A DNA stretch of 64,000 nt from Flavivirga amylovorans (GTDB taxonomy: Bacteria > Bacteroidota > Bacteroidia > Flavobacteriales > Flavobacteriaceae): the NCBI RefSeq assembly GCF_030540875.1, contig NZ_JAUOEM010000001.1:310001-374000 (forward strand), in the 5' to 3' direction. How positions within the stretch are numbered: the stretch's first letter is position 1; the number at the start of each line of letters is the position of its first letter. Made by a program: the position numbers and the translations under genes. This document shows, one piece after another, positions 1-64,000 of the stretch. The notes beneath the pieces were generated by a model. That model was given only the letters and a program-made list of their open reading frames with translations. It searched no databases and was not told where the DNA came from.

Positions 1-395
1 AGTCTGGTATATTTAAAGGAGGAGGTCGTATGTTCGGTCCAAGACCAAGAAATTATAACTTCAAACTTAATAAAAACGTTAAGCGTTTAGCGCGTAAATC
101 TGCATTAAGTATCAAAGCAGGAGAAAAGTCAATTACAGTTTTAGAAGACTTTAATTTTGATGCTCCAAAAACGAAAAACTTTACAGCGGTTTTAAAAGCG
201 TTAGAACTTGAAAACAAAAAATCTCTGTTTGTGTTGGGTGGGTCAAATAATAACGTATATTTGTCATCGCGCAATTTAAAAGGTTCAGAGGTTATAACTT
301 CCTCGGAATTAAGTACTTACAAGATTTTAAATGCAAATCAAGTCGTGCTTTTAGAAGGTGCCTTAGAAGGAATTGAAACAAACTTAAGTAAATAA
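1..395 (+). CDS. rplD: 50S ribosomal protein L4, 5'-truncated by the window edge
   Basis: L4 binds 23S rRNA and lines the peptide exit tunnel; in enterobacteria it also represses its own operon. The frame is open from base 3, so the gene is already in progress at the window start. 130 residues are visible against a family norm of about 205-210, so roughly the N-terminal 80 are missing. The residues before and after the internal Met at base 30 read SGIFKGGGRMFGPRPRNY, the conserved GGG-FGPRPR-Y stretch of L4, so that Met is not the start. rplW follows after 7 bases. Product certain; only the 5' end is unseen. Confidence 0.97.
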   Translation, partial: SGIFKGGGRMFGPRPRNYNFKLNKNVKRLARKSALSIKAGEKSITVLEDFNFDAPKTKNFTAVLKALELENKKSLFVLGGSNNNVYLSSRNLKGSEVITSSELSTYKILNANQVVLLEGALEGIETNLSK

Positions 396-402
396 GAAAC
401 AG

Positions 403-693
403 ATGAGTATCTTAATTAAACCTATAATCACAGAAAAAGCGACTGCAGATAGCGAGTTAAGAAATTGCTATACTTTCGCGGTGAAGACAAAGGCGAACAA
501 GGTAGAAATTAAAAAAGCGGTGGAAGCTGCTTATGGTGTTTCTGTTGAAAAAGTTCGTACTATAAATGTCCGTCCAGATAGAAGAACCCGTTTTACAAAA
601 ACAGGTATTCAACATGGTAAAACAAATGCTGTTAAAAAAGCAATTGTACAACTGGCGGAAGGTGAAATGATTGATTTATACAGTAACATGTAA
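403..693 (+). CDS. rplW: 50S ribosomal protein L23
   Basis: L23 sits at the polypeptide tunnel exit and is a docking point for trigger factor and SRP. The 96-residue product has the family length, starting MSILIKPIITEKAT (the L23 'P-x-x-TEK' signature) and holding the NKVEIKKAVEAAYGVSVEKV helix followed by the basic N-V-R-P rRNA-binding segment. It lies between rplD (7-base gap) and rplB (10-base gap), the conserved S10-operon order, so it is almost surely co-transcribed with both. Confidence 0.98.
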   Translation: MSILIKPIITEKATADSELRNCYTFAVKTKANKVEIKKAVEAAYGVSVEKVRTINVRPDRRTRFTKTGIQHGKTNAVKKAIVQLAEGEMIDLYSNM

Positions 694-703
694 TTAGACA
701 ACA

Positions 704-1531
704 ATGTCAGTAAGAAAATTAAAACCAATCACACCAGGACAGCGATTTAGAGTAGTAAATGGATTTGACGCCATAACTACTGATAAGCCGGAAAAGAGTT
801 TACTCGTTCCGAATAAAAGGTCTGGTGGTAGAAACAGTCAAGGAAAAATGACCATGCGCTATATAGGTGGAGGTCATAAGAAAAAGTATCGTATTATCGA
901 TTTTAAACGTGACAAAGCTGGAATTCCAGCAGAAGTTAAGTCTATCGAATATGATCCAAACAGAACCGCTTTTATCGCATTATTGAATTATCAAGATGGA
1001 GAAAAGAGATATATTATTGCTCAAAATGGATTACAAGTTGGGCAAAATGTGGTTTCTGGTTTAGAAGAAGTTGCTCCGGAAATCGGAAATGCAATGCCAT
1101 TAAGTGAAATTCCATTAGGAACTATTATTTCTTGTGTAGAGTTACGTCCAGGACAAGGAGCTGTTATGGCTCGTAGTGCTGGTGCTTTTGCACAGTTAAT
1201 GGCAAGAGATGGTAAATTTGCTACTATTAAATTACCTTCAGGTGAAACAAGGTTAATTCTTGTTAACTGTATGGCTACTATAGGTGTTGTTTCTAATTCT
1301 GATCATCAATTATTAGTTGGTGGTAAAGCAGGTAGAACAAGATGGTTAGGAAGAAGACCACGTACTAGACCGGTAGTTATGAATCCAGTCGATCACCCAA
1401 TGGGTGGTGGTGAAGGTAAATCTTCAGGAGGACACCCTCGTTCAAGAAACGGTATTCCAGCTAAAGGATATAGAACACGTTCTAAGACTAAAGCAAGTAA
1501 TAAATATATTGTAGAACGTAGAAAGAAATAA
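704..1531 (+). CDS. rplB: 50S ribosomal protein L2
   Basis: L2 is a primary 23S rRNA binder needed for subunit association and peptidyl-transferase activity. The 275-residue product has the full family length, with the OB-fold RNA-binding half (about residues 40-125) and the SH3-like half (about 130-200). Near the C terminus it carries [19 protein letters not shown], the conserved loop that reaches the peptidyl-transferase centre. Met replaces the second His of the enterobacterial HPHGGGEG; I recall this as the usual state in this phylum, so I do not read it as damage. rpsS begins 3 bases after the stop. Confidence 0.99.
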
Positions 1532-1534
1532 GAC

Positions 1535-1813
1535 ATGGCAAGATCATTAAAAAAAGGACCTTACGTTCATTATAAATTAGAGAAGAAAGTAGCTGTTAAT
1601 GTTGAATCTAACAAGAAAACAGTAATCAAAACTTGGTCAAGAGCTAGTATGATTACTCCAGATTTTGTTGGACAAACAATCGCAGTACACAATGGCCGTC
1701 AATTTGTACCTGTTTATGTAACAGAAAACATGGTAGGTCATAAGTTAGGAGAATTTTCACCAACACGTTCATTCCGTGGACACGCTGGTGCTAAAAATAA
1801 AGGTAAAAAGTAG
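1535..1813 (+). CDS. rpsS: 30S ribosomal protein S19
   Basis: S19 is in the small-subunit head, paired with S13, and contacts the A-site finger of 23S rRNA. The 92-residue product matches the family length and opens [11 protein letters not shown], the S19 N-terminal signature. The middle holds [20 protein letters not shown] and the C-terminal part [16 protein letters not shown], both diagnostic. The start is 3 bases after the rplB stop and rplV follows after 6 bases, so translation is probably coupled across the three genes. Confidence 0.99.
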
Positions 1814-1819
1814 TAAGCT

Positions 1820-2227
1820 ATGGGAAGTCGTAAAAAACAAATGGCAGACGCTATTAAGGAAGCAAAAAAGCACGTTGCTTTTGCTAAACTTAATAACTGT
1901 CCTACATCACCGAGAAAAATGCGTTTAGTAGCCGATTTAGTAAGAGGTGAAAAGGTAGAACATGCACTTAATATCTTAAAATTCAACCAAAAAGAAGCTT
2001 CTGGTCGTTTAGAGAAATTGTTGTTGTCTGCAATTGCAAACTGGCAATCTAAAAATGAAGAAGCTAATATAGAAGAGGCTGGATTGGTAGTAAAGGAGAT
2101 TAAAGTTGATAGCGGATCTATGTTAAAAAGATTACGTCCAGCACCACAAGGACGTGCGCACAGAATTAGAAAACGTTCAAACCACGTAACAATCGTAGTT
2201 GGAGCAAACAATAATACACAAAGCTAA
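1820..2227 (+). CDS. rplV: 50S ribosomal protein L22
   Basis: L22 spans the 50S body, its beta-hairpin lining the exit tunnel where macrolides and stalling peptides act. The 135-residue product has a short basic N-terminal extension (about 18 residues) before the family core. The core contains [18 protein letters not shown] and ends in the tunnel-hairpin region [20 protein letters not shown]. The stop lies 7 bases before the rpsC start. A long open frame on the opposite strand (1738-2211) is a shadow of this gene. Confidence 0.98.
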
Positions 2228-2234
2228 GATAGAT

Positions 2235-2960
2235 ATGGGACAAAAAACAAATCCAATCGGGAATCGCTTAGGAATTATCAGAGGATGGGAATCTAACTGG
2301 TACGGAGGTAATGATTATGGAGATAAGCTTGCCGAAGACGATAAAATTAGAAAATACGTTCATGCACGTTTATCTAAAGCTAGTGTAAGTAGAGTAATTA
2401 TTGAAAGAACTTTAAAACTTGTAACCGTTACTATCACTACTGCAAGACCAGGTATTATTATCGGGAAAGGTGGACAAGAGGTAGACAAGTTAAAAGAAGA
2501 GCTTAAAAAAATTACTGGAAAAGAAGTTCAGATTAACATCTTTGAAATTAAAAGACCTGAACTTGATGCATTTTTAGTAGGATCTAGTATTGCTCGTCAG
2601 ATTGAAAATAGAATTTCATACAGACGTGCAATAAAAATGGCTATCGCTGCTACTATGCGTATGAATGCAGAAGGGATTAAAATCCAAATTAGTGGTCGTT
2701 TAAATGGTGCTGAAATGGCACGTTCTGAACACTACAAAGAAGGACGTATTCCTTTATCTACCTTCAGAGCTGATATTGATTATGCTTTAGTTGAGGCGCA
2801 CACTACTTATGGTAGATTGGGTGTTAAAGTATGGATCATGAAAGGTGAAGTATATGGTAAAAGAGAACTTTCTCCGCTAGTTGGTTTGTCCAAAAAGCAA
2901 GGAAAAGGTGGAGCAGGAGGACGTGGCGGAAATAAATCTAACCCTCGTCGTAGAAAGTAA
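2235..2960 (+). CDS. rpsC: 30S ribosomal protein S3
   Basis: S3 is part of the mRNA entry channel and its helicase activity. The product is 241 residues when started at the ATG at 2235, giving [13 protein letters not shown], the universal S3 N terminus. An in-frame upstream start at 2199 lies inside rplV and would add 12 alien residues, so I rejected it. The KH domain shows the GxxG loop in [15 protein letters not shown] (about residues 64-78). The C-terminal half has the S3-C domain ([19 protein letters not shown]), and a Gly/Arg/Lys-rich tail ends the protein. Confidence 0.98.
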
Positions 2961-2982
2961 TTTTTTATAAAGTAAAGAAAAA

Positions 2983-3402
2983 ATGTTACAGCCTAAAAGA
3001 ACAAAATTTCGTAAGCAACAAAAAGGACGTATGAAAGGTCTCTCTGGAAGAGGGCACCAACTTTCTTACGGTACTTTTGGAATAAAAGCATTAGACGCAA
3101 CTTTTATAACGTCACGTCAAATTGAAGCAGCTCGTATTGCCGCTACACGTTACATGAAAAGAGAAGGACAACTTTGGATTAAAATATTTCCAGACAAGCC
3201 TATCACAAAAAAGCCTCTTGAAGTACGTATGGGTAAAGGTAAAGGTGCCGTTGAATATTGGGTAGCCGTTTGTAGACCAGGTCGTGTTTTATTTGAAATT
3301 GGAGGTGTGCCGTTAGATGTTGCTAAAGAAGCATTACGTTTAGCAGCGCAAAAGCTACCAGTAAAAACTAAGTTTTTAATTGCTCGCGATTACGAAGCAT
3401 AA
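2983..3402 (+). CDS. rplP: 50S ribosomal protein L16
   Basis: L16 binds near the A-site tRNA elbow on the 50S subunit and is a late assembly protein. The 139-residue product has the family length and begins [19 protein letters not shown]. It contains [20 protein letters not shown] and the loop [21 protein letters not shown], of which the G-K-G-x-V-x-x-W core is diagnostic. The gap to rpsC is 22 bases, larger than most in this cluster; rpmC starts 13 bases downstream. Confidence 0.99.
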
Positions 3403-3415
3403 TTTATTTGATATT

Positions 3416-3607
3416 ATGAAACAATCAGAAATTAAAGAATTATCTACAGCTGAGTTACAAGAGAAACTTGGTGAGACTAAAAAAAGTTATTCAGACCTAA
3501 AAATGGCTCATGCAATATCTCCTTTAGAAAATCCAATTCAGTTACGTAGTATTAGACGTACAGTAGCTAGAATTGCGACAGAATTAACTAAAAGAGAATT
3601 ACAATAA
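3416..3607 (+). CDS. rpmC: 50S ribosomal protein L29
   Basis: L29 is a small two-helix protein beside L23 at the tunnel exit. Starting at the ATG at 3416 gives 63 residues, MKQSEIKELSTAELQEKLGE, the normal L29 N terminus. An earlier in-frame Met at 3380 lies inside rplP and adds 12 residues with no family resemblance. The C-terminal helix holds NPIQLRSIRRTVARIATEL, the most conserved part of the family. rpsQ follows after 12 bases, as in nearly all bacteria. Confidence 0.97.
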   Translation: MKQSEIKELSTAELQEKLGETKKSYSDLKMAHAISPLENPIQLRSIRRTVARIATELTKRELQ

Positions 3608-3619
3608 TTCTGCTGAAAG

Positions 3620-3877
3620 ATGGAAACAAGAAATTTAAGAAAAGAACGTATAGGAGTTGTTACTAGTAACAAAATGCAAAAATCAATAGTTGTTGCAGAA
3701 GTTAAAAAAGTAAAGCACCCTATGTATGGTAAGTTCGTGTTAAAAACAAAAAAATATGTTGCACACGACGAAACAAACGATTGTAATATTGGAGATACTG
3801 TAAAGATCATGGAAACAAGACCTTTAAGTAAATCTAAATGTTGGAGATTAGTTGAAATCATAGAAAGAGCTAAATAA
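3620..3877 (+). CDS. rpsQ: 30S ribosomal protein S17
   Basis: S17 is an OB-fold primary binder of the 16S rRNA 5' domain. The 85-residue product matches the family. It starts [19 protein letters not shown], includes [12 protein letters not shown] (the S17 'HP-Y-K' motif) and ends with [19 protein letters not shown], the OB-fold strand signature. The rplN start is only 2 bases after its stop. Confidence 0.98.
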
Positions 3878-3879
3878 TT

Positions 3880-4248
3880 ATGGTACAGCAAGAATCAAGA
3901 TTAAAGGTAGCAGATAACACTGGAGCAAAAGAAGTATTAACAATACGTGTTCTAGGTGGTACTAAGAGAAGATACGCTTCTGTAGGAGACAAAATAGTTG
4001 TTTCTGTTAAAGATGCAACACCTAATGGAAACATTAAAAAAGGTGCTGTTTCAACTGCAGTTGTTGTTCGTACTAAAAAGGAAGTAAGAAGACCTGATGG
4101 ATCTTATATTAGATTCGACGATAATGCTTGTGTTTTATTAAACCCAACGGGTGAAATGAGAGGAACACGTGTATTTGGTCCTGTTGCTAGAGAACTTCGT
4201 GATAAACAATTCATGAAAATTGTATCATTAGCACCAGAGGTGCTTTAA
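3880..4248 (+). CDS. rplN: 50S ribosomal protein L14
   Basis: L14 forms an inter-subunit bridge with 16S helix 14 and is the docking site of the silencing factor RsfS. The 122-residue product has exactly the common bacterial length. Diagnostic segments are [19 protein letters not shown] at the N terminus, the middle strand [15 protein letters not shown], and [17 protein letters not shown] toward the C terminus. It opens the spc part of the supercluster, but no promoter or terminator separates it from rpsQ. Confidence 0.99.
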
Positions 4249-4262
4249 TACATCAATTTAAG

Positions 4263-4574
4263 ATGACAAAGCTTAAAATAAAAACTGGAGATACTGTAAA
4301 AGTAATTGCTGGAGATCATAAAGGATCTGAAGGTAAAGTACAAAAGGTATTAATAGACAAGAACAAAGCGATTGTTGAGGGTGTTAACATGGTTAAGAAA
4401 CATACTAAACCAAGTGCACAAAGTCCTCAAGGAGGAATCGTAGAAAAAGAGGCTCCTATTCATATTTCAAACTTATCATTGTTAACTTCAAACGGAGAAA
4501 CAACTAGAGTAGGTTATAGAGTAGAAGGCGATAAGAAAGTAAGATTTTCAACAAAATCTAATGAAGTAATATAG
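4263..4574 (+). CDS. rplX: 50S ribosomal protein L24
   Basis: L24 initiates 50S assembly by binding domain I of 23S rRNA. The 103-residue product carries a KOW motif at the N terminus ([20 protein letters not shown], about residues 7-26). It then has [19 protein letters not shown] and the C-terminal SNLSLL segment found in bacterial L24. It starts 14 bases after rplN, and rplE begins 2 bases after its stop. Confidence 0.98.
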
Positions 4575-4576
4575 TT

Positions 4577-5128
4577 ATGGCATATTCACCTAGACTTAAA
4601 GAAGAGTATAAAAGCAGAGTAATTGCAGCTCTTACCGAAGAATTTGGATATAAGAATGTTATGCAAGTTCCAGTACTTAAAAAGATCGTAATATCTAAAG
4701 GAGTTGGAGCAGCAGTAGCAGACAAAAAGTTAATCGACTATGCAGTAGAAGAATTAACTACTATATCTGGACAAAAAGCTATATCAACATTATCTAAAAA
4801 GGATGTTGCATCATTCAAATTACGTAAAGGGATGCCAATTGGCGCTAAAGTTACTTTACGTGGAGAAAGAATGTATGAATTCTTAGACCGTTTAGTTACT
4901 TCTGCGTTACCGCGTGTAAGAGACTTTAATGGTATAAAAGCAACTGGATTTGATGGTAGAGGTAACTACAATTTAGGAGTTACTGAGCAAATAATATTCC
5001 CAGAAATTAACATTGATAAGGTTAATAAAATTTCTGGAATGGATATTACATTTGTAACATCTGCTGATACAGATAAAGAAGCAAAATCATTATTAACAGA
5101 ACTAGGGTTACCTTTTAAAAAGAACTAA
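4577..5128 (+). CDS. rplE: 50S ribosomal protein L5
   Basis: L5 belongs to the 5S rRNA-protein complex and contacts P-site tRNA. The 183-residue product is full length, with [17 protein letters not shown] near the N terminus and [20 protein letters not shown] in the centre. The 5S-binding part is [19 protein letters not shown] followed by RVRDFNG. rpsN follows after 3 bases. In E. coli S8 represses the spc operon at the rplE start; I see no obvious similar structure at this junction, but a hairpin does occur further on, before rpsH. Confidence 0.99.
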
Positions 5129-5131
5129 GTT

Positions 5132-5401
5132 ATGGCTAAAGAATCAATGAAAGCCCGTGAGGTTAAAAGAGCAAAAACAGTAGCTAAATATGCAGAGAAA
5201 CGTAAAGCTTTAAAAGAAGCTGGAGATTATGAAGCATTACAGAAGTTACCTAAAAACGCTTCTCCTATTCGTATGCACAACAGATGCAAATTAACAGGAA
5301 GACCTAAGGGGTATATGAGAAACTTTGGAATTTCTCGTGTAACATTTAGAGAAATGGCTAACCAAGGATTAATACCTGGTGTTAGAAAAGCAAGTTGGTA
5401 A
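5132..5401 (+). CDS. rpsN: 30S ribosomal protein S14, long zinc-independent type
   Basis: S14 binds the 3' domain of 16S rRNA in the small-subunit head. The product is 89 residues, the long form, and has a single cysteine (in [12 protein letters not shown]). It therefore lacks the two CxxC pairs of the short zinc-binding type. The C-terminal half [20 protein letters not shown] is the family signature. It starts 3 bases after rplE. A 73-base gap with a hairpin separates it from rpsH, the widest gap before rpsM. Confidence 0.98.
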
Positions 5402-5418
5402 AAAAAGAATTATAAATT

Positions 5419-5454
5419 GGTTTTAGGTTCAAAAGAAGGGTTCTTTTGAAAACC
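5419..5454 (+). promoter_or_regulatory. perfect hairpin between rpsN and rpsH
   Basis: TTCAAAAGAA at 5428-5437 is the exact reverse complement of TTCTTTTGAA at 5441-5450, with a GGG loop. GGTT (5419-5422) can extend the stem by pairing with AACC (5451-5454) across an internal bulge. No T-run follows, so it does not look like a terminator. It lies 20 bases before the S8 start codon. It may be an RNA processing or regulatory site within the spc mRNA; that role is inference. Confidence 0.55.
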
Positions 5455-5474
5455 ACTACCGCAAATTAATAAAT

Positions 5475-5873
5475 ATGTATACAGATCCAATATCGGATTA
5501 TCTTACGAGAGTTAGAAATGCAATACGAGCTAACCATAGAGTGGTTGAGATTCCTGCATCTAACTTAAAAAAGGACATCACTAAAATATTATTCGAACAA
5601 GGATATATTTTAAGCTACAAGTTTGATGATTCTTCAGTACAAGGGACTATTAAAATAGCACTTAAGTACAACAAAGAAACTAAAGAACCTGTAATTAAGA
5701 AACTTCAAAGAATTAGTAAACCAGGTTTACGTAAGTATGCTGGTTCTAAAGAATTACCTAGAATCCTTAATGGTCTTGGTATTGCCATCGTTTCAACTTC
5801 TCATGGAGTAATGACTGGTAAACAAGCCAAAAGAGATAATGTAGGTGGCGAAGTGTTATGTTACGTTTACTAA
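5475..5873 (+). CDS. rpsH: 30S ribosomal protein S8
   Basis: S8 is a primary 16S rRNA binder and, in E. coli, the repressor of the spc operon. The 132-residue product begins MYTDPISDYLTRVRNA, and most family members have the D-P-I-x-D-x-L-T-R-x-R-N pattern. The C-terminal RNA-binding region holds ILNGLGIAIVSTSHGVMTG and a terminal GGEVLCYVY, both highly conserved. It is preceded by the hairpin at 5419-5454 and followed after 18 bases by rplF. Confidence 0.99.
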   Translation: MYTDPISDYLTRVRNAIRANHRVVEIPASNLKKDITKILFEQGYILSYKFDDSSVQGTIKIALKYNKETKEPVIKKLQRISKPGLRKYAGSKELPRILNGLGIAIVSTSHGVMTGKQAKRDNVGGEVLCYVY

Positions 5874-5891
5874 TCTAAAAGGGAGAAAGAA

Positions 5892-6434
5892 ATGTCAAGA
5901 ATAGGAAATAACCCAGTTGCAATTCCAGAAGGAGTTACAGTAGAAGTAAAGGATAACGTAGTTACAGTAAAAGGGAAATTGGGAGAGTTAACCCAAGAGT
6001 TCGATACTGTAGAGATTAAAGTTGAAGATGGAAACGTTTTAGTAACACGTTCTTCTGACTCTAAAGAACAAAAAGCTAAACACGGTTTATATAGATCATT
6101 AATGAATAACATGGTCGAAGGTGTATCTAAAGGATGGACTAAAGAATTGGAATTGGTTGGTGTAGGTTACAGAGCATCTAATCAAGGTCAAAAATTAGAT
6201 TTAGCTTTAGGTTTTTCTCATAATATTGTTTTAAACATTGCTCCAGAAGTAAAAGTTGAAACAGTTTCAGAAAAAGGAAAGAATCCATTAGTAAAGTTAA
6301 CATCATTCGATAAACAACTTGTTGGTCAAGTAGCTGCAAAAATCCGCGGATTTAGAAAACCTGAACCTTACAAAGGAAAAGGAATTAAGTTTGTTGGTGA
6401 AGAAATAAGAAGAAAAGCAGGTAAATCAGCTTAA
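5892..6434 (+). CDS. rplF: 50S ribosomal protein L6
   Basis: L6 is near the factor-binding site of the 50S subunit and is made of two homologous domains (about residues 1-80 and 81-180). The 180-residue product starts [19 protein letters not shown] and ends with the family C-terminal motif [18 protein letters not shown] followed by RRKAGK. The central GVGYRA (about residue 92) is also typical. It is embedded between rpsH and rplR with short gaps of 18 and 10 bases. Confidence 0.99.
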
Positions 6435-6444
6435 TAAAATAGTT

Positions 6445-6801
6445 ATGGCATTAACAAAGAATCAAAGAAGACAAAGGATTAAAAACAGAATTCGTAAGAT
6501 CGTTTCTGGTACAGAAGCTAGACCGAGATTAACTGTTTTTAGAAGTAATAAAGAAATTTATGCTCAAATTGTGGATGACGTAAATGGTACAACTATCAGT
6601 GCTGCATCTTCAAGAGATAAAGATATTAGTTCTGCAAAAGGTAATAAATCAGAAATCGCTACTCTAGTAGGAAAGGCAGTTGCTGAGAAAGCTTTAAAAG
6701 CAGGTGTAGAAGCAATCGCTTTTGATAGAGGTGGTTATTTATATCATGGTAGAGTAAAATCATTAGCTGAAGGAGCTAGAGAAGCAGGACTTAAATTCTA
6801 G
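6445..6801 (+). CDS. rplR: 50S ribosomal protein L18
   Basis: L18 binds 5S rRNA together with L5. The 118-residue product has the basic N terminus ([20 protein letters not shown]) and the [18 protein letters not shown] strand-turn-strand. The C-terminal [20 protein letters not shown] is the most conserved part. rpsE begins 6 bases after its stop. Confidence 0.99.
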
Positions 6802-6807
6802 AATATT

Positions 6808-7332
6808 ATGTTTCAAAAATATAAAAGTGCAGAGTTAGTAAAACCAGGTGGATTAGATCTTAAAGATCGTTTAGTTGGTGTACAAAGAGTTACAAAAGTA
6901 ACTAAAGGTGGTAGAGCATTTGGTTTTTCAGCAATTGTTGTAGTTGGTGATGAAGCTGGTGTTGTAGGACAAGGTTTAGGAAAATCTAAAGATGTTGCTA
7001 GTGCTATTGCAAAAGCAGTTGAAGATGCTAAGAAAAATCTAGTAAGAATTCCTATTATAAAAGGGACTTTACCACATGAACAAAAAGGGAAATATGGTGG
7101 AGCAAGAGTAAACATCATACCTGCAGCTCCTGGTACAGGAGTTATTGCTGGTGGTGCTGTTAGAACTGTTCTTGAGGCTGTTGGTGTACATGATGTATTA
7201 TCAAAATCTCAAGGATCTTCTAATCCTCATAATGTAGTAAAAGCAACGTTTGATGCTTTATTACAATTAAGAGATGCTAATGCAATCGCTAGAGATAGAG
7301 GTATTTCACTTGAACAAGTTTTTAACGCTTAA
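6808..7332 (+). CDS. rpsE: 30S ribosomal protein S5
   Basis: S5 contributes to decoding accuracy and the mRNA entry channel. The 174-residue product has the N-terminal double-stranded-RNA-binding-like domain ([20 protein letters not shown], about residues 18-37). The second half has [19 protein letters not shown] and [19 protein letters not shown], which are diagnostic. rpmD follows after 11 bases, the standard order. Confidence 0.99.
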
Positions 7333-7343
7333 TAACATCAGAG

Positions 7344-7526
7344 ATGGCAAAGATTAAAGTAAAAAAAGTTAAAAGCGCAATCAATCGTACGCAAAGACAA
7401 AAAAGAACTTTAGAAGCTCTTGGTCTTAAAAAGATTGGTCAAGTAAAAGAGCACGAAGCTACACCTAATATCTTAGGTATGGTTGCTAAAGTTTCACATT
7501 TAGTTTCTGTAGAGGAAGCAAAATAA
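7344..7526 (+). CDS. rpmD: 50S ribosomal protein L30
   Basis: L30 is a small 50S protein missing in some bacterial lineages but present here. The 60-residue product reads MAKIKVKKVKSAINRTQRQK, then LEALGLKKIGQVKEHEAT and a C-terminal GMVAKVSHLVSV, covering the whole L30 domain. Position between rpsE and rplO confirms it. Confidence 0.98.
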   Translation: MAKIKVKKVKSAINRTQRQKRTLEALGLKKIGQVKEHEATPNILGMVAKVSHLVSVEEAK

Positions 7527-7539
7527 TATAAAACTGAAA

Positions 7540-7992
7540 ATGGATTTAAGTAATTTAAAACCTGCAGAAGGTTCAGTAAAAAATCAAGGGAAAAGAATAG
7601 GTAGAGGACAAGGTTCTGGAAAAGGTGGTACTGCTACGCGTGGTCACAAAGGAGCTAAATCTCGTTCTGGGTATTCTAAAAAACTAGGATTTGAAGGTGG
7701 GCAAATGCCACTTCAAAGACGTGTTCCTAAATTTGGTTTTACAAACATTAACCGTGTTGAATATCAAGGTATCAATTTAGATACGTTGCAACAATTAGTT
7801 GATGATAAAAAAATTAAGGATACAGTAGACTTTGAAATTTTATTCTCTAACCGTTTAGCCGGAAAAAATGATCTAGTTAAGATTTTGGGTAGAGGAGAGT
7901 TAAAAGCAAAATTAAAAGTATCTGCACATAAATTTACAGCTTCCGCAAAAGCAGCTATTGAAGCAGCTGGAGGAGAAGCAATAACATTATAA
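7540..7992 (+). CDS. rplO: 50S ribosomal protein L15
   Basis: L15 is a late-binding protein of the 50S subunit. The 150-residue product has the glycine-rich basic N-terminal arm (KRIGRGQGSGKGGTATRGHK, about residues 18-37) and GFEGGQMPLQRRVPKFGF. The C-terminal globular part ends KAAIEAAGGEAITL, the family's usual tail. secY starts 15 bases downstream. Confidence 0.99.
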   Translation: MDLSNLKPAEGSVKNQGKRIGRGQGSGKGGTATRGHKGAKSRSGYSKKLGFEGGQMPLQRRVPKFGFTNINRVEYQGINLDTLQQLVDDKKIKDTVDFEILFSNRLAGKNDLVKILGRGELKAKLKVSAHKFTASAKAAIEAAGGEAITL

Positions 7993-8007
7993 GACCATAT
8001 TAAGAGT

Positions 8008-9360
8008 ATGAAGTTTATAGAATCGCTTAAAAATGTTTGGAAAATTGAGGAGCTAAGAAACAGGATCATAGTGACACTAGGACTGTTATTAGTATATCGT
8101 TTTGGTACTCAGGTGACGTTGCCAGGTGTTGATGCTGCACAATTAGCTGCATTAGGAGACAGTACTAGTACAGGGTTATTAGGACTACTTAGCCAGTTTA
8201 CTGGAGGAGCTTTTTCTAGAGCATCTGTATTTGCTTTGGGTATTATGCCTTACATTTCTGCTTCTATTGTTGTACAATTAATGGGTATCGCTATTCCTTA
8301 TTTGCAAAAACTGCAAAAAGAAGGAGCTAGTGGGCAAAAGAAAGTTAATCAAATTACACGTTGGTTAACGATTGCTATTTGCTTATTGCAAGCACCAGGT
8401 TATTTAGCAAGTTTACCAAGTTTAGGAGTTCCACAAAGTGCCTTTTTATTAGGTACTGGACCTTTATTCTATTTCTCATCTGTAAGTATTTTAGTCACTG
8501 GTTGTATTTTTGCTATGTGGTTAGGTGAAAAAATTACAGACAAAGGAATTGGTAATGGAATCTCATTATTAATCATGGTTGGTATTATTGCAACATTGCC
8601 TCAGTCATTTATTCAAAATGCCGCTACTAGATTAGAAGGTAACAACGTGATGCTTATTCTTTTTGAATTAGTTATTTGGTTTGTTATTATTTTAGTTACA
8701 ATCATGCTTGTTATGGCTGTTAGAAAAATAGCTGTACAATACGCAAGAAGAACTGCTTCTGGTGGTTATGAGAAAAGTGCTATGGCAGGTTCAAGACAAT
8801 ACATTCCATTAAAGCTAAATGCTTCTGGAGTAATGCCTATTATATTTGCGCAAGCTATTATGTTTGTGCCTGGTATGATTGGTGGTACAGATTTATTAAA
8901 AGATTCATCTGTAGGAGCCTGGTTAGTTACTAATCTTGGTCCAGCAAGTATGTTTGGTTTTTGGTATAATGTTGTTTTCGCTTTATTAATAATCGTATTT
9001 ACATATTTCTATACAGCGATCACTGTACCAACAAATAAAATGGCAGACGATTTAAAACGTAGTGGTGGTTTTATTCCTGGTATTCGTCCAGGTTCTGAAA
9101 CTTCAGAATATCTGGATAAAATTATGTCTCAAATAACCTTACCGGGATCTATATTTTTAGCACTTATAGCTGTGTTCCCAGCGTTTATTGTTAAGCTTAT
9201 GGATGTACAACAAGGTTGGGCATTATTTTTTGGAGGAACCTCATTATTAATCATGGTTGGAGTTGCAATTGACACTATGCAACAAGTAAATTCATACTTG
9301 TTAAATAGACATTATGATGGCTTGATGAAAACTGGTAAAAATAGAAAAGCTAGCGCTTAA
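8008..9360 (+). CDS. secY: protein translocase channel subunit SecY
   Basis: SecY forms the protein-conducting channel of the SecYEG translocon in the inner membrane. The 450-residue product has about ten hydrophobic segments. Family signatures are GGAFSRASVFALGIMPYISA (around residues 66-85, plug and TM2 region), the cytoplasmic loop with ARRTASGGYEKSAMAGSRQY, and the late loop RSGGFIPGIRPGSETSEYLD. It lies in the spc cluster and is followed after 12 bases by infA. The adk and map genes found here in Firmicutes are absent. The secDF gene of the same pathway is at 59441-62434. Confidence 0.99.
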   Translation: MKFIESLKNVWKIEELRNRIIVTLGLLLVYRFGTQVTLPGVDAAQLAALGDSTSTGLLGLLSQFTGGAFSRASVFALGIMPYISASIVVQLMGIAIPYLQKLQKEGASGQKKVNQITRWLTIAICLLQAPGYLASLPSLGVPQSAFLLGTGPLFYFSSVSILVTGCIFAMWLGEKITDKGIGNGISLLIMVGIIATLPQSFIQNAATRLEGNNVMLILFELVIWFVIILVTIMLVMAVRKIAVQYARRTASGGYEKSAMAGSRQYIPLKLNASGVMPIIFAQAIMFVPGMIGGTDLLKDSSVGAWLVTNLGPASMFGFWYNVVFALLIIVFTYFYTAITVPTNKMADDLKRSGGFIPGIRPGSETSEYLDKIMSQITLPGSIFLALIAVFPAFIVKLMDVQQGWALFFGGTSLLIMVGVAIDTMQQVNSYLLNRHYDGLMKTGKNRKASA

Positions 9361-9372
9361 TATATATCTACT

Positions 9373-9588
9373 ATGGCAAAACAGGCAGCAATAGAACAAG
9401 ACGGAACAATTATAGAAGCATTATCAAATGCTATGTTTCGTGTTGAATTAGAAAATGGTCACATTGTGACAGCACATATTTCTGGTAAAATGCGTATGCA
9501 TTATATTAAATTATTACCAGGAGATAAAGTGAAATTAGAAATGAGTCCTTACGATTTAACAAAGGCTCGAATAACTTATAGATACTAA
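9373..9588 (+). CDS. infA: translation initiation factor IF-1
   Basis: IF-1 is an OB-fold factor that occupies the A site during initiation. The 71-residue product matches the family length. Diagnostic segments are [40 protein letters not shown] (about residues 21-40) and [20 protein letters not shown] at the C terminus. It sits between secY and rpmJ, a common bacterial arrangement. Confidence 0.99.
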
Positions 9589-9592
9589 TACG

Positions 9593-9709
9593 ATGAAAGT
9601 AAGAGCATCACTTAAAAAGAGAAGTGCGGATTGTAAAATCGTACGAAGAAAAGGCAGACTTTACGTTATAAACAAAAAGAATCCTAGATTTAAACAAAGA
9701 CAAGGGTAA
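9593..9709 (+). CDS. rpmJ: 50S ribosomal protein L36, zinc-free type
   Basis: A 38-codon gene between infA (4-base gap) and rpsM (2-base gap). The product begins [20 protein letters not shown] and ends [12 protein letters not shown], the complete L36 fold. L36 normally binds zinc through C-x2-C-x12-C-x4-H; here only one cysteine (Cys14) remains and Phe replaces the His. This is therefore the zinc-independent form, like the S14 encoded in the same cluster. Identity is certain from sequence and position. Confidence 0.97.
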
Positions 9710-9711
9710 TT

Positions 9712-10086
9712 ATGGCAAGAATTGCAGGTGTAGACATACCAAAAAACAAAAGAGGAGTAATCTCTTTAACTTATATCTATGGAATAGGTAGAAGTAGAGC
9801 AAAAGAAATTTTAGCAGCCGCTAAGGTTGACGAAAGTACTAAAGTTCAAGACTGGAGCGATGACCAAATTAGTGGTATTCGTGAAGCTGTTGGAACTTAT
9901 ACAATCGAAGGTGAATTACGTTCTGAAACACAATTGAACATTAAGCGATTAATGGATATTGGATGTTACAGAGGTATTCGTCATAGATCTGGTCTTCCAT
10001 TAAGAGGGCAACGTACTAAGAACAACTCCAGAACTAGAAAAGGTAGAAGAAAAACAGTTGCTAACAAAAAGAAAGCAACTAAATAA
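9712..10086 (+). CDS. rpsM: 30S ribosomal protein S13
   Basis: S13 is in the small-subunit head and contacts P-site tRNA and L5. The 124-residue product starts [20 protein letters not shown] and has the helix-two-turn-helix region [19 protein letters not shown]. The C-terminal basic tail includes [20 protein letters not shown], the S13 signature. A 99-base gap with repeat-like sequence follows before rpsK. Confidence 0.99.
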
Positions 10087-10096
10087 TTAAAAGTCA

Positions 10097-10172
10097 TTAG
10101 TATTTAGTCGTTAGATGGAATCTGTTTGAAATGTAAAAGTTTAGGATTCTAATACTAACAACTAACAACTAG
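10097..10172. repeat. imperfect inverted repeat in the rpsM-rpsK gap
   Basis: The 99-base gap holds TTAGTATTTAGTCGTTAG (10097-10114) and, 35 bases on, CTAATACTAACAACTAACAA (10149-10168). The two are roughly complementary. The ACTAACAACTAACAACTAG wording is similar in style to the linker DNA in gatB/aspS (50010-50042) and the tandem array at 32783. I take it as a dispersed low-complexity intergenic repeat; no promoter or terminator is evident. Confidence 0.4.
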
Positions 10173-10185
10173 AAACTAAAAAAAT

Positions 10186-10569
10186 ATGGCAAAAACAAGC
10201 ACTAAAAAACGTAAAGTTATTGTAGACTCTGTTGGAGAAGCACATGTTACGGCTTCTTTCAATAACATTATTATTTCGCTTACCAATAAAAAAGGAGACG
10301 TTATTTCATGGTCTTCTGCTGGTAAGATGGGATTTAGAGGTTCTAAGAAAAACACACCTTATGCTGCTCAATTAGCTGCTGAAGATGCTGCTGCTGTAGC
10401 ACAGGAAGCTGGTTTGAAGAAAGTAAAGGTTTATGTTAAGGGACCTGGAAATGGTAGAGAATCTGCTATTCGTTCTATCCACAATGCAGGGATTGAAGTA
10501 ACAGAAATTATAGATGTTACTCCATTACCACATAATGGATGTCGCCCACCAAAACGTAGAAGAGTTTAA
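10186..10569 (+). CDS. rpsK: 30S ribosomal protein S11
   Basis: S11 lies on the platform next to the mRNA exit and the Shine-Dalgarno helix. The 127-residue product includes [40 protein letters not shown] and the C-terminal [18 protein letters not shown], all diagnostic. The gene is separated from rpsM and rpsD by unusually wide gaps (99 and 251 bases) that carry repeats, unlike the tight spacing upstream. Confidence 0.99.
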
Positions 10570-10585
10570 CGAATTACGATCTTAC

Positions 10586-10654
10586 GTTTACAATTCTTTG
10601 TATCATTTTAAATCAAAAATTGTAAACCTGCCCTGAGCGAAGTAGAAGGGTTAA
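10586..10654. repeat. inverted repeat and flavobacterial GAGCGAAGT repeat fragment
   Basis: GTTTACAATT (10586-10595) is an exact inverted match of AATTGTAAAC (10618-10627). Directly after comes CCTGCCCTGAGCGAAGTAGA (10628-10647), a version of the CCTGAGCGAAGTCGAAGGG type repeat common between flavobacterial genes. A second version occurs at 14338-14360. This is a dispersed intergenic element inserted between rpsK and rpsD. Confidence 0.5.
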
Positions 10655-10677
10655 AAATCGTCAATAAAATTAATATT

Positions 10678-10717
10678 ATCTGATTATCAGATGGTGTTAG
10701 TTTTTTGCATAAATTTG
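10678..10717 (+). promoter_or_regulatory. putative promoter with palindrome before rpsD
   Basis: TAAATTTG at 10710-10717 fits the Bacteroidota -7 consensus TAnnTTTG. A perfect palindrome ATCTGAT-T-ATCAGAT (10678-10692) ends 17 bases upstream, exactly where the -33 element would lie; a TTG is not obvious there. Together they suggest an internal promoter for rpsD-rpoA-rplQ with a possible operator. The leader would be about 95 bases. Inference from motif matches only. Confidence 0.45.
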
Positions 10718-10820
10718 CAAACTGAAAAAATAATAACAAGTATCAACGAGAGACCAAAAAGATTATCGAAGGATAAGATTAAGACCTTAATTCATAATCA
10801 CTCTCACAAACAAATTTAAA

Positions 10821-11426
10821 ATGGCAAGATATACTGGTCCTAAAACTAAAATCGCTCGTAAATTTGGCGAAGCAATATTTGGAGATGATAAATCTTTTGA
10901 AAAGAGAAATTATCCTCCAGGTCAACACGGAAACAACAGAAGACGTGGGAAAAAATCTGAATACGCAATCCAGTTAATGGAGAAACAAAAAGCTAAATAT
11001 ACTTATGGTATTTTAGAGCGTCAATTCAGAGGTTTATTTAAAAAAGCAAGAGCTGCACAAGGTATTACTGGTGAGGTTTTATTACAATTATGTGAATCTA
11101 GATTAGATAATGTAGTATACAGAATGGGAATTTCTCCTTCTAGAAGTGGTGCAAGACAATTAGTATCTCACAGGCATATTACTGTAAATGGGGAATTAGT
11201 AAATATTCCTTCTTACCAATTAAAAGCTGGAGATGTTGTTGCAGTAAGAGAAAAATCAAAATCGCTTGAGGCAATTGATAGATCTTTATCAAACTCAAGT
11301 CACGTTTACGAATGGATTACTTGGAATGATGATACAAAACAAGGAACTTATGTTTCTGTTCCTGCTAGAATTCAAATTCCAGAAAACATTAACGAACAAT
11401 TCATCGTCGAATTATATTCTAAATAA
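10821..11426 (+). CDS. rpsD: 30S ribosomal protein S4
   Basis: S4 nucleates 30S assembly by binding the 16S 5' domain; in E. coli it also regulates the alpha operon. The 201-residue product begins [20 protein letters not shown] and has [20 protein letters not shown]. The S4 RNA-binding domain (about residues 92-150) includes [20 protein letters not shown] and [11 protein letters not shown]. It lacks the zinc-binding cysteines of some S4 proteins. An internal promoter candidate precedes it. Confidence 0.99.
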
Positions 11427-11521
11427 TAAATTAATCATATTGGTATTTAGCCAAAGGATTTATTAGTCTTCTTCAAACTTTTAGATCGCGCAACTAAATA
11501 ACAATTAAAACGAAGAAAAGT

Positions 11522-12514
11522 ATGGCAGTATTTAATTTTCAAAAACCAGATAAAGTAATCATGATTGATTCTACTGATTTCGAAGGTAAATTCGAATTCA
11601 GACCACTAGAACCTGGTTACGGATTAACAGTAGGTAACGCACTAAGAAGAGTTTTGCTTTCTTCATTAGAAGGATTTGCAATTACATCGGTTAGAATTGA
11701 AGGTGTAGATCATGAGTTTTCTGCAATTGCTGGAGTCGTTGAAGATGTTACAGAAATCATCCTAAACTTAAAACAAGCTAGATTTAAAAGACAGATTGAT
11801 GATATTGATAATGAATCTATTTCAATTTCAATTTCTGGTCAAGATAGAATAACAGCTGGAGATTTTCAAAAATTTATTTCAGGATTCCAAGTATTAAATA
11901 CAGAATTAGTTATCTGTAACTTAGATCCTAAAGTTAATTTTAACTTGGAAATTACTATTGAAAAAGGTAGAGGTTATGTTCCTGCAGAAGAAAATAAGAA
12001 AGCTGCTGCACCAATTGGAACTATCTTTACAGATTCAATTTATACACCAATTAAGAATGTTAAGTATAGTATTGAAAACTATCGTGTAGAACAAAAAACT
12101 GATTACGAAAAATTAGTTTTTGAAATTATTACTGATGGTTCTATTACACCACAAGATGCTTTAACAGAAGCTGCTAAAACATTGATTCACCACTTTATGT
12201 TATTCTCTGATGAGCGTATCACTTTGGAAGCGGATGAAATCGCACAAACTGAAACATATGATGAAGAATCATTACATATGAGACAGTTGCTTAAAACTAA
12301 GTTAATCGATATGGATTTATCTGTACGTGCACTTAACTGTTTAAAAGCTGCAGAAGTAGATACTTTAGGAGATTTAGTATCATTCAACAAAAACGATTTA
12401 ATGAAATTCAGAAACTTCGGTAAGAAGTCTTTAACAGAGCTTGAAGAGCTTGTAAATGTAAAAGGATTAAATTTCGGAATGGATTTAAGCAAATATAAAT
12501 TAGATAAAGACTAA
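11522..12514 (+). CDS. rpoA: RNA polymerase alpha subunit
   Basis: The alpha subunit dimerises to start RNA polymerase assembly and binds upstream DNA and activators through its C-terminal domain. The 330-residue product has the N-terminal domain (about 1-230) with [20 protein letters not shown], the dimerisation signature. The C-terminal domain (about 255-325) has [20 protein letters not shown] and [15 protein letters not shown]. Length and both domains are complete. A 95-base gap separates it from rpsD, and rplQ follows after 60 bases. Confidence 0.99.
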
Positions 12515-12574
12515 CACGTCATATTTTGCTCCTCGTAGAGAGTTGAAGCAAGATGATGGTTAATAATAAAAGTC

Positions 12575-13048
12575 ATGAGACACGGAAAAAAAATAAATCA
12601 TTTAGGTAGAAAAACTGCTCACAGAAAATCAATGTTGGCTAATATGGCTTGTTCTTTAATAGAGCACAAACGTATTAATACAACAGTTGCTAAAGCAAAA
12701 GCTTTAAAACAATTTGTTGAACCAATGATTACAAAGTCTAAAGAAGATACAACTCACAACAGACGTATTGTGATGGCTCGTCTTAGACAAAAAGATGCAG
12801 TTGCTGAATTATTTAGAGATGTTGCAGCAAAAGTTGCTGATCGTCCAGGAGGTTATACAAGAATTATAAAACTTGGTAATCGTTTAGGAGATAATGCGGA
12901 TATGGCTATGATTGAACTTGTAGATTACAACGAAATTTACAATGCAGATAAGAAGGCTAAGAAAACAACAAGAAGAAGTAGAAGAGGTGGTTCTAAACCA
13001 GCTGCTGCTCCTGTTGTAGAAACGAAAGCAACTAACGAAGAAGAATAA
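12575..13048 (+). CDS. rplQ: 50S ribosomal protein L17 with C-terminal extension
   Basis: L17 sits near the tunnel exit on the solvent side. The core (about residues 1-115) starts [20 protein letters not shown] and includes [20 protein letters not shown]. The product is 157 residues, about 30-40 longer than E. coli L17. The extra tail is Lys/Arg-rich then Ala/Glu-rich ([13 protein letters not shown] ... TNEEE), a feature of L17 in this phylum. It is the last gene of the supercluster, followed by a strong terminator. Confidence 0.98.
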
Positions 13049-13072
13049 ATGTTAATAAGCATTTGAAATATT

Positions 13073-13105
13073 AAGGATAAACTATTTTAGTTTATCCTTT
13101 TTTTT
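13073..13105 (+). terminator. intrinsic terminator after rplQ
   Basis: AAGGATAAACT (13073-13083) pairs perfectly with AGTTTATCCTT (13089-13099) across a 5-base loop and runs into eight T. It closes the ribosomal supercluster 25 bases after the rplQ stop. Confidence 0.9.
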
Positions 13106-13133
13106 ATGCAATTTTGTAAAACTTTTCGAAAAT

Positions 13134-14237
13134 ATGAAATATCAAAAAAGACAAAAAGCCATCATTCTTCTAGCTGATGGTACTATTTTTCATGGTAAGG
13201 CAGTGGGGAACAAACAAGGTACTTCTTTTGGTGAAGTCTGTTTTAATACGGGTATGACAGGTTACCAAGAGATTTTCACAGACCCATCTTACTTTGGTCA
13301 ATTAATGGTAACTACCAATGCACATATTGGTAATTACGGAACCAATGCAGATGAAGTAGAATCAGATTCGATTAAAATTGCTGGGTTAATTTGTAAAAAC
13401 TTTAGTTATGTGTATTCTCGAGTTGATTCTGAAGGTTCTTTAGAAGAATTTTTGAATAAAAATAACTTGTTAGCGATTTCAGATGTAGATACTCGTGCTT
13501 TAGTAAGCTATATTAGAGATAATGGTGCCATGAATGCCGTTATTTCTACAGAGGTTGATAATGTTGAAGGTTTAAAGAAACAATTGGCTGAAGTTCCAAA
13601 GATGGAAGGTTTAGAATTGGCATCAAAAGTGTCAACAAAAGAACCTTATTATTTTGGAGATGAGAATGCAACTTATAAAGTAGCAGCTTTAGATATAGGT
13701 ATAAAGAAAAACATCTTACGAAATATAGCAAGCAGAGATGCTTATATAAAAGTATTTCCATACAATTCTAAGTTTGAAGATTTAGAAGCTTTTAAACCAG
13801 ATGGTTACTTTTTATCTAATGGACCAGGAGATCCTGAGCCATTAATTGAGGCACAGAATTTGGCAAAAGAAATTATAAAAAGAGATTTACCTTTATTTGG
13901 TATTTGTTTAGGACATCAAGTTATTGCTAGAGCCAATGGTGTCTCTACTTATAAAATGCACAATGGTCATAGAGGGATTAATCATCCGGTAAAGAATCTA
14001 GTGACAGGAAAAGGAGAGATTACTTCTCAAAATCACGGATTTGCTGTAAATAGAGAAGAATCTGAAGCGAATCCAGATTTACAAATAACTCATGTCCACT
14101 TAAATGACGATACAGTAGCAGGTTTGGCTATGAAAAGCAAAAATTGTTTTTCAGTACAGTACCACCCTGAAGCAAGTCCAGGACCACATGATTCGGCTTA
14201 TCTCTTCGATCAATTCATTGAAAATATTAAAAAATAA
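13134..14237 (+). CDS. carA: carbamoyl-phosphate synthase small (glutaminase) subunit
   Basis: CarA hydrolyses glutamine and passes ammonia to CarB to make carbamoyl phosphate for arginine and pyrimidine synthesis. The 367-residue product has the CPSase small-chain N-terminal domain (about 8-140; GEVCFNTGMTGYQEIFTDPS). The class I glutamine amidotransferase domain (about 183-365) has nucleophile Cys258 in FGICLGHQVIA and catalytic His344 and Glu346 in QYHPEAS. The oxyanion segment LSNGPGDPEP is intact. carB is not in the window. It is separated from rplQ by a terminator and lacks a terminator of its own before the repeat at 14255. Confidence 0.98.
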   Translation: MKYQKRQKAIILLADGTIFHGKAVGNKQGTSFGEVCFNTGMTGYQEIFTDPSYFGQLMVTTNAHIGNYGTNADEVESDSIKIAGLICKNFSYVYSRVDSEGSLEEFLNKNNLLAISDVDTRALVSYIRDNGAMNAVISTEVDNVEGLKKQLAEVPKMEGLELASKVSTKEPYYFGDENATYKVAALDIGIKKNILRNIASRDAYIKVFPYNSKFEDLEAFKPDGYFLSNGPGDPEPLIEAQNLAKEIIKRDLPLFGICLGHQVIARANGVSTYKMHNGHRGINHPVKNLVTGKGEITSQNHGFAVNREESEANPDLQITHVHLNDDTVAGLAMKSKNCFSVQYHPEASPGPHDSAYLFDQFIENIKK

Positions 14238-14254
14238 TCATTAAAATAAAGGTG

Positions 14255-14390
14255 TCTAAAATGTGTCATTCAGATGGAGGTACGACCGAAGAATCTCTAG
14301 AGATAAATATTTGTATTTAGAGATTTTTCGACGTAGCCTGTCTCGAGCGAAGTCGAAAGGCTCAAGATGACAGTTTCTAAACTTTTTAGA
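14255..14390. repeat. nested palindromic intergenic element (flavobacterial REP-like)
   Basis: Three inverted pairs nest inside one another. TCTAAAA (14255-14261) pairs with TTTTAGA (14384-14390), TGTCAT (14264-14269) with ATGACA (14367-14372), and AATCTCTA (14292-14299) with TAGAGATT (14318-14325). Inside lies CCTGTCTCGAGCGAAGTCGA (14338-14357), the wording of a repeat found many times in flavobacterial genomes. It fills the 271-base carA-eno gap, where no ordinary terminator is seen, and its RNA would fold into a long hairpin. Confidence 0.65.
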
Positions 14391-14472
14391 TGCCTTCATT
14401 TTTACTAAAACGTTATAGATGTCGTTTTGAGTATTTCTTCAAAAACATCTTAAAATAAATAAGATTTAGCTG

Positions 14473-14480
14473 TAAATTTG
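14473..14480 (+). promoter_or_regulatory. -7 promoter element of eno
   Basis: TAAATTTG matches the Bacteroidota -7 consensus TAnnTTTG and lies 28 bases before the eno ATG, implying a leader of about 20 bases. No clear -33 TTG at the expected distance. Confidence 0.5.
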
Positions 14481-14496
14481 AAGTATTAAAGATTAA

Positions 14497-15801
<1,305 letters not shown>

Positions 15802-15822
15802 TAAAAATAAACTTTACATTTT

Positions 15823-15857
15823 AAGCGGTTATTATTTAATAATAACCGCTTTTTTTA
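15823..15857 (+). terminator. intrinsic terminator after eno
   Basis: AAGCGGTTATTATT (15823-15836) and AATAATAACCGCTT (15838-15851) are exact inverted copies and run into seven T, 22 bases after the eno stop. Confidence 0.9.
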
Positions 15858-15969
15858 TTATCAATTTTAGTGATTTGATTATTACAAAAACCTTTGATAG
15901 TTCTTTTTATAAATACCGACATATTTTGTAATTTAGCGTGGAACATAATAAAATAAATTCATTTAAAAT

Positions 15970-17256
15970 ATGGCAAATACTGCTACTATAGAAATAGACG
16001 GTCAGAAACATGAATTCCCTTTAATAACAGGAACAGAAAAAGAAATTGCAATTGATGCAAAAGCATTAAGAAGTAGTACAGGAGGTGTCATTACACTTGA
16101 TCCTGGCTATAAAAATACAGGTTCATGCGAAAGTGCTATAACATTTTTAGATGGTGAAAAAGGAATTTTAAGATATAGAGGTTACAGTATTGAAGAATTA
16201 GCAGAAAAAGCAGACTTTTTAGAAGTCGCTTATTTATTGATATTTGGAGAGCTTCCAACAAAAGAACAAAATGATAAATTTCATGATGATATTAAGGCAC
16301 AATCTTTAGTTGATGATGATATCAGAAAAATTGTTGATGCATTTCCTAAATCTGCACATCCAATGGGGATTATATCTTCATTAACGAGTGCATTAACAGC
16401 TTTTAATCCAGGATCTGTAAATGTTGATTCTGAAGAGGATATGTACAAAAGTGTTGTTAAAATTATGGGAAAATTACCTGTACTTGTAGCTTGGACACTT
16501 AGAAAAAAGCAAGGCTTACCTTTGGATTATGGTGATAAAAATTTAGGATATGTAGAGAATGTTCTGAAAATGATGTTCAAAAGTCCTAATGAGGAATATA
16601 AACAAAATCAAATTCTAGTAGACGCTTTAGATAAATTATTAATTCTTCATGCAGATCATGAACAAAACTGTTCAACATCTACGGTAAGAATAGTAGGTTC
16701 AGCTCATGCTGGATTATTTGCATCTTTATCTGCGGGTATATCGGCGCTTTGGGGACCACTTCATGGAGGTGCTAACCAAGCTGTATTAGAAATGTTGGAA
16801 GCTATTAAAGAAGATGGTGGAGATACTAAAAAGTATATGGCTAAAGCGAAAGATAAAAACGATCCATTCCGTTTAATGGGCTTTGGACACCGTGTTTATA
16901 AAAACTTTGATCCTCGTGCAAGAATTATCAAGAAAGCTGCAGATGAAGTATTAGGTGATTTAGGAATTGAAGATCCAATTTTAGACATTGCAAAAGGACT
17001 CGAAAAAGAAGCGTTAGAAGATCAATACTTTGTAGATAGAAAACTATATCCAAATGTAGATTTTTATTCGGGTATTATATATAGAGCTATGGGAATACCA
17101 ACAGACATGTTTACAGTCATGTTTGCATTAGGACGTTTACCTGGTTGGATAGCTCAATGGAGGGAGATGCGTTTGCGTAAAGAACCTATTGGTCGACCAA
17201 GACAATTATACATAGGAGAAACAGAAAGACCTTTTGCTCCTATTTACAATAGATAA
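15970..17256 (+). CDS. gltA: citrate synthase
   Basis: Citrate synthase condenses oxaloacetate and acetyl-CoA, the entry step of the TCA cycle. The 428-residue product is of the hexameric (type II, GltA-like) length, with an N-terminal beta-rich extension of about 60 residues. Catalytic regions are GSAHAGLFASLSAGISALWG followed by PLHGGANQAV (active-site His), MGFGHRVYKNFDPRA (second His) and the Asp in VDFYSGIIY. The C-terminal GRPRQLYIG binds substrate. Terminators on both sides make it a single-gene unit. mdh of the same cycle is at 57285. Confidence 0.98.
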   Translation: MANTATIEIDGQKHEFPLITGTEKEIAIDAKALRSSTGGVITLDPGYKNTGSCESAITFLDGEKGILRYRGYSIEELAEKADFLEVAYLLIFGELPTKEQNDKFHDDIKAQSLVDDDIRKIVDAFPKSAHPMGIISSLTSALTAFNPGSVNVDSEEDMYKSVVKIMGKLPVLVAWTLRKKQGLPLDYGDKNLGYVENVLKMMFKSPNEEYKQNQILVDALDKLLILHADHEQNCSTSTVRIVGSAHAGLFASLSAGISALWGPLHGGANQAVLEMLEAIKEDGGDTKKYMAKAKDKNDPFRLMGFGHRVYKNFDPRARIIKKAADEVLGDLGIEDPILDIAKGLEKEALEDQYFVDRKLYPNVDFYSGIIYRAMGIPTDMFTVMFALGRLPGWIAQWREMRLRKEPIGRPRQLYIGETERPFAPIYNR

Positions 17257-17278
17257 GTATATTATTACGATATTTGTT

Positions 17279-17316
17279 AAGCTTCATAATTTTTTTATGA
17301 AGCTTTTCTTTTTTCA
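17279..17316 (+). terminator. intrinsic terminator after gltA
   Basis: AAGCTTCATAA (17279-17289) pairs with TTATGAAGCTT (17295-17305) over a T5 loop and is followed by TTTCTTTTTT. Confidence 0.88.
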
Positions 17317-17361
17317 GGTAATATTTTTAAGAATAATTCAAAAAGTAATTTTAATAATGAT

Positions 17362-17369
17362 TAGTTTTG
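17362..17369 (+). promoter_or_regulatory. -7 promoter element before the amidinotransferase-family gene
   Basis: TAGTTTTG fits TAnnTTTG and ends 36 bases before the start at 17406. No convincing -33 element. Confidence 0.4.
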
Positions 17370-17405
17370 CCACCTCAATGATAAATTTTCTAGGGTAATT
17401 ATAGT

Positions 17406-18320
17406 ATGTTAGAATTAAATATTAAAAACGAAACATCAAGATTAAGAGCAGTTGTTTTAGGTACAGCAGAGAGTAGTGGGCCAATTCCTAAAGTTGAAGA
17501 ATGCTATGATCCAAAAAGTATTGAGCATGTTATTGCAGGTACCTACCCGAAAGAAGAAGATATGGTTTTAGAAATGGAAGCAGTTGCTGCTGTTTTTAAA
17601 AAGTATAACGTTAAAGTATACAGACCAGAAGTTATAAAGGATTGCAATCAAATTTTTTCACGAGATATTGCTTTTGTAATTGAAGATAAAATCATCCGTG
17701 CTAATATTTTACCTAATAGAGAAAAAGAGGTAAAGGCCATAAAACATGTTTGGGAACAAGTTGATAGAGAGAATAGAATTATATTACCTGAGGAATGCCA
17801 TGTTGAAGGTGGAGACGTGATGCCATGGAATGATTATATTTTTATAGGTACCTATTCAGGTGAAGATTATCCAGATATTATAACAGCTCGCACAAATATT
17901 GATGCCGTAATAGCTATTCAAGAACTATTTCCTGATAAAATAGTAAAATCGTTTGAACTTAGAAAATCTAATACAAATGCAAAAGAAAATGCATTACATT
18001 TAGACTGTTGTTTTCAACCTATTGGAAAGAATAAGGCTATTCTTCATAAAAATGGATTCTTGGTTGAACGTGAATATGAATGGCTGGTTGATTTCTTTGG
18101 AAAAGAAAATATTTTTGAAATAACTAAAGAAGAAATGTACCAAATGAATAGCAATGTGTTTTCTATTTCTGAAGATGTTATTATTTCAGAGAAAAACTTC
18201 ACACGTTTAAATACTTGGTTACGAGGAAAAGCTTTCACGGTAGAAGAAGTACCTTATGCCGAAATAGCTAAACAAGAGGGATTATTACGTTGTTCTACGA
18301 TGCCTCTTATTAGAGATTAA
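17406..18320 (+). CDS. arginine deiminase / dimethylarginine dimethylaminohydrolase family hydrolase
   Basis: A 304-residue member of the guanidino-group modifying (amidinotransferase-fold) superfamily, which hydrolyses or transfers amidino groups of arginine-like substrates. The catalytic pieces are visible: EGGD at 134-137, the His-Asp pair in HLDCC (His198, Asp200) and the nucleophile Cys296 in RCSTMPLIRD at the extreme C terminus. No signal peptide, so cytoplasmic. A second gene of the same superfamily (ctlX) follows on the same strand after 85 bases. Whether the substrate is arginine, dimethylarginine or another guanidino compound cannot be told from the sequence. Confidence 0.85.
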   Translation: MLELNIKNETSRLRAVVLGTAESSGPIPKVEECYDPKSIEHVIAGTYPKEEDMVLEMEAVAAVFKKYNVKVYRPEVIKDCNQIFSRDIAFVIEDKIIRANILPNREKEVKAIKHVWEQVDRENRIILPEECHVEGGDVMPWNDYIFIGTYSGEDYPDIITARTNIDAVIAIQELFPDKIVKSFELRKSNTNAKENALHLDCCFQPIGKNKAILHKNGFLVEREYEWLVDFFGKENIFEITKEEMYQMNSNVFSISEDVIISEKNFTRLNTWLRGKAFTVEEVPYAEIAKQEGLLRCSTMPLIRD

Positions 18321-18405
18321 TGTTTTATTACTAAGATTACTTTCATAATAAATTAAATAAGTTTCAGTTTCAAAAATTATAATTTGTAGATCACAATTAA
18401 ATAAA

Positions 18406-19341
18406 ATGCAACAAACCACAAACACTATTTTAATGATTCGCCCTATAGGTTTTAGGATGAATGAGCAAACAGCAGTAAACAATTATTATCAAAAAGTGAT
18501 AGATAACTTATTGCCAGAAACAGTTAATGCCAAAGCACAACAAGAATTTGATGCATATGTTGAAAAGCTAAGGGCAGTAGGTGTGAATGTTATTGTGATT
18601 AATGATACAGATGTGACAGATACTCCAGACTCTATTTTTCCGAATAACTGGGTGTCTTTTCATGAAAATGGTGATGTAGGTTTGTATCCTATGTTTGCGG
18701 AAAACAGACGTCTTGAACGTCGCGATGATATTTTGAATACTTTGGAGGAACATGGATTCTTGATTAATAATGTTATTGATTATACCAGTGCTGAGGAAGA
18801 AGAAATTTTTCTTGAAGGTACAGGAAGTTTGTTATTAGATCGCATAAACAGGAAAGCATATTGTGCGTTATCGCCAAGAGCAGATGAAGCGTTACTTGTT
18901 GAGTTCTGTGAAGATTTTGAATTTACACCAGTAATCTTCACCTCTAATCAAACAGTAGAAGGAGCCCGTAAAGCTATTTATCACACAAATGTAATGATGT
19001 GTTTAGGCGAAACCTTTGCAGTTATATGTTTAAGTAGTATTGATGACAAAAAAGAACGCAAAAATGTCATCAATCATTTAAAGGAAAATAATAAAGAAAT
19101 TATTGATATCACCGAAGCACAAGTAAACAATTTTGCTGGTAATATGCTGCAAGTAAAAGGGACTAACGATGAGCGCTATTTAATTATGAGTCAAGCAGCT
19201 TATGATTCTTTAACAAAATCTCAAATAGAACGCTTAGAGAAACACACTAAAATAGTATCAAGTTCTTTAAATACTATTGAAGCTTGTGGAGGTGGAAGTG
19301 CACGTTGTATGATGGCAGAAGTATTTTTACCTAAGGCTTAG
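18406..19341 (+). CDS. ctlX: CtlX-type citrulline utilisation hydrolase family protein
   Basis: A 311-residue amidinotransferase-fold hydrolase of the family named CtlX. It opens with the family pattern ILMIRPIGFRMNEQTAVNN and has LEGTGSLLLDR (substrate-binding acid, about residues 142-152), YHTNVMMCLGE with the catalytic His, and Cys301 in GGGSARCMMAE as nucleophile. The family is described from citrulline-using bacteria, but the actual substrate here is unproven. Its stop codon is separated by a single base from the stop codon of the convergent histidine kinase gene, so no terminator fits between them. Confidence 0.85.
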   Translation: MQQTTNTILMIRPIGFRMNEQTAVNNYYQKVIDNLLPETVNAKAQQEFDAYVEKLRAVGVNVIVINDTDVTDTPDSIFPNNWVSFHENGDVGLYPMFAENRRLERRDDILNTLEEHGFLINNVIDYTSAEEEEIFLEGTGSLLLDRINRKAYCALSPRADEALLVEFCEDFEFTPVIFTSNQTVEGARKAIYHTNVMMCLGETFAVICLSSIDDKKERKNVINHLKENNKEIIDITEAQVNNFAGNMLQVKGTNDERYLIMSQAAYDSLTKSQIERLEKHTKIVSSSLNTIEACGGGSARCMMAEVFLPKA

Positions 19342-19342
19342 G

Positions 19343-21412
19343 TTAGTCGCCGTTAGGTCTAGACTTGGGTAGTTGCACATAGAATGTACTACCTACTCCT
19401 TGGGTACTTTCAACCCAGATTTTACCGTTATTCAATTCTATAAGTTCTTTACAAATAGAGAGTCCTAAACCTGTACCTTTTTCATTATTTGTACCTACGG
19501 TAGTAAACGAACTATTTTTAAATAGTTTTTCTAAATTTTGTTTAGAAATACCAACGCCTGTATCTGCAATGCTGACAATACAGCTTCCATTACTAATATG
19601 GTTTGAAATAGTGATAGTATCTCCACTTTTACAGAATTTTAATGCATTAGCAAGTAAGTTCTGAATAACAATTTCGAACATACTTCTGTCGGCATAAGCA
19701 AAATCACGTAAAGAATGATCGGTTAAGGTGATACCTTTATTCTCCATGCGTTGCTCAACAAGTTTAACTTTGTCTTCAAAAACTTCTTGAATATCAAATA
19801 AACTAGGCTTAGGCTCTAATGACTGCATTTGAGATTTAGACCAGTTTAATAAGTTAAATAATAATAAGGATGCATTGTTTGCATTTTCGCTTAATTCTGG
19901 AATTAAGTTATCGAACTCCTCCCTAGATAAAGAACCATCTTTAAGTAAATCTATAAAACCATTAATAGAAGAAAGAGAATCTTTTAAATCATGGGAAACG
20001 ATAGAAAACAATTTATCTTTTACATTATTAACATTTTCAAGATGTTTAGTTTGCTCCTGAAAAGCGACGTTTTGTAATTCAATTTTAATATTCTTCTCTT
20101 CTAATTCTTGGGTATACCTTATATTGTTGTTACGTTTTAGATAAATTAGAACTAAAAAGGTAGATACAATGGCTAGTGCCGCTAATAAAGCGTAAAGAAT
20201 AATTTTAAACTTATTAAAGTTTTTTTCTGGTTCTATTGGAGCTGTTTTTGTTACAATATCAACCTTTTCTGTATTGGCAACTGGTTTATCAAAATCCGGA
20301 TCTAGTTCTATAATAGGTTCTACAGCTTTTGAAGCTATTTTTACTTCAGCTTTTTTAATCTTATTTTTTAAATCATAATATTGACGCTGCCAAACAAATG
20401 CTCTCTCGAATCGTTTGTTTATAGAATCTAACGATTTCATTAGTCTATAATGCTTAAGTAATTCCGTTTTATGATCTATTTTTTTAGCAATAGCTCCAGC
20501 TTCAAGCAATTGTTTTTCAGCTAAAATGACTTTGCCTTTTTGTAAGTTTAAATCGCCAAGGCTGTTTAAAGCAATTAATATGCCTTCGTTATAACGACTA
20601 CGTCTATTAAGTTTTAAACCTTTTACTAAATAATCAGCCGCAGTGTCATAATCATTAAACATTAAATACTCACTGCCTAATTTAGGATAAATACGTCCAC
20701 GTACAGAATCTCTGTTTAGGTCTTTATTGGCTAATACTTTTTCGTAATATTCTATTGCTTTTCGATGTTCTTTTTTAGAAGAATATAATTCTGCTAGTTG
20801 ACTGTTAGATCGGCTAGTCCCTTTAACATCATTTAATTGCTCTTGAATATTTAAGGCTTTTAAATAAAATTCGATGGCTTTATCGTTAGCATTAATGTTA
20901 TAATAAGCATCGGCTAAATTACTATAAGCCAATCGTAGGTCGTTTACTAAATTTCTTTTCTCTAACTCTTTAATCGCCGCAAGCGAGAACTGCAAACCTT
21001 TATTGTAATTCCCTCGTTTAATTTCAATTAAACCAATACTATTATTTACTTTGGCAACACCAAGTGCATCATTTAATTGATTAAATAAGGTTTTAGATTT
21101 TTCATAACCACTAGTAGCATTTATATAATCCCCTTTTGCAGCATAGATCAATGCTTTATAATACGTAATTTCAGCAATACCTTTTCTATAGTTTACATTG
21201 TTAGAAAGTTTTTCACTTTCAATAATATATTTTAAAGCCCTATCATAGTCGTTTATATCATAAAGCGATTTAATAAGCTTTATAGAAGTATCTATTTTTA
21301 AAGTATCTTTAGTTTGATAAGCTAATTCTAAGGCAAGACTATCTACCTCGTTAGTTTGGGAATGACTAATCGATATAGATAAAAATATAATTAAAGTAAT
21401 TATTTTCCTCAT
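19343..21412 (-). CDS. TPR-sensor histidine kinase
   Basis: A 689-residue membrane kinase. The chosen ATG at 21412 gives a clean signal peptide (MRKIITLIIFLSISISHSQ); the 50 residues of open frame before it are not signal-like. Residues 40-345 form about seven tetratricopeptide repeats that would lie in the periplasm. They are followed by one membrane segment (403-425), a coiled coil (435-465), and the HisKA domain with His474 in FSIVSHDLKDSL. The HATPase domain has N box QNLLANALKF (584-593), G1 DTGVGI (617-622) and G2 GTGLGL (646-651). No response regulator is adjacent, so it is an orphan kinase. TPR sensor kinases are common in Bacteroidota; the signal is unknown. Confidence 0.92.
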   Translation of the reverse strand: MRKIITLIIFLSISISHSQTNEVDSLALELAYQTKDTLKIDTSIKLIKSLYDINDYDRALKYIIESEKLSNNVNYRKGIAEITYYKALIYAAKGDYINATSGYEKSKTLFNQLNDALGVAKVNNSIGLIEIKRGNYNKGLQFSLAAIKELEKRNLVNDLRLAYSNLADAYYNINANDKAIEFYLKALNIQEQLNDVKGTSRSNSQLAELYSSKKEHRKAIEYYEKVLANKDLNRDSVRGRIYPKLGSEYLMFNDYDTAADYLVKGLKLNRRSRYNEGILIALNSLGDLNLQKGKVILAEKQLLEAGAIAKKIDHKTELLKHYRLMKSLDSINKRFERAFVWQRQYYDLKNKIKKAEVKIASKAVEPIIELDPDFDKPVANTEKVDIVTKTAPIEPEKNFNKFKIILYALLAALAIVSTFLVLIYLKRNNNIRYTQELEEKNIKIELQNVAFQEQTKHLENVNNVKDKLFSIVSHDLKDSLSSINGFIDLLKDGSLSREEFDNLIPELSENANNASLLLFNLLNWSKSQMQSLEPKPSLFDIQEVFEDKVKLVEQRMENKGITLTDHSLRDFAYADRSMFEIVIQNLLANALKFCKSGDTITISNHISNGSCIVSIADTGVGISKQNLEKLFKNSSFTTVGTNNEKGTGLGLSICKELIELNNGKIWVESTQGVGSTFYVQLPKSRPNGD

Positions 21413-21893
21413 AACAACATTTAAATTACAACTATTAAGCCAAGCAATAATTATTAGTGTCTTATTTTTGAGGGAAAGTAAGATCGCTTTACTAAGTTGT
21501 AACGTATTTGTTAGTGTTAAAATTTCCAAATAAATGGATTTACTAATAGCTTTACTGAACAAAAGTTGGAAAAAGCAATTTTAAAATCTAATTTCTGCGT
21601 TTTAATACCAAAAAATTAGACGAAAGGAGACAAGAAAATTTACACAAAAATCGACGAATAGATAAACGGCAAAAATCATAGAATAAGAACACTTTTATCG
21701 ATGAAATGCATATTTTTTTTTAAAACACTTTTATGTGTCAAATATAACTCTATGTTAATGAATTATTTGTGTTTTTTATTTTAAACACTAATAAATCTTT
21801 CACTTCAAAAAACGACTATTTTATTAAGATTAATTTTGAAGGTAATCCTTTAATAAAAGTTTTATCTTTGCTCACTTAAAAATTCACTATATA
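21413..21893. other. 481-base gap between the divergent kinase and argS genes
   Basis: AT-rich with no convincing gene. It must hold both promoters. On the + side a good promoter for argS is at 21835-21870. On the kinase side I see no clear TAnnTTTG. A weak in-frame extension of the kinase (21413-21562) is open but not protein-like. Confidence 0.6.
21835..21870 (+). promoter_or_regulatory. promoter of argS
   Basis: TTTG at 21835-21838 and TATCTTTG at 21863-21870 match the Bacteroidota -33 and -7 elements, with a 24-base spacer that is slightly long. The predicted start of transcription is about 15 bases before the argS ATG. Confidence 0.6.
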
Positions 21894-23678
21894 ATGAGCC
21901 TTCAAGAGACTTTATCTAATCAAGTAAAGCAAGCTGTAAAATCCAGTTTTAGTATAGAATTGGAAACGGTAGAATTTCAAGCAACCAGAAAAGAATTTGC
22001 TGGTGATATTACTGTTGTTATTTTCCCAATGTTACGTTTTGTTAAAGGTAACCCAGTACAAATAGGGGAGACTATAGGTCATTATTTAGTAGAAAATGTA
22101 ACAGATGTTAAGGCCTTTAATGTGGTGAAAGGGTTTTTAAATGTTGAAATAAGCGATTCGTATTATATCAATTTTTTTAATAATATAAAGAATAATGAAA
22201 CCTATGGTTTTGTTTCGCCTACGGCAGAAAAAAAAGCAGTCATGGTAGAGTATTCTTCACCAAACACAAACAAGCCTCTGCATTTAGGTCACGTACGAAA
22301 TAATCTTTTAGGGTATAGCGTTGCTGAAATTTTAAAAGCAGCAGGAACAAAAGTTTACAAAACTCAAATTATTAACGACAGAGGGATTCATATTTGTAAA
22401 AGTATGCTAGCTTGGAAACGTTTTGGAAATGAGGAAACTCCAGAGAGTACTCATTTGAAAGGCGATAAATTAGTGGGGAATTATTATGTGAAGTTTGATC
22501 AGGAGTATAAAAAGGAAATACAAAGTTTAATAGCTTCTGGAGAAACAGAAGAAGACGCTAAAAAGAAAGCCCCTATTTTATTAGAAGCTCAAGATATGCT
22601 TTTAAAGTGGGAAGCAGGTGATGAAGAAACGGTAGCACTTTGGAAGAAAATGAACGGTTGGGTATACGATGGTTTTGATATCACCTATAAAAATTTAGGA
22701 GTGGATTTCGATACGCTGTATTATGAAAGCAATACTTATTTATTAGGAAAAGAATTTGTTACCGAAGGATTAAAGTCTGGTGTTTTTATTAAAGAGGACG
22801 ATGGCTCGGTTTGGTGTGATTTAACCGAAGACGGATTAGATAAAAAAATAGTACAACGTGCCGACGGTACTGCGGTTTATATGACCCAAGATATTGGTAC
22901 AGCGATACAACGTATTAAAGATTTTCCAGATGTAGGAGGGATGGTTTATACGGTTGGTAATGAGCAAGATTATCATTTTCAGGTATTGTTTTTAATTTTA
23001 AAGAAACTTGGTTTTGAATGGGCTAAAAACTTATACCATTTAAGTTATGGTATGGTCGATTTACCTAGTGGAAAGATGAAAAGTAGAGAAGGTACAGTGG
23101 TTGATGCCGACGATTTAATTGATGATATGGCTAATACTGCTGGTGAGATTTCTGAGGAATTAGGGAAGCTTGAAGGCTATTCTGATGATGAAAAACAAGC
23201 GCTTTATAAAACCATTGGTTTAGGAGCTCTAAAATATTATGTTTTAAAAGTAGATCCTAAAAAGCGTATTTTGTTCGACCCTAAAGAATCTATCGATTTT
23301 CAAGGAAATACAGGTCCTTTTATTCAGTATACTTATGCTAGGATTCAGGCTATTTTAAGAAGAGCTGATAAAGATAAGATGGACACATCAGGTACAACCG
23401 ATGTACAGCTGGATCCAAAAGAAAAAGAATTGTTAAAACAAATCCAATTGTTCCCTGAGGTCGTGCAAAATGCTGCATTACAACACAGTCCGGCTTTAAT
23501 TGCTAATTATACGTACGATTTGGTTAAGTTATATAATTCATTTTTTCAAAACGTATCTATTTTTGGAGCAGATAATGATAACGAAAAAAGATTTAGAGTA
23601 CAGCTTTCAAATACGGTTGCTAATACGATTAAAAATGGATTTGAGCTGTTAGGGATTCACGTTCCTGAACGGATGTGA
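21894..23678 (+). CDS. argS: arginyl-tRNA synthetase
   Basis: Charges tRNA(Arg) with arginine; class I synthetase. The 594-residue product has the N-terminal tRNA-D-loop recognition domain (about 5-90), then SSPNTNKPLHLGHVRNNLLG with the HIGH-equivalent HLGH at 130-133. The KMSKS-equivalent loop is SGKMKSREGTVV (around 385-395). The DALR anticodon-binding domain ends the protein in VRLSNTVANTIKNGF-like sequence. It is monocistronic and convergent with the unknown gene at 23763. Confidence 0.98.
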   Translation: MSLQETLSNQVKQAVKSSFSIELETVEFQATRKEFAGDITVVIFPMLRFVKGNPVQIGETIGHYLVENVTDVKAFNVVKGFLNVEISDSYYINFFNNIKNNETYGFVSPTAEKKAVMVEYSSPNTNKPLHLGHVRNNLLGYSVAEILKAAGTKVYKTQIINDRGIHICKSMLAWKRFGNEETPESTHLKGDKLVGNYYVKFDQEYKKEIQSLIASGETEEDAKKKAPILLEAQDMLLKWEAGDEETVALWKKMNGWVYDGFDITYKNLGVDFDTLYYESNTYLLGKEFVTEGLKSGVFIKEDDGSVWCDLTEDGLDKKIVQRADGTAVYMTQDIGTAIQRIKDFPDVGGMVYTVGNEQDYHFQVLFLILKKLGFEWAKNLYHLSYGMVDLPSGKMKSREGTVVDADDLIDDMANTAGEISEELGKLEGYSDDEKQALYKTIGLGALKYYVLKVDPKKRILFDPKESIDFQGNTGPFIQYTYARIQAILRRADKDKMDTSGTTDVQLDPKEKELLKQIQLFPEVVQNAALQHSPALIANYTYDLVKLYNSFFQNVSIFGADNDNEKRFRVQLSNTVANTIKNGFELLGIHVPERM

Positions 23679-23762
23679 TTAGTGAATTTTAACCTGTTTG
23701 TTTTTTGAATACACTAAACCTACTTAGCAATTCTACTTTTAGTTTTCCAACTTCTTTTTCTT

Positions 23763-24305
23763 TTATTCTTCTTGTAAATTTATATACCGATCCCTAATTT
23801 CGGAATCGAAAAACACTGTAATTTCTGGGTAACCGAGGTAAGGCTTGGTTTCTTCGTCTACAATCTTCATTGCTTTTAAGTAAACATGCTCTCTATTATC
23901 AAAATGAAGTTCTAAACCATATGGATAATCTGTTCTAGATTTTGGATGCCCTCGAGAAAACCTATGGTTTATAATCCTTTCCCAATTCAACCATATTGCT
24001 TGTATTTCTTTTCCTATGTAGCCTTTCCATTCTACAGTGACATTTTTTAAGTGTTTGATATATTTCTTTTCTCTTTCCCAGTAATTCATTTTTTTGATGT
24101 AAACGCCATAAATGAACTTTAAATTCAACTCATCTGCAGGATAAATATGAAAGACATCACCATCAGAACATTCCAGAAAGAGTCCTTCTTCGTTAGTTTG
24201 ATAATCACTTCTGATATTAAACTTGCCTTTGTACCATACCGAAGTGATTATCTTTCCTTTCAATTTGGAAAATGCATATTCCAAATCTATTTTATTTTTT
24301 ATCAT
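23763..24305 (-). CDS. uncharacterised 180-residue protein
   Basis: No family recognised. The protein is soluble, without signal peptide or membrane segment, rich in Tyr, Trp and charged residues. It shows two similar acid-aromatic blocks: GLFLECSDGDVFHIYPADEL (about 42-61) and GLELHFDNREHVYLKAMKIV (about 129-148). These suggest an internal duplication of a beta-rich fold. It starts 6 bases after the stop of the 1391-residue WGR protein on the same strand, so the two form a likely operon. Function unknown; a partner or immunity-like role for its neighbour is only a guess. Confidence 0.7.
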   Translation of the reverse strand: MIKNKIDLEYAFSKLKGKIITSVWYKGKFNIRSDYQTNEEGLFLECSDGDVFHIYPADELNLKFIYGVYIKKMNYWEREKKYIKHLKNVTVEWKGYIGKEIQAIWLNWERIINHRFSRGHPKSRTDYPYGLELHFDNREHVYLKAMKIVDEETKPYLGYPEITVFFDSEIRDRYINLQEE

Positions 24306-24311
24306 ATAGAC

Positions 24312-27300
24312 TTAAGATGCAGTTATTGCCAATAAATCAGCTATCGTTTCTGAAAAGACTATAGGTGGTATTTCCTTAAAAGGAATTAATCTGCTGTCAT
24401 TTTCATTATAAGGGTTTTCATTGATATAGCTATCTGTACGAACAGCGCCTATAGCAACAAAATATAATCTGCCAGTGGTCATTATGTCTTCATAACCTTC
24501 TCTTACAGGTAGCTCATTTGTTTCTATAAAAGCTTCTATATGGTCTGCCTCAAAAGCCTTTTCGTAAGAAGTAACCATGCCTCCTACAACAAGACCTCTT
24601 CGCCATCCTGCTTTAGTGGTTCGATGCCTGAAGGTGCTGACCTGAATTTGTTTGAGGTTAAAACGATTGTCCATAGTTTGTGCATGCAGTTCTTCTGGTA
24701 AGTGGTGTATATCTCTAGTTAGTTGATTAAAAGTTGATGAAATAGCTTTATTTTCTAAATAGTTTATCCATTTTTGACTCATATCTTGCCCCGTTAAGAT
24801 AGGATGTGCTAAAGTAATTTGATCATTTTTTCCTAAGTTAACTATCTGGTCTTTTAAATCAACCAACTCACCGTTAGATCCTGCGATGAAATAGGTTTCA
24901 TCATTACTCCAAACAGTCTTTTGTGCAAAAGCAAAAGTAACAGGATGATTTAGGAAAAATGATTGCCAGTCTTCTGTGAACCAAAATTTTTGAGTTACCA
25001 AATACCTATTGAGTGACTGCGAAAATTGTTTGGCTACTGTCTTTAATAAAGCATTGGATTCTTTTTGCTTCTTTTTAAAGTCTGAAGAAGCTTTAGGAAT
25101 ACCTTTTAGTGTGCTTCCTTTTTCATTTTTATAGCTGAAGTGAAGTGAGTTATCAATAAATAAAATATAATCTATACCGTTTTCTGTAAACTTCAGTTCA
25201 CGCTCTGTAAACCCAAAATCGGGAAGCATTCGTTCTTGCAGCTCCAGAGCTGTTAGTCCTAAACTATCTGCTATAGCAGTAAAAGCAGCTTCGGCTTCTC
25301 TTAAAAGGCTATTTTGCTTAGGTTCATTAATTTTTATAACCTTATCTAAAGCCCAAGCAGCAGCTTCAGAGGTCATAAGGCCTAATAGGCTACAAGCAAT
25401 TACTTTTTTGTTTTTTAACGCTTCATGTGCTAAGCTATTTATTAATTCTTCTCCACCCCAAATACCAATAGGAGCAAGAATCCCTTTTTCCTTTATAGAT
25501 AGGTCTTGGTCTTTTTGAACCAATTCCCACCATGCTTTAGCAAAATCTTCAGCACTTTTCTTTTCTACCAAGTTATAGATAGGTTGAGCTTCTACATCTG
25601 GAGCTATAGTTTTGCACAGGCTTTGTCTATAAAACAAATAGTCAATTTCCTCTTGGGTAAATGGTGTCCTATCAGACCAAATTAACTGAGGAAGCTTACT
25701 TTGCCATTTTACTATTTTAGTTTTTAGCTTATTTAAAGCAATAGCATCCTGTATTCGCTCCTTCATTTCTTCAACCGTCACCTTACTAAGGTCTTGCTGC
25801 CCATAAATAATATCTACGGCTATTTCTCTTATTAAATCTTTACTCTCTGTTTTAAGAACAGACTGGATGGCCGACTTGGTGTCTTCATCTCTCCAGTAAT
25901 AAAAAACACGCATAGCAGCTAACCTTTGAGCATCTTTCTTTGAATTTAAATAGTCTAGTGCTTTATTTTTGACTTCAATATTTTTTGTTCTCGCTAGTTC
26001 GAATGCTGCCATTTGGGAAATTTTGGTTTTTTTATCTGTCGCTAGTTCCCATACCTTATCGAAATGTGACGAATAATCAAACCTTCCAACAATGCCCAAT
26101 AAAGTTCTATAATATTCTTCGGCTCCATTACTGGTTGTTCTCACTTTAAAATCATGTTGTATGATATCCAATGCGTCTTGACCAAAGTGATCGACGATAA
26201 CTTTAGAAACCCTTAAATTGTGTCTTTTAGTATGCTCTACATATTGAGCAACTGTTTCTTTTAATTCTGTGCCATAAATTTCTAGTGCCCAGTCTATAAA
26301 TTCGTGCGTGTTATCTCCATATCCACCTTTTACAGACCAAGAAAATTGGTTTTTTCCGTTTTTATTTATCTTCTCAGAAATAATAGTTAACGTTTCTTTT
26401 ACTTTTGCAAGCGTTATGTCTCTGTAATCTTCCTCATTGTATTTTAGTAAGATTCTGTAGGATTCCATGATACATTCGTGACAATCTGTTTGTTCTATCA
26501 GCTCATGAATGTAATGTTCATAGGTCTTAATGTCATAAGAAACCAACAGTTCAAGTAAAGTGAATGGGATGTGTTTATTTGCTCCACCTGTTCCCTCATA
26601 TTCCCTTATAACCAACATTTTTGGCAAACTTTTTTCTAATAGTTTACGGTCATTAATGAGCATTAATTGAATAAAAGGCCTTCTTAATTTATGTTTGATT
26701 ATAAGGTCTGTAAGGTTTTCCAGGTCGTTTTTAGCTTTATCAAGAATATAATTGCCAACAGAGTTTGGTGTTTGATCTGCGTGACTAAATGGAACTTTTG
26801 CCGGTACGGAAGATAGAAATGCTTCGAAACAAGTGTTTTCATCTACTCCAGCATTAATGAGTAGTTCAAAAATACTTCCTAAGAGATTCTTGCCTTTTTG
26901 TTCATTTTTCAGTTGAGGTAAAAACCAATTTTTGAAAAATTGTTTATGATATCCACTAAAAGAAGGACCGTCTATAAATCTATTTTTCTCCTGATAATAA
27001 AATGCATCTTGAGTAATGAATAAAAAAATTCTTTCATCTATAAAGTTCCATTCTTCTAATGGGGACAACAAGTCAACAATACGTTTATAATCATAAGAGT
27101 CTTTTCTTAATGCTAAAGGTAGGTCGTACGATTCTCCAGTTACAAAGTCTCTTAATGTTTTTATATTCTCTTTATCATCACCAAATGTTTCTACATTAAT
27201 ATCAGAGAATATATCTTCTATCAGGTTCCATCTGTTTTTAACCAATTGTTCTTTATTGGAAGGGACTTCAGGTATATTTTTAGTGACAGTGGTCTTTTGT

Positions 27301-28487
27301 TTTTTGCTAAGATTGCTTAAATAATCAATAATGGACTCAGGTTCGAGGGAGTTAAAGCCAAGGCTCTCAACCCTAAACTGTGAAGGTATATTAGACGCTT
27401 CACTTAAATTAATTTCGAAATCTTCTAAGTTCTCTAAGTGTACAAACTCGTTTGGGATATGCTTTATGGCAACCGAAGAAGAATACATTTCTAATGTTTC
27501 TAGGTTGGTTAGCCCACAAATCCCCAAAGGAAAGTGGTCAAAAGCATTATCTTCTATTATTAATTCTTTCAGTTTTTTTAGATTACCTATGTCGTCTGGT
27601 AAAGATTGAATATCATTTTCTTTCAAGTCCAGTTTGGTTAAGTTTGTGAGTTTTCCAATCTCTTTGGGAATAACTAGGCCTGGAAGTTGAGAGTCTGAGT
27701 AAGAACTTCTAGAAGACTGAACTATTAATTCTTCTAAATTATCCAGACTTCCAATAGATGCAGGTAATGTTTCTAAAAGTTTAAGATTATTTAATTCTAT
27801 TTTTTTAAGTTGAGATAAATTACCTAAGTTTTTAGGTAGCTCTTTACTAGCAAATCCGTCAATTCTTAATGTTTCTAAGTTGGATAGTTTGGAAATGGTA
27901 CTTGGGAGGATGGATTTTTCATTACCATTTAGGTGTAATTTTTTAAGATAAGATAGTTCTCCTATTTCATTTGGAATGATAAAATTTATGCCATAGCCTG
28001 GCGAAATATCGAGCTCTTCTAGTTTTTGTAGATTTTTAATAGATTTTGGAAGGCTTTTACTCTTAAAAAGCGAAAGTTTAAGAGTTTTAAGGTTAACTAA
28101 ATTGCCTAATTCTTCTGGGATATTTAAATCTGTCCGAAGTTCTAAAAACTCTAACTCAGTACATTTCCATATTTCTGCCAGTATTTCTTCGTTGTCTGTC
28201 CATAATCTATCCTCATTAATTATAGTAGCATTCCCTCTTTGAACTTGCTCTATTCTATACAGTAAATCTAGATCTTCCCCCTTTATTTGAAGTTTAAGTT
28301 CAATATAACCACCTTTTATTTTAGATTTAATAAGTTTTTCTGCATCCTTTTCACATGCTTCCTCAGTTTTAAAAGTCTTTTTGTTCTTTCTCAGTTTACC
28401 ATCTACCTTTCCGTATTCTACAATATGAGATTTGCCTTTGGTTTCTATTTTCCAAAGTTTGGTGTTGTTGACTAGTTCTTTTTTCAT
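24312..28487 (-). CDS. giant WGR / leucine-rich-repeat / DUF4132 protein
   Basis: A 1391-residue cytoplasmic protein. Residues about 5-66 form a WGR domain (LWKIETKGKSHIVEYGKVDG, with the K-x-x-x-x-A-x-K-D-A-x-K-L-I helix), a nucleic-acid/PARP-associated fold. Residues about 85-385 are at least ten leucine-rich repeats of the IP-x-x-I/L-x-x-L-x-x-L type. A long helical HEAT-like region follows (about 410-1000). The C-terminal part (about 1050-1370) resembles DUF4132 of E. coli YehI/MolR: FFLNHPVTFAFAQKTVW and later KAGWRRGLVVGGMV. YehI-type proteins have WGR plus DUF4132; the LRR block between them is unusual. No enzymatic motif is evident. The stop is 6 bases before the start of the unknown gene at 24305. 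Confidence 0.82.
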   Translation of the reverse strand: MKKELVNNTKLWKIETKGKSHIVEYGKVDGKLRKNKKTFKTEEACEKDAEKLIKSKIKGGYIELKLQIKGEDLDLLYRIEQVQRGNATIINEDRLWTDNEEILAEIWKCTELEFLELRTDLNIPEELGNLVNLKTLKLSLFKSKSLPKSIKNLQKLEELDISPGYGINFIIPNEIGELSYLKKLHLNGNEKSILPSTISKLSNLETLRIDGFASKELPKNLGNLSQLKKIELNNLKLLETLPASIGSLDNLEELIVQSSRSSYSDSQLPGLVIPKEIGKLTNLTKLDLKENDIQSLPDDIGNLKKLKELIIEDNAFDHFPLGICGLTNLETLEMYSSSVAIKHIPNEFVHLENLEDFEINLSEASNIPSQFRVESLGFNSLEPESIIDYLSNLSKKQKTTVTKNIPEVPSNKEQLVKNRWNLIEDIFSDINVETFGDDKENIKTLRDFVTGESYDLPLALRKDSYDYKRIVDLLSPLEEWNFIDERIFLFITQDAFYYQEKNRFIDGPSFSGYHKQFFKNWFLPQLKNEQKGKNLLGSIFELLINAGVDENTCFEAFLSSVPAKVPFSHADQTPNSVGNYILDKAKNDLENLTDLIIKHKLRRPFIQLMLINDRKLLEKSLPKMLVIREYEGTGGANKHIPFTLLELLVSYDIKTYEHYIHELIEQTDCHECIMESYRILLKYNEEDYRDITLAKVKETLTIISEKINKNGKNQFSWSVKGGYGDNTHEFIDWALEIYGTELKETVAQYVEHTKRHNLRVSKVIVDHFGQDALDIIQHDFKVRTTSNGAEEYYRTLLGIVGRFDYSSHFDKVWELATDKKTKISQMAAFELARTKNIEVKNKALDYLNSKKDAQRLAAMRVFYYWRDEDTKSAIQSVLKTESKDLIREIAVDIIYGQQDLSKVTVEEMKERIQDAIALNKLKTKIVKWQSKLPQLIWSDRTPFTQEEIDYLFYRQSLCKTIAPDVEAQPIYNLVEKKSAEDFAKAWWELVQKDQDLSIKEKGILAPIGIWGGEELINSLAHEALKNKKVIACSLLGLMTSEAAAWALDKVIKINEPKQNSLLREAEAAFTAIADSLGLTALELQERMLPDFGFTERELKFTENGIDYILFIDNSLHFSYKNEKGSTLKGIPKASSDFKKKQKESNALLKTVAKQFSQSLNRYLVTQKFWFTEDWQSFFLNHPVTFAFAQKTVWSNDETYFIAGSNGELVDLKDQIVNLGKNDQITLAHPILTGQDMSQKWINYLENKAISSTFNQLTRDIHHLPEELHAQTMDNRFNLKQIQVSTFRHRTTKAGWRRGLVVGGMVTSYEKAFEADHIEAFIETNELPVREGYEDIMTTGRLYFVAIGAVRTDSYINENPYNENDSRLIPFKEIPPIVFSETIADLLAITAS

Positions 28488-28703
28488 TTTTGATTTTGTT
28501 AAAACTGATTAAGGCTTTTGAGTTTTCAGAATGATTTTTTTAACTCATAACCTCAATGTGTTATAAGACGTTATTATTTTTTCAAATGTAAGGACAACGT
28601 TATTGTTTTATACCCCAGTTTTCAGTGAAAAATATAACTTAAAAGACTTGGTGTAAAATTGGAAATATTAAATTAGTTTGGATTGATTTTTATATCAATT
28701 CAG

Positions 28704-28883
28704 TCATGAAATTTCTTTAATATCCTCACAGTCATTTTCATCATCTTTCTTTTCAACAAGTTCAATAGTATATTTAGGAAGGTTATCTTTTTTATAAAAC
28801 GTTATAGGTACAGGTAATGCAGCTGCTAGGGCAATCATAAGTATTAAAGCAAAAAGCCTTAATCCTTTTTTTAAAGTCTTCAT
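28704..28883 (-). CDS. small single-pass membrane protein, 59 residues
   Basis: The frame begins at an ATG at 28883 and encodes a basic start MKTLKKGLRL, one hydrophobic segment (FALILMIALAAALPVPITF, residues 11-29) and a charged acidic tail ending DDENDCEDIKEIS. This layout, a Lys-rich N terminus, one helix and a 30-residue tail, is normal for small inner-membrane proteins of flavobacteria. It stands alone in the roughly 500-base gap between the WGR protein and the 126-residue gene. No family name known to me. A real gene is likely because the membrane profile is clean and the frame closes neatly. Confidence 0.6.
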   Translation of the reverse strand: MKTLKKGLRLFALILMIALAAALPVPITFYKKDNLPKYTIELVEKKDDENDCEDIKEIS

Positions 28884-28985
28884 AATGGTAATAGTAAATG
28901 TAGCATCAAAATGATGTCATAGATTAAAAAACAAATTGAAATATTGCCATAGTATTATAGTGCTGGCAACTGGTCATAGAATGAT

Positions 28986-29366
28986 TTATTCTATAAAGGC
29001 ATTTTTAGACTTAATTGTGTTTGTTTGAGCTATAAGGTTTTGCTCTAGAAGATTATTGTAGTTTTCAAACCGTAGAATCGCTTCCTCTTGAGATTTAAAC
29101 GTGATATCGAAATCTAAGATATGTATGTTTAATAAAGATTTAAAACTAAAAACTATGTACTGATTGAATACTATTTTTTGAGATCTTTCAGATAAAATCT
29201 TGTATTGTTTATCTGTAGAAAGACTGTTTTTATTTTTGCTAACAAGAAGCTCTGTATGTGGTTTTTCGTAGTTAGAAGATACACTAGTAAACCCCGAAAA
29301 CGATACTAAAGTAATTAGTAAAGCAAGAAAACTACATGTATTTTGTATTCTTTTAAAAGACAACAT
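28986..29366 (-). CDS. small exported protein downstream of a TonB receptor
   Basis: 126 residues with a basic N terminus and hydrophobic segment (about 11-30, NTCSFLALLITLVSFSGFTS) that reads as a signal peptide. The mature part has no motif I recognise. It starts 16 bases after the stop of the TonB-dependent receptor on the same strand, so it belongs to the sigma-fecR-receptor unit. It could be a periplasmic partner of the receptor. Family unknown. Confidence 0.6.
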   Translation of the reverse strand: MLSFKRIQNTCSFLALLITLVSFSGFTSVSSNYEKPHTELLVSKNKNSLSTDKQYKILSERSQKIVFNQYIVFSFKSLLNIHILDFDITFKSQEEAILRFENYNNLLEQNLIAQTNTIKSKNAFIE

Positions 29367-29382
29367 ACAGTAAAAGTAAGCA

Positions 29383-31731
29383 TTAAAAATGAATTCTTAA
29401 ACTTACATTAGGAGTGATACCAAGAGATTCATTTTCAACCGTATTAATCTCATTGTTGTCATCCAAAGTATAATACGTATTTATTATATTTTTTTTATTT
29501 AAAACATTCCAAACAGAAGCTCCTATTGTAGCTTGTGTAGCATCAGAAATATTAAAATTATAAGTAGCGGAACAGTCGGCACGTAAATAATCTTTTAAGT
29601 TACTACTGTTAGGGTTTGTGAAAGTTATACCTCTATCATTAGAGTTTTGATTTGTGTCTGGAAGTGTATTAGGTTTACCAGAATGCCAATTGAGCCCTAA
29701 CGCTAGTTTAAGACCGTTTTGTGTATAAGCCCCAGCAAAAGAAAATGTATGTCTGAGATCTGTATTGTTAGGAAATTTTTCACCATTATTTAAAGTAGGA
29801 AATGTGTAATTGTTAGTGCTATAAGAATAAGAAATCCAGCTACTTATAATATCGCTAAACTGTTTGTTTAATAAAAAATCGAATCCTTGGATTTCATAAC
29901 TACCAATGCTATTTATAAATTGAAATTGGTTTTGAAACCCTTGACTTCTTGTAGTGATACCATCTACTTTTTTTATATAGGCTTCAGCACTAACTAGTAG
30001 TTTGTTTTTGTTATAATGAATACCAGCGGATAGTTGTTTGCTTTTTATCACAGGTACAGGATATATCGTTTTATTATTAATAACGATGTTCTCTTCATTA
30101 TTGTTTGATAATACCCATCGGCGATTTTCAATACCTAAAAAGTCATTTTGTAAATCAATAATTTGAGAAGTCGTTTGATGTTTAAATTCCCCTAAAACTT
30201 CGAATTTTAAATTATTTAAAAAACGTTGACTAAACCTTAATCTAGGCTCTGCTAGAAATAACTTAAACTTGTTGATATAATTTAAACGACCTCCTATTTT
30301 TAAATGGGTTTTGGCATTATTCGATAAAAGTGATGCTTCAGCATAAACAGCATGACTTCTTATAACGTTTTTAATAAAGCTTCTAAAAGCAGGATTGTTA
30401 ACGTCTTCTAAATTGCTAATCCCAACTTCAGAGAATTGATAACCACCGTTTATTTTTAGGTGGCGGCTGTGCTTATAGTTAATATCAAATCTTGAAGAAC
30501 CATCATAAACTTCGTTTTCTTGAATTAAGCGTTGATTGTTGAAAATATCAAAATTTGTAGCATCTAAATCATAATTAGAAACATAAACTTGGTATGTTGT
30601 AGAAAGTCTATGGGTCCAATCTCTGGTGTAAGTTAACCCAATTGCTGAGTTTTGCTGTGATAGTTTGCTGTTTAAAGCTTCATCTCTATTATTAACAGTA
30701 GACTGTTCATCATAATTTAACCTGTTATTTACATGCAACAAATGAAATCTGATTTTATCTTTTTTAGAAATATCATATAAAAACTTAGCCGTAATGTCAT
30801 AAAAGTAAAACGTCTCATTTTGAGAAATGGAATTATTATTGGATTTACTAAAATCTGAATCTTCAAATACACGTTTAAGGTATTGATCGTAAGTAGGCGT
30901 AATCACTAAATCGGTTACAGAACGACGCGTTGATACCTGTAACTCTGTTTTTTTTGATAATGGAATTTTTGCGTATCCATCAACGTTAATTAAATTAAAG
31001 CCAATGCCGCTTTTAAACTCATTATCAATATCATCTGGTAATTCAATATCTATAATGCTTGAAATACCATCGCCATATTTAGCACTGGTACCATTTTTAT
31101 ATACATTAACACGTTTCGTTGTATGTGGATTAAAGGCTGAAATAAGCCCGAAAAAATGTCCGGATTGATACATTTTTATGCCATCCCATAATAATAAATT
31201 CTGATCGTGCGTACCTCCTCTAACATTTATGTTAGATACTTTTTCGTCAGTACTTAAAACACCTGGTAGTGCTTGGATGGTTTGTAAAACATCGGGTTCT
31301 ATTAAGCCAGGAAGAATACCAAAAGATTCTGGTTTTATAGTAATAGAGCCATCATTTAGTTTGGTGATACCATTGGTAAGGTAATTAGTAACAACAATTT
31401 CTTTAAGCTTTTGTAGTTGAAAATCGTCTTTTTCTTTTTTTAAACGTTTAATGGCTATGAAGCGACTATCTAATAATTCAAAATCTAGTTCGACTTTCTT
31501 TTTAAGAAACTCTAAAAGGTCAATTAAAGTTAAGTCTTCTTTAGGTAATGTGATTTCTTTATCTTTAATCGTTTCGTCTGCATAGGAAAAACTAATGTTA
31601 TAGCGTGTTTCGAGAATATTTAAAATAGTCAAGAGCGATTGCTTTTCTTTTTGAACGTTTTGAGCTTTCAAGCTAGTAACATTTAAAAAGAGCAGTATAA
31701 AAAGAAGGGAAAGAATATCTTTTCTACTCAC
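29383..31731 (-). CDS. TonB-dependent outer-membrane receptor with N-terminal signalling (STN) domain
   Basis: 782 residues. Residues 1-24 are a signal peptide ending LKAQ. Residues about 32-97 are a secretin/TonB short N-terminal (STN) domain that would contact the FecR anti-sigma factor. The plug (about 108-235) has VLQTIQALPGVLS, INVRGGTHDQNLLLWDGIKM and the IDIELP end. The rest is a 22-strand barrel ending in VSLRIHF with the C-terminal Phe of outer-membrane proteins. The start overlaps the fecR stop by 8 bases, so expression is coupled. No SusD partner gene is present, so it fits a FecA-like transducing receptor better than a SusC polysaccharide importer. Ligand unknown. Confidence 0.92.
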   Translation of the reverse strand: MSRKDILSLLFILLFLNVTSLKAQNVQKEKQSLLTILNILETRYNISFSYADETIKDKEITLPKEDLTLIDLLEFLKKKVELDFELLDSRFIAIKRLKKEKDDFQLQKLKEIVVTNYLTNGITKLNDGSITIKPESFGILPGLIEPDVLQTIQALPGVLSTDEKVSNINVRGGTHDQNLLLWDGIKMYQSGHFFGLISAFNPHTTKRVNVYKNGTSAKYGDGISSIIDIELPDDIDNEFKSGIGFNLINVDGYAKIPLSKKTELQVSTRRSVTDLVITPTYDQYLKRVFEDSDFSKSNNNSISQNETFYFYDITAKFLYDISKKDKIRFHLLHVNNRLNYDEQSTVNNRDEALNSKLSQQNSAIGLTYTRDWTHRLSTTYQVYVSNYDLDATNFDIFNNQRLIQENEVYDGSSRFDINYKHSRHLKINGGYQFSEVGISNLEDVNNPAFRSFIKNVIRSHAVYAEASLLSNNAKTHLKIGGRLNYINKFKLFLAEPRLRFSQRFLNNLKFEVLGEFKHQTTSQIIDLQNDFLGIENRRWVLSNNNEENIVINNKTIYPVPVIKSKQLSAGIHYNKNKLLVSAEAYIKKVDGITTRSQGFQNQFQFINSIGSYEIQGFDFLLNKQFSDIISSWISYSYSTNNYTFPTLNNGEKFPNNTDLRHTFSFAGAYTQNGLKLALGLNWHSGKPNTLPDTNQNSNDRGITFTNPNSSNLKDYLRADCSATYNFNISDATQATIGASVWNVLNKKNIINTYYTLDDNNEINTVENESLGITPNVSLRIHF

Positions 31732-32620
31732 GTTTTAATATTATAGTATTGTTTGTCTTACTATAAGTTACACGTAAAGGTAAGGTAATTGCTTTTATAG
31801 CCACATCCATATTATCATGGGCAAAGCTACCAGTAAACAGTTGATTTGAATCAATATTCAGTAAAGTAATATGAACGCCATATTGTCTTTCAAATTCAGC
31901 GATAACGGTTTTGTAAGGCGTACTTTTAAAAGTACTTTCGTTATTTAGCCACGAAGGTTGTGTGCGGTTTTCTTTTTCTTTAGCAATTATTTTCCCATCG
32001 ATAATTAAAAAACTGTCACCAGGATTTAACTTCGTTTCTTGAGAATTGTAAGTAACGCCAACTAACCCTTCGTAGCAAATAACCTCAAAATAATCGTCCC
32101 ATTGTTTGACATTAAATTGAGTTCCGTAAACAGTTACAAGCCCTGTTTTTGTTTTTACTTTAAATGATGACCCTTTTGCGACTTTAAAAAAGGCTTCACC
32201 ATCAAGTTCTACTTTTCTATTATGTTTCCAATCTTTCTTATTGAATGTTAATAATGATTTTGCATTTAAAGATACACTAGAAGCGTCTGGCAATTCTATG
32301 GTTGTTTTTTGAGCAAACTCAGTCGTTATAGTCGTATCTAAAGTAGTTGTGTAATAATATAAACTAAAGCAAACAGCAAGTATCGCAGCAACACGCATGA
32401 GAGGTTTAAACCAATGTGTGGATTGCTTTTTACTACTTTTAATAGTGTTTAAAACAGTGTCTAGTTCTTTAGAAGTGTTATAATCATCTACTTTAAAAGC
32501 CTGTAGGCCTTGGTTTAACTTTACTAAATCATCGTAATCTTCAAGTGTTTTAAACGCTTCAAGTTCCTGATCATTTAGATCGTCATCTAACCATTTCGAT
32601 ATTAAAATTTCTCGTTTCAT
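31724..32620 (-). CDS. FecR-family anti-sigma factor
   Basis: 298 residues. The cytoplasmic N terminus (1-75) would bind the ECF sigma factor; one membrane segment covers about 76-93 (RVAAILAVCFSLYYY). The periplasmic FecR domain (about 100-205) includes TIELPDASSVSLNAKSLLTF and GEAFFKVAKGSSFKVKTKTG. A C-terminal DUF4974/STN-like domain (about 228-298) includes FKSTPYKTVIAEFERQYGV. It lies between the sigma gene and the receptor gene, overlapping the latter by 8 bases. FecR relays receptor occupancy to the sigma factor. Confidence 0.93.
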   Translation of the reverse strand: MKREILISKWLDDDLNDQELEAFKTLEDYDDLVKLNQGLQAFKVDDYNTSKELDTVLNTIKSSKKQSTHWFKPLMRVAAILAVCFSLYYYTTTLDTTITTEFAQKTTIELPDASSVSLNAKSLLTFNKKDWKHNRKVELDGEAFFKVAKGSSFKVKTKTGLVTVYGTQFNVKQWDDYFEVICYEGLVGVTYNSQETKLNPGDSFLIIDGKIIAKEKENRTQPSWLNNESTFKSTPYKTVIAEFERQYGVHITLLNIDSNQLFTGSFAHDNMDVAIKAITLPLRVTYSKTNNTIILKRE

Positions 32621-32782
32621 AATCTTATTACAACTATATAACAGTTAGCTTTTATTTTTTCCTACCCTTAATTTTATTTTTTTTCAAAAAAGTTTAAATT
32701 TCAGTGTTCAGTGTTTAACCAGTTTTACATCTTTATGAGAAACTAAAGAATACAAAAATTAAAAACCAAAAGTTTAATTTTC

Positions 32783-32843
32783 TAACATCTAACATCTAAC
32801 ATCTAACATCTAACATCTAACATCTAACATCTAACATCTAACA
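32783..32843. repeat. 8.7-copy tandem array of the 7-mer TAACATC
   Basis: Eight exact head-to-tail copies of TAACATC (32783-32838) plus a partial TAACA. On the coding strand of the neighbouring genes it reads GATGTTA. The array ends 3 bases from the stop codon of the ECF sigma gene and lies in the 226-base gap before fecR, so it is transcribed but not translated. Copy number is probably unstable through slippage. Confidence 0.9.
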
Positions 32844-32846
32844 ACA

Positions 32847-33362
32847 TCACAACTCCTTAATATCCTTCCGTAACTTTTCCAAAGCGCCATAAATACGTTT
32901 TTCAACAGCTTTAGTTGAAATGTCTAAAAGTTCCGCTATTTCTTTAAAACGTTTTCCTTCAATTCTATTCATCATAAAAGCGACACGCTGGGCTTCCGTT
33001 AAATTAGCTAATGCTTTTTGTAATTTATCATGATACTCATTCTCCTGCATTAAAAATTCAGGATTCTCATTAGTATAGGTTTTAGGTTTGGTTTGCTGGT
33101 GCTTTAAAACAACTTTTTGGTGTGCTGTTTCATTTAGCATTAAATTATTGGCCGTAGTAAACACAAAACTCTTTGCCTTCTCAGGAGAAACTTTTGCGCA
33201 GTTTTCCCAAAGTTTAACAAAAGCCTCCTGTACTTTATCTTTTGGGTTTAGTAATTCACCAAACTTATAATATAAAAAATTGTGTAAATCTTTAGAGTGT
33301 TTATTAAATATGGAAGAAAACATACGCTCTTCACAAATATTTTCATGTAACTGTTTACCCAT
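32847..33362 (-). CDS. ECF RNA polymerase sigma factor (sigma-70 family)
   Basis: 171 residues with sigma region 2 (about 16-80; FSSIFNKHSKDLHNFLYYKF and DKVQEAFVKLWEN) and region 4 helix-turn-helix (about 112-165; LTEAQRVAFMMNRIEGKRFK then EIAELLDISTKAVEKRI). The region-2 segment KDKVQEAF matches ECF sigma factors of the FecI type. It heads the operon sigma-fecR-receptor on the - strand. A large lipoprotein gene is divergent from it with a 116-base gap, so the two promoters share that gap. It likely drives its own cluster or the lipoprotein gene; that is inference. Confidence 0.93.
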   Translation of the reverse strand: MGKQLHENICEERMFSSIFNKHSKDLHNFLYYKFGELLNPKDKVQEAFVKLWENCAKVSPEKAKSFVFTTANNLMLNETAHQKVVLKHQQTKPKTYTNENPEFLMQENEYHDKLQKALANLTEAQRVAFMMNRIEGKRFKEIAELLDISTKAVEKRIYGALEKLRKDIKEL

Positions 33363-33478
33363 GTATTATTGGTGATTGGTCATGCTAAATTAAAAAAAAA
33401 CAAACTATAGGGTAGGAATTTTTAAAGTTATCCTGTTTTATAATCAAAAAAGCTATGTTTAACCCAAAATTATATGTT

Positions 33479-35269
33479 ATGAAATCTAAAATGAGAACAT
33501 TATTATTAATGCCTTTTTTTGCCCTATTATTCTTTACTTCTTGTCAAGAAGAAAAAGTTGATATTACGCCACCAGCAGAAAGTGAGGCTCTTGTCGCAAA
33601 TTCTGAGCTAACAAGTTTTATTAGTGCGACGTCTGCTAAAGACGGATCTAAAGATAATATTATCGATAACGCAAGTTGTTTGTCTGTAGACCTGCCAGTA
33701 ACTGTTGTTGTTAATGGTCTTGAAATCATTATTGATTCTACTGAGGACTTTAAAACTATTGAGGCCATCTTTAATGAGTTTGAAGACGATAATGATAAGT
33801 TAGAAATAGTGTTCCCTATTACTATTATTTTAGCAGATCACTCAGAAGTTGTTCTTAATAATCGTGATGATTTAGAAAATTTAATCAAGGAATGTAAAGG
33901 TGAAAATGAGCCAGATGATGATATTGAGTGTATCGATTTTCAGTATCCTATATCTTTTTCAGTTTACGATACAGAGTTTCAGGTTATAGATGTTATAACT
34001 GTTGAAAATGATAGAGAATTACACCGTTTTATTAAGCGTGTTACTAATGCTGAAGTTTTAGCAAGTCTTAATTTTCCTGTGACTTTAATTTCTGCTGATG
34101 GTTCTGAATATGTGGTAAATAATAATGAAGAATTAGAAAGAACTATTAAAGAAGCAAAAGATGGATGTGATGAAGATGATGATAATGATTATGGAGATGA
34201 CGACTTTACTAAAGAGCGTTTAGACGAGTATTTAAAAATTTGTCCTTGGGTTGTTTATGAATTTAAAAGAGACAACCAAGATAATACAGCACAGTACAAA
34301 GAATATGCATTAAACTTTAAAGAAGATGGTGTTGTTGTAATGCGTGCAAGAGGTGGTGATATTTTAACAGGTACCTGGAATACTCGTGTAACTGATAGGG
34401 GAGCGCTTTTAAAACTAGAATTTGATACGCTTGCAGACTTTACTTTAGAGTGGGTTGTGTATGATATTGAATATGGTAAAATCAAGCTTTATGAAGTTGG
34501 AGGTAACAGAATCATCATGAAGAAAAACTGTGATGTAGTCTTTGATGTTACCAAAGAAAGAATCAAAAACTATTTACAAGAGTGTTTATGGAGAATAGCA
34601 CGTTTAAATATTGAGGGTACAGATAAAGAAAAAGATTATATAGGTACACCTTTAAAATTCTATGAAAACGATGTTGTTAAACTTAGAGTAAATGGTGAAT
34701 TAGTTGAAGGTACGTATAGTGTGACTCCATTGAATACAGAAGGGTTTGTTCTACAAATAGCCTTAGAAAACAGACCTGAATTACAATTAGAATGGTTTGT
34801 TACGTTCCTTGAGCCAGGTTTAATAAAACTGGAGTCTTTAGGTAATAGAGATAATAAAATGGTATTGAAAAGACATTGTCCGGTGGGTGATGAAGATATA
34901 ATCTATATTAATGAAATACTTACTTCTTCTTGGGGAGGAGCTTGGGATGCAGGTTGGACTGTAGCCTCTTATATTGATGGAGATGTAGAAAAAAAGGATG
35001 GCTTTGCATTATATGCAATTACTTTTTCACAAGAAGGAGAGATAAATGTTTATAAGGATAATAGTAATACTCTAGAGTTTAGTGGTTCTTGGTTAGCTTA
35101 TAGAAATGAAGGTTTATTCCTTGGTATGCATTTCGGAATTGATGCTCCGTTTGATGCTCTTAACCACAGATGGCAAATAAAAACAATTAAGGAAAATAGA
35201 GTTGAATTAAAAGATTACAATGCTAACGGAGGTATAGAAAGAATATTAGTTCTTGAAAGAGCACTATAG
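33479..35269 (+). CDS. multi-repeat lipoprotein divergent from the ECF sigma gene
   Basis: 596 residues from the ATG at 33479 (an in-frame ATG at 33455 would add 8). Residues 1-22 are a lipoprotein signal ending in the lipobox FFTSC, with lipidated Cys22. The mature protein begins with two related blocks (about 63-140 and 150-225), each opened by a Cys and holding P-V/I-T/S-x-x-V and PxTxxxxDxSE segments. An Asp-rich spacer (DEDDDNDYGDDDF) follows. Three lipocalin-like repeats of about 100 residues follow, each with a GTW or similar turn (ILTGTWN, VEGTYSV, FSGSWLA) and an L-E-W strand. It is probably on the outer-membrane surface or periplasmic face. No known family name; its target is open. 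Confidence 0.75.
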   Translation: MKSKMRTLLLMPFFALLFFTSCQEEKVDITPPAESEALVANSELTSFISATSAKDGSKDNIIDNASCLSVDLPVTVVVNGLEIIIDSTEDFKTIEAIFNEFEDDNDKLEIVFPITIILADHSEVVLNNRDDLENLIKECKGENEPDDDIECIDFQYPISFSVYDTEFQVIDVITVENDRELHRFIKRVTNAEVLASLNFPVTLISADGSEYVVNNNEELERTIKEAKDGCDEDDDNDYGDDDFTKERLDEYLKICPWVVYEFKRDNQDNTAQYKEYALNFKEDGVVVMRARGGDILTGTWNTRVTDRGALLKLEFDTLADFTLEWVVYDIEYGKIKLYEVGGNRIIMKKNCDVVFDVTKERIKNYLQECLWRIARLNIEGTDKEKDYIGTPLKFYENDVVKLRVNGELVEGTYSVTPLNTEGFVLQIALENRPELQLEWFVTFLEPGLIKLESLGNRDNKMVLKRHCPVGDEDIIYINEILTSSWGGAWDAGWTVASYIDGDVEKKDGFALYAITFSQEGEINVYKDNSNTLEFSGSWLAYRNEGLFLGMHFGIDAPFDALNHRWQIKTIKENRVELKDYNANGGIERILVLERAL

Positions 35270-35356
35270 TAATAGTAATCCAACTGTTTTTGATTAAAAA
35301 AGGAAACACTTATCTTTCGGTTTGTTAGGTTAATTAGAGTTAAGTCTCCTTTATAT

Positions 35357-35392
35357 AGGCTGTCAAATTATATAATTTGACAGCCTTTTTTA
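35357..35392 (+). terminator. intrinsic terminator after the lipoprotein gene
   Basis: AGGCTGTCAAATTA and TAATTTGACAGCCT (within 35357-35386) form a perfect palindrome and run into seven T, 88 bases after the stop at 35269. Confidence 0.88.
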
Positions 35393-35471
35393 TTCTATTT
35401 TTTATAATGAGCCACTTCATTAATACGCTTCAAATGATTAACTTTGCCATTCTTAAAATTAAAAGTAAATT

Positions 35472-36800
35472 ATGTTTAATAATTTAAGCGATAAATTAGA
35501 TAAAGCCTTACACGTTTTAAAAGGGCACGGAAGTATCACAGAAGTTAATGTAGCTGAAACTTTAAAGGAAGTTCGTCGTGCATTGCTTGATGCCGATGTT
35601 AATTTTAAAATAGCGAAAGAATTTACCAAAAGAGTTAAAGAAAAAGCACTAGGTGAAAATGTTTTAACAACATTACAACCAGGACAGTTAATGGTTAAAA
35701 TCGTAAAAGATGAGTTAACTGAACTTATGGGAGGCGATGCTGAAGGTCTGAACCTTTCTGGTACTCCAAGTGTTATTTTAATGTCTGGATTACAAGGCTC
35801 TGGTAAGACAACTTTTTCTGGTAAACTCGCTAATTATCTTAAAAATAAAAAAACTAAAAAACCATTATTGGTAGCTTGTGATGTATACCGTCCAGCGGCG
35901 ATTGACCAATTACATGTTGTTGGAGATCAAATAGGTGTAGAGGTTTTTAGTGATAGAGGAAATAATGATCCCGTAGCTATTTCTAAAGCAGGTATTGCTC
36001 ATGCTAAAGCGAATGGGCATAATGTTGTTATTATTGATACTGCAGGTCGTCTAGCTGTTGATGAGGTCATGATGACCGAAATATCAAACATTCACAAAGC
36101 CATACAACCGCAAGAAACATTGTTTGTTGTAGATTCTATGACAGGTCAGGATGCTGTTAATACAGCAAAAACCTTTAATGATGTACTGAATTTTGATGGT
36201 GTTATACTAACAAAACTAGATGGTGATACACGTGGTGGAGCAGCAATCTCTATTAAATCTGTAGTAAATAAACCAATCAAGTTTATTGGTACAGGTGAAA
36301 AAATGGAAGCGATTGATGTTTTCTATCCATCGCGTATGGCAGATCGTATTCTTGGAATGGGGGATGTTGTTTCTTTAGTTGAAAGGGCTCAAGAACAATT
36401 TGATGAACAAGAAGCTCGCAAACTTCAAAAGAAAATTGCTAAAAACCAGTTTGGTTTTGATGATTTCTTAAAGCAAATTCAGCAGATTAAGAAAATGGGG
36501 AACATGAAAGACCTTATGGGAATGATTCCTGGTGCTGGTAAAATGATGAAGGACATTGATATAGATGATGATGCTTTTAAAGGTATTGAAGCTATTATTC
36601 ACTCTATGACGCCTAAAGAAAGAAGCAATCCATCAATTATAAATTCAAGTAGAAAAATACGTATTGGAAAAGGCTCTGGAACTTCTGTTCAGGAAGTCAA
36701 TCAATTGTTAAAGCAATTTAACCAAATGAGCAAGATGATGAAGATGATGCAAGGTGGCGGAGGCAAAAAAATGATGCAAATGATGAAGGGAATGCGCTAG
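35472..36800 (+). CDS. ffh: signal recognition particle protein Ffh
   Basis: Ffh (SRP54) binds signal sequences of nascent membrane proteins and, with FtsY, delivers them to SecYEG. The 442-residue product has the N domain (1-90), the GTPase domain with P-loop GLQGSGKTTFSGKL (about 105-118), DTAGR and TKLDGDTRGG, and the methionine-rich M domain (about 300-442; MGNMKDLMGMIPGAGKMM and a Met-rich tail). It has no terminator immediately after; the four-helix-bundle gene and repeat array come next. Confidence 0.98.
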   Translation: MFNNLSDKLDKALHVLKGHGSITEVNVAETLKEVRRALLDADVNFKIAKEFTKRVKEKALGENVLTTLQPGQLMVKIVKDELTELMGGDAEGLNLSGTPSVILMSGLQGSGKTTFSGKLANYLKNKKTKKPLLVACDVYRPAAIDQLHVVGDQIGVEVFSDRGNNDPVAISKAGIAHAKANGHNVVIIDTAGRLAVDEVMMTEISNIHKAIQPQETLFVVDSMTGQDAVNTAKTFNDVLNFDGVILTKLDGDTRGGAAISIKSVVNKPIKFIGTGEKMEAIDVFYPSRMADRILGMGDVVSLVERAQEQFDEQEARKLQKKIAKNQFGFDDFLKQIQQIKKMGNMKDLMGMIPGAGKMMKDIDIDDDAFKGIEAIIHSMTPKERSNPSIINSSRKIRIGKGSGTSVQEVNQLLKQFNQMSKMMKMMQGGGGKKMMQMMKGMR

Positions 36801-36817
36801 GCTAGTGATTTAGCTTA

Positions 36818-36853
36818 CAGTCTCAGTCTCAGTCTCAGTCTCAGTTTTCAGTC
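36818..36853. repeat. CAGTCT tandem array, left arm of an inverted pair
   Basis: Four exact copies of CAGTCT (36818-36841) followed by CAGTTTTCAGTC. The right arm at 37293-37321 carries the complementary wording: GACTGAGACTG mirrors CAGTCTCAGTC, and GACTGAAAAACT mirrors AGTTTTCAGTC with one extra base. The pair encloses the four-helix-bundle gene. Confidence 0.8.
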
Positions 36854-36860
36854 AAATAAT

Positions 36861-37232
36861 ATGGATTTTAAACAATTAATAGCATACAAAAAGGCATTTG
36901 ATTTATCTATGGGTATTTTCAATACTTCGAAGTCTTTTCCAAAAGAGGAAACATATTCGTTAACAGACCAAATAAGAAGAAGTTCCCGTTCGGTATGCGT
37001 TAATATTGCTGAAGCTTATAGAAAAAGAAGATACCCTAAACATTTTATAAGTAAACTTACAGATGCTGATGGAGAGAACTCAGAGACAAATACATGGTTA
37101 GATTTTGCATTAGCTTGTGAATATATTTCTTCTGTAGATCACTCAAGGTTTTCAGAACAAGGTAGAGAGATAGGAAAGCTAATAAATTATATGATTAATA
37201 ATCCAGGAAAGTTTGGAGTTAATCTTCAATAG
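36861..37232 (+). CDS. four-helix-bundle protein of the 23S rRNA IVS / S23 family
   Basis: 123 residues, all-helical, with the family pattern FKQLIAYKKAFDLSMGIF, then SLTDQIRRSSRSVCVNIAEA (the R-R-x-x-x-S-v-x-x-N-I-A-E core) and a C-terminal GREIGKLINYMINN. This family (TIGR02436-type) was first seen encoded in 23S rRNA intervening sequences. The related Avd protein assists reverse transcriptases in diversity-generating retroelements, but neither an RT nor an rRNA gene is nearby. The gene is framed by short inverted repeats and splits ffh from folD. It looks like a small mobile-type insertion. Its function as a free protein is unknown. Confidence 0.88.
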   Translation: MDFKQLIAYKKAFDLSMGIFNTSKSFPKEETYSLTDQIRRSSRSVCVNIAEAYRKRRYPKHFISKLTDADGENSETNTWLDFALACEYISSVDHSRFSEQGREIGKLINYMINNPGKFGVNLQ

Positions 37233-37292
37233 TGTGCGTATTAAAATTTAAAACTAATTACAACACGTAGGTTTAGGGCAGTAGAGTGAGAA

Positions 37293-37321
37293 GCTGTGAC
37301 TGAGACTGCGACTGAAAAACT
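37293..37321. repeat. right arm of the CAGTCT inverted pair
   Basis: GCTGTGACTGAGACTGCGAC continuing to GAAAAACT at 37321. It is the reverse-complement counterpart of the array at 36818-36853 and ends 7 bases before the folD start codon. Confidence 0.7.
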
Positions 37322-37328
37322 ATATATA

Positions 37329-38207
37329 ATGACAATCTTAGACGGGAAAAAAGTTAGCAATGATATTAAAAATGAAATTGCAGTCGAAGTTCAAAAAATA
37401 AAAGATAAAGGAGAGAAAGTACCTCACTTGGCAGCAATCATTGTAGGCAACGATGGCGCAAGTTTAACCTATGTTGGAAGTAAAGTAAAAGCGTGCGAAC
37501 GTGTTGGTTTTGAGTCCACTTTGGTACAAATGTCTAATACAACAAGTGAAGTTGAATTATTAGATAAAATTAAAGAACTTAATGAAAACCCAGAGATAGA
37601 TGGTTTTATAGTTCAGCTGCCATTACCCCCTCAAATTAATGAGCAAAAAGTATTATTAGCTGTAGATCCGGATAAAGATGTAGATGGTTTTCACCCTACA
37701 AATTTTGGTAAAATGGCTTTAGATATGTCTACCTTTATTCCAGCAACCCCATTTGGTATTTTAGAATTACTAGATCGTTATGGCGTAGAGACAAAAGGAA
37801 AGCATACCGTTGTTATTGGTCGTTCTCATATTGTGGGTAGACCTATGAGTATCTTAATGGGACGCAAAGGATTTCCAGGAAACTCAACGGTAACCTTAAC
37901 ACATAGCCATACTAAAAACATTACTCAAATTACATCACAAGCAGATATTATTATTTCAGCACTAGGAGTTCCTAATTTCTTAAAGGCAGAAATGGTTAAA
38001 GATGATGCTGTTATTATAGATGTAGGTATTACAAGAGTTACAGACGAGACAAGACCAAGGGGCTATAGAATAGTTGGAGATGTGGATTTTGCAAATGTTA
38101 GTAAAAAAGCAAGCTATATTACACCAGTTCCTGGTGGTGTTGGACCTATGACAATTGCTATGCTGCTTAAAAATACATTACTCGCCAGAGAGAGACATAA
38201 CATATAA
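37329..38207 (+). CDS. folD: bifunctional methylenetetrahydrofolate dehydrogenase / methenyl-THF cyclohydrolase
   Basis: FolD interconverts 5,10-methylene- and 10-formyl-tetrahydrofolate with NADP. Starting at 37329 gives 292 residues beginning MTILDGKKVSNDI, the family start; an in-frame Met at 37296 adds 11 residues encoded by the repeat arm and was rejected. Catalytic Lys lies in LTYVGSKVKACERVG. VQLPLPPQI, DKDVDGFHP, PATPFGILELL and the Rossmann loop GRSHIVGRPMSILM are all present, as is the C-terminal TPVPGGVGPMTIAMLL. Terminator at 38232. Confidence 0.98.
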   Translation: MTILDGKKVSNDIKNEIAVEVQKIKDKGEKVPHLAAIIVGNDGASLTYVGSKVKACERVGFESTLVQMSNTTSEVELLDKIKELNENPEIDGFIVQLPLPPQINEQKVLLAVDPDKDVDGFHPTNFGKMALDMSTFIPATPFGILELLDRYGVETKGKHTVVIGRSHIVGRPMSILMGRKGFPGNSTVTLTHSHTKNITQITSQADIIISALGVPNFLKAEMVKDDAVIIDVGITRVTDETRPRGYRIVGDVDFANVSKKASYITPVPGGVGPMTIAMLLKNTLLARERHNI

Positions 38208-38231
38208 AAGACAACATAATTAGTTTATGTA

Positions 38232-38269
38232 AATGCGTTATAAATTTTTAATTTGTAACGCATTTTTTT
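38232..38269 (+). terminator. intrinsic terminator after folD
   Basis: AATGCGTTA (38232-38240) pairs with TAACGCATT (38256-38264); the inner AAATT/AATTT extend the stem, and seven T follow. Confidence 0.85.
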
Positions 38270-38286
38270 ATTGAAAATTGGGAAAA

Positions 38287-38424
38287 CTTCCACCTTTGGT
38301 GGAAGTCCGCCCATTTGGTTTTACCACTTTTAGTACTTTATCAATTTTATAATTTTAGTACGTCTTTAAATCAAAATTAAAAACCCTTACAGGGTTTAAT
38401 CAAAGCCACCACTTCTAGTGGTGG
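38287..38424. repeat. cluster of three perfect short palindromes
   Basis: ACTTCCACC-TTT-GGTGGAAGT (38287-38307), AAACCCT-TAC-AGGGTTT (38381-38397) and CCACCACT-TCT-AGTGGTGG (38406-38424), each with a three-base loop. None is followed by a T-run of terminator quality on the + strand. They fill the gap between the convergent folD and VOC genes and look like one composite palindromic intergenic element. Confidence 0.75.
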
Positions 38425-38446
38425 ATATTTACTGTAAATTAGATTT

Positions 38447-38872
38447 TTATTTAGCAAACAATTGCCCCATATCCTTAAAAGATTTAAATTCCAAAGCATT
38501 ATCTGAAGGATCTTTAAAAAACATGGTAGCCTGTTCCCCTACTAAACCTTCAAAACGAATATAAGGTTCAATAATAAAATTAATGTTTTTACTTTGTAAA
38601 TTTTCTGCAAAAACATGAAAAACATCCCAAGGTAAAACGACTCCAAAGTGTGGTACAGGAACATCTTTCCCGTCTACTGGATTCGTGTGTGAGTTATCTT
38701 GTGTTTTTGGCTTGTAATGAATCACTAATTGATGACCGAAAAAGTTAAAATCTACCCAAGAATCACTGCTTCTGCCTTCTTCACAACCTAAAATATCCCT
38801 GTAAAAAGTTCTGCACTCCAAGAGATTATAAACAGGTATTGCTAAATGAAAGGGCGCTATGGAACTATACAT
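38447..38872 (-). CDS. VOC (glyoxalase/dioxygenase-fold) family protein
   Basis: 141 residues built as two beta-alpha-beta-beta-beta modules. Module 1 starts [20 protein letters not shown] with a first metal-ligand-type His (residue 8); module 2 has VPHFGVVL with another His. The last strand holds [17 protein letters not shown], where the D-P-x-x-N-x-L-E-F ending supplies the usual Glu ligand. The substrate cannot be told from this general fold. It is the last gene of a - strand series, 10 bases downstream of rluF. Confidence 0.85.
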
Positions 38873-38882
38873 AACCGATAAT

Positions 38883-39641
38883 TTATTTTTTTATTCTACT
38901 TGGTGGTTTTTGATATTCTTTAGAAGAATTGCTAATTAAAATATTTAGCTCGTTAAATTCTTCTTTTGTCAATTCCCTATAGTCACCAATGGGCATATCC
39001 ATTTTAATATTCATTATTCTAACACGTTTAAGTGTGCTTACCTCGTAGTTTAGATATTCGCACATACGGCGAATTTGTCTGTTTAAACCTTGAGTTAAAA
39101 TGATTTTGAATTGGTAAGTACTTAGTTTTTCGACTTTACATTTTTTAGTTACTTTCTTTAAATCTGCGAGTGGAATACCTCCGGACATACGTTCTATAAA
39201 TGTTTGTGATATAGGTTTATCTACTGTTACAATATATTCCTTTTCATGATTATTACTGGCACGTAGAATTTTGTTTACGATATCACCATCATCTGTTAAA
39301 AGAATTAAACCTTCACTAGGTTTATCCAATCTTCCAATTGGAAAAATACGTTTCGGATAGTTTAAAAAGTCAATAATATTATCTTTTTCAACAGAAGTAT
39401 CTGTAGTGCAAACAATCCCTACTGGTTTGTTGAAAGCTAAGTAAACAAAACCTTCTTTGTTGTTTTTTATTTCCTTACCATCAACGTGAACAACATCGTT
39501 TGGTGCAATTTTGGTTCCCATTTCTGGGATAACACCATTTATTGTAACCCGCCCAGCCTCAATAAGTTTATCGGCTTCACGACGCGAACAATACCCAACT
39601 TCACTTAAAAATTTATTAATACGTTTTAACTGTACTTCCAT
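38883..39641 (-). CDS. rluF: 23S rRNA pseudouridine synthase, RluF type
   Basis: RluF makes pseudouridine at position 2604 of 23S rRNA. The 252-residue product has an N-terminal S4 RNA-binding domain (about 6-55; [20 protein letters not shown]) and the RsuA-family catalytic domain with Asp106 in [13 protein letters not shown]. RluF-specific wording includes [30 protein letters not shown] and [18 protein letters not shown]. The overall match to E. coli RluF is close throughout, although the tail is shorter than in E. coli. Confidence 0.92.
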
Positions 39642-39660
39642 GCTTCAAAAGTACAACATT

Positions 39661-40488
39661 TTATGCGTTTAAAAAGTCAACGATATGATTGTAAACAGTC
39701 TCGTTTTTTAAGCCGTGACCAAAACCTTTTGTACTAATAAATTGTACTTTTTCGTAGATTTTTTTGAATTTTAGACCATCAGTGTATGGGATAATCCTAT
39801 CTTTTTTATCATGAATAGTTAATACTCTGGCATCGATTTCTTTTATGAAATTGGGAGCAGAATAGTATTCCGGTAAATGATTGAATTCTTTTAATACATA
39901 TTGTTCCATAGCCTTAGAAACTCTATTATTATATCCCATCATGGTTTCATAGCGTTTAAAAACATCAACAAAATCTGCTGGCGCACCTAATGCGACTATT
40001 TTTTTAACGGATTCTAACTGGTAATTATATTGCGAAAAAATAGTTGACGTTCCTCCAACAGAATGACCTATTAACGTGTGTGCTTTGAATTTTTTTGCAA
40101 CGGTATGAATGCATTCAGAATAAAAAAGGGCATTAAATAGTTTTCCTCCAGAAGCCCCATGAGCAGGCGCATCTAGTGCAATAATAGTGTAGTCTAGGGG
40201 TTTTAGGATTTCAATTAAACTTTTCCATCTATACGTATTACTTTCCCAACCATGAGCCAATAAAATAGTTTCTTTTTTCCCTTTCCAGAGATAGGTTTTT
40301 ATTAGAATGTTTTCGTGAATAACATCTTCTTGAATAGCTGTGTTGAGGTATTGAGTCGCTTCTGCATCAAGCCGCCCTTTCAGAGGCGTTGAAAATAACT
40401 TAATTGATAATTTTGCAGCATATTCTCGCGAAAAATAACTTATAAAGTTTATAAGAACCCCAATGAATTTAAAAAGACGTGCATTCAT
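39661..40488 (-). CDS. alpha/beta hydrolase
   Basis: 275 residues. The oxyanion loop LLAHGWESN (77-85), nucleophile Ser143 in GHSVGGTS, an Asp in VLTIHDKKDRIIP and the His in GHGLKN form a complete catalytic triad. The N-terminal 25 residues are moderately hydrophobic and may anchor it at the membrane. Its start overlaps the stop of the upstream cupin gene by 4 bases (ATGA), so the two are translationally coupled. Substrate unknown. Confidence 0.88.
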   Translation of the reverse strand: MNARLFKFIGVLINFISYFSREYAAKLSIKLFSTPLKGRLDAEATQYLNTAIQEDVIHENILIKTYLWKGKKETILLAHGWESNTYRWKSLIEILKPLDYTIIALDAPAHGASGGKLFNALFYSECIHTVAKKFKAHTLIGHSVGGTSTIFSQYNYQLESVKKIVALGAPADFVDVFKRYETMMGYNNRVSKAMEQYVLKEFNHLPEYYSAPNFIKEIDARVLTIHDKKDRIIPYTDGLKFKKIYEKVQFISTKGFGHGLKNETVYNHIVDFLNA

Positions 40489-40856
40489 TCAGAGTCTCTA
40501 TTTACCAGATTTATAGAAAAAGCGGGTGTACAAATAGCTATGTATTCACATGTTTCGGTGAAAGGATTGGAATATTGAACTCTAGTATTTTTTTCAATTT
40601 TAATAGATTGACCTGTTTCTAGAACGATAGTTTCACCCTCGATAATAAATTGTTTTTTGCCTTTTATTATAAAGGTGAATTCATCAAATTCTGGTGTTTG
40701 AAAAGGTTCGCTCCACCCAGGAGGAGCCACCATATGCGCTATACTAATTTGAGAATTACCATCAGTAGCTATTCCAAAATGTTCTTTTATGGTTTTTCCA
40801 TCGTTGGTAGGCACAACAAACGGATTGTTTTGAATAATATATTTCTTTTGTTTCAC
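40485..40856 (-). CDS. small cupin-domain protein
   Basis: 123 residues, single-domain cupin: motif 1 region APPGWSEPFQTPEFDEFTFI (about 46-65) and motif 2 TGQSIKIEKNTRVQYSNPF (about 87-105). Of the usual metal-binding residues, the His-x-His of motif 1 is not present, so metal binding is doubtful. It is coupled to the alpha/beta hydrolase by a 4-base overlap, suggesting the two work together on one small metabolite. Confidence 0.82.
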   Translation of the reverse strand: MKQKKYIIQNNPFVVPTNDGKTIKEHFGIATDGNSQISIAHMVAPPGWSEPFQTPEFDEFTFIIKGKKQFIIEGETIVLETGQSIKIEKNTRVQYSNPFTETCEYIAICTPAFSINLVNRDSE

Positions 40857-40879
40857 GAATTTTTAATTTTGTTTATTAC

Positions 40880-41851
40880 TTATTTCAAAGGTCTCTTCTT
40901 AATCATTCCTCCTTTTAAATCCTTAACAACCCCCATAATAATAAACGCATTTCTGTCAATTTTATCAATCTCCGTTTGTAACTTGGCAAGCTCTAGACGT
41001 GTTACAACCGTATAAATAATATCTTTATCGTAACTATGGCCTTGCTTACCATAACCTCCTTTGCCAGCATATATTGTACAGGCGCGTCTTAGTTTTTCAG
41101 TGAGCATGACTCTTAGTTCTTCATGACTGTTTGAAATGATGGTAACCCCAACATATTCTTCTACACCATCTACCACAAAATCAACTGTTCTTGCTGCTGC
41201 TAAATACGTAAGCATGGCGTAAAGTGCCGTTTCAATTGAAAGCGTATAGGCACCTACCGCAAATATTATAACATTGATCAATAATAAAACATCCCCAATT
41301 GTTAATGATAATTTTCTGCCTAAAAATATAGCTAAAACTTCAGTGCCATCTATAACACTTCCGCCACGTATAGACATGCCAATTCCAAACCCTAAAAAGA
41401 AACCACCAAAAACAGCGATTAATAATTTATCTTCGGTAACAATAGGGTAGTTTATAAAGTGTACAACGATTGCTAAAAGCGTTATGGCTACGATACTTTT
41501 TATGGCAAACCTATGACCAATAGTTCTGGAAGCAAGAATTAAAAAGGGTAGGTTTACTAAAACTAATAATAAGCCTAAATTTAATGATGTGACATTTTCT
41601 AATAATAAGGAAATACCAGTAGCACCACCATCAATAAACTTATTTGGCAATAAAAAGCCTTTTAATCCAAATCCAGCTGAAAAAACACCAATTATAATAA
41701 AAAAATATTCCTTAATAGCATGCGATAATTCAACTTGAAACCGTCTTACCAGTGGAACTATTTCTTTTTTGCTAACAGGCTTGTCTATTTGCTTTTTTTC
41801 AAGCCTTTTACGAGCTAGATCGATTAATAGTTTTGATAAGAATGGATTCAT
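40880..41851 (-). CDS. YitT-family membrane protein with DUF2179 domain
   Basis: 323 residues with five or six membrane segments (about 48-215) and a cytosolic C-terminal DUF2179 domain (about 230-318; RELRVMLTEKLRRACTIYAG, GYGKQGHSYDKDIIYTVVTR). YitT signatures are GFLLPNKFIDGGATGISLLL and FLGFGIGMSIRGGSVIDGTE. YitT proteins are widespread putative transporters of uncertain substrate. It lies 11 bases from the lipoprotein gene upstream, probably in one unit. Confidence 0.9.
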   Translation of the reverse strand: MNPFLSKLLIDLARKRLEKKQIDKPVSKKEIVPLVRRFQVELSHAIKEYFFIIIGVFSAGFGLKGFLLPNKFIDGGATGISLLLENVTSLNLGLLLVLVNLPFLILASRTIGHRFAIKSIVAITLLAIVVHFINYPIVTEDKLLIAVFGGFFLGFGIGMSIRGGSVIDGTEVLAIFLGRKLSLTIGDVLLLINVIIFAVGAYTLSIETALYAMLTYLAAARTVDFVVDGVEEYVGVTIISNSHEELRVMLTEKLRRACTIYAGKGGYGKQGHSYDKDIIYTVVTRLELAKLQTEIDKIDRNAFIIMGVVKDLKGGMIKKRPLK

Positions 41852-41862
41852 TTATTTGATTG

Positions 41863-42423
41863 CTAATGCATATTCCAATTTAAGAAAAAGTACTTTATTT
41901 TAGCATTGTCAGGAATATGCATGGCTTCTATTTTCATATTCATATTAAATCTGAGATTTGCTGGAAGTTCCTCTTTATCTATAACAAAACTTGCGTTTAG
42001 ATCATTTACAATAATAAGAACAGAATTTATTAGATTATTGATTTTTGAAACGTTATAAGACCCTGAAATATCTTTAAATGTACTTAAGGTTGTAATGCCT
42101 TTATCGGTTTTATATCGTGGATCTATAATTTGAATGCTTTCAATAGTCGAGGTGGAGTCTAACGCTTGTTCAGGGGTTAGAATTAAGAGTTTTTTACCGC
42201 CTTTTTCAAATATTTCTATATTGTTTTTACTACCAGCAAATTCGTCACCACTGGTGAATTTTACTAAAGAGTCATTAGCATAAATATTTTTAAGATCCTT
42301 AACTTGTGTTGAATCTGTTAATAGTCCAAGATGTTGTTTACCTACTTCAAAAGGATCCTGCGTTTTATTACAACTAAAAAATAAAAGACTAAGAATAATA
42401 AGGCTTAAAAATGATTTATACAT
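41863..42423 (-). CDS. uncharacterised lipoprotein
   Basis: 186 residues with a lipoprotein signal (SLIILSLLFFSC, lipidated Cys18). The mature part reads as alternating beta segments and contains a DSTSTIESIQIIDPRYKTDK stretch and a hydrophobic LINSVLIIVNDL segment. No family recognised. It lies between the YitT gene (11 bases) and the YjgR-type ATPase gene (45 bases) on the same strand, so shared transcription is likely, but nothing ties their functions together. Confidence 0.7.
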   Translation of the reverse strand: MYKSFLSLIILSLLFFSCNKTQDPFEVGKQHLGLLTDSTQVKDLKNIYANDSLVKFTSGDEFAGSKNNIEIFEKGGKKLLILTPEQALDSTSTIESIQIIDPRYKTDKGITTLSTFKDISGSYNVSKINNLINSVLIIVNDLNASFVIDKEELPANLRFNMNMKIEAMHIPDNAKIKYFFLNWNMH

Positions 42424-42468
42424 TATTTTAAAATGATTTACAATTTGGTTAATATTAATTGTTTTGAT

Positions 42469-44013
42469 TTACTTTTTAAGTACTTTGGTTAATATACCAA
42501 AAACACTTCTTATAAAAGTGGCACTTGTGAGTACTTTAACAATAGGGTTTATTCTAGTGCTTTGTCTTCTAGAACTTGTAGTTCTACGTTTTTTAGATTC
42601 AGCATTTTTAAGCGCTTCTCTTTCTTGTTTTGCTTTTTCCTTAGCTTCTTCAGCTTCAGCAAATTCTATTTTTTCATTGAGCATTTCATAAGCACTCTCT
42701 CTATCAACATCTTTATTGTATTTTTTTACCAATTTTGATTTAGAAAGTAGTGTGCTTAATTCTACATCGGTTAAAACGTCCATTCTACTCATAGGAGCAC
42801 GCATCATCGTAGAAGCTAATGGTGTTGGTCTTCCTTTTTCATCTAAAGCAGATACTAAAGCTTCACCAATACCTAAGGATGTTAAAACCTCAGTCGTATC
42901 ATAATACTCGGAATCTGGGTAATTTTGAGCCGTAAGTTTTATGGCTTTTCTGTCTTTAGCAGTAAAGGCTCTAAGTGCGTGCTGAACTTTCAAACCAAGC
43001 TGACCTAAAACAGCTTCAGGAACATCTGTTGGGTTTTGAGTCACAAAATACAAACCGACACCTTTACTTCGTATTAGTTTTACAATACTTTCAATTTGAT
43101 TTAACAACGCTTTTGATGCTTCATTAAAAATTAAATGAGCTTCATCAATAAAGAGAATCAATTCAGGTCTGTCACTATCTCCTTGTTCAGGGAATGTGGA
43201 GTATATTTCTGCTAATAAACTCAGCATGAATGTTGAGAATAATTTAGGTCTGTCTTGAATATCGGTTAATCTAATAATATTGATATAACCACGTCCATTC
43301 TCATCAATTCTTAATAAATCTTGAGTGTCAAAAGAAGTTTCACCAAAAAATAAATCAGCACCTTGTTGTTCTAATTCAACAACTTTTCGCAAAATAGCAC
43401 CAGTTGATGCTGTTGAAATTCTACCATAAGCTTCAGTGAATTCTTTTTTTCCTTCCTGGGTGGCGTATTGTAATATTTTTTTGAAATCTTTTATATCTAA
43501 TATGGGTAGCTTATTGTCATCACAATATTGAAATATAACTGCTACAACTCCAGACTGTGTTTCAGATAAATCTAAAATCCTAGATAGTAAAACAGGTCCA
43601 AATTCAGTAACGGTTGCTCTTAAACGTACGCCATCTTGTTCAGAAAGCGTTAATATTTCAACAGGGAACGCCTTGGCTTCAAAAGGTAAGCCTATTTTTT
43701 CATGACGTTCATCAATTTTAGGATGTCCCGGGCTTGGTTGTGCTAAACCACTTAGATCTCCTTTAATATCCATAAGCAATACAGGAATGCCCTTATCACT
43801 TAAATTTTCAGCCAGTACTTGTAAAGATTTTGTTTTTCCTGTTCCTGTTGCGCCAGCAATCAAGCCATGGCGATTCATGGTTTTTAAAGGTATTTTTACA
43901 TGAGCACCTTTAACTGTTTCACCATCTAACATGGCTGCACCTATGGGAATAAAATCACCTTTGGTAGTGTTTCCTTCAGTTATATAATCAAAAAAAGTTT
44001 CCTTGGTTCCCAT
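42469..44013 (-). CDS. DUF853 / YjgR family HerA-like ATPase
   Basis: 514 residues. Walker A GATGTGKTKS (54-63) is followed by LMDIKGDLSGLAQP, typical of the family; Walker B is LILFIDEAHLIF and the arginine-finger region lies in VTQNPTDVPEAVLGQLG. The core is a HerA/FtsK-like hexameric ATPase. The C-terminal 80 residues are a charged coiled coil (EAEEAKEKAKQEREALKNAE) and a short basic hydrophobic end. E. coli YjgR is the known relative; its function is not established. Confidence 0.92.
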   Translation of the reverse strand: MGTKETFFDYITEGNTTKGDFIPIGAAMLDGETVKGAHVKIPLKTMNRHGLIAGATGTGKTKSLQVLAENLSDKGIPVLLMDIKGDLSGLAQPSPGHPKIDERHEKIGLPFEAKAFPVEILTLSEQDGVRLRATVTEFGPVLLSRILDLSETQSGVVAVIFQYCDDNKLPILDIKDFKKILQYATQEGKKEFTEAYGRISTASTGAILRKVVELEQQGADLFFGETSFDTQDLLRIDENGRGYINIIRLTDIQDRPKLFSTFMLSLLAEIYSTFPEQGDSDRPELILFIDEAHLIFNEASKALLNQIESIVKLIRSKGVGLYFVTQNPTDVPEAVLGQLGLKVQHALRAFTAKDRKAIKLTAQNYPDSEYYDTTEVLTSLGIGEALVSALDEKGRPTPLASTMMRAPMSRMDVLTDVELSTLLSKSKLVKKYNKDVDRESAYEMLNEKIEFAEAEEAKEKAKQEREALKNAESKKRRTTSSRRQSTRINPIVKVLTSATFIRSVFGILTKVLKK

Positions 44014-44110
44014 GAGCTATAATTTTGGATAAAAATACAGCAAATATGAACAAGAAAAAAATAAGGGGCTGCCTTAAGTTTTTTATATAACTTCAATTCT
44101 GATTGAAAAT

Positions 44111-44716
44111 TTATTGCCTCCATTTTATCCATAAAGCAATGGTTGAACTATGTACATTCCCATTACCATCATTAGCAATTACTGCATTAATATAGTCTCC
44201 TGCAGAAAAATCTAAATTACAAGTAGTATTTGTATATAAAGAGGCAGCTGTAGTAATATTCATTGTAGAAACATTTGAGATTCCATTTCTTACTCTAATT
44301 GTAAATTGTTTTGCTTGTGCACCATTATTGGAATTCGTTTTTGCGGTAACACAGGTAATAGTCCCATCAAAAGGCATGAGTATTCCTGAGTTGTTATTTC
44401 CAACATTTCCTGCAGACCGTAAAGGTGTATTATCTTGATTACCAGATCTTCCAAATTGTAATATAGGTGTTTCAAGACTTAGCCACTTAGTTCTCGTGGC
44501 ATCATACATATATAATTTGTCACCAATTAGCGAAACTTGCCCGGTAACTGTACCGGTTGGAGCGGTTTGAGGGTTGATTTCTAATGCAGGAATTCCTCCA
44601 TTTGATGTTACAATTTCCAATTCCGCTGTTGGATTCGTTGTGCCAATACCCACTTGAGAGAAGCCGTAATAATGCGTACAAAAAAGCAGCATTATTGAAT
44701 AAACAATTTTTTTCAT
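44111..44716 (-). CDS. exported VGIGTTNP-motif surface protein (first of three)
   Basis: 201 residues from the ATG at 44716 (an in-frame Met at 44740 would place 8 odd residues before the signal peptide). Signal peptide MKKIVYSIMLLFCTHYYGFS, then QVGIGTTNPTAELEIV, the head motif found in many Bacteroidota surface and phage-tail-fibre-like proteins. The C-terminal half (about 95-201) is beta-rich and has no family I know. It is the first of three neighbouring genes opening in the same way, though its C-terminal domain differs from the other two. Confidence 0.75.
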   Translation of the reverse strand: MKKIVYSIMLLFCTHYYGFSQVGIGTTNPTAELEIVTSNGGIPALEINPQTAPTGTVTGQVSLIGDKLYMYDATRTKWLSLETPILQFGRSGNQDNTPLRSAGNVGNNNSGILMPFDGTITCVTAKTNSNNGAQAKQFTIRVRNGISNVSTMNITTAASLYTNTTCNLDFSAGDYINAVIANDGNGNVHSSTIALWIKWRQ

Positions 44717-44845
44717 TTTTGAGAGAGATTTATAAAGCAATTTACTTTGAAATACTAAGATATAAATAATATGATTATGTTATACTATTATTTTTAAGTC
44801 AATTCATATTTTATGTTTTTTATTTATTAGTAATTATTGATTAAG

Positions 44846-45526
44846 TTATTTAATAATAAATTGATTAGCATTAATAACTGAGCCTACAGGATAGGAATCT
44901 GGGTTAGCACCCCATGTGAATTCCATAAACTCAGTTAATGTATTTTCGTAATACCAAAATTCTACCTTGTGATCTCCTTGTGTTAGTGTAATGCTACTAC
45001 TAACTGTTACAAGTGGAGGAGGGTTATCTGTCCAGTTATCAACAACCAGGGTATCATCTATGTATATTCTGGTGCCGTCGTTAGATCGTGCGTTAAACGT
45101 AAAAACGCCTGTATTATTAACTCTCAAGATACCTGTATAAAGAGTAATATACCCATCATTGTCTGGAGCTGGAACTATAGCTGCTCGTGCTGCATCGTTT
45201 AAACCTCCGGTTAAAAGACCTTGAGAAGCAGAAACACCAAGAGAACGTTTATTGTTAATGTTTGGGCTAGTGACGGCTGTAATATCCCATGTATAGTATT
45301 GTAATCCAGTCTTATTTAAAGACGTTTCAACAATGTCTCCATCACTTTCTACTCCTAAAAAGTATGATTCAGTTCCTGTGACATTGCCGATTCCATAATT
45401 AGAAAATCTAACGTTCCCACCAGAGACATCAAGTTTTGCTTGTGGATTTGTTGTACCAATTCCTACCTGAGCGGAACCATAATAACTACCAAATAATAGT
45501 AGTGCTAAATATGAGGTTTTATTCAT
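44846..45526 (-). CDS. exported VGIGTTNP protein with PA14-like domain (copy B)
   Basis: 226 residues. A signal peptide (1-19) precedes QVGIGTTNPQAKLDVSGGNV. The rest (about 80-226) resembles a PA14/GLEYA carbohydrate-binding fold: FTFNARSNDGTRIYIDDTLV then VDNW, GDHKVEFWYYEN and FTWGANPDSYPVGSVINANQ. It is a clear paralogue of the next gene, with long identical blocks. Probably a cell-surface or secreted adhesin-like protein; ligand unknown. Confidence 0.8.
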   Translation of the reverse strand: MNKTSYLALLLFGSYYGSAQVGIGTTNPQAKLDVSGGNVRFSNYGIGNVTGTESYFLGVESDGDIVETSLNKTGLQYYTWDITAVTSPNINNKRSLGVSASQGLLTGGLNDAARAAIVPAPDNDGYITLYTGILRVNNTGVFTFNARSNDGTRIYIDDTLVVDNWTDNPPPLVTVSSSITLTQGDHKVEFWYYENTLTEFMEFTWGANPDSYPVGSVINANQFIIK

Positions 45527-45637
45527 TAAAAATAAATTTTAGGGCTAGTAATTAAAATAAATTTAATTATACGATTATTTTTAAACCAAAATTATACTGA
45601 GTACATGTTATTCCTTATTTCATTTTATTATTAATAT

Positions 45638-46321
45638 TTATTTAACAAAAAATTGACTGGCATTAATAACAGAGCCTACAGGATAGGAATCTGGATTTAT
45701 ACCCCATGTGAATTCCATAAACTGACCAAATCTATATTCGTAGTACCAAAATTCTATCCTGTGATCTCCTCGTGCCAATGTAACACTATTACTAACTGTA
45801 GTAGGTGCTTGGTTAAACCAGTTTTCAACAACCAGAACATTGTCTATATATATTCTACTTCCATCATCCGATCGTGCGTTAAACGTAAAAATCCCTGTAT
45901 TATTAACTCTCATTGTCCCTACATAATGAATAATATATCCATTATTGTCTGGAGCTATAGCTGCTCGAGCTGCATCATCTAAATGGCCATTTATAAGGCC
46001 TTGAGAGGTTGAAGTACCAAGCGTGCGTTTATTGTCAATGTTTGGTTGAGATGTACTTGGAATGTCCCATGTATAGTATTGTAATCCAGGTTGATCAATA
46101 TAATTACTACTTATAGGTATTTCAACAAGATCTCCATCATTTTCTACTGCTAAAAGATATAATTCAGTTCCAGTAACTGTTCCAGTTCCATAATTTGAAA
46201 ATCTAACATTTCCGCCAGAGACGTCTAGTTGAGCTTGAGGGTTTGTTGTACCAATACCTACTTGGGAGATACTATAATAACTACTGAAGAACAGCATTAT
46301 TAAACATAAGGTTTTATTCAT
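45638..46321 (-). CDS. exported VGIGTTNP protein with PA14-like domain (copy A)
   Basis: 227 residues, the paralogue of the gene at 44846-45526: same signal peptide type, QVGIGTTNPQAQLDVSGGNV, FTFNARSDDGSRIYIDNVLV then VENW, GDHRIEFWYYEYR and a near-identical C-terminal end SYPVGSVINASQFFVK. Even the region just upstream is shared: GGGCTAGTAATT occurs before both genes (about 45541-45552 and 46340-46351). This points to a tandem duplication including regulatory DNA. Confidence 0.8.
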   Translation of the reverse strand: MNKTLCLIMLFFSSYYSISQVGIGTTNPQAQLDVSGGNVRFSNYGTGTVTGTELYLLAVENDGDLVEIPISSNYIDQPGLQYYTWDIPSTSQPNIDNKRTLGTSTSQGLINGHLDDAARAAIAPDNNGYIIHYVGTMRVNNTGIFTFNARSDDGSRIYIDNVLVVENWFNQAPTTVSNSVTLARGDHRIEFWYYEYRFGQFMEFTWGINPDSYPVGSVINASQFFVK

Positions 46322-46425
46322 TTAAAGATAGATTTTTAAGGGGCTAGTAATTCAAATCAATCCACGCCAAATTTATAAAACAAGAATTGAAAATCAAAAT
46401 TTAATAAATAAGTAATGGAATTATG

Positions 46426-46433
46426 TATCTTTG
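46426..46433 (+). promoter_or_regulatory. -7 promoter element of queE
   Basis: TATCTTTG is a perfect TAnnTTTG. The queE ATG begins only 7 bases after it, so transcription would start within a few bases of the start codon. This predicts a leaderless mRNA. A possible TTG start at 46431 lies inside this element and is therefore unlikely. Confidence 0.6.
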
Positions 46434-46439
46434 CAAACT

Positions 46440-47069
46440 ATGAAAAAAGCGGTTGAATTGCTGGTAGATAAAGGCGAAATGTTGCCTTTAATGGAAGAGT
46501 TTTATACCATACAAGGTGAAGGGTATCATAAAGGTACTGCAGCCTATTTTATTCGCATTGGCGGATGCGATGTTGGATGTCATTGGTGCGACGTTAAAGA
46601 AAGTTGGAATGCCGATTTACATCCTCCTACAGAAACCTTCAAGATTGTTGAAAATGCTAAAAAATACAGTGATACAATTGTTGTAACAGGAGGGGAGCCT
46701 TTAATGTGGGATATGACTATTTTAACAGATCAGTTGAAAGAAAAAGGACTTCAGGTACATATAGAAACATCTGGAGCTTATAAATTAACAGGTACTTGGG
46801 ATTGGATTTGTTTGTCGCCAAAAAAAATGAAGCTACCTACCGAAGAGGTTTATGATAATGCTAATGAACTTAAAGTCATTGTTTATAATAAAGATGATTT
46901 TCGATTTGCAGAAGAGCAGGCATCCAAAGTTAATAAAGATTGTATTTTATACTTACAGCCAGAGTGGAGTAAACGTGATAAAGTAGTGCCAGAAATTGTA
47001 GATTATGTCATGGAAAACCCTAAATGGAAAATATCACTTCAAACACATAAATATTTAAATATACCTTAA
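46440..47069 (+). CDS. queE: 7-carboxy-7-deazaguanine synthase
   Basis: QueE is a radical-SAM enzyme making the 7-deazaguanine base for queuosine (and related) synthesis. The 209-residue product has EEFYTIQGEGYHKGTAAYF (about 19-37) and the cluster-binding CDVGCHWC with Cys43, Cys47 and Cys50 (C-x3-C-x2-C). It also has VVTGGEPLMW and SPKKMKLP, all family marks. Start: the ATG at 46440 was chosen over the TTG at 46431 because the latter overlaps the promoter element. No other queuosine gene is in the window. Confidence 0.95.
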   Translation: MKKAVELLVDKGEMLPLMEEFYTIQGEGYHKGTAAYFIRIGGCDVGCHWCDVKESWNADLHPPTETFKIVENAKKYSDTIVVTGGEPLMWDMTILTDQLKEKGLQVHIETSGAYKLTGTWDWICLSPKKMKLPTEEVYDNANELKVIVYNKDDFRFAEEQASKVNKDCILYLQPEWSKRDKVVPEIVDYVMENPKWKISLQTHKYLNIP

Positions 47070-47108
47070 ATTAAATATTCGATCTTATGATTAAAATAAT
47101 TTATAAGG

Positions 47109-47411
47109 TTTAATTATAAGGTTTCTGAGGAGAATCAACTTCAAAAAGCTTCAATTTCTACTATAAAAGAGTTTGGTGTTATAAATAAAATAAGGTTTGT
47201 CAGAACTGTAGTAGGTTTAGATAAATCTACTATAATGTTGAGAAGTTAGATGAAAGTGAAGGCTCGATTTTGGGTAGAGCGCTTGACTATAGTACCTTAT
47301 AGAGTTGGGGTAGGAGTAGAATTTATTCTTCCTTTTAAAATAATAATAAGTGGAGCATATTTGTAGAACCAACTATTCATTTCCATTTGAATAGTAACAT
47401 TATACGATAAT
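47109..47411 (+). pseudogene. decayed C-terminal remnant of an outer-membrane beta-barrel protein
   Basis: In the 401-base gap after queE the three + frames together spell a protein that no single frame encodes. One frame gives YKVSEENQLQKASISTIKEF then INKIRF and runs to a TAG at 47247-47249. A second gives ESEGSILGRALDYSTL, stopping at 47310. A third gives RVGVGVEFILPFK, and after a further shift near 47340 NNNKWSIFVEPTIHF. The LPF-x-x-NKWS-x-F-x-EPT wording is the end of a flavobacterial outer-membrane barrel family. At least one stop and two frameshifts, and no start, make it a pseudogene. The family call is from memory. Confidence 0.65.
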
Positions 47412-47412
47412 A

Positions 47413-47440
47413 AAAACGCCTTGAAATTTCAAGGCGTTTT
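47413..47440. terminator. bidirectional terminator between the queE side and the DUF2911 gene
   Basis: AAAACGCCTTGAAA and TTTCAAGGCGTTTT form a perfect 28-base palindrome with A and T runs on both ends. It can stop + strand transcription from queE and - strand transcription leaving the DUF2911 gene (stop at 47471). Confidence 0.85.
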
Positions 47441-47470
47441 TGTTTAGTAGGGAGAGAAAGTAAATGTAGA

Positions 47471-48016
47471 TTACTTTGTAAAAGGAACTGCAACTCTGGT
47501 CGTTCCCCATCCCAAATGCATATTAATAACACCTCCGTCAGCTTTATTAAAAGCAATAGAGAAGGCTTCTAAAGGTTCTCCTGATGTTACAGGGACTGCC
47601 AAACGAGCCACGTCGTTTGCTTCTTTATAGAAATAAGACCCCCATACGTTTAAATCTTTACTAATAATAACAGTCCATTCTTTGTCTCCTGGAATGGCAT
47701 AAAAAGTATATGTTCCGGCTTTTACAGGCGTATTTCCTAATTTCATGTCTTTATAAAATGTTAATTCTGCAGCTTCATTAGCTCCAAGTCTCCAAACTTT
47801 GCCATTTGGAGCTAGCTCACTAAGCGCTCTTCCTTTAAGTTGAGGTCTGCTGTAAACAATCTTAATAAGTTTATTAGTATTTTTATAACTAGTTGGAAAT
47901 GCTGCTGCATCCATTGGACTTTTGTCTAGCTTAGAAAATTTCTGAGCATCTACATTCGTAGATAATAACATAATAAATGCAAAAGCAATAGTTGTAATAC
48001 ATGTTGATTTCTTCAT
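47471..48016 (-). CDS. exported DUF2911 protein
   Basis: 181 residues. Signal peptide about 1-24 (ending NVDAQ). The mature part matches DUF2911: IKIVYSRPQLKGRALSELAP, GKVWRLGANEAAELTFYKDM, KAGTYTFYAIPGDKEWTVII and the C-terminal NMHLGWGTTRVAVPF. The family is common and often abundant in Bacteroidota, is periplasmic or outer-membrane associated, and has no defined activity. It is a single gene bounded by terminators on both sides. Confidence 0.92.
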   Translation of the reverse strand: MKKSTCITTIAFAFIMLLSTNVDAQKFSKLDKSPMDAAAFPTSYKNTNKLIKIVYSRPQLKGRALSELAPNGKVWRLGANEAAELTFYKDMKLGNTPVKAGTYTFYAIPGDKEWTVIISKDLNVWGSYFYKEANDVARLAVPVTSGEPLEAFSIAFNKADGGVINMHLGWGTTRVAVPFTK

Positions 48017-48122
48017 AATGATTTTTTAAGAATTTGAATGGTTTAAAGATAAATGTAAATTATGTTAAGGTTCTTATAAAAGTCGAAGGCGGATGTTAAA
48101 GTTTGTGTTTTTAGGTAAATAA

Positions 48123-48153
48123 AATAGGGCTATTCGTAATGAATAGCCCTATT
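48123..48153 (-). terminator. terminator downstream of gatB/aspS
   Basis: AATAGGGCTATTC (48123-48135) and GAATAGCCCTATT (48141-48153) form a 13-base-pair stem with a 5-base loop. On the - strand the T-rich TTTATTT follows, so it ends the gatC-gatA-gatB/aspS transcript. Confidence 0.8.
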
Positions 48154-48179
48154 AGGTTATTTTATTAAGGATGTGAAAA

Positions 48180-51100
48180 TTATTTTTTCATCACTTTAAC
48201 ATTCATTTCTTCAACTTTTTTATCTGATAATACAGAAGGTGCACCAAATAATAAATCTTCACTGGTTCCTGTTTTTGGAAATGCCATGACTTCGCGAATA
48301 GAAGCTTTTTTCTCTAATATCATCATGAGTCTATCAACTCCCCAAGCGATACCGCCGTGTGGGGGCGCACCGTAATGGAATGATTTATACATCGTACCAA
48401 CACTTTTAAGCATGGCTTCTTTATTGTAACCCATATTTTTATAGGTGGCTTCCAGAATTTCAGGTTTGTGAGCACGAACAGAGCCACCTCCAATTTCATA
48501 ACCATTTAAGATGAGGTCGTATTGTTGTGCAATAATACTTCCTATCTCTTCTTCTTTCCCATTCATATGCTTATCTATATCATAGATGGCAGGCATAGAG
48601 AATGGGTTATGAGTAAATGTCCAACGGCCTTCGTCTGTTTTTTCAAACATAGGGAAATCTACGACCCATGCAGGCCTTAATTCCTTCGGGTTTATTAAGC
48701 GTAGCATACTCCCCAATTCTTGACGAACAGCATCTAATGCTTTATTTGCTGTGGCATAGTCTGCGGCAGAGAAAAATACAATATCACCAACTTGAGCATT
48801 GGTAGTTTTAATGATACCCGCCGCAATATCTTCACCCAAAAATTTAATGATTGGAGATTGCAAATCGTTTTCATTAACAATAATATATGCTAAACCTCCT
48901 AAACCATGTTGTTGGGCTATGGCAGTTAACTTTTCTATTTGTCCTTTAGATAAACGTTTTTTGCCTTGTTCTTCAGCAGATATTTTAATACATTTTACAA
49001 TACCACCTTCTTCAATAGGTTTGCTAAATACCTGAAAAGTTGTGTCTTTTACAATATCTGTAATGTCCTGTAGTTGTAAGCCGAAACGCAAATCGGGTCT
49101 GTCACAGCCATATTTATCCATGGCCTCTTTATAGGTAATCACTTCAAACGGATGTAAAATCCATTTTTTACCATATATTTTTTTAACAATATCATTGAAC
49201 ATGTTCGTGTTCAAATCTATAATTTGTTGCATACTGGCATAAGCCATTTCTATATCTAACTGCGTAAATTCTGGTTGACGATCACCACGAGAATCTTCAT
49301 CTCTAAAACAGCGAGCAATCTGGAAATATTTTTCGTAACCACTTACCATTAACATTTGCTTGAATTGTTGAGGTGCTTGCGGTAAGGTATAAAATGCTCC
49401 CGCCTGTTTACGTGTTGGTACTATAAATTCCCTAGCACCTTCATCTGTTCCTGCACTTAAAATAGGCGTTTCAATTTCTAAGAAGTTTTGTTCGTCTAAA
49501 ACATCACGAATTAATTTAATCACCTTATGGCGATTAATAATGACTCTACGAACATCGTCATTTCTATGATCTAAATATTTATATTGAAAACGCGTCGTTT
49601 CATTTGTTTTAGTCGCTCTTTTTATTTCGAAAGGAAGTGTTTTAGAAAGGTTTAAAATTTCTAACTGGTATGCTTCCAACTCTATTTTTCCTGTTCTTAA
49701 TGCGGCATTATAATCGTCTTCTTTACGTTGAACAAGTATTCCTGTAACGGTTATAACCGATTCGGGTTTTAATTTTACTAGCTCATCTAAATTAGGAAAT
49801 GATTCTCTGCTTAAACGTACTTGAAATACTTCGTTACTGGAATCTCGTAAATCGATAAAAATAAGTTCTCCATGGTCACGAACACTCGATACCCATCCAG
49901 AAAAAGTAACTTCTTCAGAAATATTTTCTTCAGATATATCTGAAATTAAATGTGTTCTGTATTCGTCTTTGATAACAATGGGAATTTCTGGTAATGTTTC
50001 TTCCTGTATGTTGGCTGGTTGTTGGTTATTGGTTGTTGGTTGCTCATTGACAGTTTGTGAATTCTGCTTTTCCAACCCAGAACCTTGCAATTGGTCAAGA
50101 ATCTCTTCTCGAATTACTTTTCCTGAGGCACCTTTGCCAATAATGCCTATAACTTTACCAACTAATATCCCTGCTTTTCCTTGATTTCCACTTTTAATAT
50201 CGTTAGCAACAGCTTCGTTTTCAGAAATCACCTTTTTAATAGCCTCATCGATTTGAGATTGAGAGATCGTATTATCCTCAAAATATTTATTGTAATCGAA
50301 ATCTCTGTCTTTTAGATACGATGTAATGGCATTTTGAACTAATACAGATGTTATTTTTTCATCTCTAAACAGTTCGAAAATTTCAATAAGGTGTTCAACC
50401 CTGTGAATATCTGCATAGTCATCTGCCCCAATATTATTTACTAGTGTTTTAGCAACAAAAGAAGGGTCTTTTAGCTTGTTATTTATAGCAATAAAAGTTT
50501 CAGAACGTAATGAATCTGCCGTAAAAAATTTGGCATCTTGCGGTAACACGCCACCTTTTATCAGAATCGATTCCACAGCAAAAGGAAGGGCGCTGGTGTC
50601 CACCTGGATGGAATCTACAACATCTTTAATAGAAACAAAAGGTAAATCTGGTTCTGAAATAAAACGATAGTCTGCTTCAAACTCTTTTTTACGCATTGTT
50701 TTGGTTTGCTTTAATTCGGCATCCCATAAAACAGTAGTTTGATCTGGTCGAAACTCTTTGTGTTCGATATAATAGTTGAATTGTTTTTCAACTTCTTCTT
50801 TTAAAGCCTCTACCATAAACTTAAACGAGTTTAAGTTTTTTATCTCGGTACGCGGATTTAAATTATAATCACGTTTTTTACGAAGTGATACAGAAACATC
50901 CGATTTAAATTCTCCTTTTTCAAGGTTAGCTTCAGATATTTTTAGATTCTGAACAATACGTTGTATGTACTGTGCATAAGTTGAAGCATCTTCAATATGA
51001 CGAATGCACGGTTCGGTTACAATTTCAATAAGAGGCACACCGGCTTTGTTAAAATCGACTAATGATGTCGTTTTCTCATGCATCAGTTTAGCGGCATCTT

Positions 51101-51515
51101 CCTCAATATGTACCTGGGTTAAATTAACGGTAAATTGAGATCCATCATTTCTAAAGCAAGACACTTGCCCATCTGGTATAACGGGATTGTGAAACTGTGT
51201 GATTTGAATATTCTTTGGGTTATCTGGATATTCGTAATGTTTTCTGTCCCAAGAAATCACTTCATTTTCAAAAGATGATTTTACAGCCTTTCCAAAATAA
51301 ATAGCTTTGTTTATAGCCTCTTTATTAATTGCGGGTAAAATACCCATTTGTCCTGTACAGACAGAACATATATTTTCATTTGGTGTTTCTATTTCTTGAT
51401 TTGGGCAAGAACAAAACAACTTGGTTTTGGTATTTAATCGAACGTGTGTTTCCAGTCCGATTACCAATTCTAATTCGTGGGCTTTTAAAGCCGCGTCTAA
51501 TTGTTCCAGTTCCAT
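48180..51515 (-). CDS. gatB/aspS: bifunctional GatB amidotransferase subunit / aspartyl-tRNA synthetase
   Basis: 1111 residues, a fusion. Residues 1-490 are GatB: the kinase-like core with LELVIGLETHVRLNTKTKLF, zinc ligands C35, C37, C50 and C53, and the tRNA-binding YqeY-like tail with GKVIGIIGKGASGKVIREEI. Residues about 495-520 are a low-complexity linker (Q, N, T, P). Residues about 525-1111 are bacterial-type AspRS: anticodon OB-fold VTFSGWVSSVRDHGELIFID, motif 2 CFRDEDSRGDRQPEFTQLDI, a GAD insertion, and motif 3 GGIAWGVDRLMMIL. GatB transfers ammonia onto Asp/Glu-tRNA after phosphorylation; AspRS makes Asp-tRNA. The fusion would hand Asp-tRNA(Asn) directly to the amidase. Such fusions are annotated in some Flavobacteriaceae. 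Start overlaps the gatA stop by one base. Confidence 0.95.
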   Translation of the reverse strand: MELEQLDAALKAHELELVIGLETHVRLNTKTKLFCSCPNQEIETPNENICSVCTGQMGILPAINKEAINKAIYFGKAVKSSFENEVISWDRKHYEYPDNPKNIQITQFHNPVIPDGQVSCFRNDGSQFTVNLTQVHIEEDAAKLMHEKTTSLVDFNKAGVPLIEIVTEPCIRHIEDASTYAQYIQRIVQNLKISEANLEKGEFKSDVSVSLRKKRDYNLNPRTEIKNLNSFKFMVEALKEEVEKQFNYYIEHKEFRPDQTTVLWDAELKQTKTMRKKEFEADYRFISEPDLPFVSIKDVVDSIQVDTSALPFAVESILIKGGVLPQDAKFFTADSLRSETFIAINNKLKDPSFVAKTLVNNIGADDYADIHRVEHLIEIFELFRDEKITSVLVQNAITSYLKDRDFDYNKYFEDNTISQSQIDEAIKKVISENEAVANDIKSGNQGKAGILVGKVIGIIGKGASGKVIREEILDQLQGSGLEKQNSQTVNEQPTTNNQQPANIQEETLPEIPIVIKDEYRTHLISDISEENISEEVTFSGWVSSVRDHGELIFIDLRDSSNEVFQVRLSRESFPNLDELVKLKPESVITVTGILVQRKEDDYNAALRTGKIELEAYQLEILNLSKTLPFEIKRATKTNETTRFQYKYLDHRNDDVRRVIINRHKVIKLIRDVLDEQNFLEIETPILSAGTDEGAREFIVPTRKQAGAFYTLPQAPQQFKQMLMVSGYEKYFQIARCFRDEDSRGDRQPEFTQLDIEMAYASMQQIIDLNTNMFNDIVKKIYGKKWILHPFEVITYKEAMDKYGCDRPDLRFGLQLQDITDIVKDTTFQVFSKPIEEGGIVKCIKISAEEQGKKRLSKGQIEKLTAIAQQHGLGGLAYIIVNENDLQSPIIKFLGEDIAAGIIKTTNAQVGDIVFFSAADYATANKALDAVRQELGSMLRLINPKELRPAWVVDFPMFEKTDEGRWTFTHNPFSMPAIYDIDKHMNGKEEEIGSIIAQQYDLILNGYEIGGGSVRAHKPEILEATYKNMGYNKEAMLKSVGTMYKSFHYGAPPHGGIAWGVDRLMMILEKKASIREVMAFPKTGTSEDLLFGAPSVLSDKKVEEMNVKVMKK

Positions 51516-52915
51516 TATATCGTATCTTTTAAGAAGTTAGCAAACTTCAAAACGAGTTCGTCATTATTTTTTGCTGCCGTAACCTGCAATCCTGTTTCTG
51601 TTCCTTGAGGAACTGTTAAGGTAGGTAATTGCCCTAAGCTAAAACCTACCGTGTAAGCATCAGATAAGTACATGGCCAAAGGATCTTTTAAACTATCTCC
51701 AATTTTAGGAGGTGTACTTGGTGTAACTGGGGATAAGATGATATTTACTTCTTCAAAATCCTTTTCAAAATTTTCGGAAATAGCATCTCTTAAAGCAAGT
51801 CCTTTTAAATAGATCTCATCAGAAAACCCTTGAGATAATACTTGGTTGCCACCAACTATTCTACGTTTGGTTTCTTCTGAGAATTTCTCAGATCGTGTTA
51901 CAGCGTAAGATTCCTTTAGGTCTTTATCATCAATACGATCTCCATAATTGGTACCATCTAAACGAGATAGATTAGAAGCTGTTTCAGCCATAGCTAAAGT
52001 ATAATAAGTAGAAACCAGAATATCAGATTTGAAAAAATCTAATTCTTTTACTTGTATCCCTTTTGCTTTTATTTTTTCAATAGATGCTAAAAAATCATTT
52101 TTAATCTGTGCATCAATCGCTTCGCTTTCAATAAAGTTTTTAAAATAACCAACGGTTTTAATATCGCTTGTATTTAAAATATTTGATTCTTCAATGGTTT
52201 CAGACGTATAAGTTGTTTGATCTTTCGTGTCTTTTCCACTCATGGCATTTAAGACAATGCGAATATCTTCAACAGATTTGGCTAAAGGGCCAACACAATC
52301 TGTTGATGAAGCATAAGCCATTAAACCGTAACGAGAAATACGCCCGTAAGTTGGTTTTAACCCATATATGTTATTGTAACCTGCTGGTTGACGAACAGAA
52401 CCACCTGTATCACCACCAATAGAAAAAACGGTATAATCTTTAGCAACGTTTACAGCAGAACCTCCACTAGAACCTCCACCAACTAATTCTGGATTTACGG
52501 CATTTTTTACAGCCCCAAAAATGGTGTTTTCACTAGATGAACCATGACCAAAACTATCACAGTTTTCTTTTACAATAGGTATGGCACCTGCATCTAATAA
52601 TTTTTGAATGGCTGTGGCTGTATATGCTGATTTATATTTTTTAAGTAAATCTGAACTTGCCGTTGCATAAGTGCCTTGTAGCATGTATACATCTTTAATA
52701 CCAAATGGAATACCTTCCAGCAAACCAATAGTTTCACCGTTTGCGATTTTGGTATCTACTTTGGCAGCTTGTTCTAAAGCTACATCTGTTAATAAAGAAT
52801 TCACGGTGTTGTGCGTATTGTCTTTAAGTAAGTTTAGTTTTTCTTGCACCAAGTCGACACAAGAAATTGTTTTGTCTATCAATTGCTGATGGATATGTTG
52901 TATCTGAGATTTCAT
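51515..52915 (-). CDS. gatA: aspartyl/glutamyl-tRNA amidotransferase subunit A
   Basis: GatA is the glutaminase of GatCAB and releases ammonia for GatB. The 466-residue product is full length and has the amidase-signature Ser-cisSer-Lys triad: Lys74 in GIPFGIKDVYML, the cis-Ser in GGGSSGGSAVNVA (146-158) and nucleophile Ser173 in GGDTGGSVRQPAG. The C-terminal part has SPVTPSTPPKIG and LPTLTVPQG. It is the middle gene of a tight - strand operon, 3 bases after gatC and overlapping gatB by one base. Confidence 0.97.
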   Translation of the reverse strand: MKSQIQHIHQQLIDKTISCVDLVQEKLNLLKDNTHNTVNSLLTDVALEQAAKVDTKIANGETIGLLEGIPFGIKDVYMLQGTYATASSDLLKKYKSAYTATAIQKLLDAGAIPIVKENCDSFGHGSSSENTIFGAVKNAVNPELVGGGSSGGSAVNVAKDYTVFSIGGDTGGSVRQPAGYNNIYGLKPTYGRISRYGLMAYASSTDCVGPLAKSVEDIRIVLNAMSGKDTKDQTTYTSETIEESNILNTSDIKTVGYFKNFIESEAIDAQIKNDFLASIEKIKAKGIQVKELDFFKSDILVSTYYTLAMAETASNLSRLDGTNYGDRIDDKDLKESYAVTRSEKFSEETKRRIVGGNQVLSQGFSDEIYLKGLALRDAISENFEKDFEEVNIILSPVTPSTPPKIGDSLKDPLAMYLSDAYTVGFSLGQLPTLTVPQGTETGLQVTAAKNNDELVLKFANFLKDTI

Positions 52916-52918
52916 AAT

Positions 52919-53188
52919 TTATGCATCTATTACTTTAGAAACTACTAAATAGCCATCTTTCTCTTTCGGGAAATTGTCTTTAATAATTTGCTTTTCTACA
53001 GTAGAACTTTCAATTACAACATCATCTCTCAAATTATCTAAAGACACACAATTATTATGATTATTATTAAAGGGATTATTATTTGTTGTTTGTGCATTCT
53101 TAATAACGTCAAATAATCTGTTTACAGCCTCAGAAGGTTGTGCGCCTTTAATACTCGACAATACGTCGACTGTCATAATTTTACTCAT
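52919..53188 (-). CDS. gatC: divergent GatC (aspartyl/glutamyl-tRNA amidotransferase subunit C)
   Basis: 89 residues, immediately upstream of gatA. The last 38 residues match the GatC tail: NLRDDVVIESSTVEKQIIKD, then NFPKEKDGYLVVSKVID, equivalent to the usual LREDxVxxSLxxxxxLxNAPxxxxGYFxVPKVI. Residues about 18-31 fit the second GatC helix. The normal first helix (IAxLARLxLxxEE) is missing and is replaced by MSKIMTVDVLSSIKGAQP. The middle loop is Asn-rich: TTNNNPFNNNHNNC. GatC in this position is expected to stabilise GatA-GatB. Called from the C-terminal match and gene order; the N-terminal part is unlike any GatC I know. Confidence 0.8.
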   Translation of the reverse strand: MSKIMTVDVLSSIKGAQPSEAVNRLFDVIKNAQTTNNNPFNNNHNNCVSLDNLRDDVVIESSTVEKQIIKDNFPKEKDGYLVVSKVIDA

Positions 53189-53209
53189 GGTTTTATTTAT
53201 TAGATTAAC

Positions 53210-53235
53210 AAAAAAAACCTTCCGAATTCGGAAGG
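53210..53235 (-). terminator. attenuator terminator of the gatCAB/aspS leader
   Basis: On the - strand CCTTCC-GAATTC-GGAAGG (53235 down to 53218) is a perfect palindrome. AAAG before it and TTTT after it can lengthen the stem, and eight T follow (53217-53210). It lies between the leader peptide and the gatC start, 21 bases before the latter, so it must be read through for the operon to be expressed. Its left arm CCTTCC is also complementary to GGAAGGGAAGG upstream (53269-53259). Confidence 0.85.
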
Positions 53236-53258
53236 CTTTATATATTTTTAAACAATAA

Positions 53259-53269
53259 CCTTCCCTTCC
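53259..53269 (-). promoter_or_regulatory. antiterminator strand of the gatCAB/aspS leader
   Basis: GGAAGGGAAGG on the - strand starts within the leader-peptide stop codon and offers two overlapping registers of GGAAGG. Either can pair with CCTTCC of the terminator (53235-53230); the register nearer the terminator extends to GGAAGGTT with AGCCTTCC (8 pairs, one G-U). It is placed where a ribosome resting on the stop codon would cover it. Directly after it, TTATTGTT (53258-53251) is complementary to AACAATAA inside the leader-peptide Asn codons. Confidence 0.75.
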
Positions 53270-53316
53270 TAAAAATTAGGATTATTGAAATTATTATTGT
53301 TATTATTTCTTATCAT
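53269..53316 (-). CDS. asparagine-rich leader peptide of the gatCAB/aspS operon
   Basis: Fifteen codons and a TAG: MIRNNNNNNFNNPNF. Nine of 15 residues are Asn, six in a row (codons 4-9, AAT AAT AAC AAT AAT AAT). A -7 promoter element lies 17 bases upstream, an antiterminator strand overlaps the stop codon and a terminator follows. This is the layout of leader peptides such as those of his and trp operons, here with the codon of the amino acid whose charged tRNA the operon makes. A ribosome starved of Asn-tRNA would stall in the run and leave the antiterminator free. The function is inferred; the sequence elements are seen directly. Confidence 0.82.
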   Translation of the reverse strand: MIRNNNNNNFNNPNF

Positions 53317-53333
53317 AAGACTTGTTCTGTTGC

Positions 53334-53341
53334 CAAATATA
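53334..53341 (-). promoter_or_regulatory. -7 promoter element of the gatCAB/aspS operon
   Basis: On the - strand TATATTTG fits TAnnTTTG exactly and ends 17 bases before the leader-peptide ATG, predicting a 5' end about 10 bases before that codon. No clear -33 TTG at the usual distance. Confidence 0.55.
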
Positions 53342-53866
53342 TATAGAATAAATTTACTAAACATCATTTTTACTCATCTTATATTTTTATTGTCAAATTA
53401 ATAAAAAACTTAAAATTTATTTATTAGTTCTACAATAATTATTCATTTAGGCGTCATTCTTTATAGAATATTTTGTTGTTCAATGATTGAAAATTCTATG
53501 AAATCAATCATTTTAATATTTCTGTTTTTGATCATTATTGAATACTTTTGTCTCCATATTTCTTAATAATATGACCCCAATCTTCTCAATAAATTTTAAT
53601 ACTCCAAAAACCAGTTTAAAAGGCAGTTTTTTTGTTAAATACATTGTGCTTTTTATTTTTTTGGTAAATAGAAGCGCTAACTTTGGTTTAAAATCTCGCT
53701 CCTATTGAACTTTGAGTTTTTATCTAAAATTCAAAAGATAAAAATAAGTTAAAATCTAATTTAAGGTGCTTTTTAAGCGATTTAAGACGTTTTTAAGTAA
53801 TTAACAATTTGTTGATAATTATTGTATAAAGTCTCTAGAATGCTTTTTAAAGGTAGGTTGATTTTG
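53342..53866. other. AT-rich gap between divergent gatC and gyrB promoters
   Basis: About 525 bases, very AT-rich, with no gene I can support. Both flanks hold promoters (gatCAB leader on the - strand, gyrB on the + strand). A 27-codon hydrophobic frame at 53483-53566 is considered in the rejected list. No dense cluster of DnaA-box-like sequences was noticed, so I do not call an origin although gyrB is adjacent. Confidence 0.5.
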
Positions 53867-53874
53867 TATCTTTG
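53867..53874 (+). promoter_or_regulatory. -7 promoter element of gyrB
   Basis: TATCTTTG matches TAnnTTTG exactly; predicted 5' end near 53881, giving a leader of about 64 bases that begins with the hairpin at 53889-53914. Confidence 0.55.
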
Positions 53875-53888
53875 TTAGTACCCAAAAG

Positions 53889-53914
53889 AATGATGCACTA
53901 GCGTCATTTTTTTT
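53889..53914 (+). promoter_or_regulatory. terminator-like hairpin in the gyrB leader
   Basis: AATGATGC (53889-53896) pairs with GCGTCATT (53901-53908) with one G-U pair and a 4-base loop ACTA, followed by an eight-T run (53907-53914). It lies about 8 bases from the predicted 5' end and 30 bases before the gyrB ATG. Structure seen; attenuation or mRNA-stabilising role inferred. Confidence 0.6.
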
Positions 53915-53935
53915 GTAATATAAGACAAAATTTAA

Positions 53936-55894
<1,959 letters not shown>

Positions 55895-55915
55895 ATAATT
55901 TAAATACAATTTTTT

Positions 55916-55952
55916 AAAAGCCTTGATATTATTAATATTAAGGCTTTTTTTT
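55916..55952 (+). terminator. intrinsic terminator after gyrB
   Basis: AAAAGCCTT (55916-55924) pairs with AAGGCTTTT (55940-55948) with additional A-T pairs inside and a T-run of eight. Confidence 0.85.
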
Positions 55953-55994
55953 ATTTAAAAATATCGTTGAAATGCAATTTTTAACGATAAAAAG

Positions 55995-56024
55995 TTGTTT
56001 TGTATGGTTTTTTTTATACTTTTG
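55995..56024 (+). promoter_or_regulatory. promoter of the DUF6588 gene
   Basis: TTG at 55995-55997 and TACTTTTG at 56017-56024 fit the -33 and -7 consensus with a 19-base spacer, the best-spaced pair in the window. The start codon is 23 bases downstream. Confidence 0.65.
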
Positions 56025-56046
56025 TTTCAATCAAATTTAGAAAAGA

Positions 56047-57057
56047 ATGAAAAAGTTAACCTTATTTATGCTGTTGTGTTTAGCAGCAATTAATTCAAAT
56101 GCCCAGGAGTTGGAAAATATTTTACTTGCTTCTAGGGATGATGCAAACAAAATAACTGAAGCCTATATTAGTCCTGCTATGAAAGGATTGATTTATGGTA
56201 TGAATAGTGGATGGTATCATACCGCTAAAGTTCATAAAAAGTTAGGCTTTGATGTTACAATCGGCTTTAATGCTTCTATGGTGCCATCAGAAGATGAAAT
56301 CATGACCTTTGCTAATTTAGGATTGTCTAATAATATAACGTTTTCATCTCCAACAAGTCCAACAGTTGCTGGATCTGGTGACGGAGCTCAAGCTAGTATT
56401 ACTCAAACTTATAACGGACAAAGTATTTCAGCGGAATTGTTAGCCTTGCCTGATGGTATTAGTGAAGACTTACCTTTAAATGCAGTTCCTACACCTTCAA
56501 TACAGTTAAGTGTCGGGTTACCTTATAAATTTGATGTTATGTTACGTGTGGTTCCAGAAGTAGGAGACGACGATGTAAAAGGTAAACTGTTTGGAGTTGG
56601 GCTTAAAAAAGAAATAACAAGTATTTTAGGACCTTTAGATAAATTGCCTTTACATGTATCTTTATTAGCAGCTTATACGTCTATGAATGTTAATTATGCT
56701 ATGGATCAAAATACGTTTTCTGGACAAAATCAAAATGCAGAGTTTAAGTTAAACTCATTCACAGCTCAAGCTATAGCTTCTTTAAATTTTCCAATTATAA
56801 ATGTTTACGGAGGTATAGGTTATACTGGAGGGAACTCGACTTTAAAAATGTTAGGTACTTACCAACTTGAATATACTGCGGGTTCTAATTCGATAACTGA
56901 AGAAATAGTAGATCCTATAGACTTAGATTTTGATGCTGGAGGTATGAGGGCTACATTAGGTGTAAGACTAAGTCTTGGCTTCTTTAAGCTTTTTGCAGAT
57001 TATACATTACAAGAGTATAATACATTATCTGCAGGAATGGCATTCAGTTTTAGATAA
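56047..57057 (+). CDS. exported DUF6588 protein, probable outer-membrane beta-barrel
   Basis: 336 residues. Signal peptide about 1-19 (MKKLTLFMLLCLAAINSNAQ). The mature start ELENILLASRDDANKITEAY and MKGLIYGMNSGWYHTAKVHK are the DUF6588 opening. Later segments alternate hydrophobic and polar residues and contain VYGGIGYTGGNSTLKML, GMRATLGVRLSLGFFKLFAD and a final aromatic residue followed by Arg (AFSFR), as in outer-membrane barrels. Function unknown; widespread in flavobacteria. Monocistronic, with its own promoter and terminator. Confidence 0.85.
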   Translation: MKKLTLFMLLCLAAINSNAQELENILLASRDDANKITEAYISPAMKGLIYGMNSGWYHTAKVHKKLGFDVTIGFNASMVPSEDEIMTFANLGLSNNITFSSPTSPTVAGSGDGAQASITQTYNGQSISAELLALPDGISEDLPLNAVPTPSIQLSVGLPYKFDVMLRVVPEVGDDDVKGKLFGVGLKKEITSILGPLDKLPLHVSLLAAYTSMNVNYAMDQNTFSGQNQNAEFKLNSFTAQAIASLNFPIINVYGGIGYTGGNSTLKMLGTYQLEYTAGSNSITEEIVDPIDLDFDAGGMRATLGVRLSLGFFKLFADYTLQEYNTLSAGMAFSFR

Positions 57058-57115
57058 AAATTAAAAAAAAGACATTTAGTTTTAGTTAGTTTATATTTTA
57101 GTTTATTAGTTTAAG

Positions 57116-57146
57116 AAGTACAAGATTTAATCTTGTACTTTTTTTA
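57116..57146 (+). terminator. intrinsic terminator after the DUF6588 gene
   Basis: AAGTACAAGATT (57116-57127) and AATCTTGTACTT (57129-57140) are exact inverted copies followed by seven T. Confidence 0.88.
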
Positions 57147-57284
57147 TTTAGAGTATATTAATTTGTAATTTAGCATGATCGAAATCATATAATTTAGGTC
57201 ATTAAATTGTGAGATTTGTGTCAGTAAAATTCCGTCAAAAAGAAATAGTCAAAAAGTTACAAATAACAATAAAATTAATAATAC

Positions 57285-58211
57285 ATGAAAGTAACAGTTG
57301 TAGGAGCAGGAGCAGTAGGTGCAAGTTGTGCAGAGTATATTGCCATTAAAGATTTTGCTTCAGAAGTCGTTTTATTAGACATTAAAGAAGGTTATGCAGA
57401 AGGAAAAGCCATGGATTTAATGCAAACCGCATCATTAAATGGTTTTGATACTAAGATAACTGGTGTTACAAACGATTACAGTAAAACGGCAAATAGTGAT
57501 ATTTGTGTAATAACTTCAGGAATTCCTCGTAAACCAGGGATGACACGCGAAGAATTAATAGGGATTAATGCAGGTATTGTAAAAGCGGTATCATCTAGTT
57601 TAATAGAGCATTCTCCAAATACAATTCTTATAGTGGTTAGTAACCCTATGGATACTATGACGTATTTAGCACATAAATCAACTAATTTACCTAAAAACAG
57701 AATTATTGGTATGGGTGGTGCTTTAGATTCTGCTCGATTTAAATATAGATTAGCAGAAGCTTTGGGAGCGCCTATTAGTGATGTAGATGGAATGGTTATT
57801 GGTGGTCATAGCGATGTTGGTATGGTACCATTAACAAGTCAAGCAACAAGAAATAGTATTAAAGTATCCGAGTTTTTAAGTGACGATCGATTAAGCCAAG
57901 TAAAAGAAGATACTAAAGTTGGAGGTGCTACACTTACCAAATTATTAGGGACTTCTGCTTGGTATGCACCAGGAGCAGCAGTAAGTGCTTTGGTACAAGC
58001 CATCGCTTGCGATCAGAAAAAAATGTTTCCTTGTTCTACATTCCTTGAAGGGGAGTATGGACTAGACGATATTTGTATTGGCGTACCAGTTATTTTAGGA
58101 AGAAACGGTATTGAAAGTATTGTTGATGTACCTCTTAGTGATGCTGAAAAAGCACACATGCAAACTAGTGCAGAAGGCGTTAAAAAAACAAACGGTTTAT
58201 TAGAGCTATAA
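57285..58211 (+). CDS. mdh: malate dehydrogenase (LDH-like, NAD-dependent)
   Basis: Oxidises malate to oxaloacetate in the TCA cycle. The 308-residue product has the Rossmann loop GAGAVGASCA (7-16), Asp32 for NAD, the substrate loop GIPRKPGMTREEL with Arg82 and Arg88, SNPMD (119-123), Arg151 and the proton-relay His175 in GGHSDVGM. The R-x5-R spacing with Pro/Met in the loop is typical of MDH rather than lactate dehydrogenase. Own terminator at 58237. Confidence 0.97.
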   Translation: MKVTVVGAGAVGASCAEYIAIKDFASEVVLLDIKEGYAEGKAMDLMQTASLNGFDTKITGVTNDYSKTANSDICVITSGIPRKPGMTREELIGINAGIVKAVSSSLIEHSPNTILIVVSNPMDTMTYLAHKSTNLPKNRIIGMGGALDSARFKYRLAEALGAPISDVDGMVIGGHSDVGMVPLTSQATRNSIKVSEFLSDDRLSQVKEDTKVGGATLTKLLGTSAWYAPGAAVSALVQAIACDQKKMFPCSTFLEGEYGLDDICIGVPVILGRNGIESIVDVPLSDAEKAHMQTSAEGVKKTNGLLEL

Positions 58212-58236
58212 AAGGTTATTCTTTTAGATATACTTG

Positions 58237-58266
58237 AGGCTTCCAAAATTTTGGAAGCCTTTTTTA
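58237..58266 (+). terminator. intrinsic terminator after mdh
   Basis: AGGCTTCCAAAA (58237-58248) and TTTTGGAAGCCT (58249-58260) form a perfect palindrome running into six more T. Confidence 0.9.
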
Positions 58267-58498
58267 TTTGTAATTAATGAAAAACTATATACTTAATTTA
58301 ATCCTTAATGTTGTTTTCTTTTAACTATATTAGAAGAAGCACAAGACTTATCAATTATTTTAATATTACAAAGACATATACCTAAATTAAAACTATTAGA
58401 ATATTCAAAAAGCAAGAAATAATCCAATATTTATAATATTCAATGCTTTATGCTAGATATTTATATGAAAGACTGTAGAAATACAGTCTTTATTTTTT
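58267..58498 (+). other. short region bounded by two terminators, no gene assigned
   Basis: This 232-base stretch begins after the mdh terminator and ends with a second terminator, AAAGACTGT (58468-58476) pairing with ACAGTCTTT (58483-58491), followed by seven T. Something must be transcribed into that terminator. No frame longer than about 30 codons has a credible start; a 15-codon frame at 58273-58320 lacks special composition. A small RNA is possible. No TAnnTTTG is seen at its left side. Confidence 0.4.
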
Positions 58499-58499
58499 T
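58468..58499 (+). terminator. second intrinsic terminator between mdh and the SecD-like gene
   Basis: Nine-base-pair stem AAAGACTGT/ACAGTCTTT with loop AGAAAT and T-run; overlaps the start of the next promoter element. Confidence 0.8.
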
Positions 58500-58506
58500 A
58501 TATTTG
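58499..58506 (+). promoter_or_regulatory. -7 promoter element of the SecD-like gene
   Basis: TATATTTG matches TAnnTTTG immediately after the terminator T-run; the start codon follows 92 bases downstream. Confidence 0.45.
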
Positions 58507-58598
58507 GGGCTTTAAACATCCTGAGTAAAACCTCTATAATCGGAGAAATAAATATTAGGGTGCAACATGTAACAATTCAAAACAGTAGATAAACACGT

Positions 58599-59222
58599 AT
58601 GAAAGCAAAGTGGTACTTTAGTACTTTAGTGATTGCCCTTACTTTATTAGGTGTTTGCCAGGAACAAATTTCTGTACCGAATCAGGAAATTGTCATGGAA
58701 TTTATCTATGATGAGGTGACATCAGACGAAGTTCAGGATGCCATTGCAGTTGTAAAGAAACAATTACGTGCTTTAGGAATTGATAATATACAAGTAGGGG
58801 AGAAAGAAGATGGAAGATTAAAAATCACGTATTATAGTGATGTTAATGTAGCCAGTATAAAAAAAATCCTTTCTAAAGAAAAAAAACTAGCACTTGATTA
58901 TACATCATACAATCAAGATGAAGACCATTCTAAGTTACCTTCCAACGAAAATAAAAACAGTTATAATTTAGATGTATATGAAATCCATAAGAGTGTAGAT
59001 GGCGAATCTGACTTAAATGGAACGCTTGTTGTAGAATTAAAACATGAATACGATCGATTTTCTAACCCTAACTTTTACATAGGTAAAATAGATGTTAGTG
59101 AAGAAGATAGGATTGTTAAAACAGCCTATAAAGTATGCAGACATATTGCAATTGCAATGGATGATATGTCTCATAATGTTCCTGATGTTAGGGCAGGACC
59201 AGTGCTTTTAGGGAATTCTTAA
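58599..59222 (+). CDS. exported protein resembling the SecD periplasmic repeat
   Basis: 207 residues with a signal sequence (about 1-19; ALTLLGVC could be a weak lipobox). Residues about 30-90, EIVMEFIYDEVTSDEVQDAI then VVKKQLRALGIDNIQVGEKE and DGRLKITYYSD, resemble the SecD repeat that in the downstream gene reads VDESIVSAFEVLRKRIDEFG with SGRILVELPG. The rest is unknown. It lies 218 bases upstream of secDF on the same strand. A periplasmic helper of SecDF is a reasonable guess, not shown. Confidence 0.65.
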   Translation: MKAKWYFSTLVIALTLLGVCQEQISVPNQEIVMEFIYDEVTSDEVQDAIAVVKKQLRALGIDNIQVGEKEDGRLKITYYSDVNVASIKKILSKEKKLALDYTSYNQDEDHSKLPSNENKNSYNLDVYEIHKSVDGESDLNGTLVVELKHEYDRFSNPNFYIGKIDVSEEDRIVKTAYKVCRHIAIAMDDMSHNVPDVRAGPVLLGNS

Positions 59223-59379
59223 TCTAAAAACAATGCTTTTTACTTTTCAAATAGAAAAGAAATATAACTTTTAAAAAGCAGTTCCCAAAAACAAAAAATT
59301 ATAAGATATTGGCTTTTATCACGTATACGAAGAAAAAATCATGTCTTATTAAAATCACAAAAATAATTGTCAAAAGATA

Positions 59380-59400
59380 GAGCAAACTATACAGTTGCTC
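59380..59400 (+). promoter_or_regulatory. hairpin in the secDF leader region
   Basis: GAGC-A-AACT (59380-59388) can pair with AGTTGCTC (59393-59400) with one bulged A and a 4-base loop, followed by ATTTTAAAAAA. It lies 40 bases before the secDF ATG. The T-run is short, so termination would be weak. Confidence 0.35.
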
Positions 59401-59440
59401 ATTTTAAAAAATTTGACCCAAAAAATAAAATATTAGAATA

Positions 59441-62434
59441 ATGCAAAATAAAGGATTAGTAAAACTATTTGCTATTTTGTTCGGATTGGTAAGTATCTAT
59501 CAATTATCGTTCACATTTAAATCAAATCAAATAGAAAGTGAAGCTGAGGAGATCGCAATTAATAAAATTCCAGAAACGGAAGATGATTATCGAGCTAAAA
59601 GAAGCTTAGAAGAAGTTAATTATTTAGAATCTATAGCAACTGATACTGTTTTTAACCTTGGAATTGGGAAATTCACTTATAACGAAGTGAAAGAAAAAGC
59701 GATGCCTTTAGGTCTAGATCTTAAAGGAGGGGTTAGTGTGACTTTGCAAATATCTGTAAGAGATATTTTAGAAGGCTTAGCAAATAAAAGTAAAGATCCA
59801 GCTTTTAATAAAGCTTTAGATGACGCAGAAGAACTTCAAAAAGATGCGCAAGAATCGTATTTAGAATCTTTTTACAGAGCTTTTGACCTTGTAAAAGGAG
59901 ATACAAAATTAGCATCACCAGATATTTTTTACACCAAAGATTTAGACGGTGAGATTAACAGCAATATGTCTGATGATGAAGCTAAGCAAGTTATAGAAAG
60001 AAAAGTTGATGAATCTATCGTTTCTGCTTTTGAAGTATTACGTAAACGTATTGATGAGTTTGGTGTAACACAACCAACCATTCAACGTCTTGGTAACTCA
60101 GGTCGTATTTTAGTGGAATTACCAGGTGTTAAAGATAAAGAGCGTGCTATTAAATTATTACAAAATACAGCACAATTAGAATTTTGGGATGCTTACAAAG
60201 GTGAACAATTCTTTGGGTTTTTAGCACAAGCTAATGAGCTTTTAAAAGAGTCTGTTAAGACTGCTGAAGTAGCAAAAGAAGAGCAAGAGCCCCAAGATGG
60301 AGAGACTACTGAAGATGATACTATTGATGATCTTTTAGGAGATGCAACAACAGACTCTACTGCAGTAGCATCAGAAAACAATCCTATTTTAGATTTATTT
60401 AGAGGGCAAGGTTACCAAGGGGGGCCAGTTATTGGGAGATTCGAAATTAAAGATAAAGCCATACTTCTTGAATATTTAAACAGAGCAGATGTAAGAGCAT
60501 TGCTACCAGCAGAACAACGTTATGCTAAATTTGTTTTTGGAAAACCAGAAAAAGATAGTGAAATAGTTGATTTATACGCTTTGGTAGGTAATAGAGATAA
60601 CACACCGCCATTAAGTGGGGCTGTTATTGTGGATGCTCGTAATCAATTTGATGCAGCAAACAGGTCTGAGGTTTCTATGCAAATGAATGCAAAAGGAGCT
60701 AAGATATGGGAAGACATGACAGGTAAAGCATATGCACAACAAAGTCAAATAGCTATAGTTTTAGATGATATAGTATATTCTGCACCAGGTGTGACAACAG
60801 GACCTATTGCAGGAGGGAATTCTTCAATTTCAGGAAATTTCACATTAAACGAAGCAGTCGATTTAGCGAACGTATTACGTGCAGGTAAATTACCAGCATC
60901 AGCAGATATTATTCAAAGTGAAGTTGTTGGTCCATCGTTAGGTCAAGAAGCTATAGATAGTGGTACGATGTCATTCTTAATAGCATTGACATTAGTATTA
61001 GTATGGATGATCTTTTATTATGGTAAAGCTGGTGGTTTTGCAGATGCTGCGATGTTATTAAATATTTTATTGATCTTTGGTATTTTATCAGGATTAGGAG
61101 CTGTACTAACATTGCCTGGTATTGCAGGTATCGTATTAACAATTGGTATGTCTGTGGATGCGAATGTACTTATATTTGAGCGTATTCGAGAAGAATTAAC
61201 TAAAGGAAAAGGGCAAAAAGAAGCTATCAAAGATGGTTTTAGTAATGCATTGTCTTCTATTTTAGATGCGAATATTACAACAGGTCTAACTGCATTAATT
61301 TTATTCATATTTGGTTCAGGACCAATTAAAGGATTTGCTACTACCTTATTAATTGGTATTGGAACGTCTTTATTTACAGCTATATTTATTACGAGATTGT
61401 TAATTGACTGGTATGCAAATAAAGGTGGTAAATTAGATTTTTCTACAGCTATAACAAAAAATCTTTTCAGAAATATAAGTATCGAATTTTTACAGAAACG
61501 TAAAATAGCATATATCATTTCTGGCGCTTTTATTTTATTAAGTTTAGGATCTTTATTTACAAATAGTTTAGATCAAGGTGTTGATTTTGTTGGAGGTAGA
61601 ACATATCAAGTGCGTTTTGCACAAGATGTTAGCGCTTCAGAAATTACAAATGCCTTGTCAAAACCAGACGTTTTCGGTAGTGCAGATGCTAAAACTTTTG
61701 GAGATGCTAACCAGTTAAAGATCACAACGAAATATAAAGTAAACGAAACAGGTGCCGAGGTTGATGAAGCTATTAGAAAATCATTATTCGATGCTTTATT
61801 ACCACATTTGGAAGGGATGACTTATGATGATTTTATTAGTGATTCTGAGACTAAGACTGTTGGTTTAATGAAATATTATAAAGTAAGTCCAACCATTGCG
61901 GATGATATTAAACAAGCATCTTTCTGGGCTATTTTAGGATCTTTAATAGTTGTATTCCTTTATATTTTAATTCGTTTTAAAAGATGGCAATTCTCTTTAG
62001 GAGCAGTTGCAGCAGTATTCCATGATGTATTAATTGTATTAGGAATATTCTCTTTAACATATAAGTTTATGCCATTTAACATGGAAATAGACCAAGCATT
62101 CATTGCAGCTATATTAACGGTTATTGGTTACTCATTAAATGATACCGTGGTTGTGTTTGATAGAATTCGTGAATTCTTTAACGAACATGGTAATTGGGAG
62201 TTTAACCGTGTTGTAAATGTATCACTTAGTAGTACGTTAAGTAGAACTTTAAATACCTCGTTAACAACTTTGGTGGTGTTATTGGCAATCTTTATCTTTG
62301 GTGGAGATTCAATTAGAGGCTTTATGTTTGCCTTAATAGTAGGTGTCATAGTAGGAACGTATTCGTCTTTATTTATTGCAACACCAATTATGTATGATTC
62401 AGTTCAAAAACTAGAAGATAAGAAGAAGAAATAA
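59441..62434 (+). CDS. secDF: fused protein-export subunits SecD-SecF
   Basis: SecDF uses the proton-motive force to pull translocating proteins out of SecYEG. The 997-residue product joins SecD (about 1-630) and SecF (about 680-990), as is usual in Bacteroidota. SecD starts with one membrane helix and has the motif GLDLKGGVSVTLQI, the P1 domain with the acidic insertion QEPQDGETTEDDTIDDLL (about 290), and a membrane block with VLTIGMSVDANVLIFERIRE. SecF has VDFVGGRTYQVRF and AILTVIGYSLNDTVVVFDRI, the second proton-relay segment. Twelve membrane helices are expected. Confidence 0.97.
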   Translation: MQNKGLVKLFAILFGLVSIYQLSFTFKSNQIESEAEEIAINKIPETEDDYRAKRSLEEVNYLESIATDTVFNLGIGKFTYNEVKEKAMPLGLDLKGGVSVTLQISVRDILEGLANKSKDPAFNKALDDAEELQKDAQESYLESFYRAFDLVKGDTKLASPDIFYTKDLDGEINSNMSDDEAKQVIERKVDESIVSAFEVLRKRIDEFGVTQPTIQRLGNSGRILVELPGVKDKERAIKLLQNTAQLEFWDAYKGEQFFGFLAQANELLKESVKTAEVAKEEQEPQDGETTEDDTIDDLLGDATTDSTAVASENNPILDLFRGQGYQGGPVIGRFEIKDKAILLEYLNRADVRALLPAEQRYAKFVFGKPEKDSEIVDLYALVGNRDNTPPLSGAVIVDARNQFDAANRSEVSMQMNAKGAKIWEDMTGKAYAQQSQIAIVLDDIVYSAPGVTTGPIAGGNSSISGNFTLNEAVDLANVLRAGKLPASADIIQSEVVGPSLGQEAIDSGTMSFLIALTLVLVWMIFYYGKAGGFADAAMLLNILLIFGILSGLGAVLTLPGIAGIVLTIGMSVDANVLIFERIREELTKGKGQKEAIKDGFSNALSSILDANITTGLTALILFIFGSGPIKGFATTLLIGIGTSLFTAIFITRLLIDWYANKGGKLDFSTAITKNLFRNISIEFLQKRKIAYIISGAFILLSLGSLFTNSLDQGVDFVGGRTYQVRFAQDVSASEITNALSKPDVFGSADAKTFGDANQLKITTKYKVNETGAEVDEAIRKSLFDALLPHLEGMTYDDFISDSETKTVGLMKYYKVSPTIADDIKQASFWAILGSLIVVFLYILIRFKRWQFSLGAVAAVFHDVLIVLGIFSLTYKFMPFNMEIDQAFIAAILTVIGYSLNDTVVVFDRIREFFNEHGNWEFNRVVNVSLSSTLSRTLNTSLTTLVVLLAIFIFGGDSIRGFMFALIVGVIVGTYSSLFIATPIMYDSVQKLEDKKKK

Positions 62435-62465
62435 ACTAACTAAAACTATTTTATTCTTCGTAATG

Positions 62466-62498
62466 AAAGCCTGTCAACATTTTGTTGATGGGCTTTTT
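62466..62498 (+). terminator. intrinsic terminator after secDF
   Basis: AAAGCC and TCAAC on the left (62466-62478) pair with GTTGA and GGCTTT on the right (62484-62496), with a mismatch between the two blocks and a T-run of five. Confidence 0.75.
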
Positions 62499-62510
62499 AT
62501 TTGTCAATCG

Positions 62511-62535
62511 GTTATTCCTGCGAAGGCATGAATCT
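62511..62535. repeat. degenerate CCTGCGAAGGC-type intergenic repeat
   Basis: TTATTCCTGCGAAGGCATGA followed by ATCTT resembles the flavobacterial interspersed palindrome ATTCCTGCGAAGGCAGGAAT, with one arm mutated. A single copy in this window. Confidence 0.45.
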
Positions 62536-62650
62536 TATAAAAATAATGTGAATTCGAACTTTAGCCTATAGAGGAAATACGTATTTGTTCTCATCAAATC
62601 CAATAATCAGGCTTATGAGAAGACTAAGGGGGGTAATTAAGTTGAATATT

Positions 62651-62917
62651 TTATTTTCTATACAAAAAATAATTATTGACTAAGTCTATATACATACGTT
62701 TGGCTTCATCCTCGCTAATGTTTTTAGCTTGAAACAGCGCATTGGTTTTAAAAGCATTGATTATAGGTTTCTTGCTTTTAGGTCTGCCATAGTCATTAGT
62801 AGCTTTTTTGTAGTATGCATAAAGCTTTAAAAGCGTATCCGCAGGAAAAGGTTCGGTATGCGCATTAACTCTGTCAACAGCATTTTGAAATTCTATGTCT
62901 AAATCTTTATTGATCAT
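62651..62917 (-). CDS. acyl-CoA-binding protein
   Basis: 88 residues, the whole ACBP four-helix fold: LDIEFQNAVDRVNAHTEPFP, TLLKLYAYYKKATNDYG with the ligand-binding Tyr and Lys positions, and the last helix EDEAKRMYIDLVNNYFLY. ACBPs bind fatty-acyl-CoA esters; they are universal in eukaryotes but patchy in bacteria. Its start codon overlaps the psd stop by one base, so it is translated with the phospholipid genes psd and cdsA and probably carries acyl-CoA for lipid synthesis. The link to lipid metabolism comes from both family and context. Confidence 0.92.
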   Translation of the reverse strand: MINKDLDIEFQNAVDRVNAHTEPFPADTLLKLYAYYKKATNDYGRPKSKKPIINAFKTNALFQAKNISEDEAKRMYIDLVNNYFLYRK

Positions 62918-63567
62918 TAAGCTTCAGCAATAACACTTTCGCCACCGCGAACTTTTTGGTTAAGTTGCACTTTAATATTAGTATCTATAGGCAAATATAA
63001 ATCGACTCTAGACCCAAATTTTATAAAGCCAGAATCTTCTCCTTGTATTGCTTTATCATTTAGTTTAGCATAGTTAACAATACGTTTTGCTAAGGCTCCA
63101 GCAATTTGTCTATATAAGACCTTACCATAAGTCTCATTTTCTACAACAACAGTAGTACGCTCATTTTCTTCACTTGCTTTAGGGTGCCAAGCAACTAAAT
63201 ATTTTCCCGGATGATATTTGCTAAAAATAACATGGCCTCCAATTGGGTAACGTGTAACATGGACATTTATTGGAGACATAAATACACTTACTTGCAAACG
63301 TTTTTCTTTAAAATATTCTTTTTCGAACACTTCTTCAATAACAACGACTTTTCCATCAACTGGAGAAACGACTTGTTTGCTATTAAGCGATGTATGACGT
63401 TTTGGGTTTCTGAAAAATTGAAGTATGAGTATTAAAAAGGCTAACAAAGTAATTAAAATAAGCATTCTTAGCCATTCAATTCCAATAAAATTGTCAACCA
63501 ATAAAAAGGATGCACTAATAAATATAAAAGTTATAAGTATAATCTTATGGCCTTCTTTATGAAACAT
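62917..63567 (-). CDS. psd: phosphatidylserine decarboxylase (short type)
   Basis: Makes phosphatidylethanolamine. The 216-residue proenzyme has two membrane helices (about 8-50), then QVVSPVDGKVVVIEE, FMSPINVHVTRYPIGG with the catalytic His, and the self-cleavage site GS at 185-186 in FIKFGSRVDLYLP. Ser186 would become the pyruvoyl group. This is the short archaeal-type Psd common in Bacteroidota. Its start overlaps the end of cdsA by 11 bases and its stop overlaps the ACBP start by one base. Confidence 0.96.
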   Translation of the reverse strand: MFHKEGHKIILITFIFISASFLLVDNFIGIEWLRMLILITLLAFLILILQFFRNPKRHTSLNSKQVVSPVDGKVVVIEEVFEKEYFKEKRLQVSVFMSPINVHVTRYPIGGHVIFSKYHPGKYLVAWHPKASEENERTTVVVENETYGKVLYRQIAGALAKRIVNYAKLNDKAIQGEDSGFIKFGSRVDLYLPIDTNIKVQLNQKVRGGESVIAEA

Positions 63568-64000
63568 ATTGTAAAATTCTTAAAAATAAATATATAAACG
63601 GAGCTGCAAAAATGATACTGTCTAGTCGATCTAATAATCCACCATGACCAGGCATAATTACACCGCTATCTTTAACGTTGGCTTGTCTTTTAAACTTAGA
63701 TTCTATTAAGTCTCCTAAAGTTCCAAATACACTAATGATAATACTTAAAATCAACCAGCTTGTAAAACCTAATATTTCTGTAAAGGTAGCAATAAAATAA
63801 CTTGCTACACACGAAAAAAACAAACCGCCAAGAAAACCTTCTACTGTTTTCTTAGGGGAAATCTTTTCAAAAAGTTTTTGTTTTCCAAAATTTTTACCAA
63901 CTAAAAAAGCAAATGTATCATTTACCCATATTAAAATAAATGCTCCTAATAAGATGCTCGGATTATAGCTTTCATGATAATTAGCTATTAAAACTAAGAA
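63557..64000 (-). CDS. cdsA: phosphatidate cytidylyltransferase, 5'-truncated by the window edge
   Basis: CdsA makes CDP-diacylglycerol, the precursor of the phospholipids that Psd finishes. The reading frame is open to the right edge of the window, giving 147 residues of the C-terminal half. Visible are WVNDTFAFLVGKNFGK and FEKISPKKTVEGFLGG, then GFTSWLILSIIISVFGTLGD, ESKFKRQANVKDSG and PGHGGLLDRLDSIIFAAPF, the CDS-family signature with its two Asp. A TTG at 63823 is an internal codon, not the start. Leads the cdsA-psd-ACBP operon; upstream part not visible. Confidence 0.95.
   Translation of the reverse strand, partial: FLVLIANYHESYNPSILLGAFILIWVNDTFAFLVGKNFGKQKLFEKISPKKTVEGFLGGLFFSCVASYFIATFTEILGFTSWLILSIIISVFGTLGDLIESKFKRQANVKDSGVIMPGHGGLLDRLDSIIFAAPFIYLFLRILQYVS

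Follow-up and report, generated by a model that had tools for sequence, protein, structure and literature searches.

A candidate Asn-codon attenuator before a gatC-gatA-gatB/aspS operon of Flavobacteriaceae

The window analyzed here, a 64,000-nucleotide stretch of a Flavivirga amylovorans contig, carries on its minus strand a gatC-like gene (52919–53188; 89 aa, with an internal Asn run, TTNNNPFNNNHNN), gatA (51515–52915; 466 aa) and a gatB-aspS fusion (48180–51515; 1111 aa). The fusion scores over the cut-offs of both TIGR00133 (gatB) and TIGR00459 (aspS), and GatA passes the Pfam Amidase cut-off and has TIGR00132 (gatA) as its best family by far, at 428 bits (cut-off 481). The first gene had been called gatC in an earlier, sequence-only reading of this DNA, and its position and the C-terminal half of its product fit GatC, but the match is weak and lies under both curated cut-offs (21.3 bits with Pfam GatC, cut-off 23; 24.5 bits with TIGR00135, cut-off 47.1), and a search of the whole genome with Pfam GatC at E 0.001 returned no match. 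By GatA and GatB-AspS the closest relative is Flavivirga aquimarina (GatA 94%; both proteins together 95%), and 32 of 199 sampled genomes of the family have a GatA orthologue with an identity of 75% or more. The upstream neighbor of the operon, gyrB, is divergent (53945–55894).

Between 53341 and 53188 on the minus strand, reading of the sequence places a promoter box, an Asn-rich open reading frame (ORF), a GGAAGG and a hairpin in this order before gatC, each at the position that the sequence-only reading had given it. The box, TATATTTG (53334–53341), follows the pattern TAnnTTTG, which we take to be the Bacteroidota-type -7 promoter box. The leader ORF, MIRNNNNNNFNNPNF (53269–53316; ATG at 53316, TAG at 53271–53269), has 15 codons, nine of them for Asn. 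Within these Asn codons lies segment 1, AACAATAA (53294–53301), whose partner, TTATTGTT, is at 53251–53258, as indicated by the alignment and folds described below, and a small hairpin seen in the alignment, CCTAA-ttt-TTAGG (53268–53280), encloses the stop codon. Segment 2, GGAAGGTT (53257–53264), begins 4 nt past the stop codon and forms the 5′ strand of an 8-bp antiterminator with segment 3, GCCTTCC (53230–53236), which is common to the antiterminator and the terminator. The intrinsic terminator, AAGCCTTCCGAATTCGGAAGG followed by eight T (53210–53238), is apparent in sequence, fold and alignment; its CCTTCC-GAATTC-GGAAGG and eight T end at 53210, 21 nt from the gatC ATG at 53188. The RNA fold that had been proposed as a check places the 142-nt leader well below shuffles, at -30.2 kcal/mol versus -17.9 (sd 3.2; z -3.8), with 1 of 200 shuffles folding as well.

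We compared this region across 110 fetched GatA loci (30 + 80, partly from the same organisms and with the window locus among them; the 80 were kept from 189 matching loci). The layout of ORF and hairpin before gatC is present in 57, a count that includes the window's own leader (L001) and ten repeats and combines 55 loci found by script with two, L106 and L109, recognized by reading through their FNNS and SNNP variants. Leaving out the ten repeats of a core gave 47 distinct leaders, which we aligned. In all 47, the peptide has 14–16 residues with 7–10 Asn and ends in TAG, a TAnnTTTG box ends 10–19 nt before the leader ATG, GGAAGG (or a variant) follows the stop codon at a spacing of 3–5 nt, and GCCTTCC is invariant; a TTCT that begins 7 nt ahead of the ATG is nearly so. 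The GGAAGG copy that starts in the stop codon (GGAAGGGAAGG), to which the sequence-only reading had drawn attention, is real in the window but is no general feature, being found by reading in 4 of the 47 leaders (L001, L098, L101 and L109; a script count of 11 also took in copies further on); the conserved copy is the downstream one, exact in 45 of 47. One further leader of the same type, L241 (G271:C68), lacks a nearby ATG and seems to use a GTG start.

Codon -12 is AAT in 33 and AAC in 9 of the 47 leaders, codon -11 is AAT in 26 and AAC in 18, and codon -10 is AAT in 7 and AAC in 40, so that the 5′ Asn codons vary mostly between AAT and AAC, as expected of a translated Asn run. Exceptions are Arg at codon -8 in five leaders and Thr there in one, with a few Thr, Ile, Phe and Ser at -11 or -12. 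The sequence-only reading had staked its case on relatives sharing the Asn ORF or the stems, and the comparison bears it out: from genus to genus, the leaders keep the Asn run, the place of the stop codon, GGAAGG, CCTTCC and the terminator. The remaining 53 of the 110 operons have no visible leader, one of them (L057), with just 72 nt upstream, being too short to judge. A promoter-like box, CTTTcGTAnnTT, stands before 50 of these 53 and is absent from the stretch searched in L049 and L084. None of the Flavobacterium or Lutibacter operons in the sample has a leader.

The alignment and folds give good support to two mutually exclusive hairpins. Across the 47 leaders, alignment cells are paired in 99.2% of cases for the antiterminator, 96.5% for the terminator, 98% for the helix between segment 1 and its partner (the 1:2 helix, AACAATAA with TTATTGTT) and 94.5% for the small CCTAA:TTAGG hairpin. 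The small hairpin keeps 4 bp, CCTA:TAGG, in every leader, in one by way of a double change from C-G to U-A, and its fifth pair is open in 13. As for the covariation that the sequence-only reading had proposed to look for in the stems, the clearest case is the innermost pair of the terminator (G-C in 19 leaders, A-U in 16, G-U in 1, unpaired in 11), and terminator covariation comes largely from this one pair; the antiterminator, by contrast, shows none because it is nearly invariant. Taken as a whole, the structure exceeds every one of 500 shuffles in paired cells and in covariation score, 496 in two-sided changes and only 431 in further pair types, ranks that are not probabilities because the aligned sequences are related. 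RNAalifold recovers the 1:2 and terminator helices unaided.

We then folded transcripts cut as a ribosome would mask them. When the part covered by a stalled ribosome is omitted and the transcript ends at CCTTCC, the antiterminator forms in 47/47 folds, and with everything up to a stop-bound ribosome omitted, the terminator forms in 47/47; these folds permit one hairpin each and speak to the stability of both, not to which of them wins. The choice that the sequence-only reading had seen for CCTTCC, between the upstream GGAAGG and that of the terminator, is conserved on both sides. The terminator is the stronger (mean -16.6 versus -10.0 kcal/mol), so the antiterminator would win only if formed first. 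In ribosome-free folds, 1:2 is the best fold in 47/47 when the transcript ends before CCTTCC and in 6/47 once CCTTCC is present, when the antiterminator is best in 41/47. The untranslated default, judging by these folds, may therefore be read-through rather than termination. The possible third structure of the sequence-only reading is this 1:2 pairing, a classical one; it is conserved, but energetically marginal once CCTTCC has been made. In many folds, part of the TTATTGTT segment also lengthens the antiterminator.

A covariance model of the leader was run on 397 genomes of the family, with at most nine candidates per genome scored and strict filters. It returned 37 matches of at least 91 bits, the next being at 60 bits, and all 37 lie before gatC; they are made up of 30 fetched loci and those of G389, G213, G308, G219, G271, G051 and G134. 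Put through the script, 28 of 31 (the 30 fetched loci and L208) passed, and the three misses (L145, L125 and L208) have a leader on reading. Among 395 genomes of the order, six model matches all fall in the same family; of these, G676 and G633 are new and likewise have the match before gatC. A draw of 296 genomes of the phylum held GatA of the window kind (at least 85% identity) in three, all of the same family, the other 126 matches being at most 45%. As far as we searched, strong leader matches are found only in this one family.

Twelve lower matches (at most 91 bits) were inspected, comprising one true Asn leader (L153), six apparent chance terminators and five ilv-type leaders before ilvD or ilvE-ilvD (L149, L151, L152, L154 and L156; gene names from reading the translations, except that the ilvD of L152 is over its cut-off). 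L152 lies in the window's own genome (G000:C6:649795–649905) and matches the Asn leader model weakly, at 47.9 bits. Like the gatC leader, it has a leader ORF and a GCCTTCC/GGAAGGC terminator before an amino acid operon, here ilvD; its peptide, MKKQILNIVSIIVIVIISQR, differs in being rich in Ile and Val where the gatC leader has Asn. By analogy, it is an internal parallel for leader-peptide attenuation.

The gene content of the carriers points to what the operon does. The genome of the window has AsnRS over its cut-off, GlnRS and, besides the fusion, a stand-alone AspRS over its cut-off (L115), and in it we found no AsnA, no AsnB over its cut-off and no full-length AsnB, defined as at least 50% identity over at least 495 residues to a query that is asparagine synthase B by NCBIfam. 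Among 80 genomes of the family, full-length AsnB is present in 0 of 32 operon carriers versus 45 of 48 non-carriers (with an identity of at least 73% in 43 of these), and AsnA in 0 of 33 carriers. The three non-carriers without AsnB (G007, G023 and G033) have AsnA, seemingly in place of AsnB or GatCAB, which would make three interchangeable routes to Asn within one family. Proteins over the TIGR01536 cut-off occur in 11 of the 32 carriers, none of them a full-length match to the AsnB query; that of G061 scores 252 against an asparagine synthase B cut-off of 499, and we suspect that these proteins are other amidotransferases. We rejected the idea that carriers lose the leader when they have an additional AsnB-like gene, such genes being present both with and without a leader.

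Two other roles for the operon were set aside. GlnRS is over its cut-off in 32/32 carriers, so Gln-tRNA does not require GatCAB, and AsnRS is over its cut-off in 31 of 32, so the operon is not the only source of Asn-tRNA. Given the presence of AsnRS and a second AspRS and the absence of AsnA and AsnB, the operon is probably the Asn biosynthetic route. The sequence-only reading had foreseen tRNA-dependent Asn synthesis, which remains probable, but it had missed the AsnRS, the normal AspRS and the absence of AsnA and AsnB. The exception among the carriers is G180:C7 (L111, L170; 99% complete), where no AsnRS is over the cut-off and the operon stands behind a plain promoter, without a leader. This fits a route that is essential at all times, although a single case is no proof, and the leader is also missing from many carriers that do have AsnRS. 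The U1-A72 pair of tRNA(Asn), described in part of PMC4206432 as needed for GatCAB, is present in all 27 tRNAs read, in keeping with tRNA-dependent Asn synthesis. Since carriers and non-carriers alike have it, it was rejected as a discriminating mark.

The fused AspRS is of the bacterial type and does not score over the archaeal-type non-discriminating model. It carries RDH in 74/74 loci in which the motif was found (of 80), and also in G180, whereas the stand-alone AspRS carries RDK in 17/17 (of 18). We take His31 and Gly82 of the Pseudomonas aeruginosa AspRS to be marks of relaxed tRNA specificity; by reading of the alignment, the fusion has Asp at the place equivalent to Gly82. The phmmer alignments assign no specificity class by themselves, and our search of the open literature found no paper backing the residue argument. 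We infer that the fused enzyme would be of relaxed specificity and accept tRNA(Asn).

Attenuators of the trp/his type combine a short ORF of cognate codons, a stop codon beside the antiterminator strand and exclusive hairpins, and control amino acid genes. Judged by sequence, the locus has the corresponding parts, namely a cognate codon run, an intrinsic terminator before the first gene and an exclusive antiterminator, and the trp/his logic proposed by the sequence-only reading fits the conserved pairing, Asn run and stop position. The leader is thus very probably a ribosome-mediated transcription attenuator: it would read the level of charged tRNA(Asn) and regulate the Asn biosynthetic operon of the cell. 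It shares with the trp, his, ilv and phe attenuators the short cognate-rich ORF, the stop by the antiterminator strand, the exclusive hairpins and the product-making genes downstream; it differs in the codon sensed, which is Asn, in an amidotransferase and fused AspRS that would make the product on the tRNA, and in its Bacteroidota host.

The analysis shows the elements in the sequence, how well they are conserved, that the two pairings exclude each other, and that AsnRS, GlnRS and a second AspRS are present while AsnA and AsnB are absent; transcription start, stalling, termination and physiological response are what we infer, as follows. Transcription would start just past TATATTTG, with a ribosome trailing the polymerase through the leader ORF. 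With Asn-tRNA(Asn) ample, free Asn being charged by AsnRS, the ribosome would reach the UAG stop and cover the GGAAGG 3–5 nt on; CCTTCC would then pair with its own GGAAGG, and transcription would end at the T run. With Asn-tRNA(Asn) scarce, the ribosome would stall at any of the Asn codons, leaving GGAAGG free to capture CCTTCC first as the antiterminator, and gatC-gatA-gatB/aspS would be transcribed. The fused AspRS would load Asp on tRNA(Asn) and GatCAB would amidate it, so that Asn is made on the tRNA. The Asn run inside the gatC-like gene, kept with or without a leader, is odd in a gene needed when Asn-tRNA is short. A regulatory role for this run was rejected because the protein is as rich in Asn without a leader (mean 12.6 Asn, n = 42) as with one (11.1, n = 38).

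We weighed this attenuator against other accounts of the same sequence. The region is AT-rich, AAT and AAC triplets and hairpins with T runs occur often in DNA of this kind, and 53 of the 110 operons showed no leader, all of which would suit an ordinary terminator of some other transcript beside a chance short ORF whose Asn codons are AT-rich noise. That account is very improbable: no minus-strand ORF of at least 60 aa lies between the leader and 55159 and gyrB is divergent, so no upstream transcript needs the terminator, and ORF length, Asn count, TAG and the 3–5-nt gap are kept in all 47 leaders, each with the promoter box directly upstream. We give as slim a chance to a leader that senses a general slowdown of translation, like antibiotic-induced leaders, and not Asn-tRNA specifically. 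Any stall before the stop codon would free GGAAGG, and RNA pairing also constrains much of the ORF; yet the run is Asn in almost every leader, with AAT and AAC exchanged synonymously at codons -10 to -12; the genes downstream serve to make Asn-tRNA, and this genome's ilvD leader is rich in Ile and Val instead.

The least probable account, slighter still than these two, is an RNA that senses uncharged tRNA(Asn) or free Asn directly, as a T-box or riboswitch, with the ORF incidental. The conserved core consists of the ORF and the pairing segments, and the leader is about 100 nt long, which is short for a T-box. Within 53100–53450, no Rfam family reaches its gathering score, the best being Phe_leader (32.3 against 55), and the ten weaker Rfam matches include no T-box; this led us to dismiss a T-box or another RNA family already known, and we ascribe the Phe_leader score to the common layout of ORF plus terminator or to chance. 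What speaks for direct sensing is a clostridial case: going by the title of Saad et al. 2012, a T-box reportedly controls tRNA-dependent amidation in Clostridium acetobutylicum, which would likewise place the tRNA-dependent amidation that supplies Asn and Asn-tRNA(Asn) under control at the RNA level. The sensor there is a tRNA-binding RNA, where we propose a translating ribosome, and the flavobacterial leader has no T-box match.

The history of the leader was followed on a tree of 74 operons, on which it needs at least six changes, five of them forced by well supported branches, against about 24 for shuffles. All but one of the 33 leader rows belong to a single group of 41, which has a support of 94 (not starred); Snuella has the leader outside this group. 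Apparent losses affect Tamlana, Wocania, one Mariniflexile, some Polaribacter and L035. On the same tree, the operon of L079, whose record is named Lentimicrobium sp. MAG, nests in Flavobacterium, and its contig is therefore probably misbinned. A broader scenario is likely, if held less firmly than the attenuator itself: an Asn-specific attenuator would have evolved in the Flavobacteriaceae to toggle between charging by AsnRS and synthesis by GatCAB and a second AspRS, would have been lost where its signal is meaningless, and would govern an operon that replaces Asn synthetase in about one-sixth of the sampled family. The lineage without AsnRS can serve as an example of an attenuator lost once its signal loses meaning.

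The mechanism class is already known, and the Asn specificity and the tRNA-dependent target pathway appear new. Among the matches listed in our search of the open literature, none describes an Asn leader, nor do the accessible portions of PMC1262725, PMC4833913 and PMC2494555 show one. Leader peptides were then known from Proteobacteria and Actinobacteria, to which Firmicutes were added, according to a portion of PMC2965389. A section of PMC9723704 reports strong clues, in a flavobacterium, of attenuation by leader peptides that lie upstream of amino acid operons, and 5′ elements that are conserved ahead of pheA, hisG and others; that section names neither Asn nor gat. The portion of PMC4206432 on gene content counts 18 of 547 genera, some of them Bacteroidetes, with AsnRS, GlnRS and GatCAB and without Asn synthetase. 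As in the genome of the window, Bdellovibrio, Deinococcus and Thermus have AsnRS, GlnRS and GatCAB, and Bdellovibrio also lacks AsnA and AsnB; unlike here, where the second AspRS is bacterial-type and fused to GatB, a second AspRS is given among those 18 genera only for Deinococcus-Thermus and is of archaeal type.

If the attenuator holds, Asn joins the amino acids with a leader-peptide attenuator, as a counterpart of the clostridial T-box built on a leader peptide. Attenuation would then extend from the synthesis of free amino acids to synthesis on the tRNA, where signal and product are the same molecule, Asn-tRNA(Asn). The leader also supports attenuation as a device of the Bacteroidota, for which we found just brief hints in print, in the section of PMC9723704. 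For the carriers themselves, it would explain the coexistence of two routes to Asn-tRNA and of two AspRSs: AsnRS would serve ready-made Asn, and GatCAB with its AspRS would be the inducible route that replaces AsnB.
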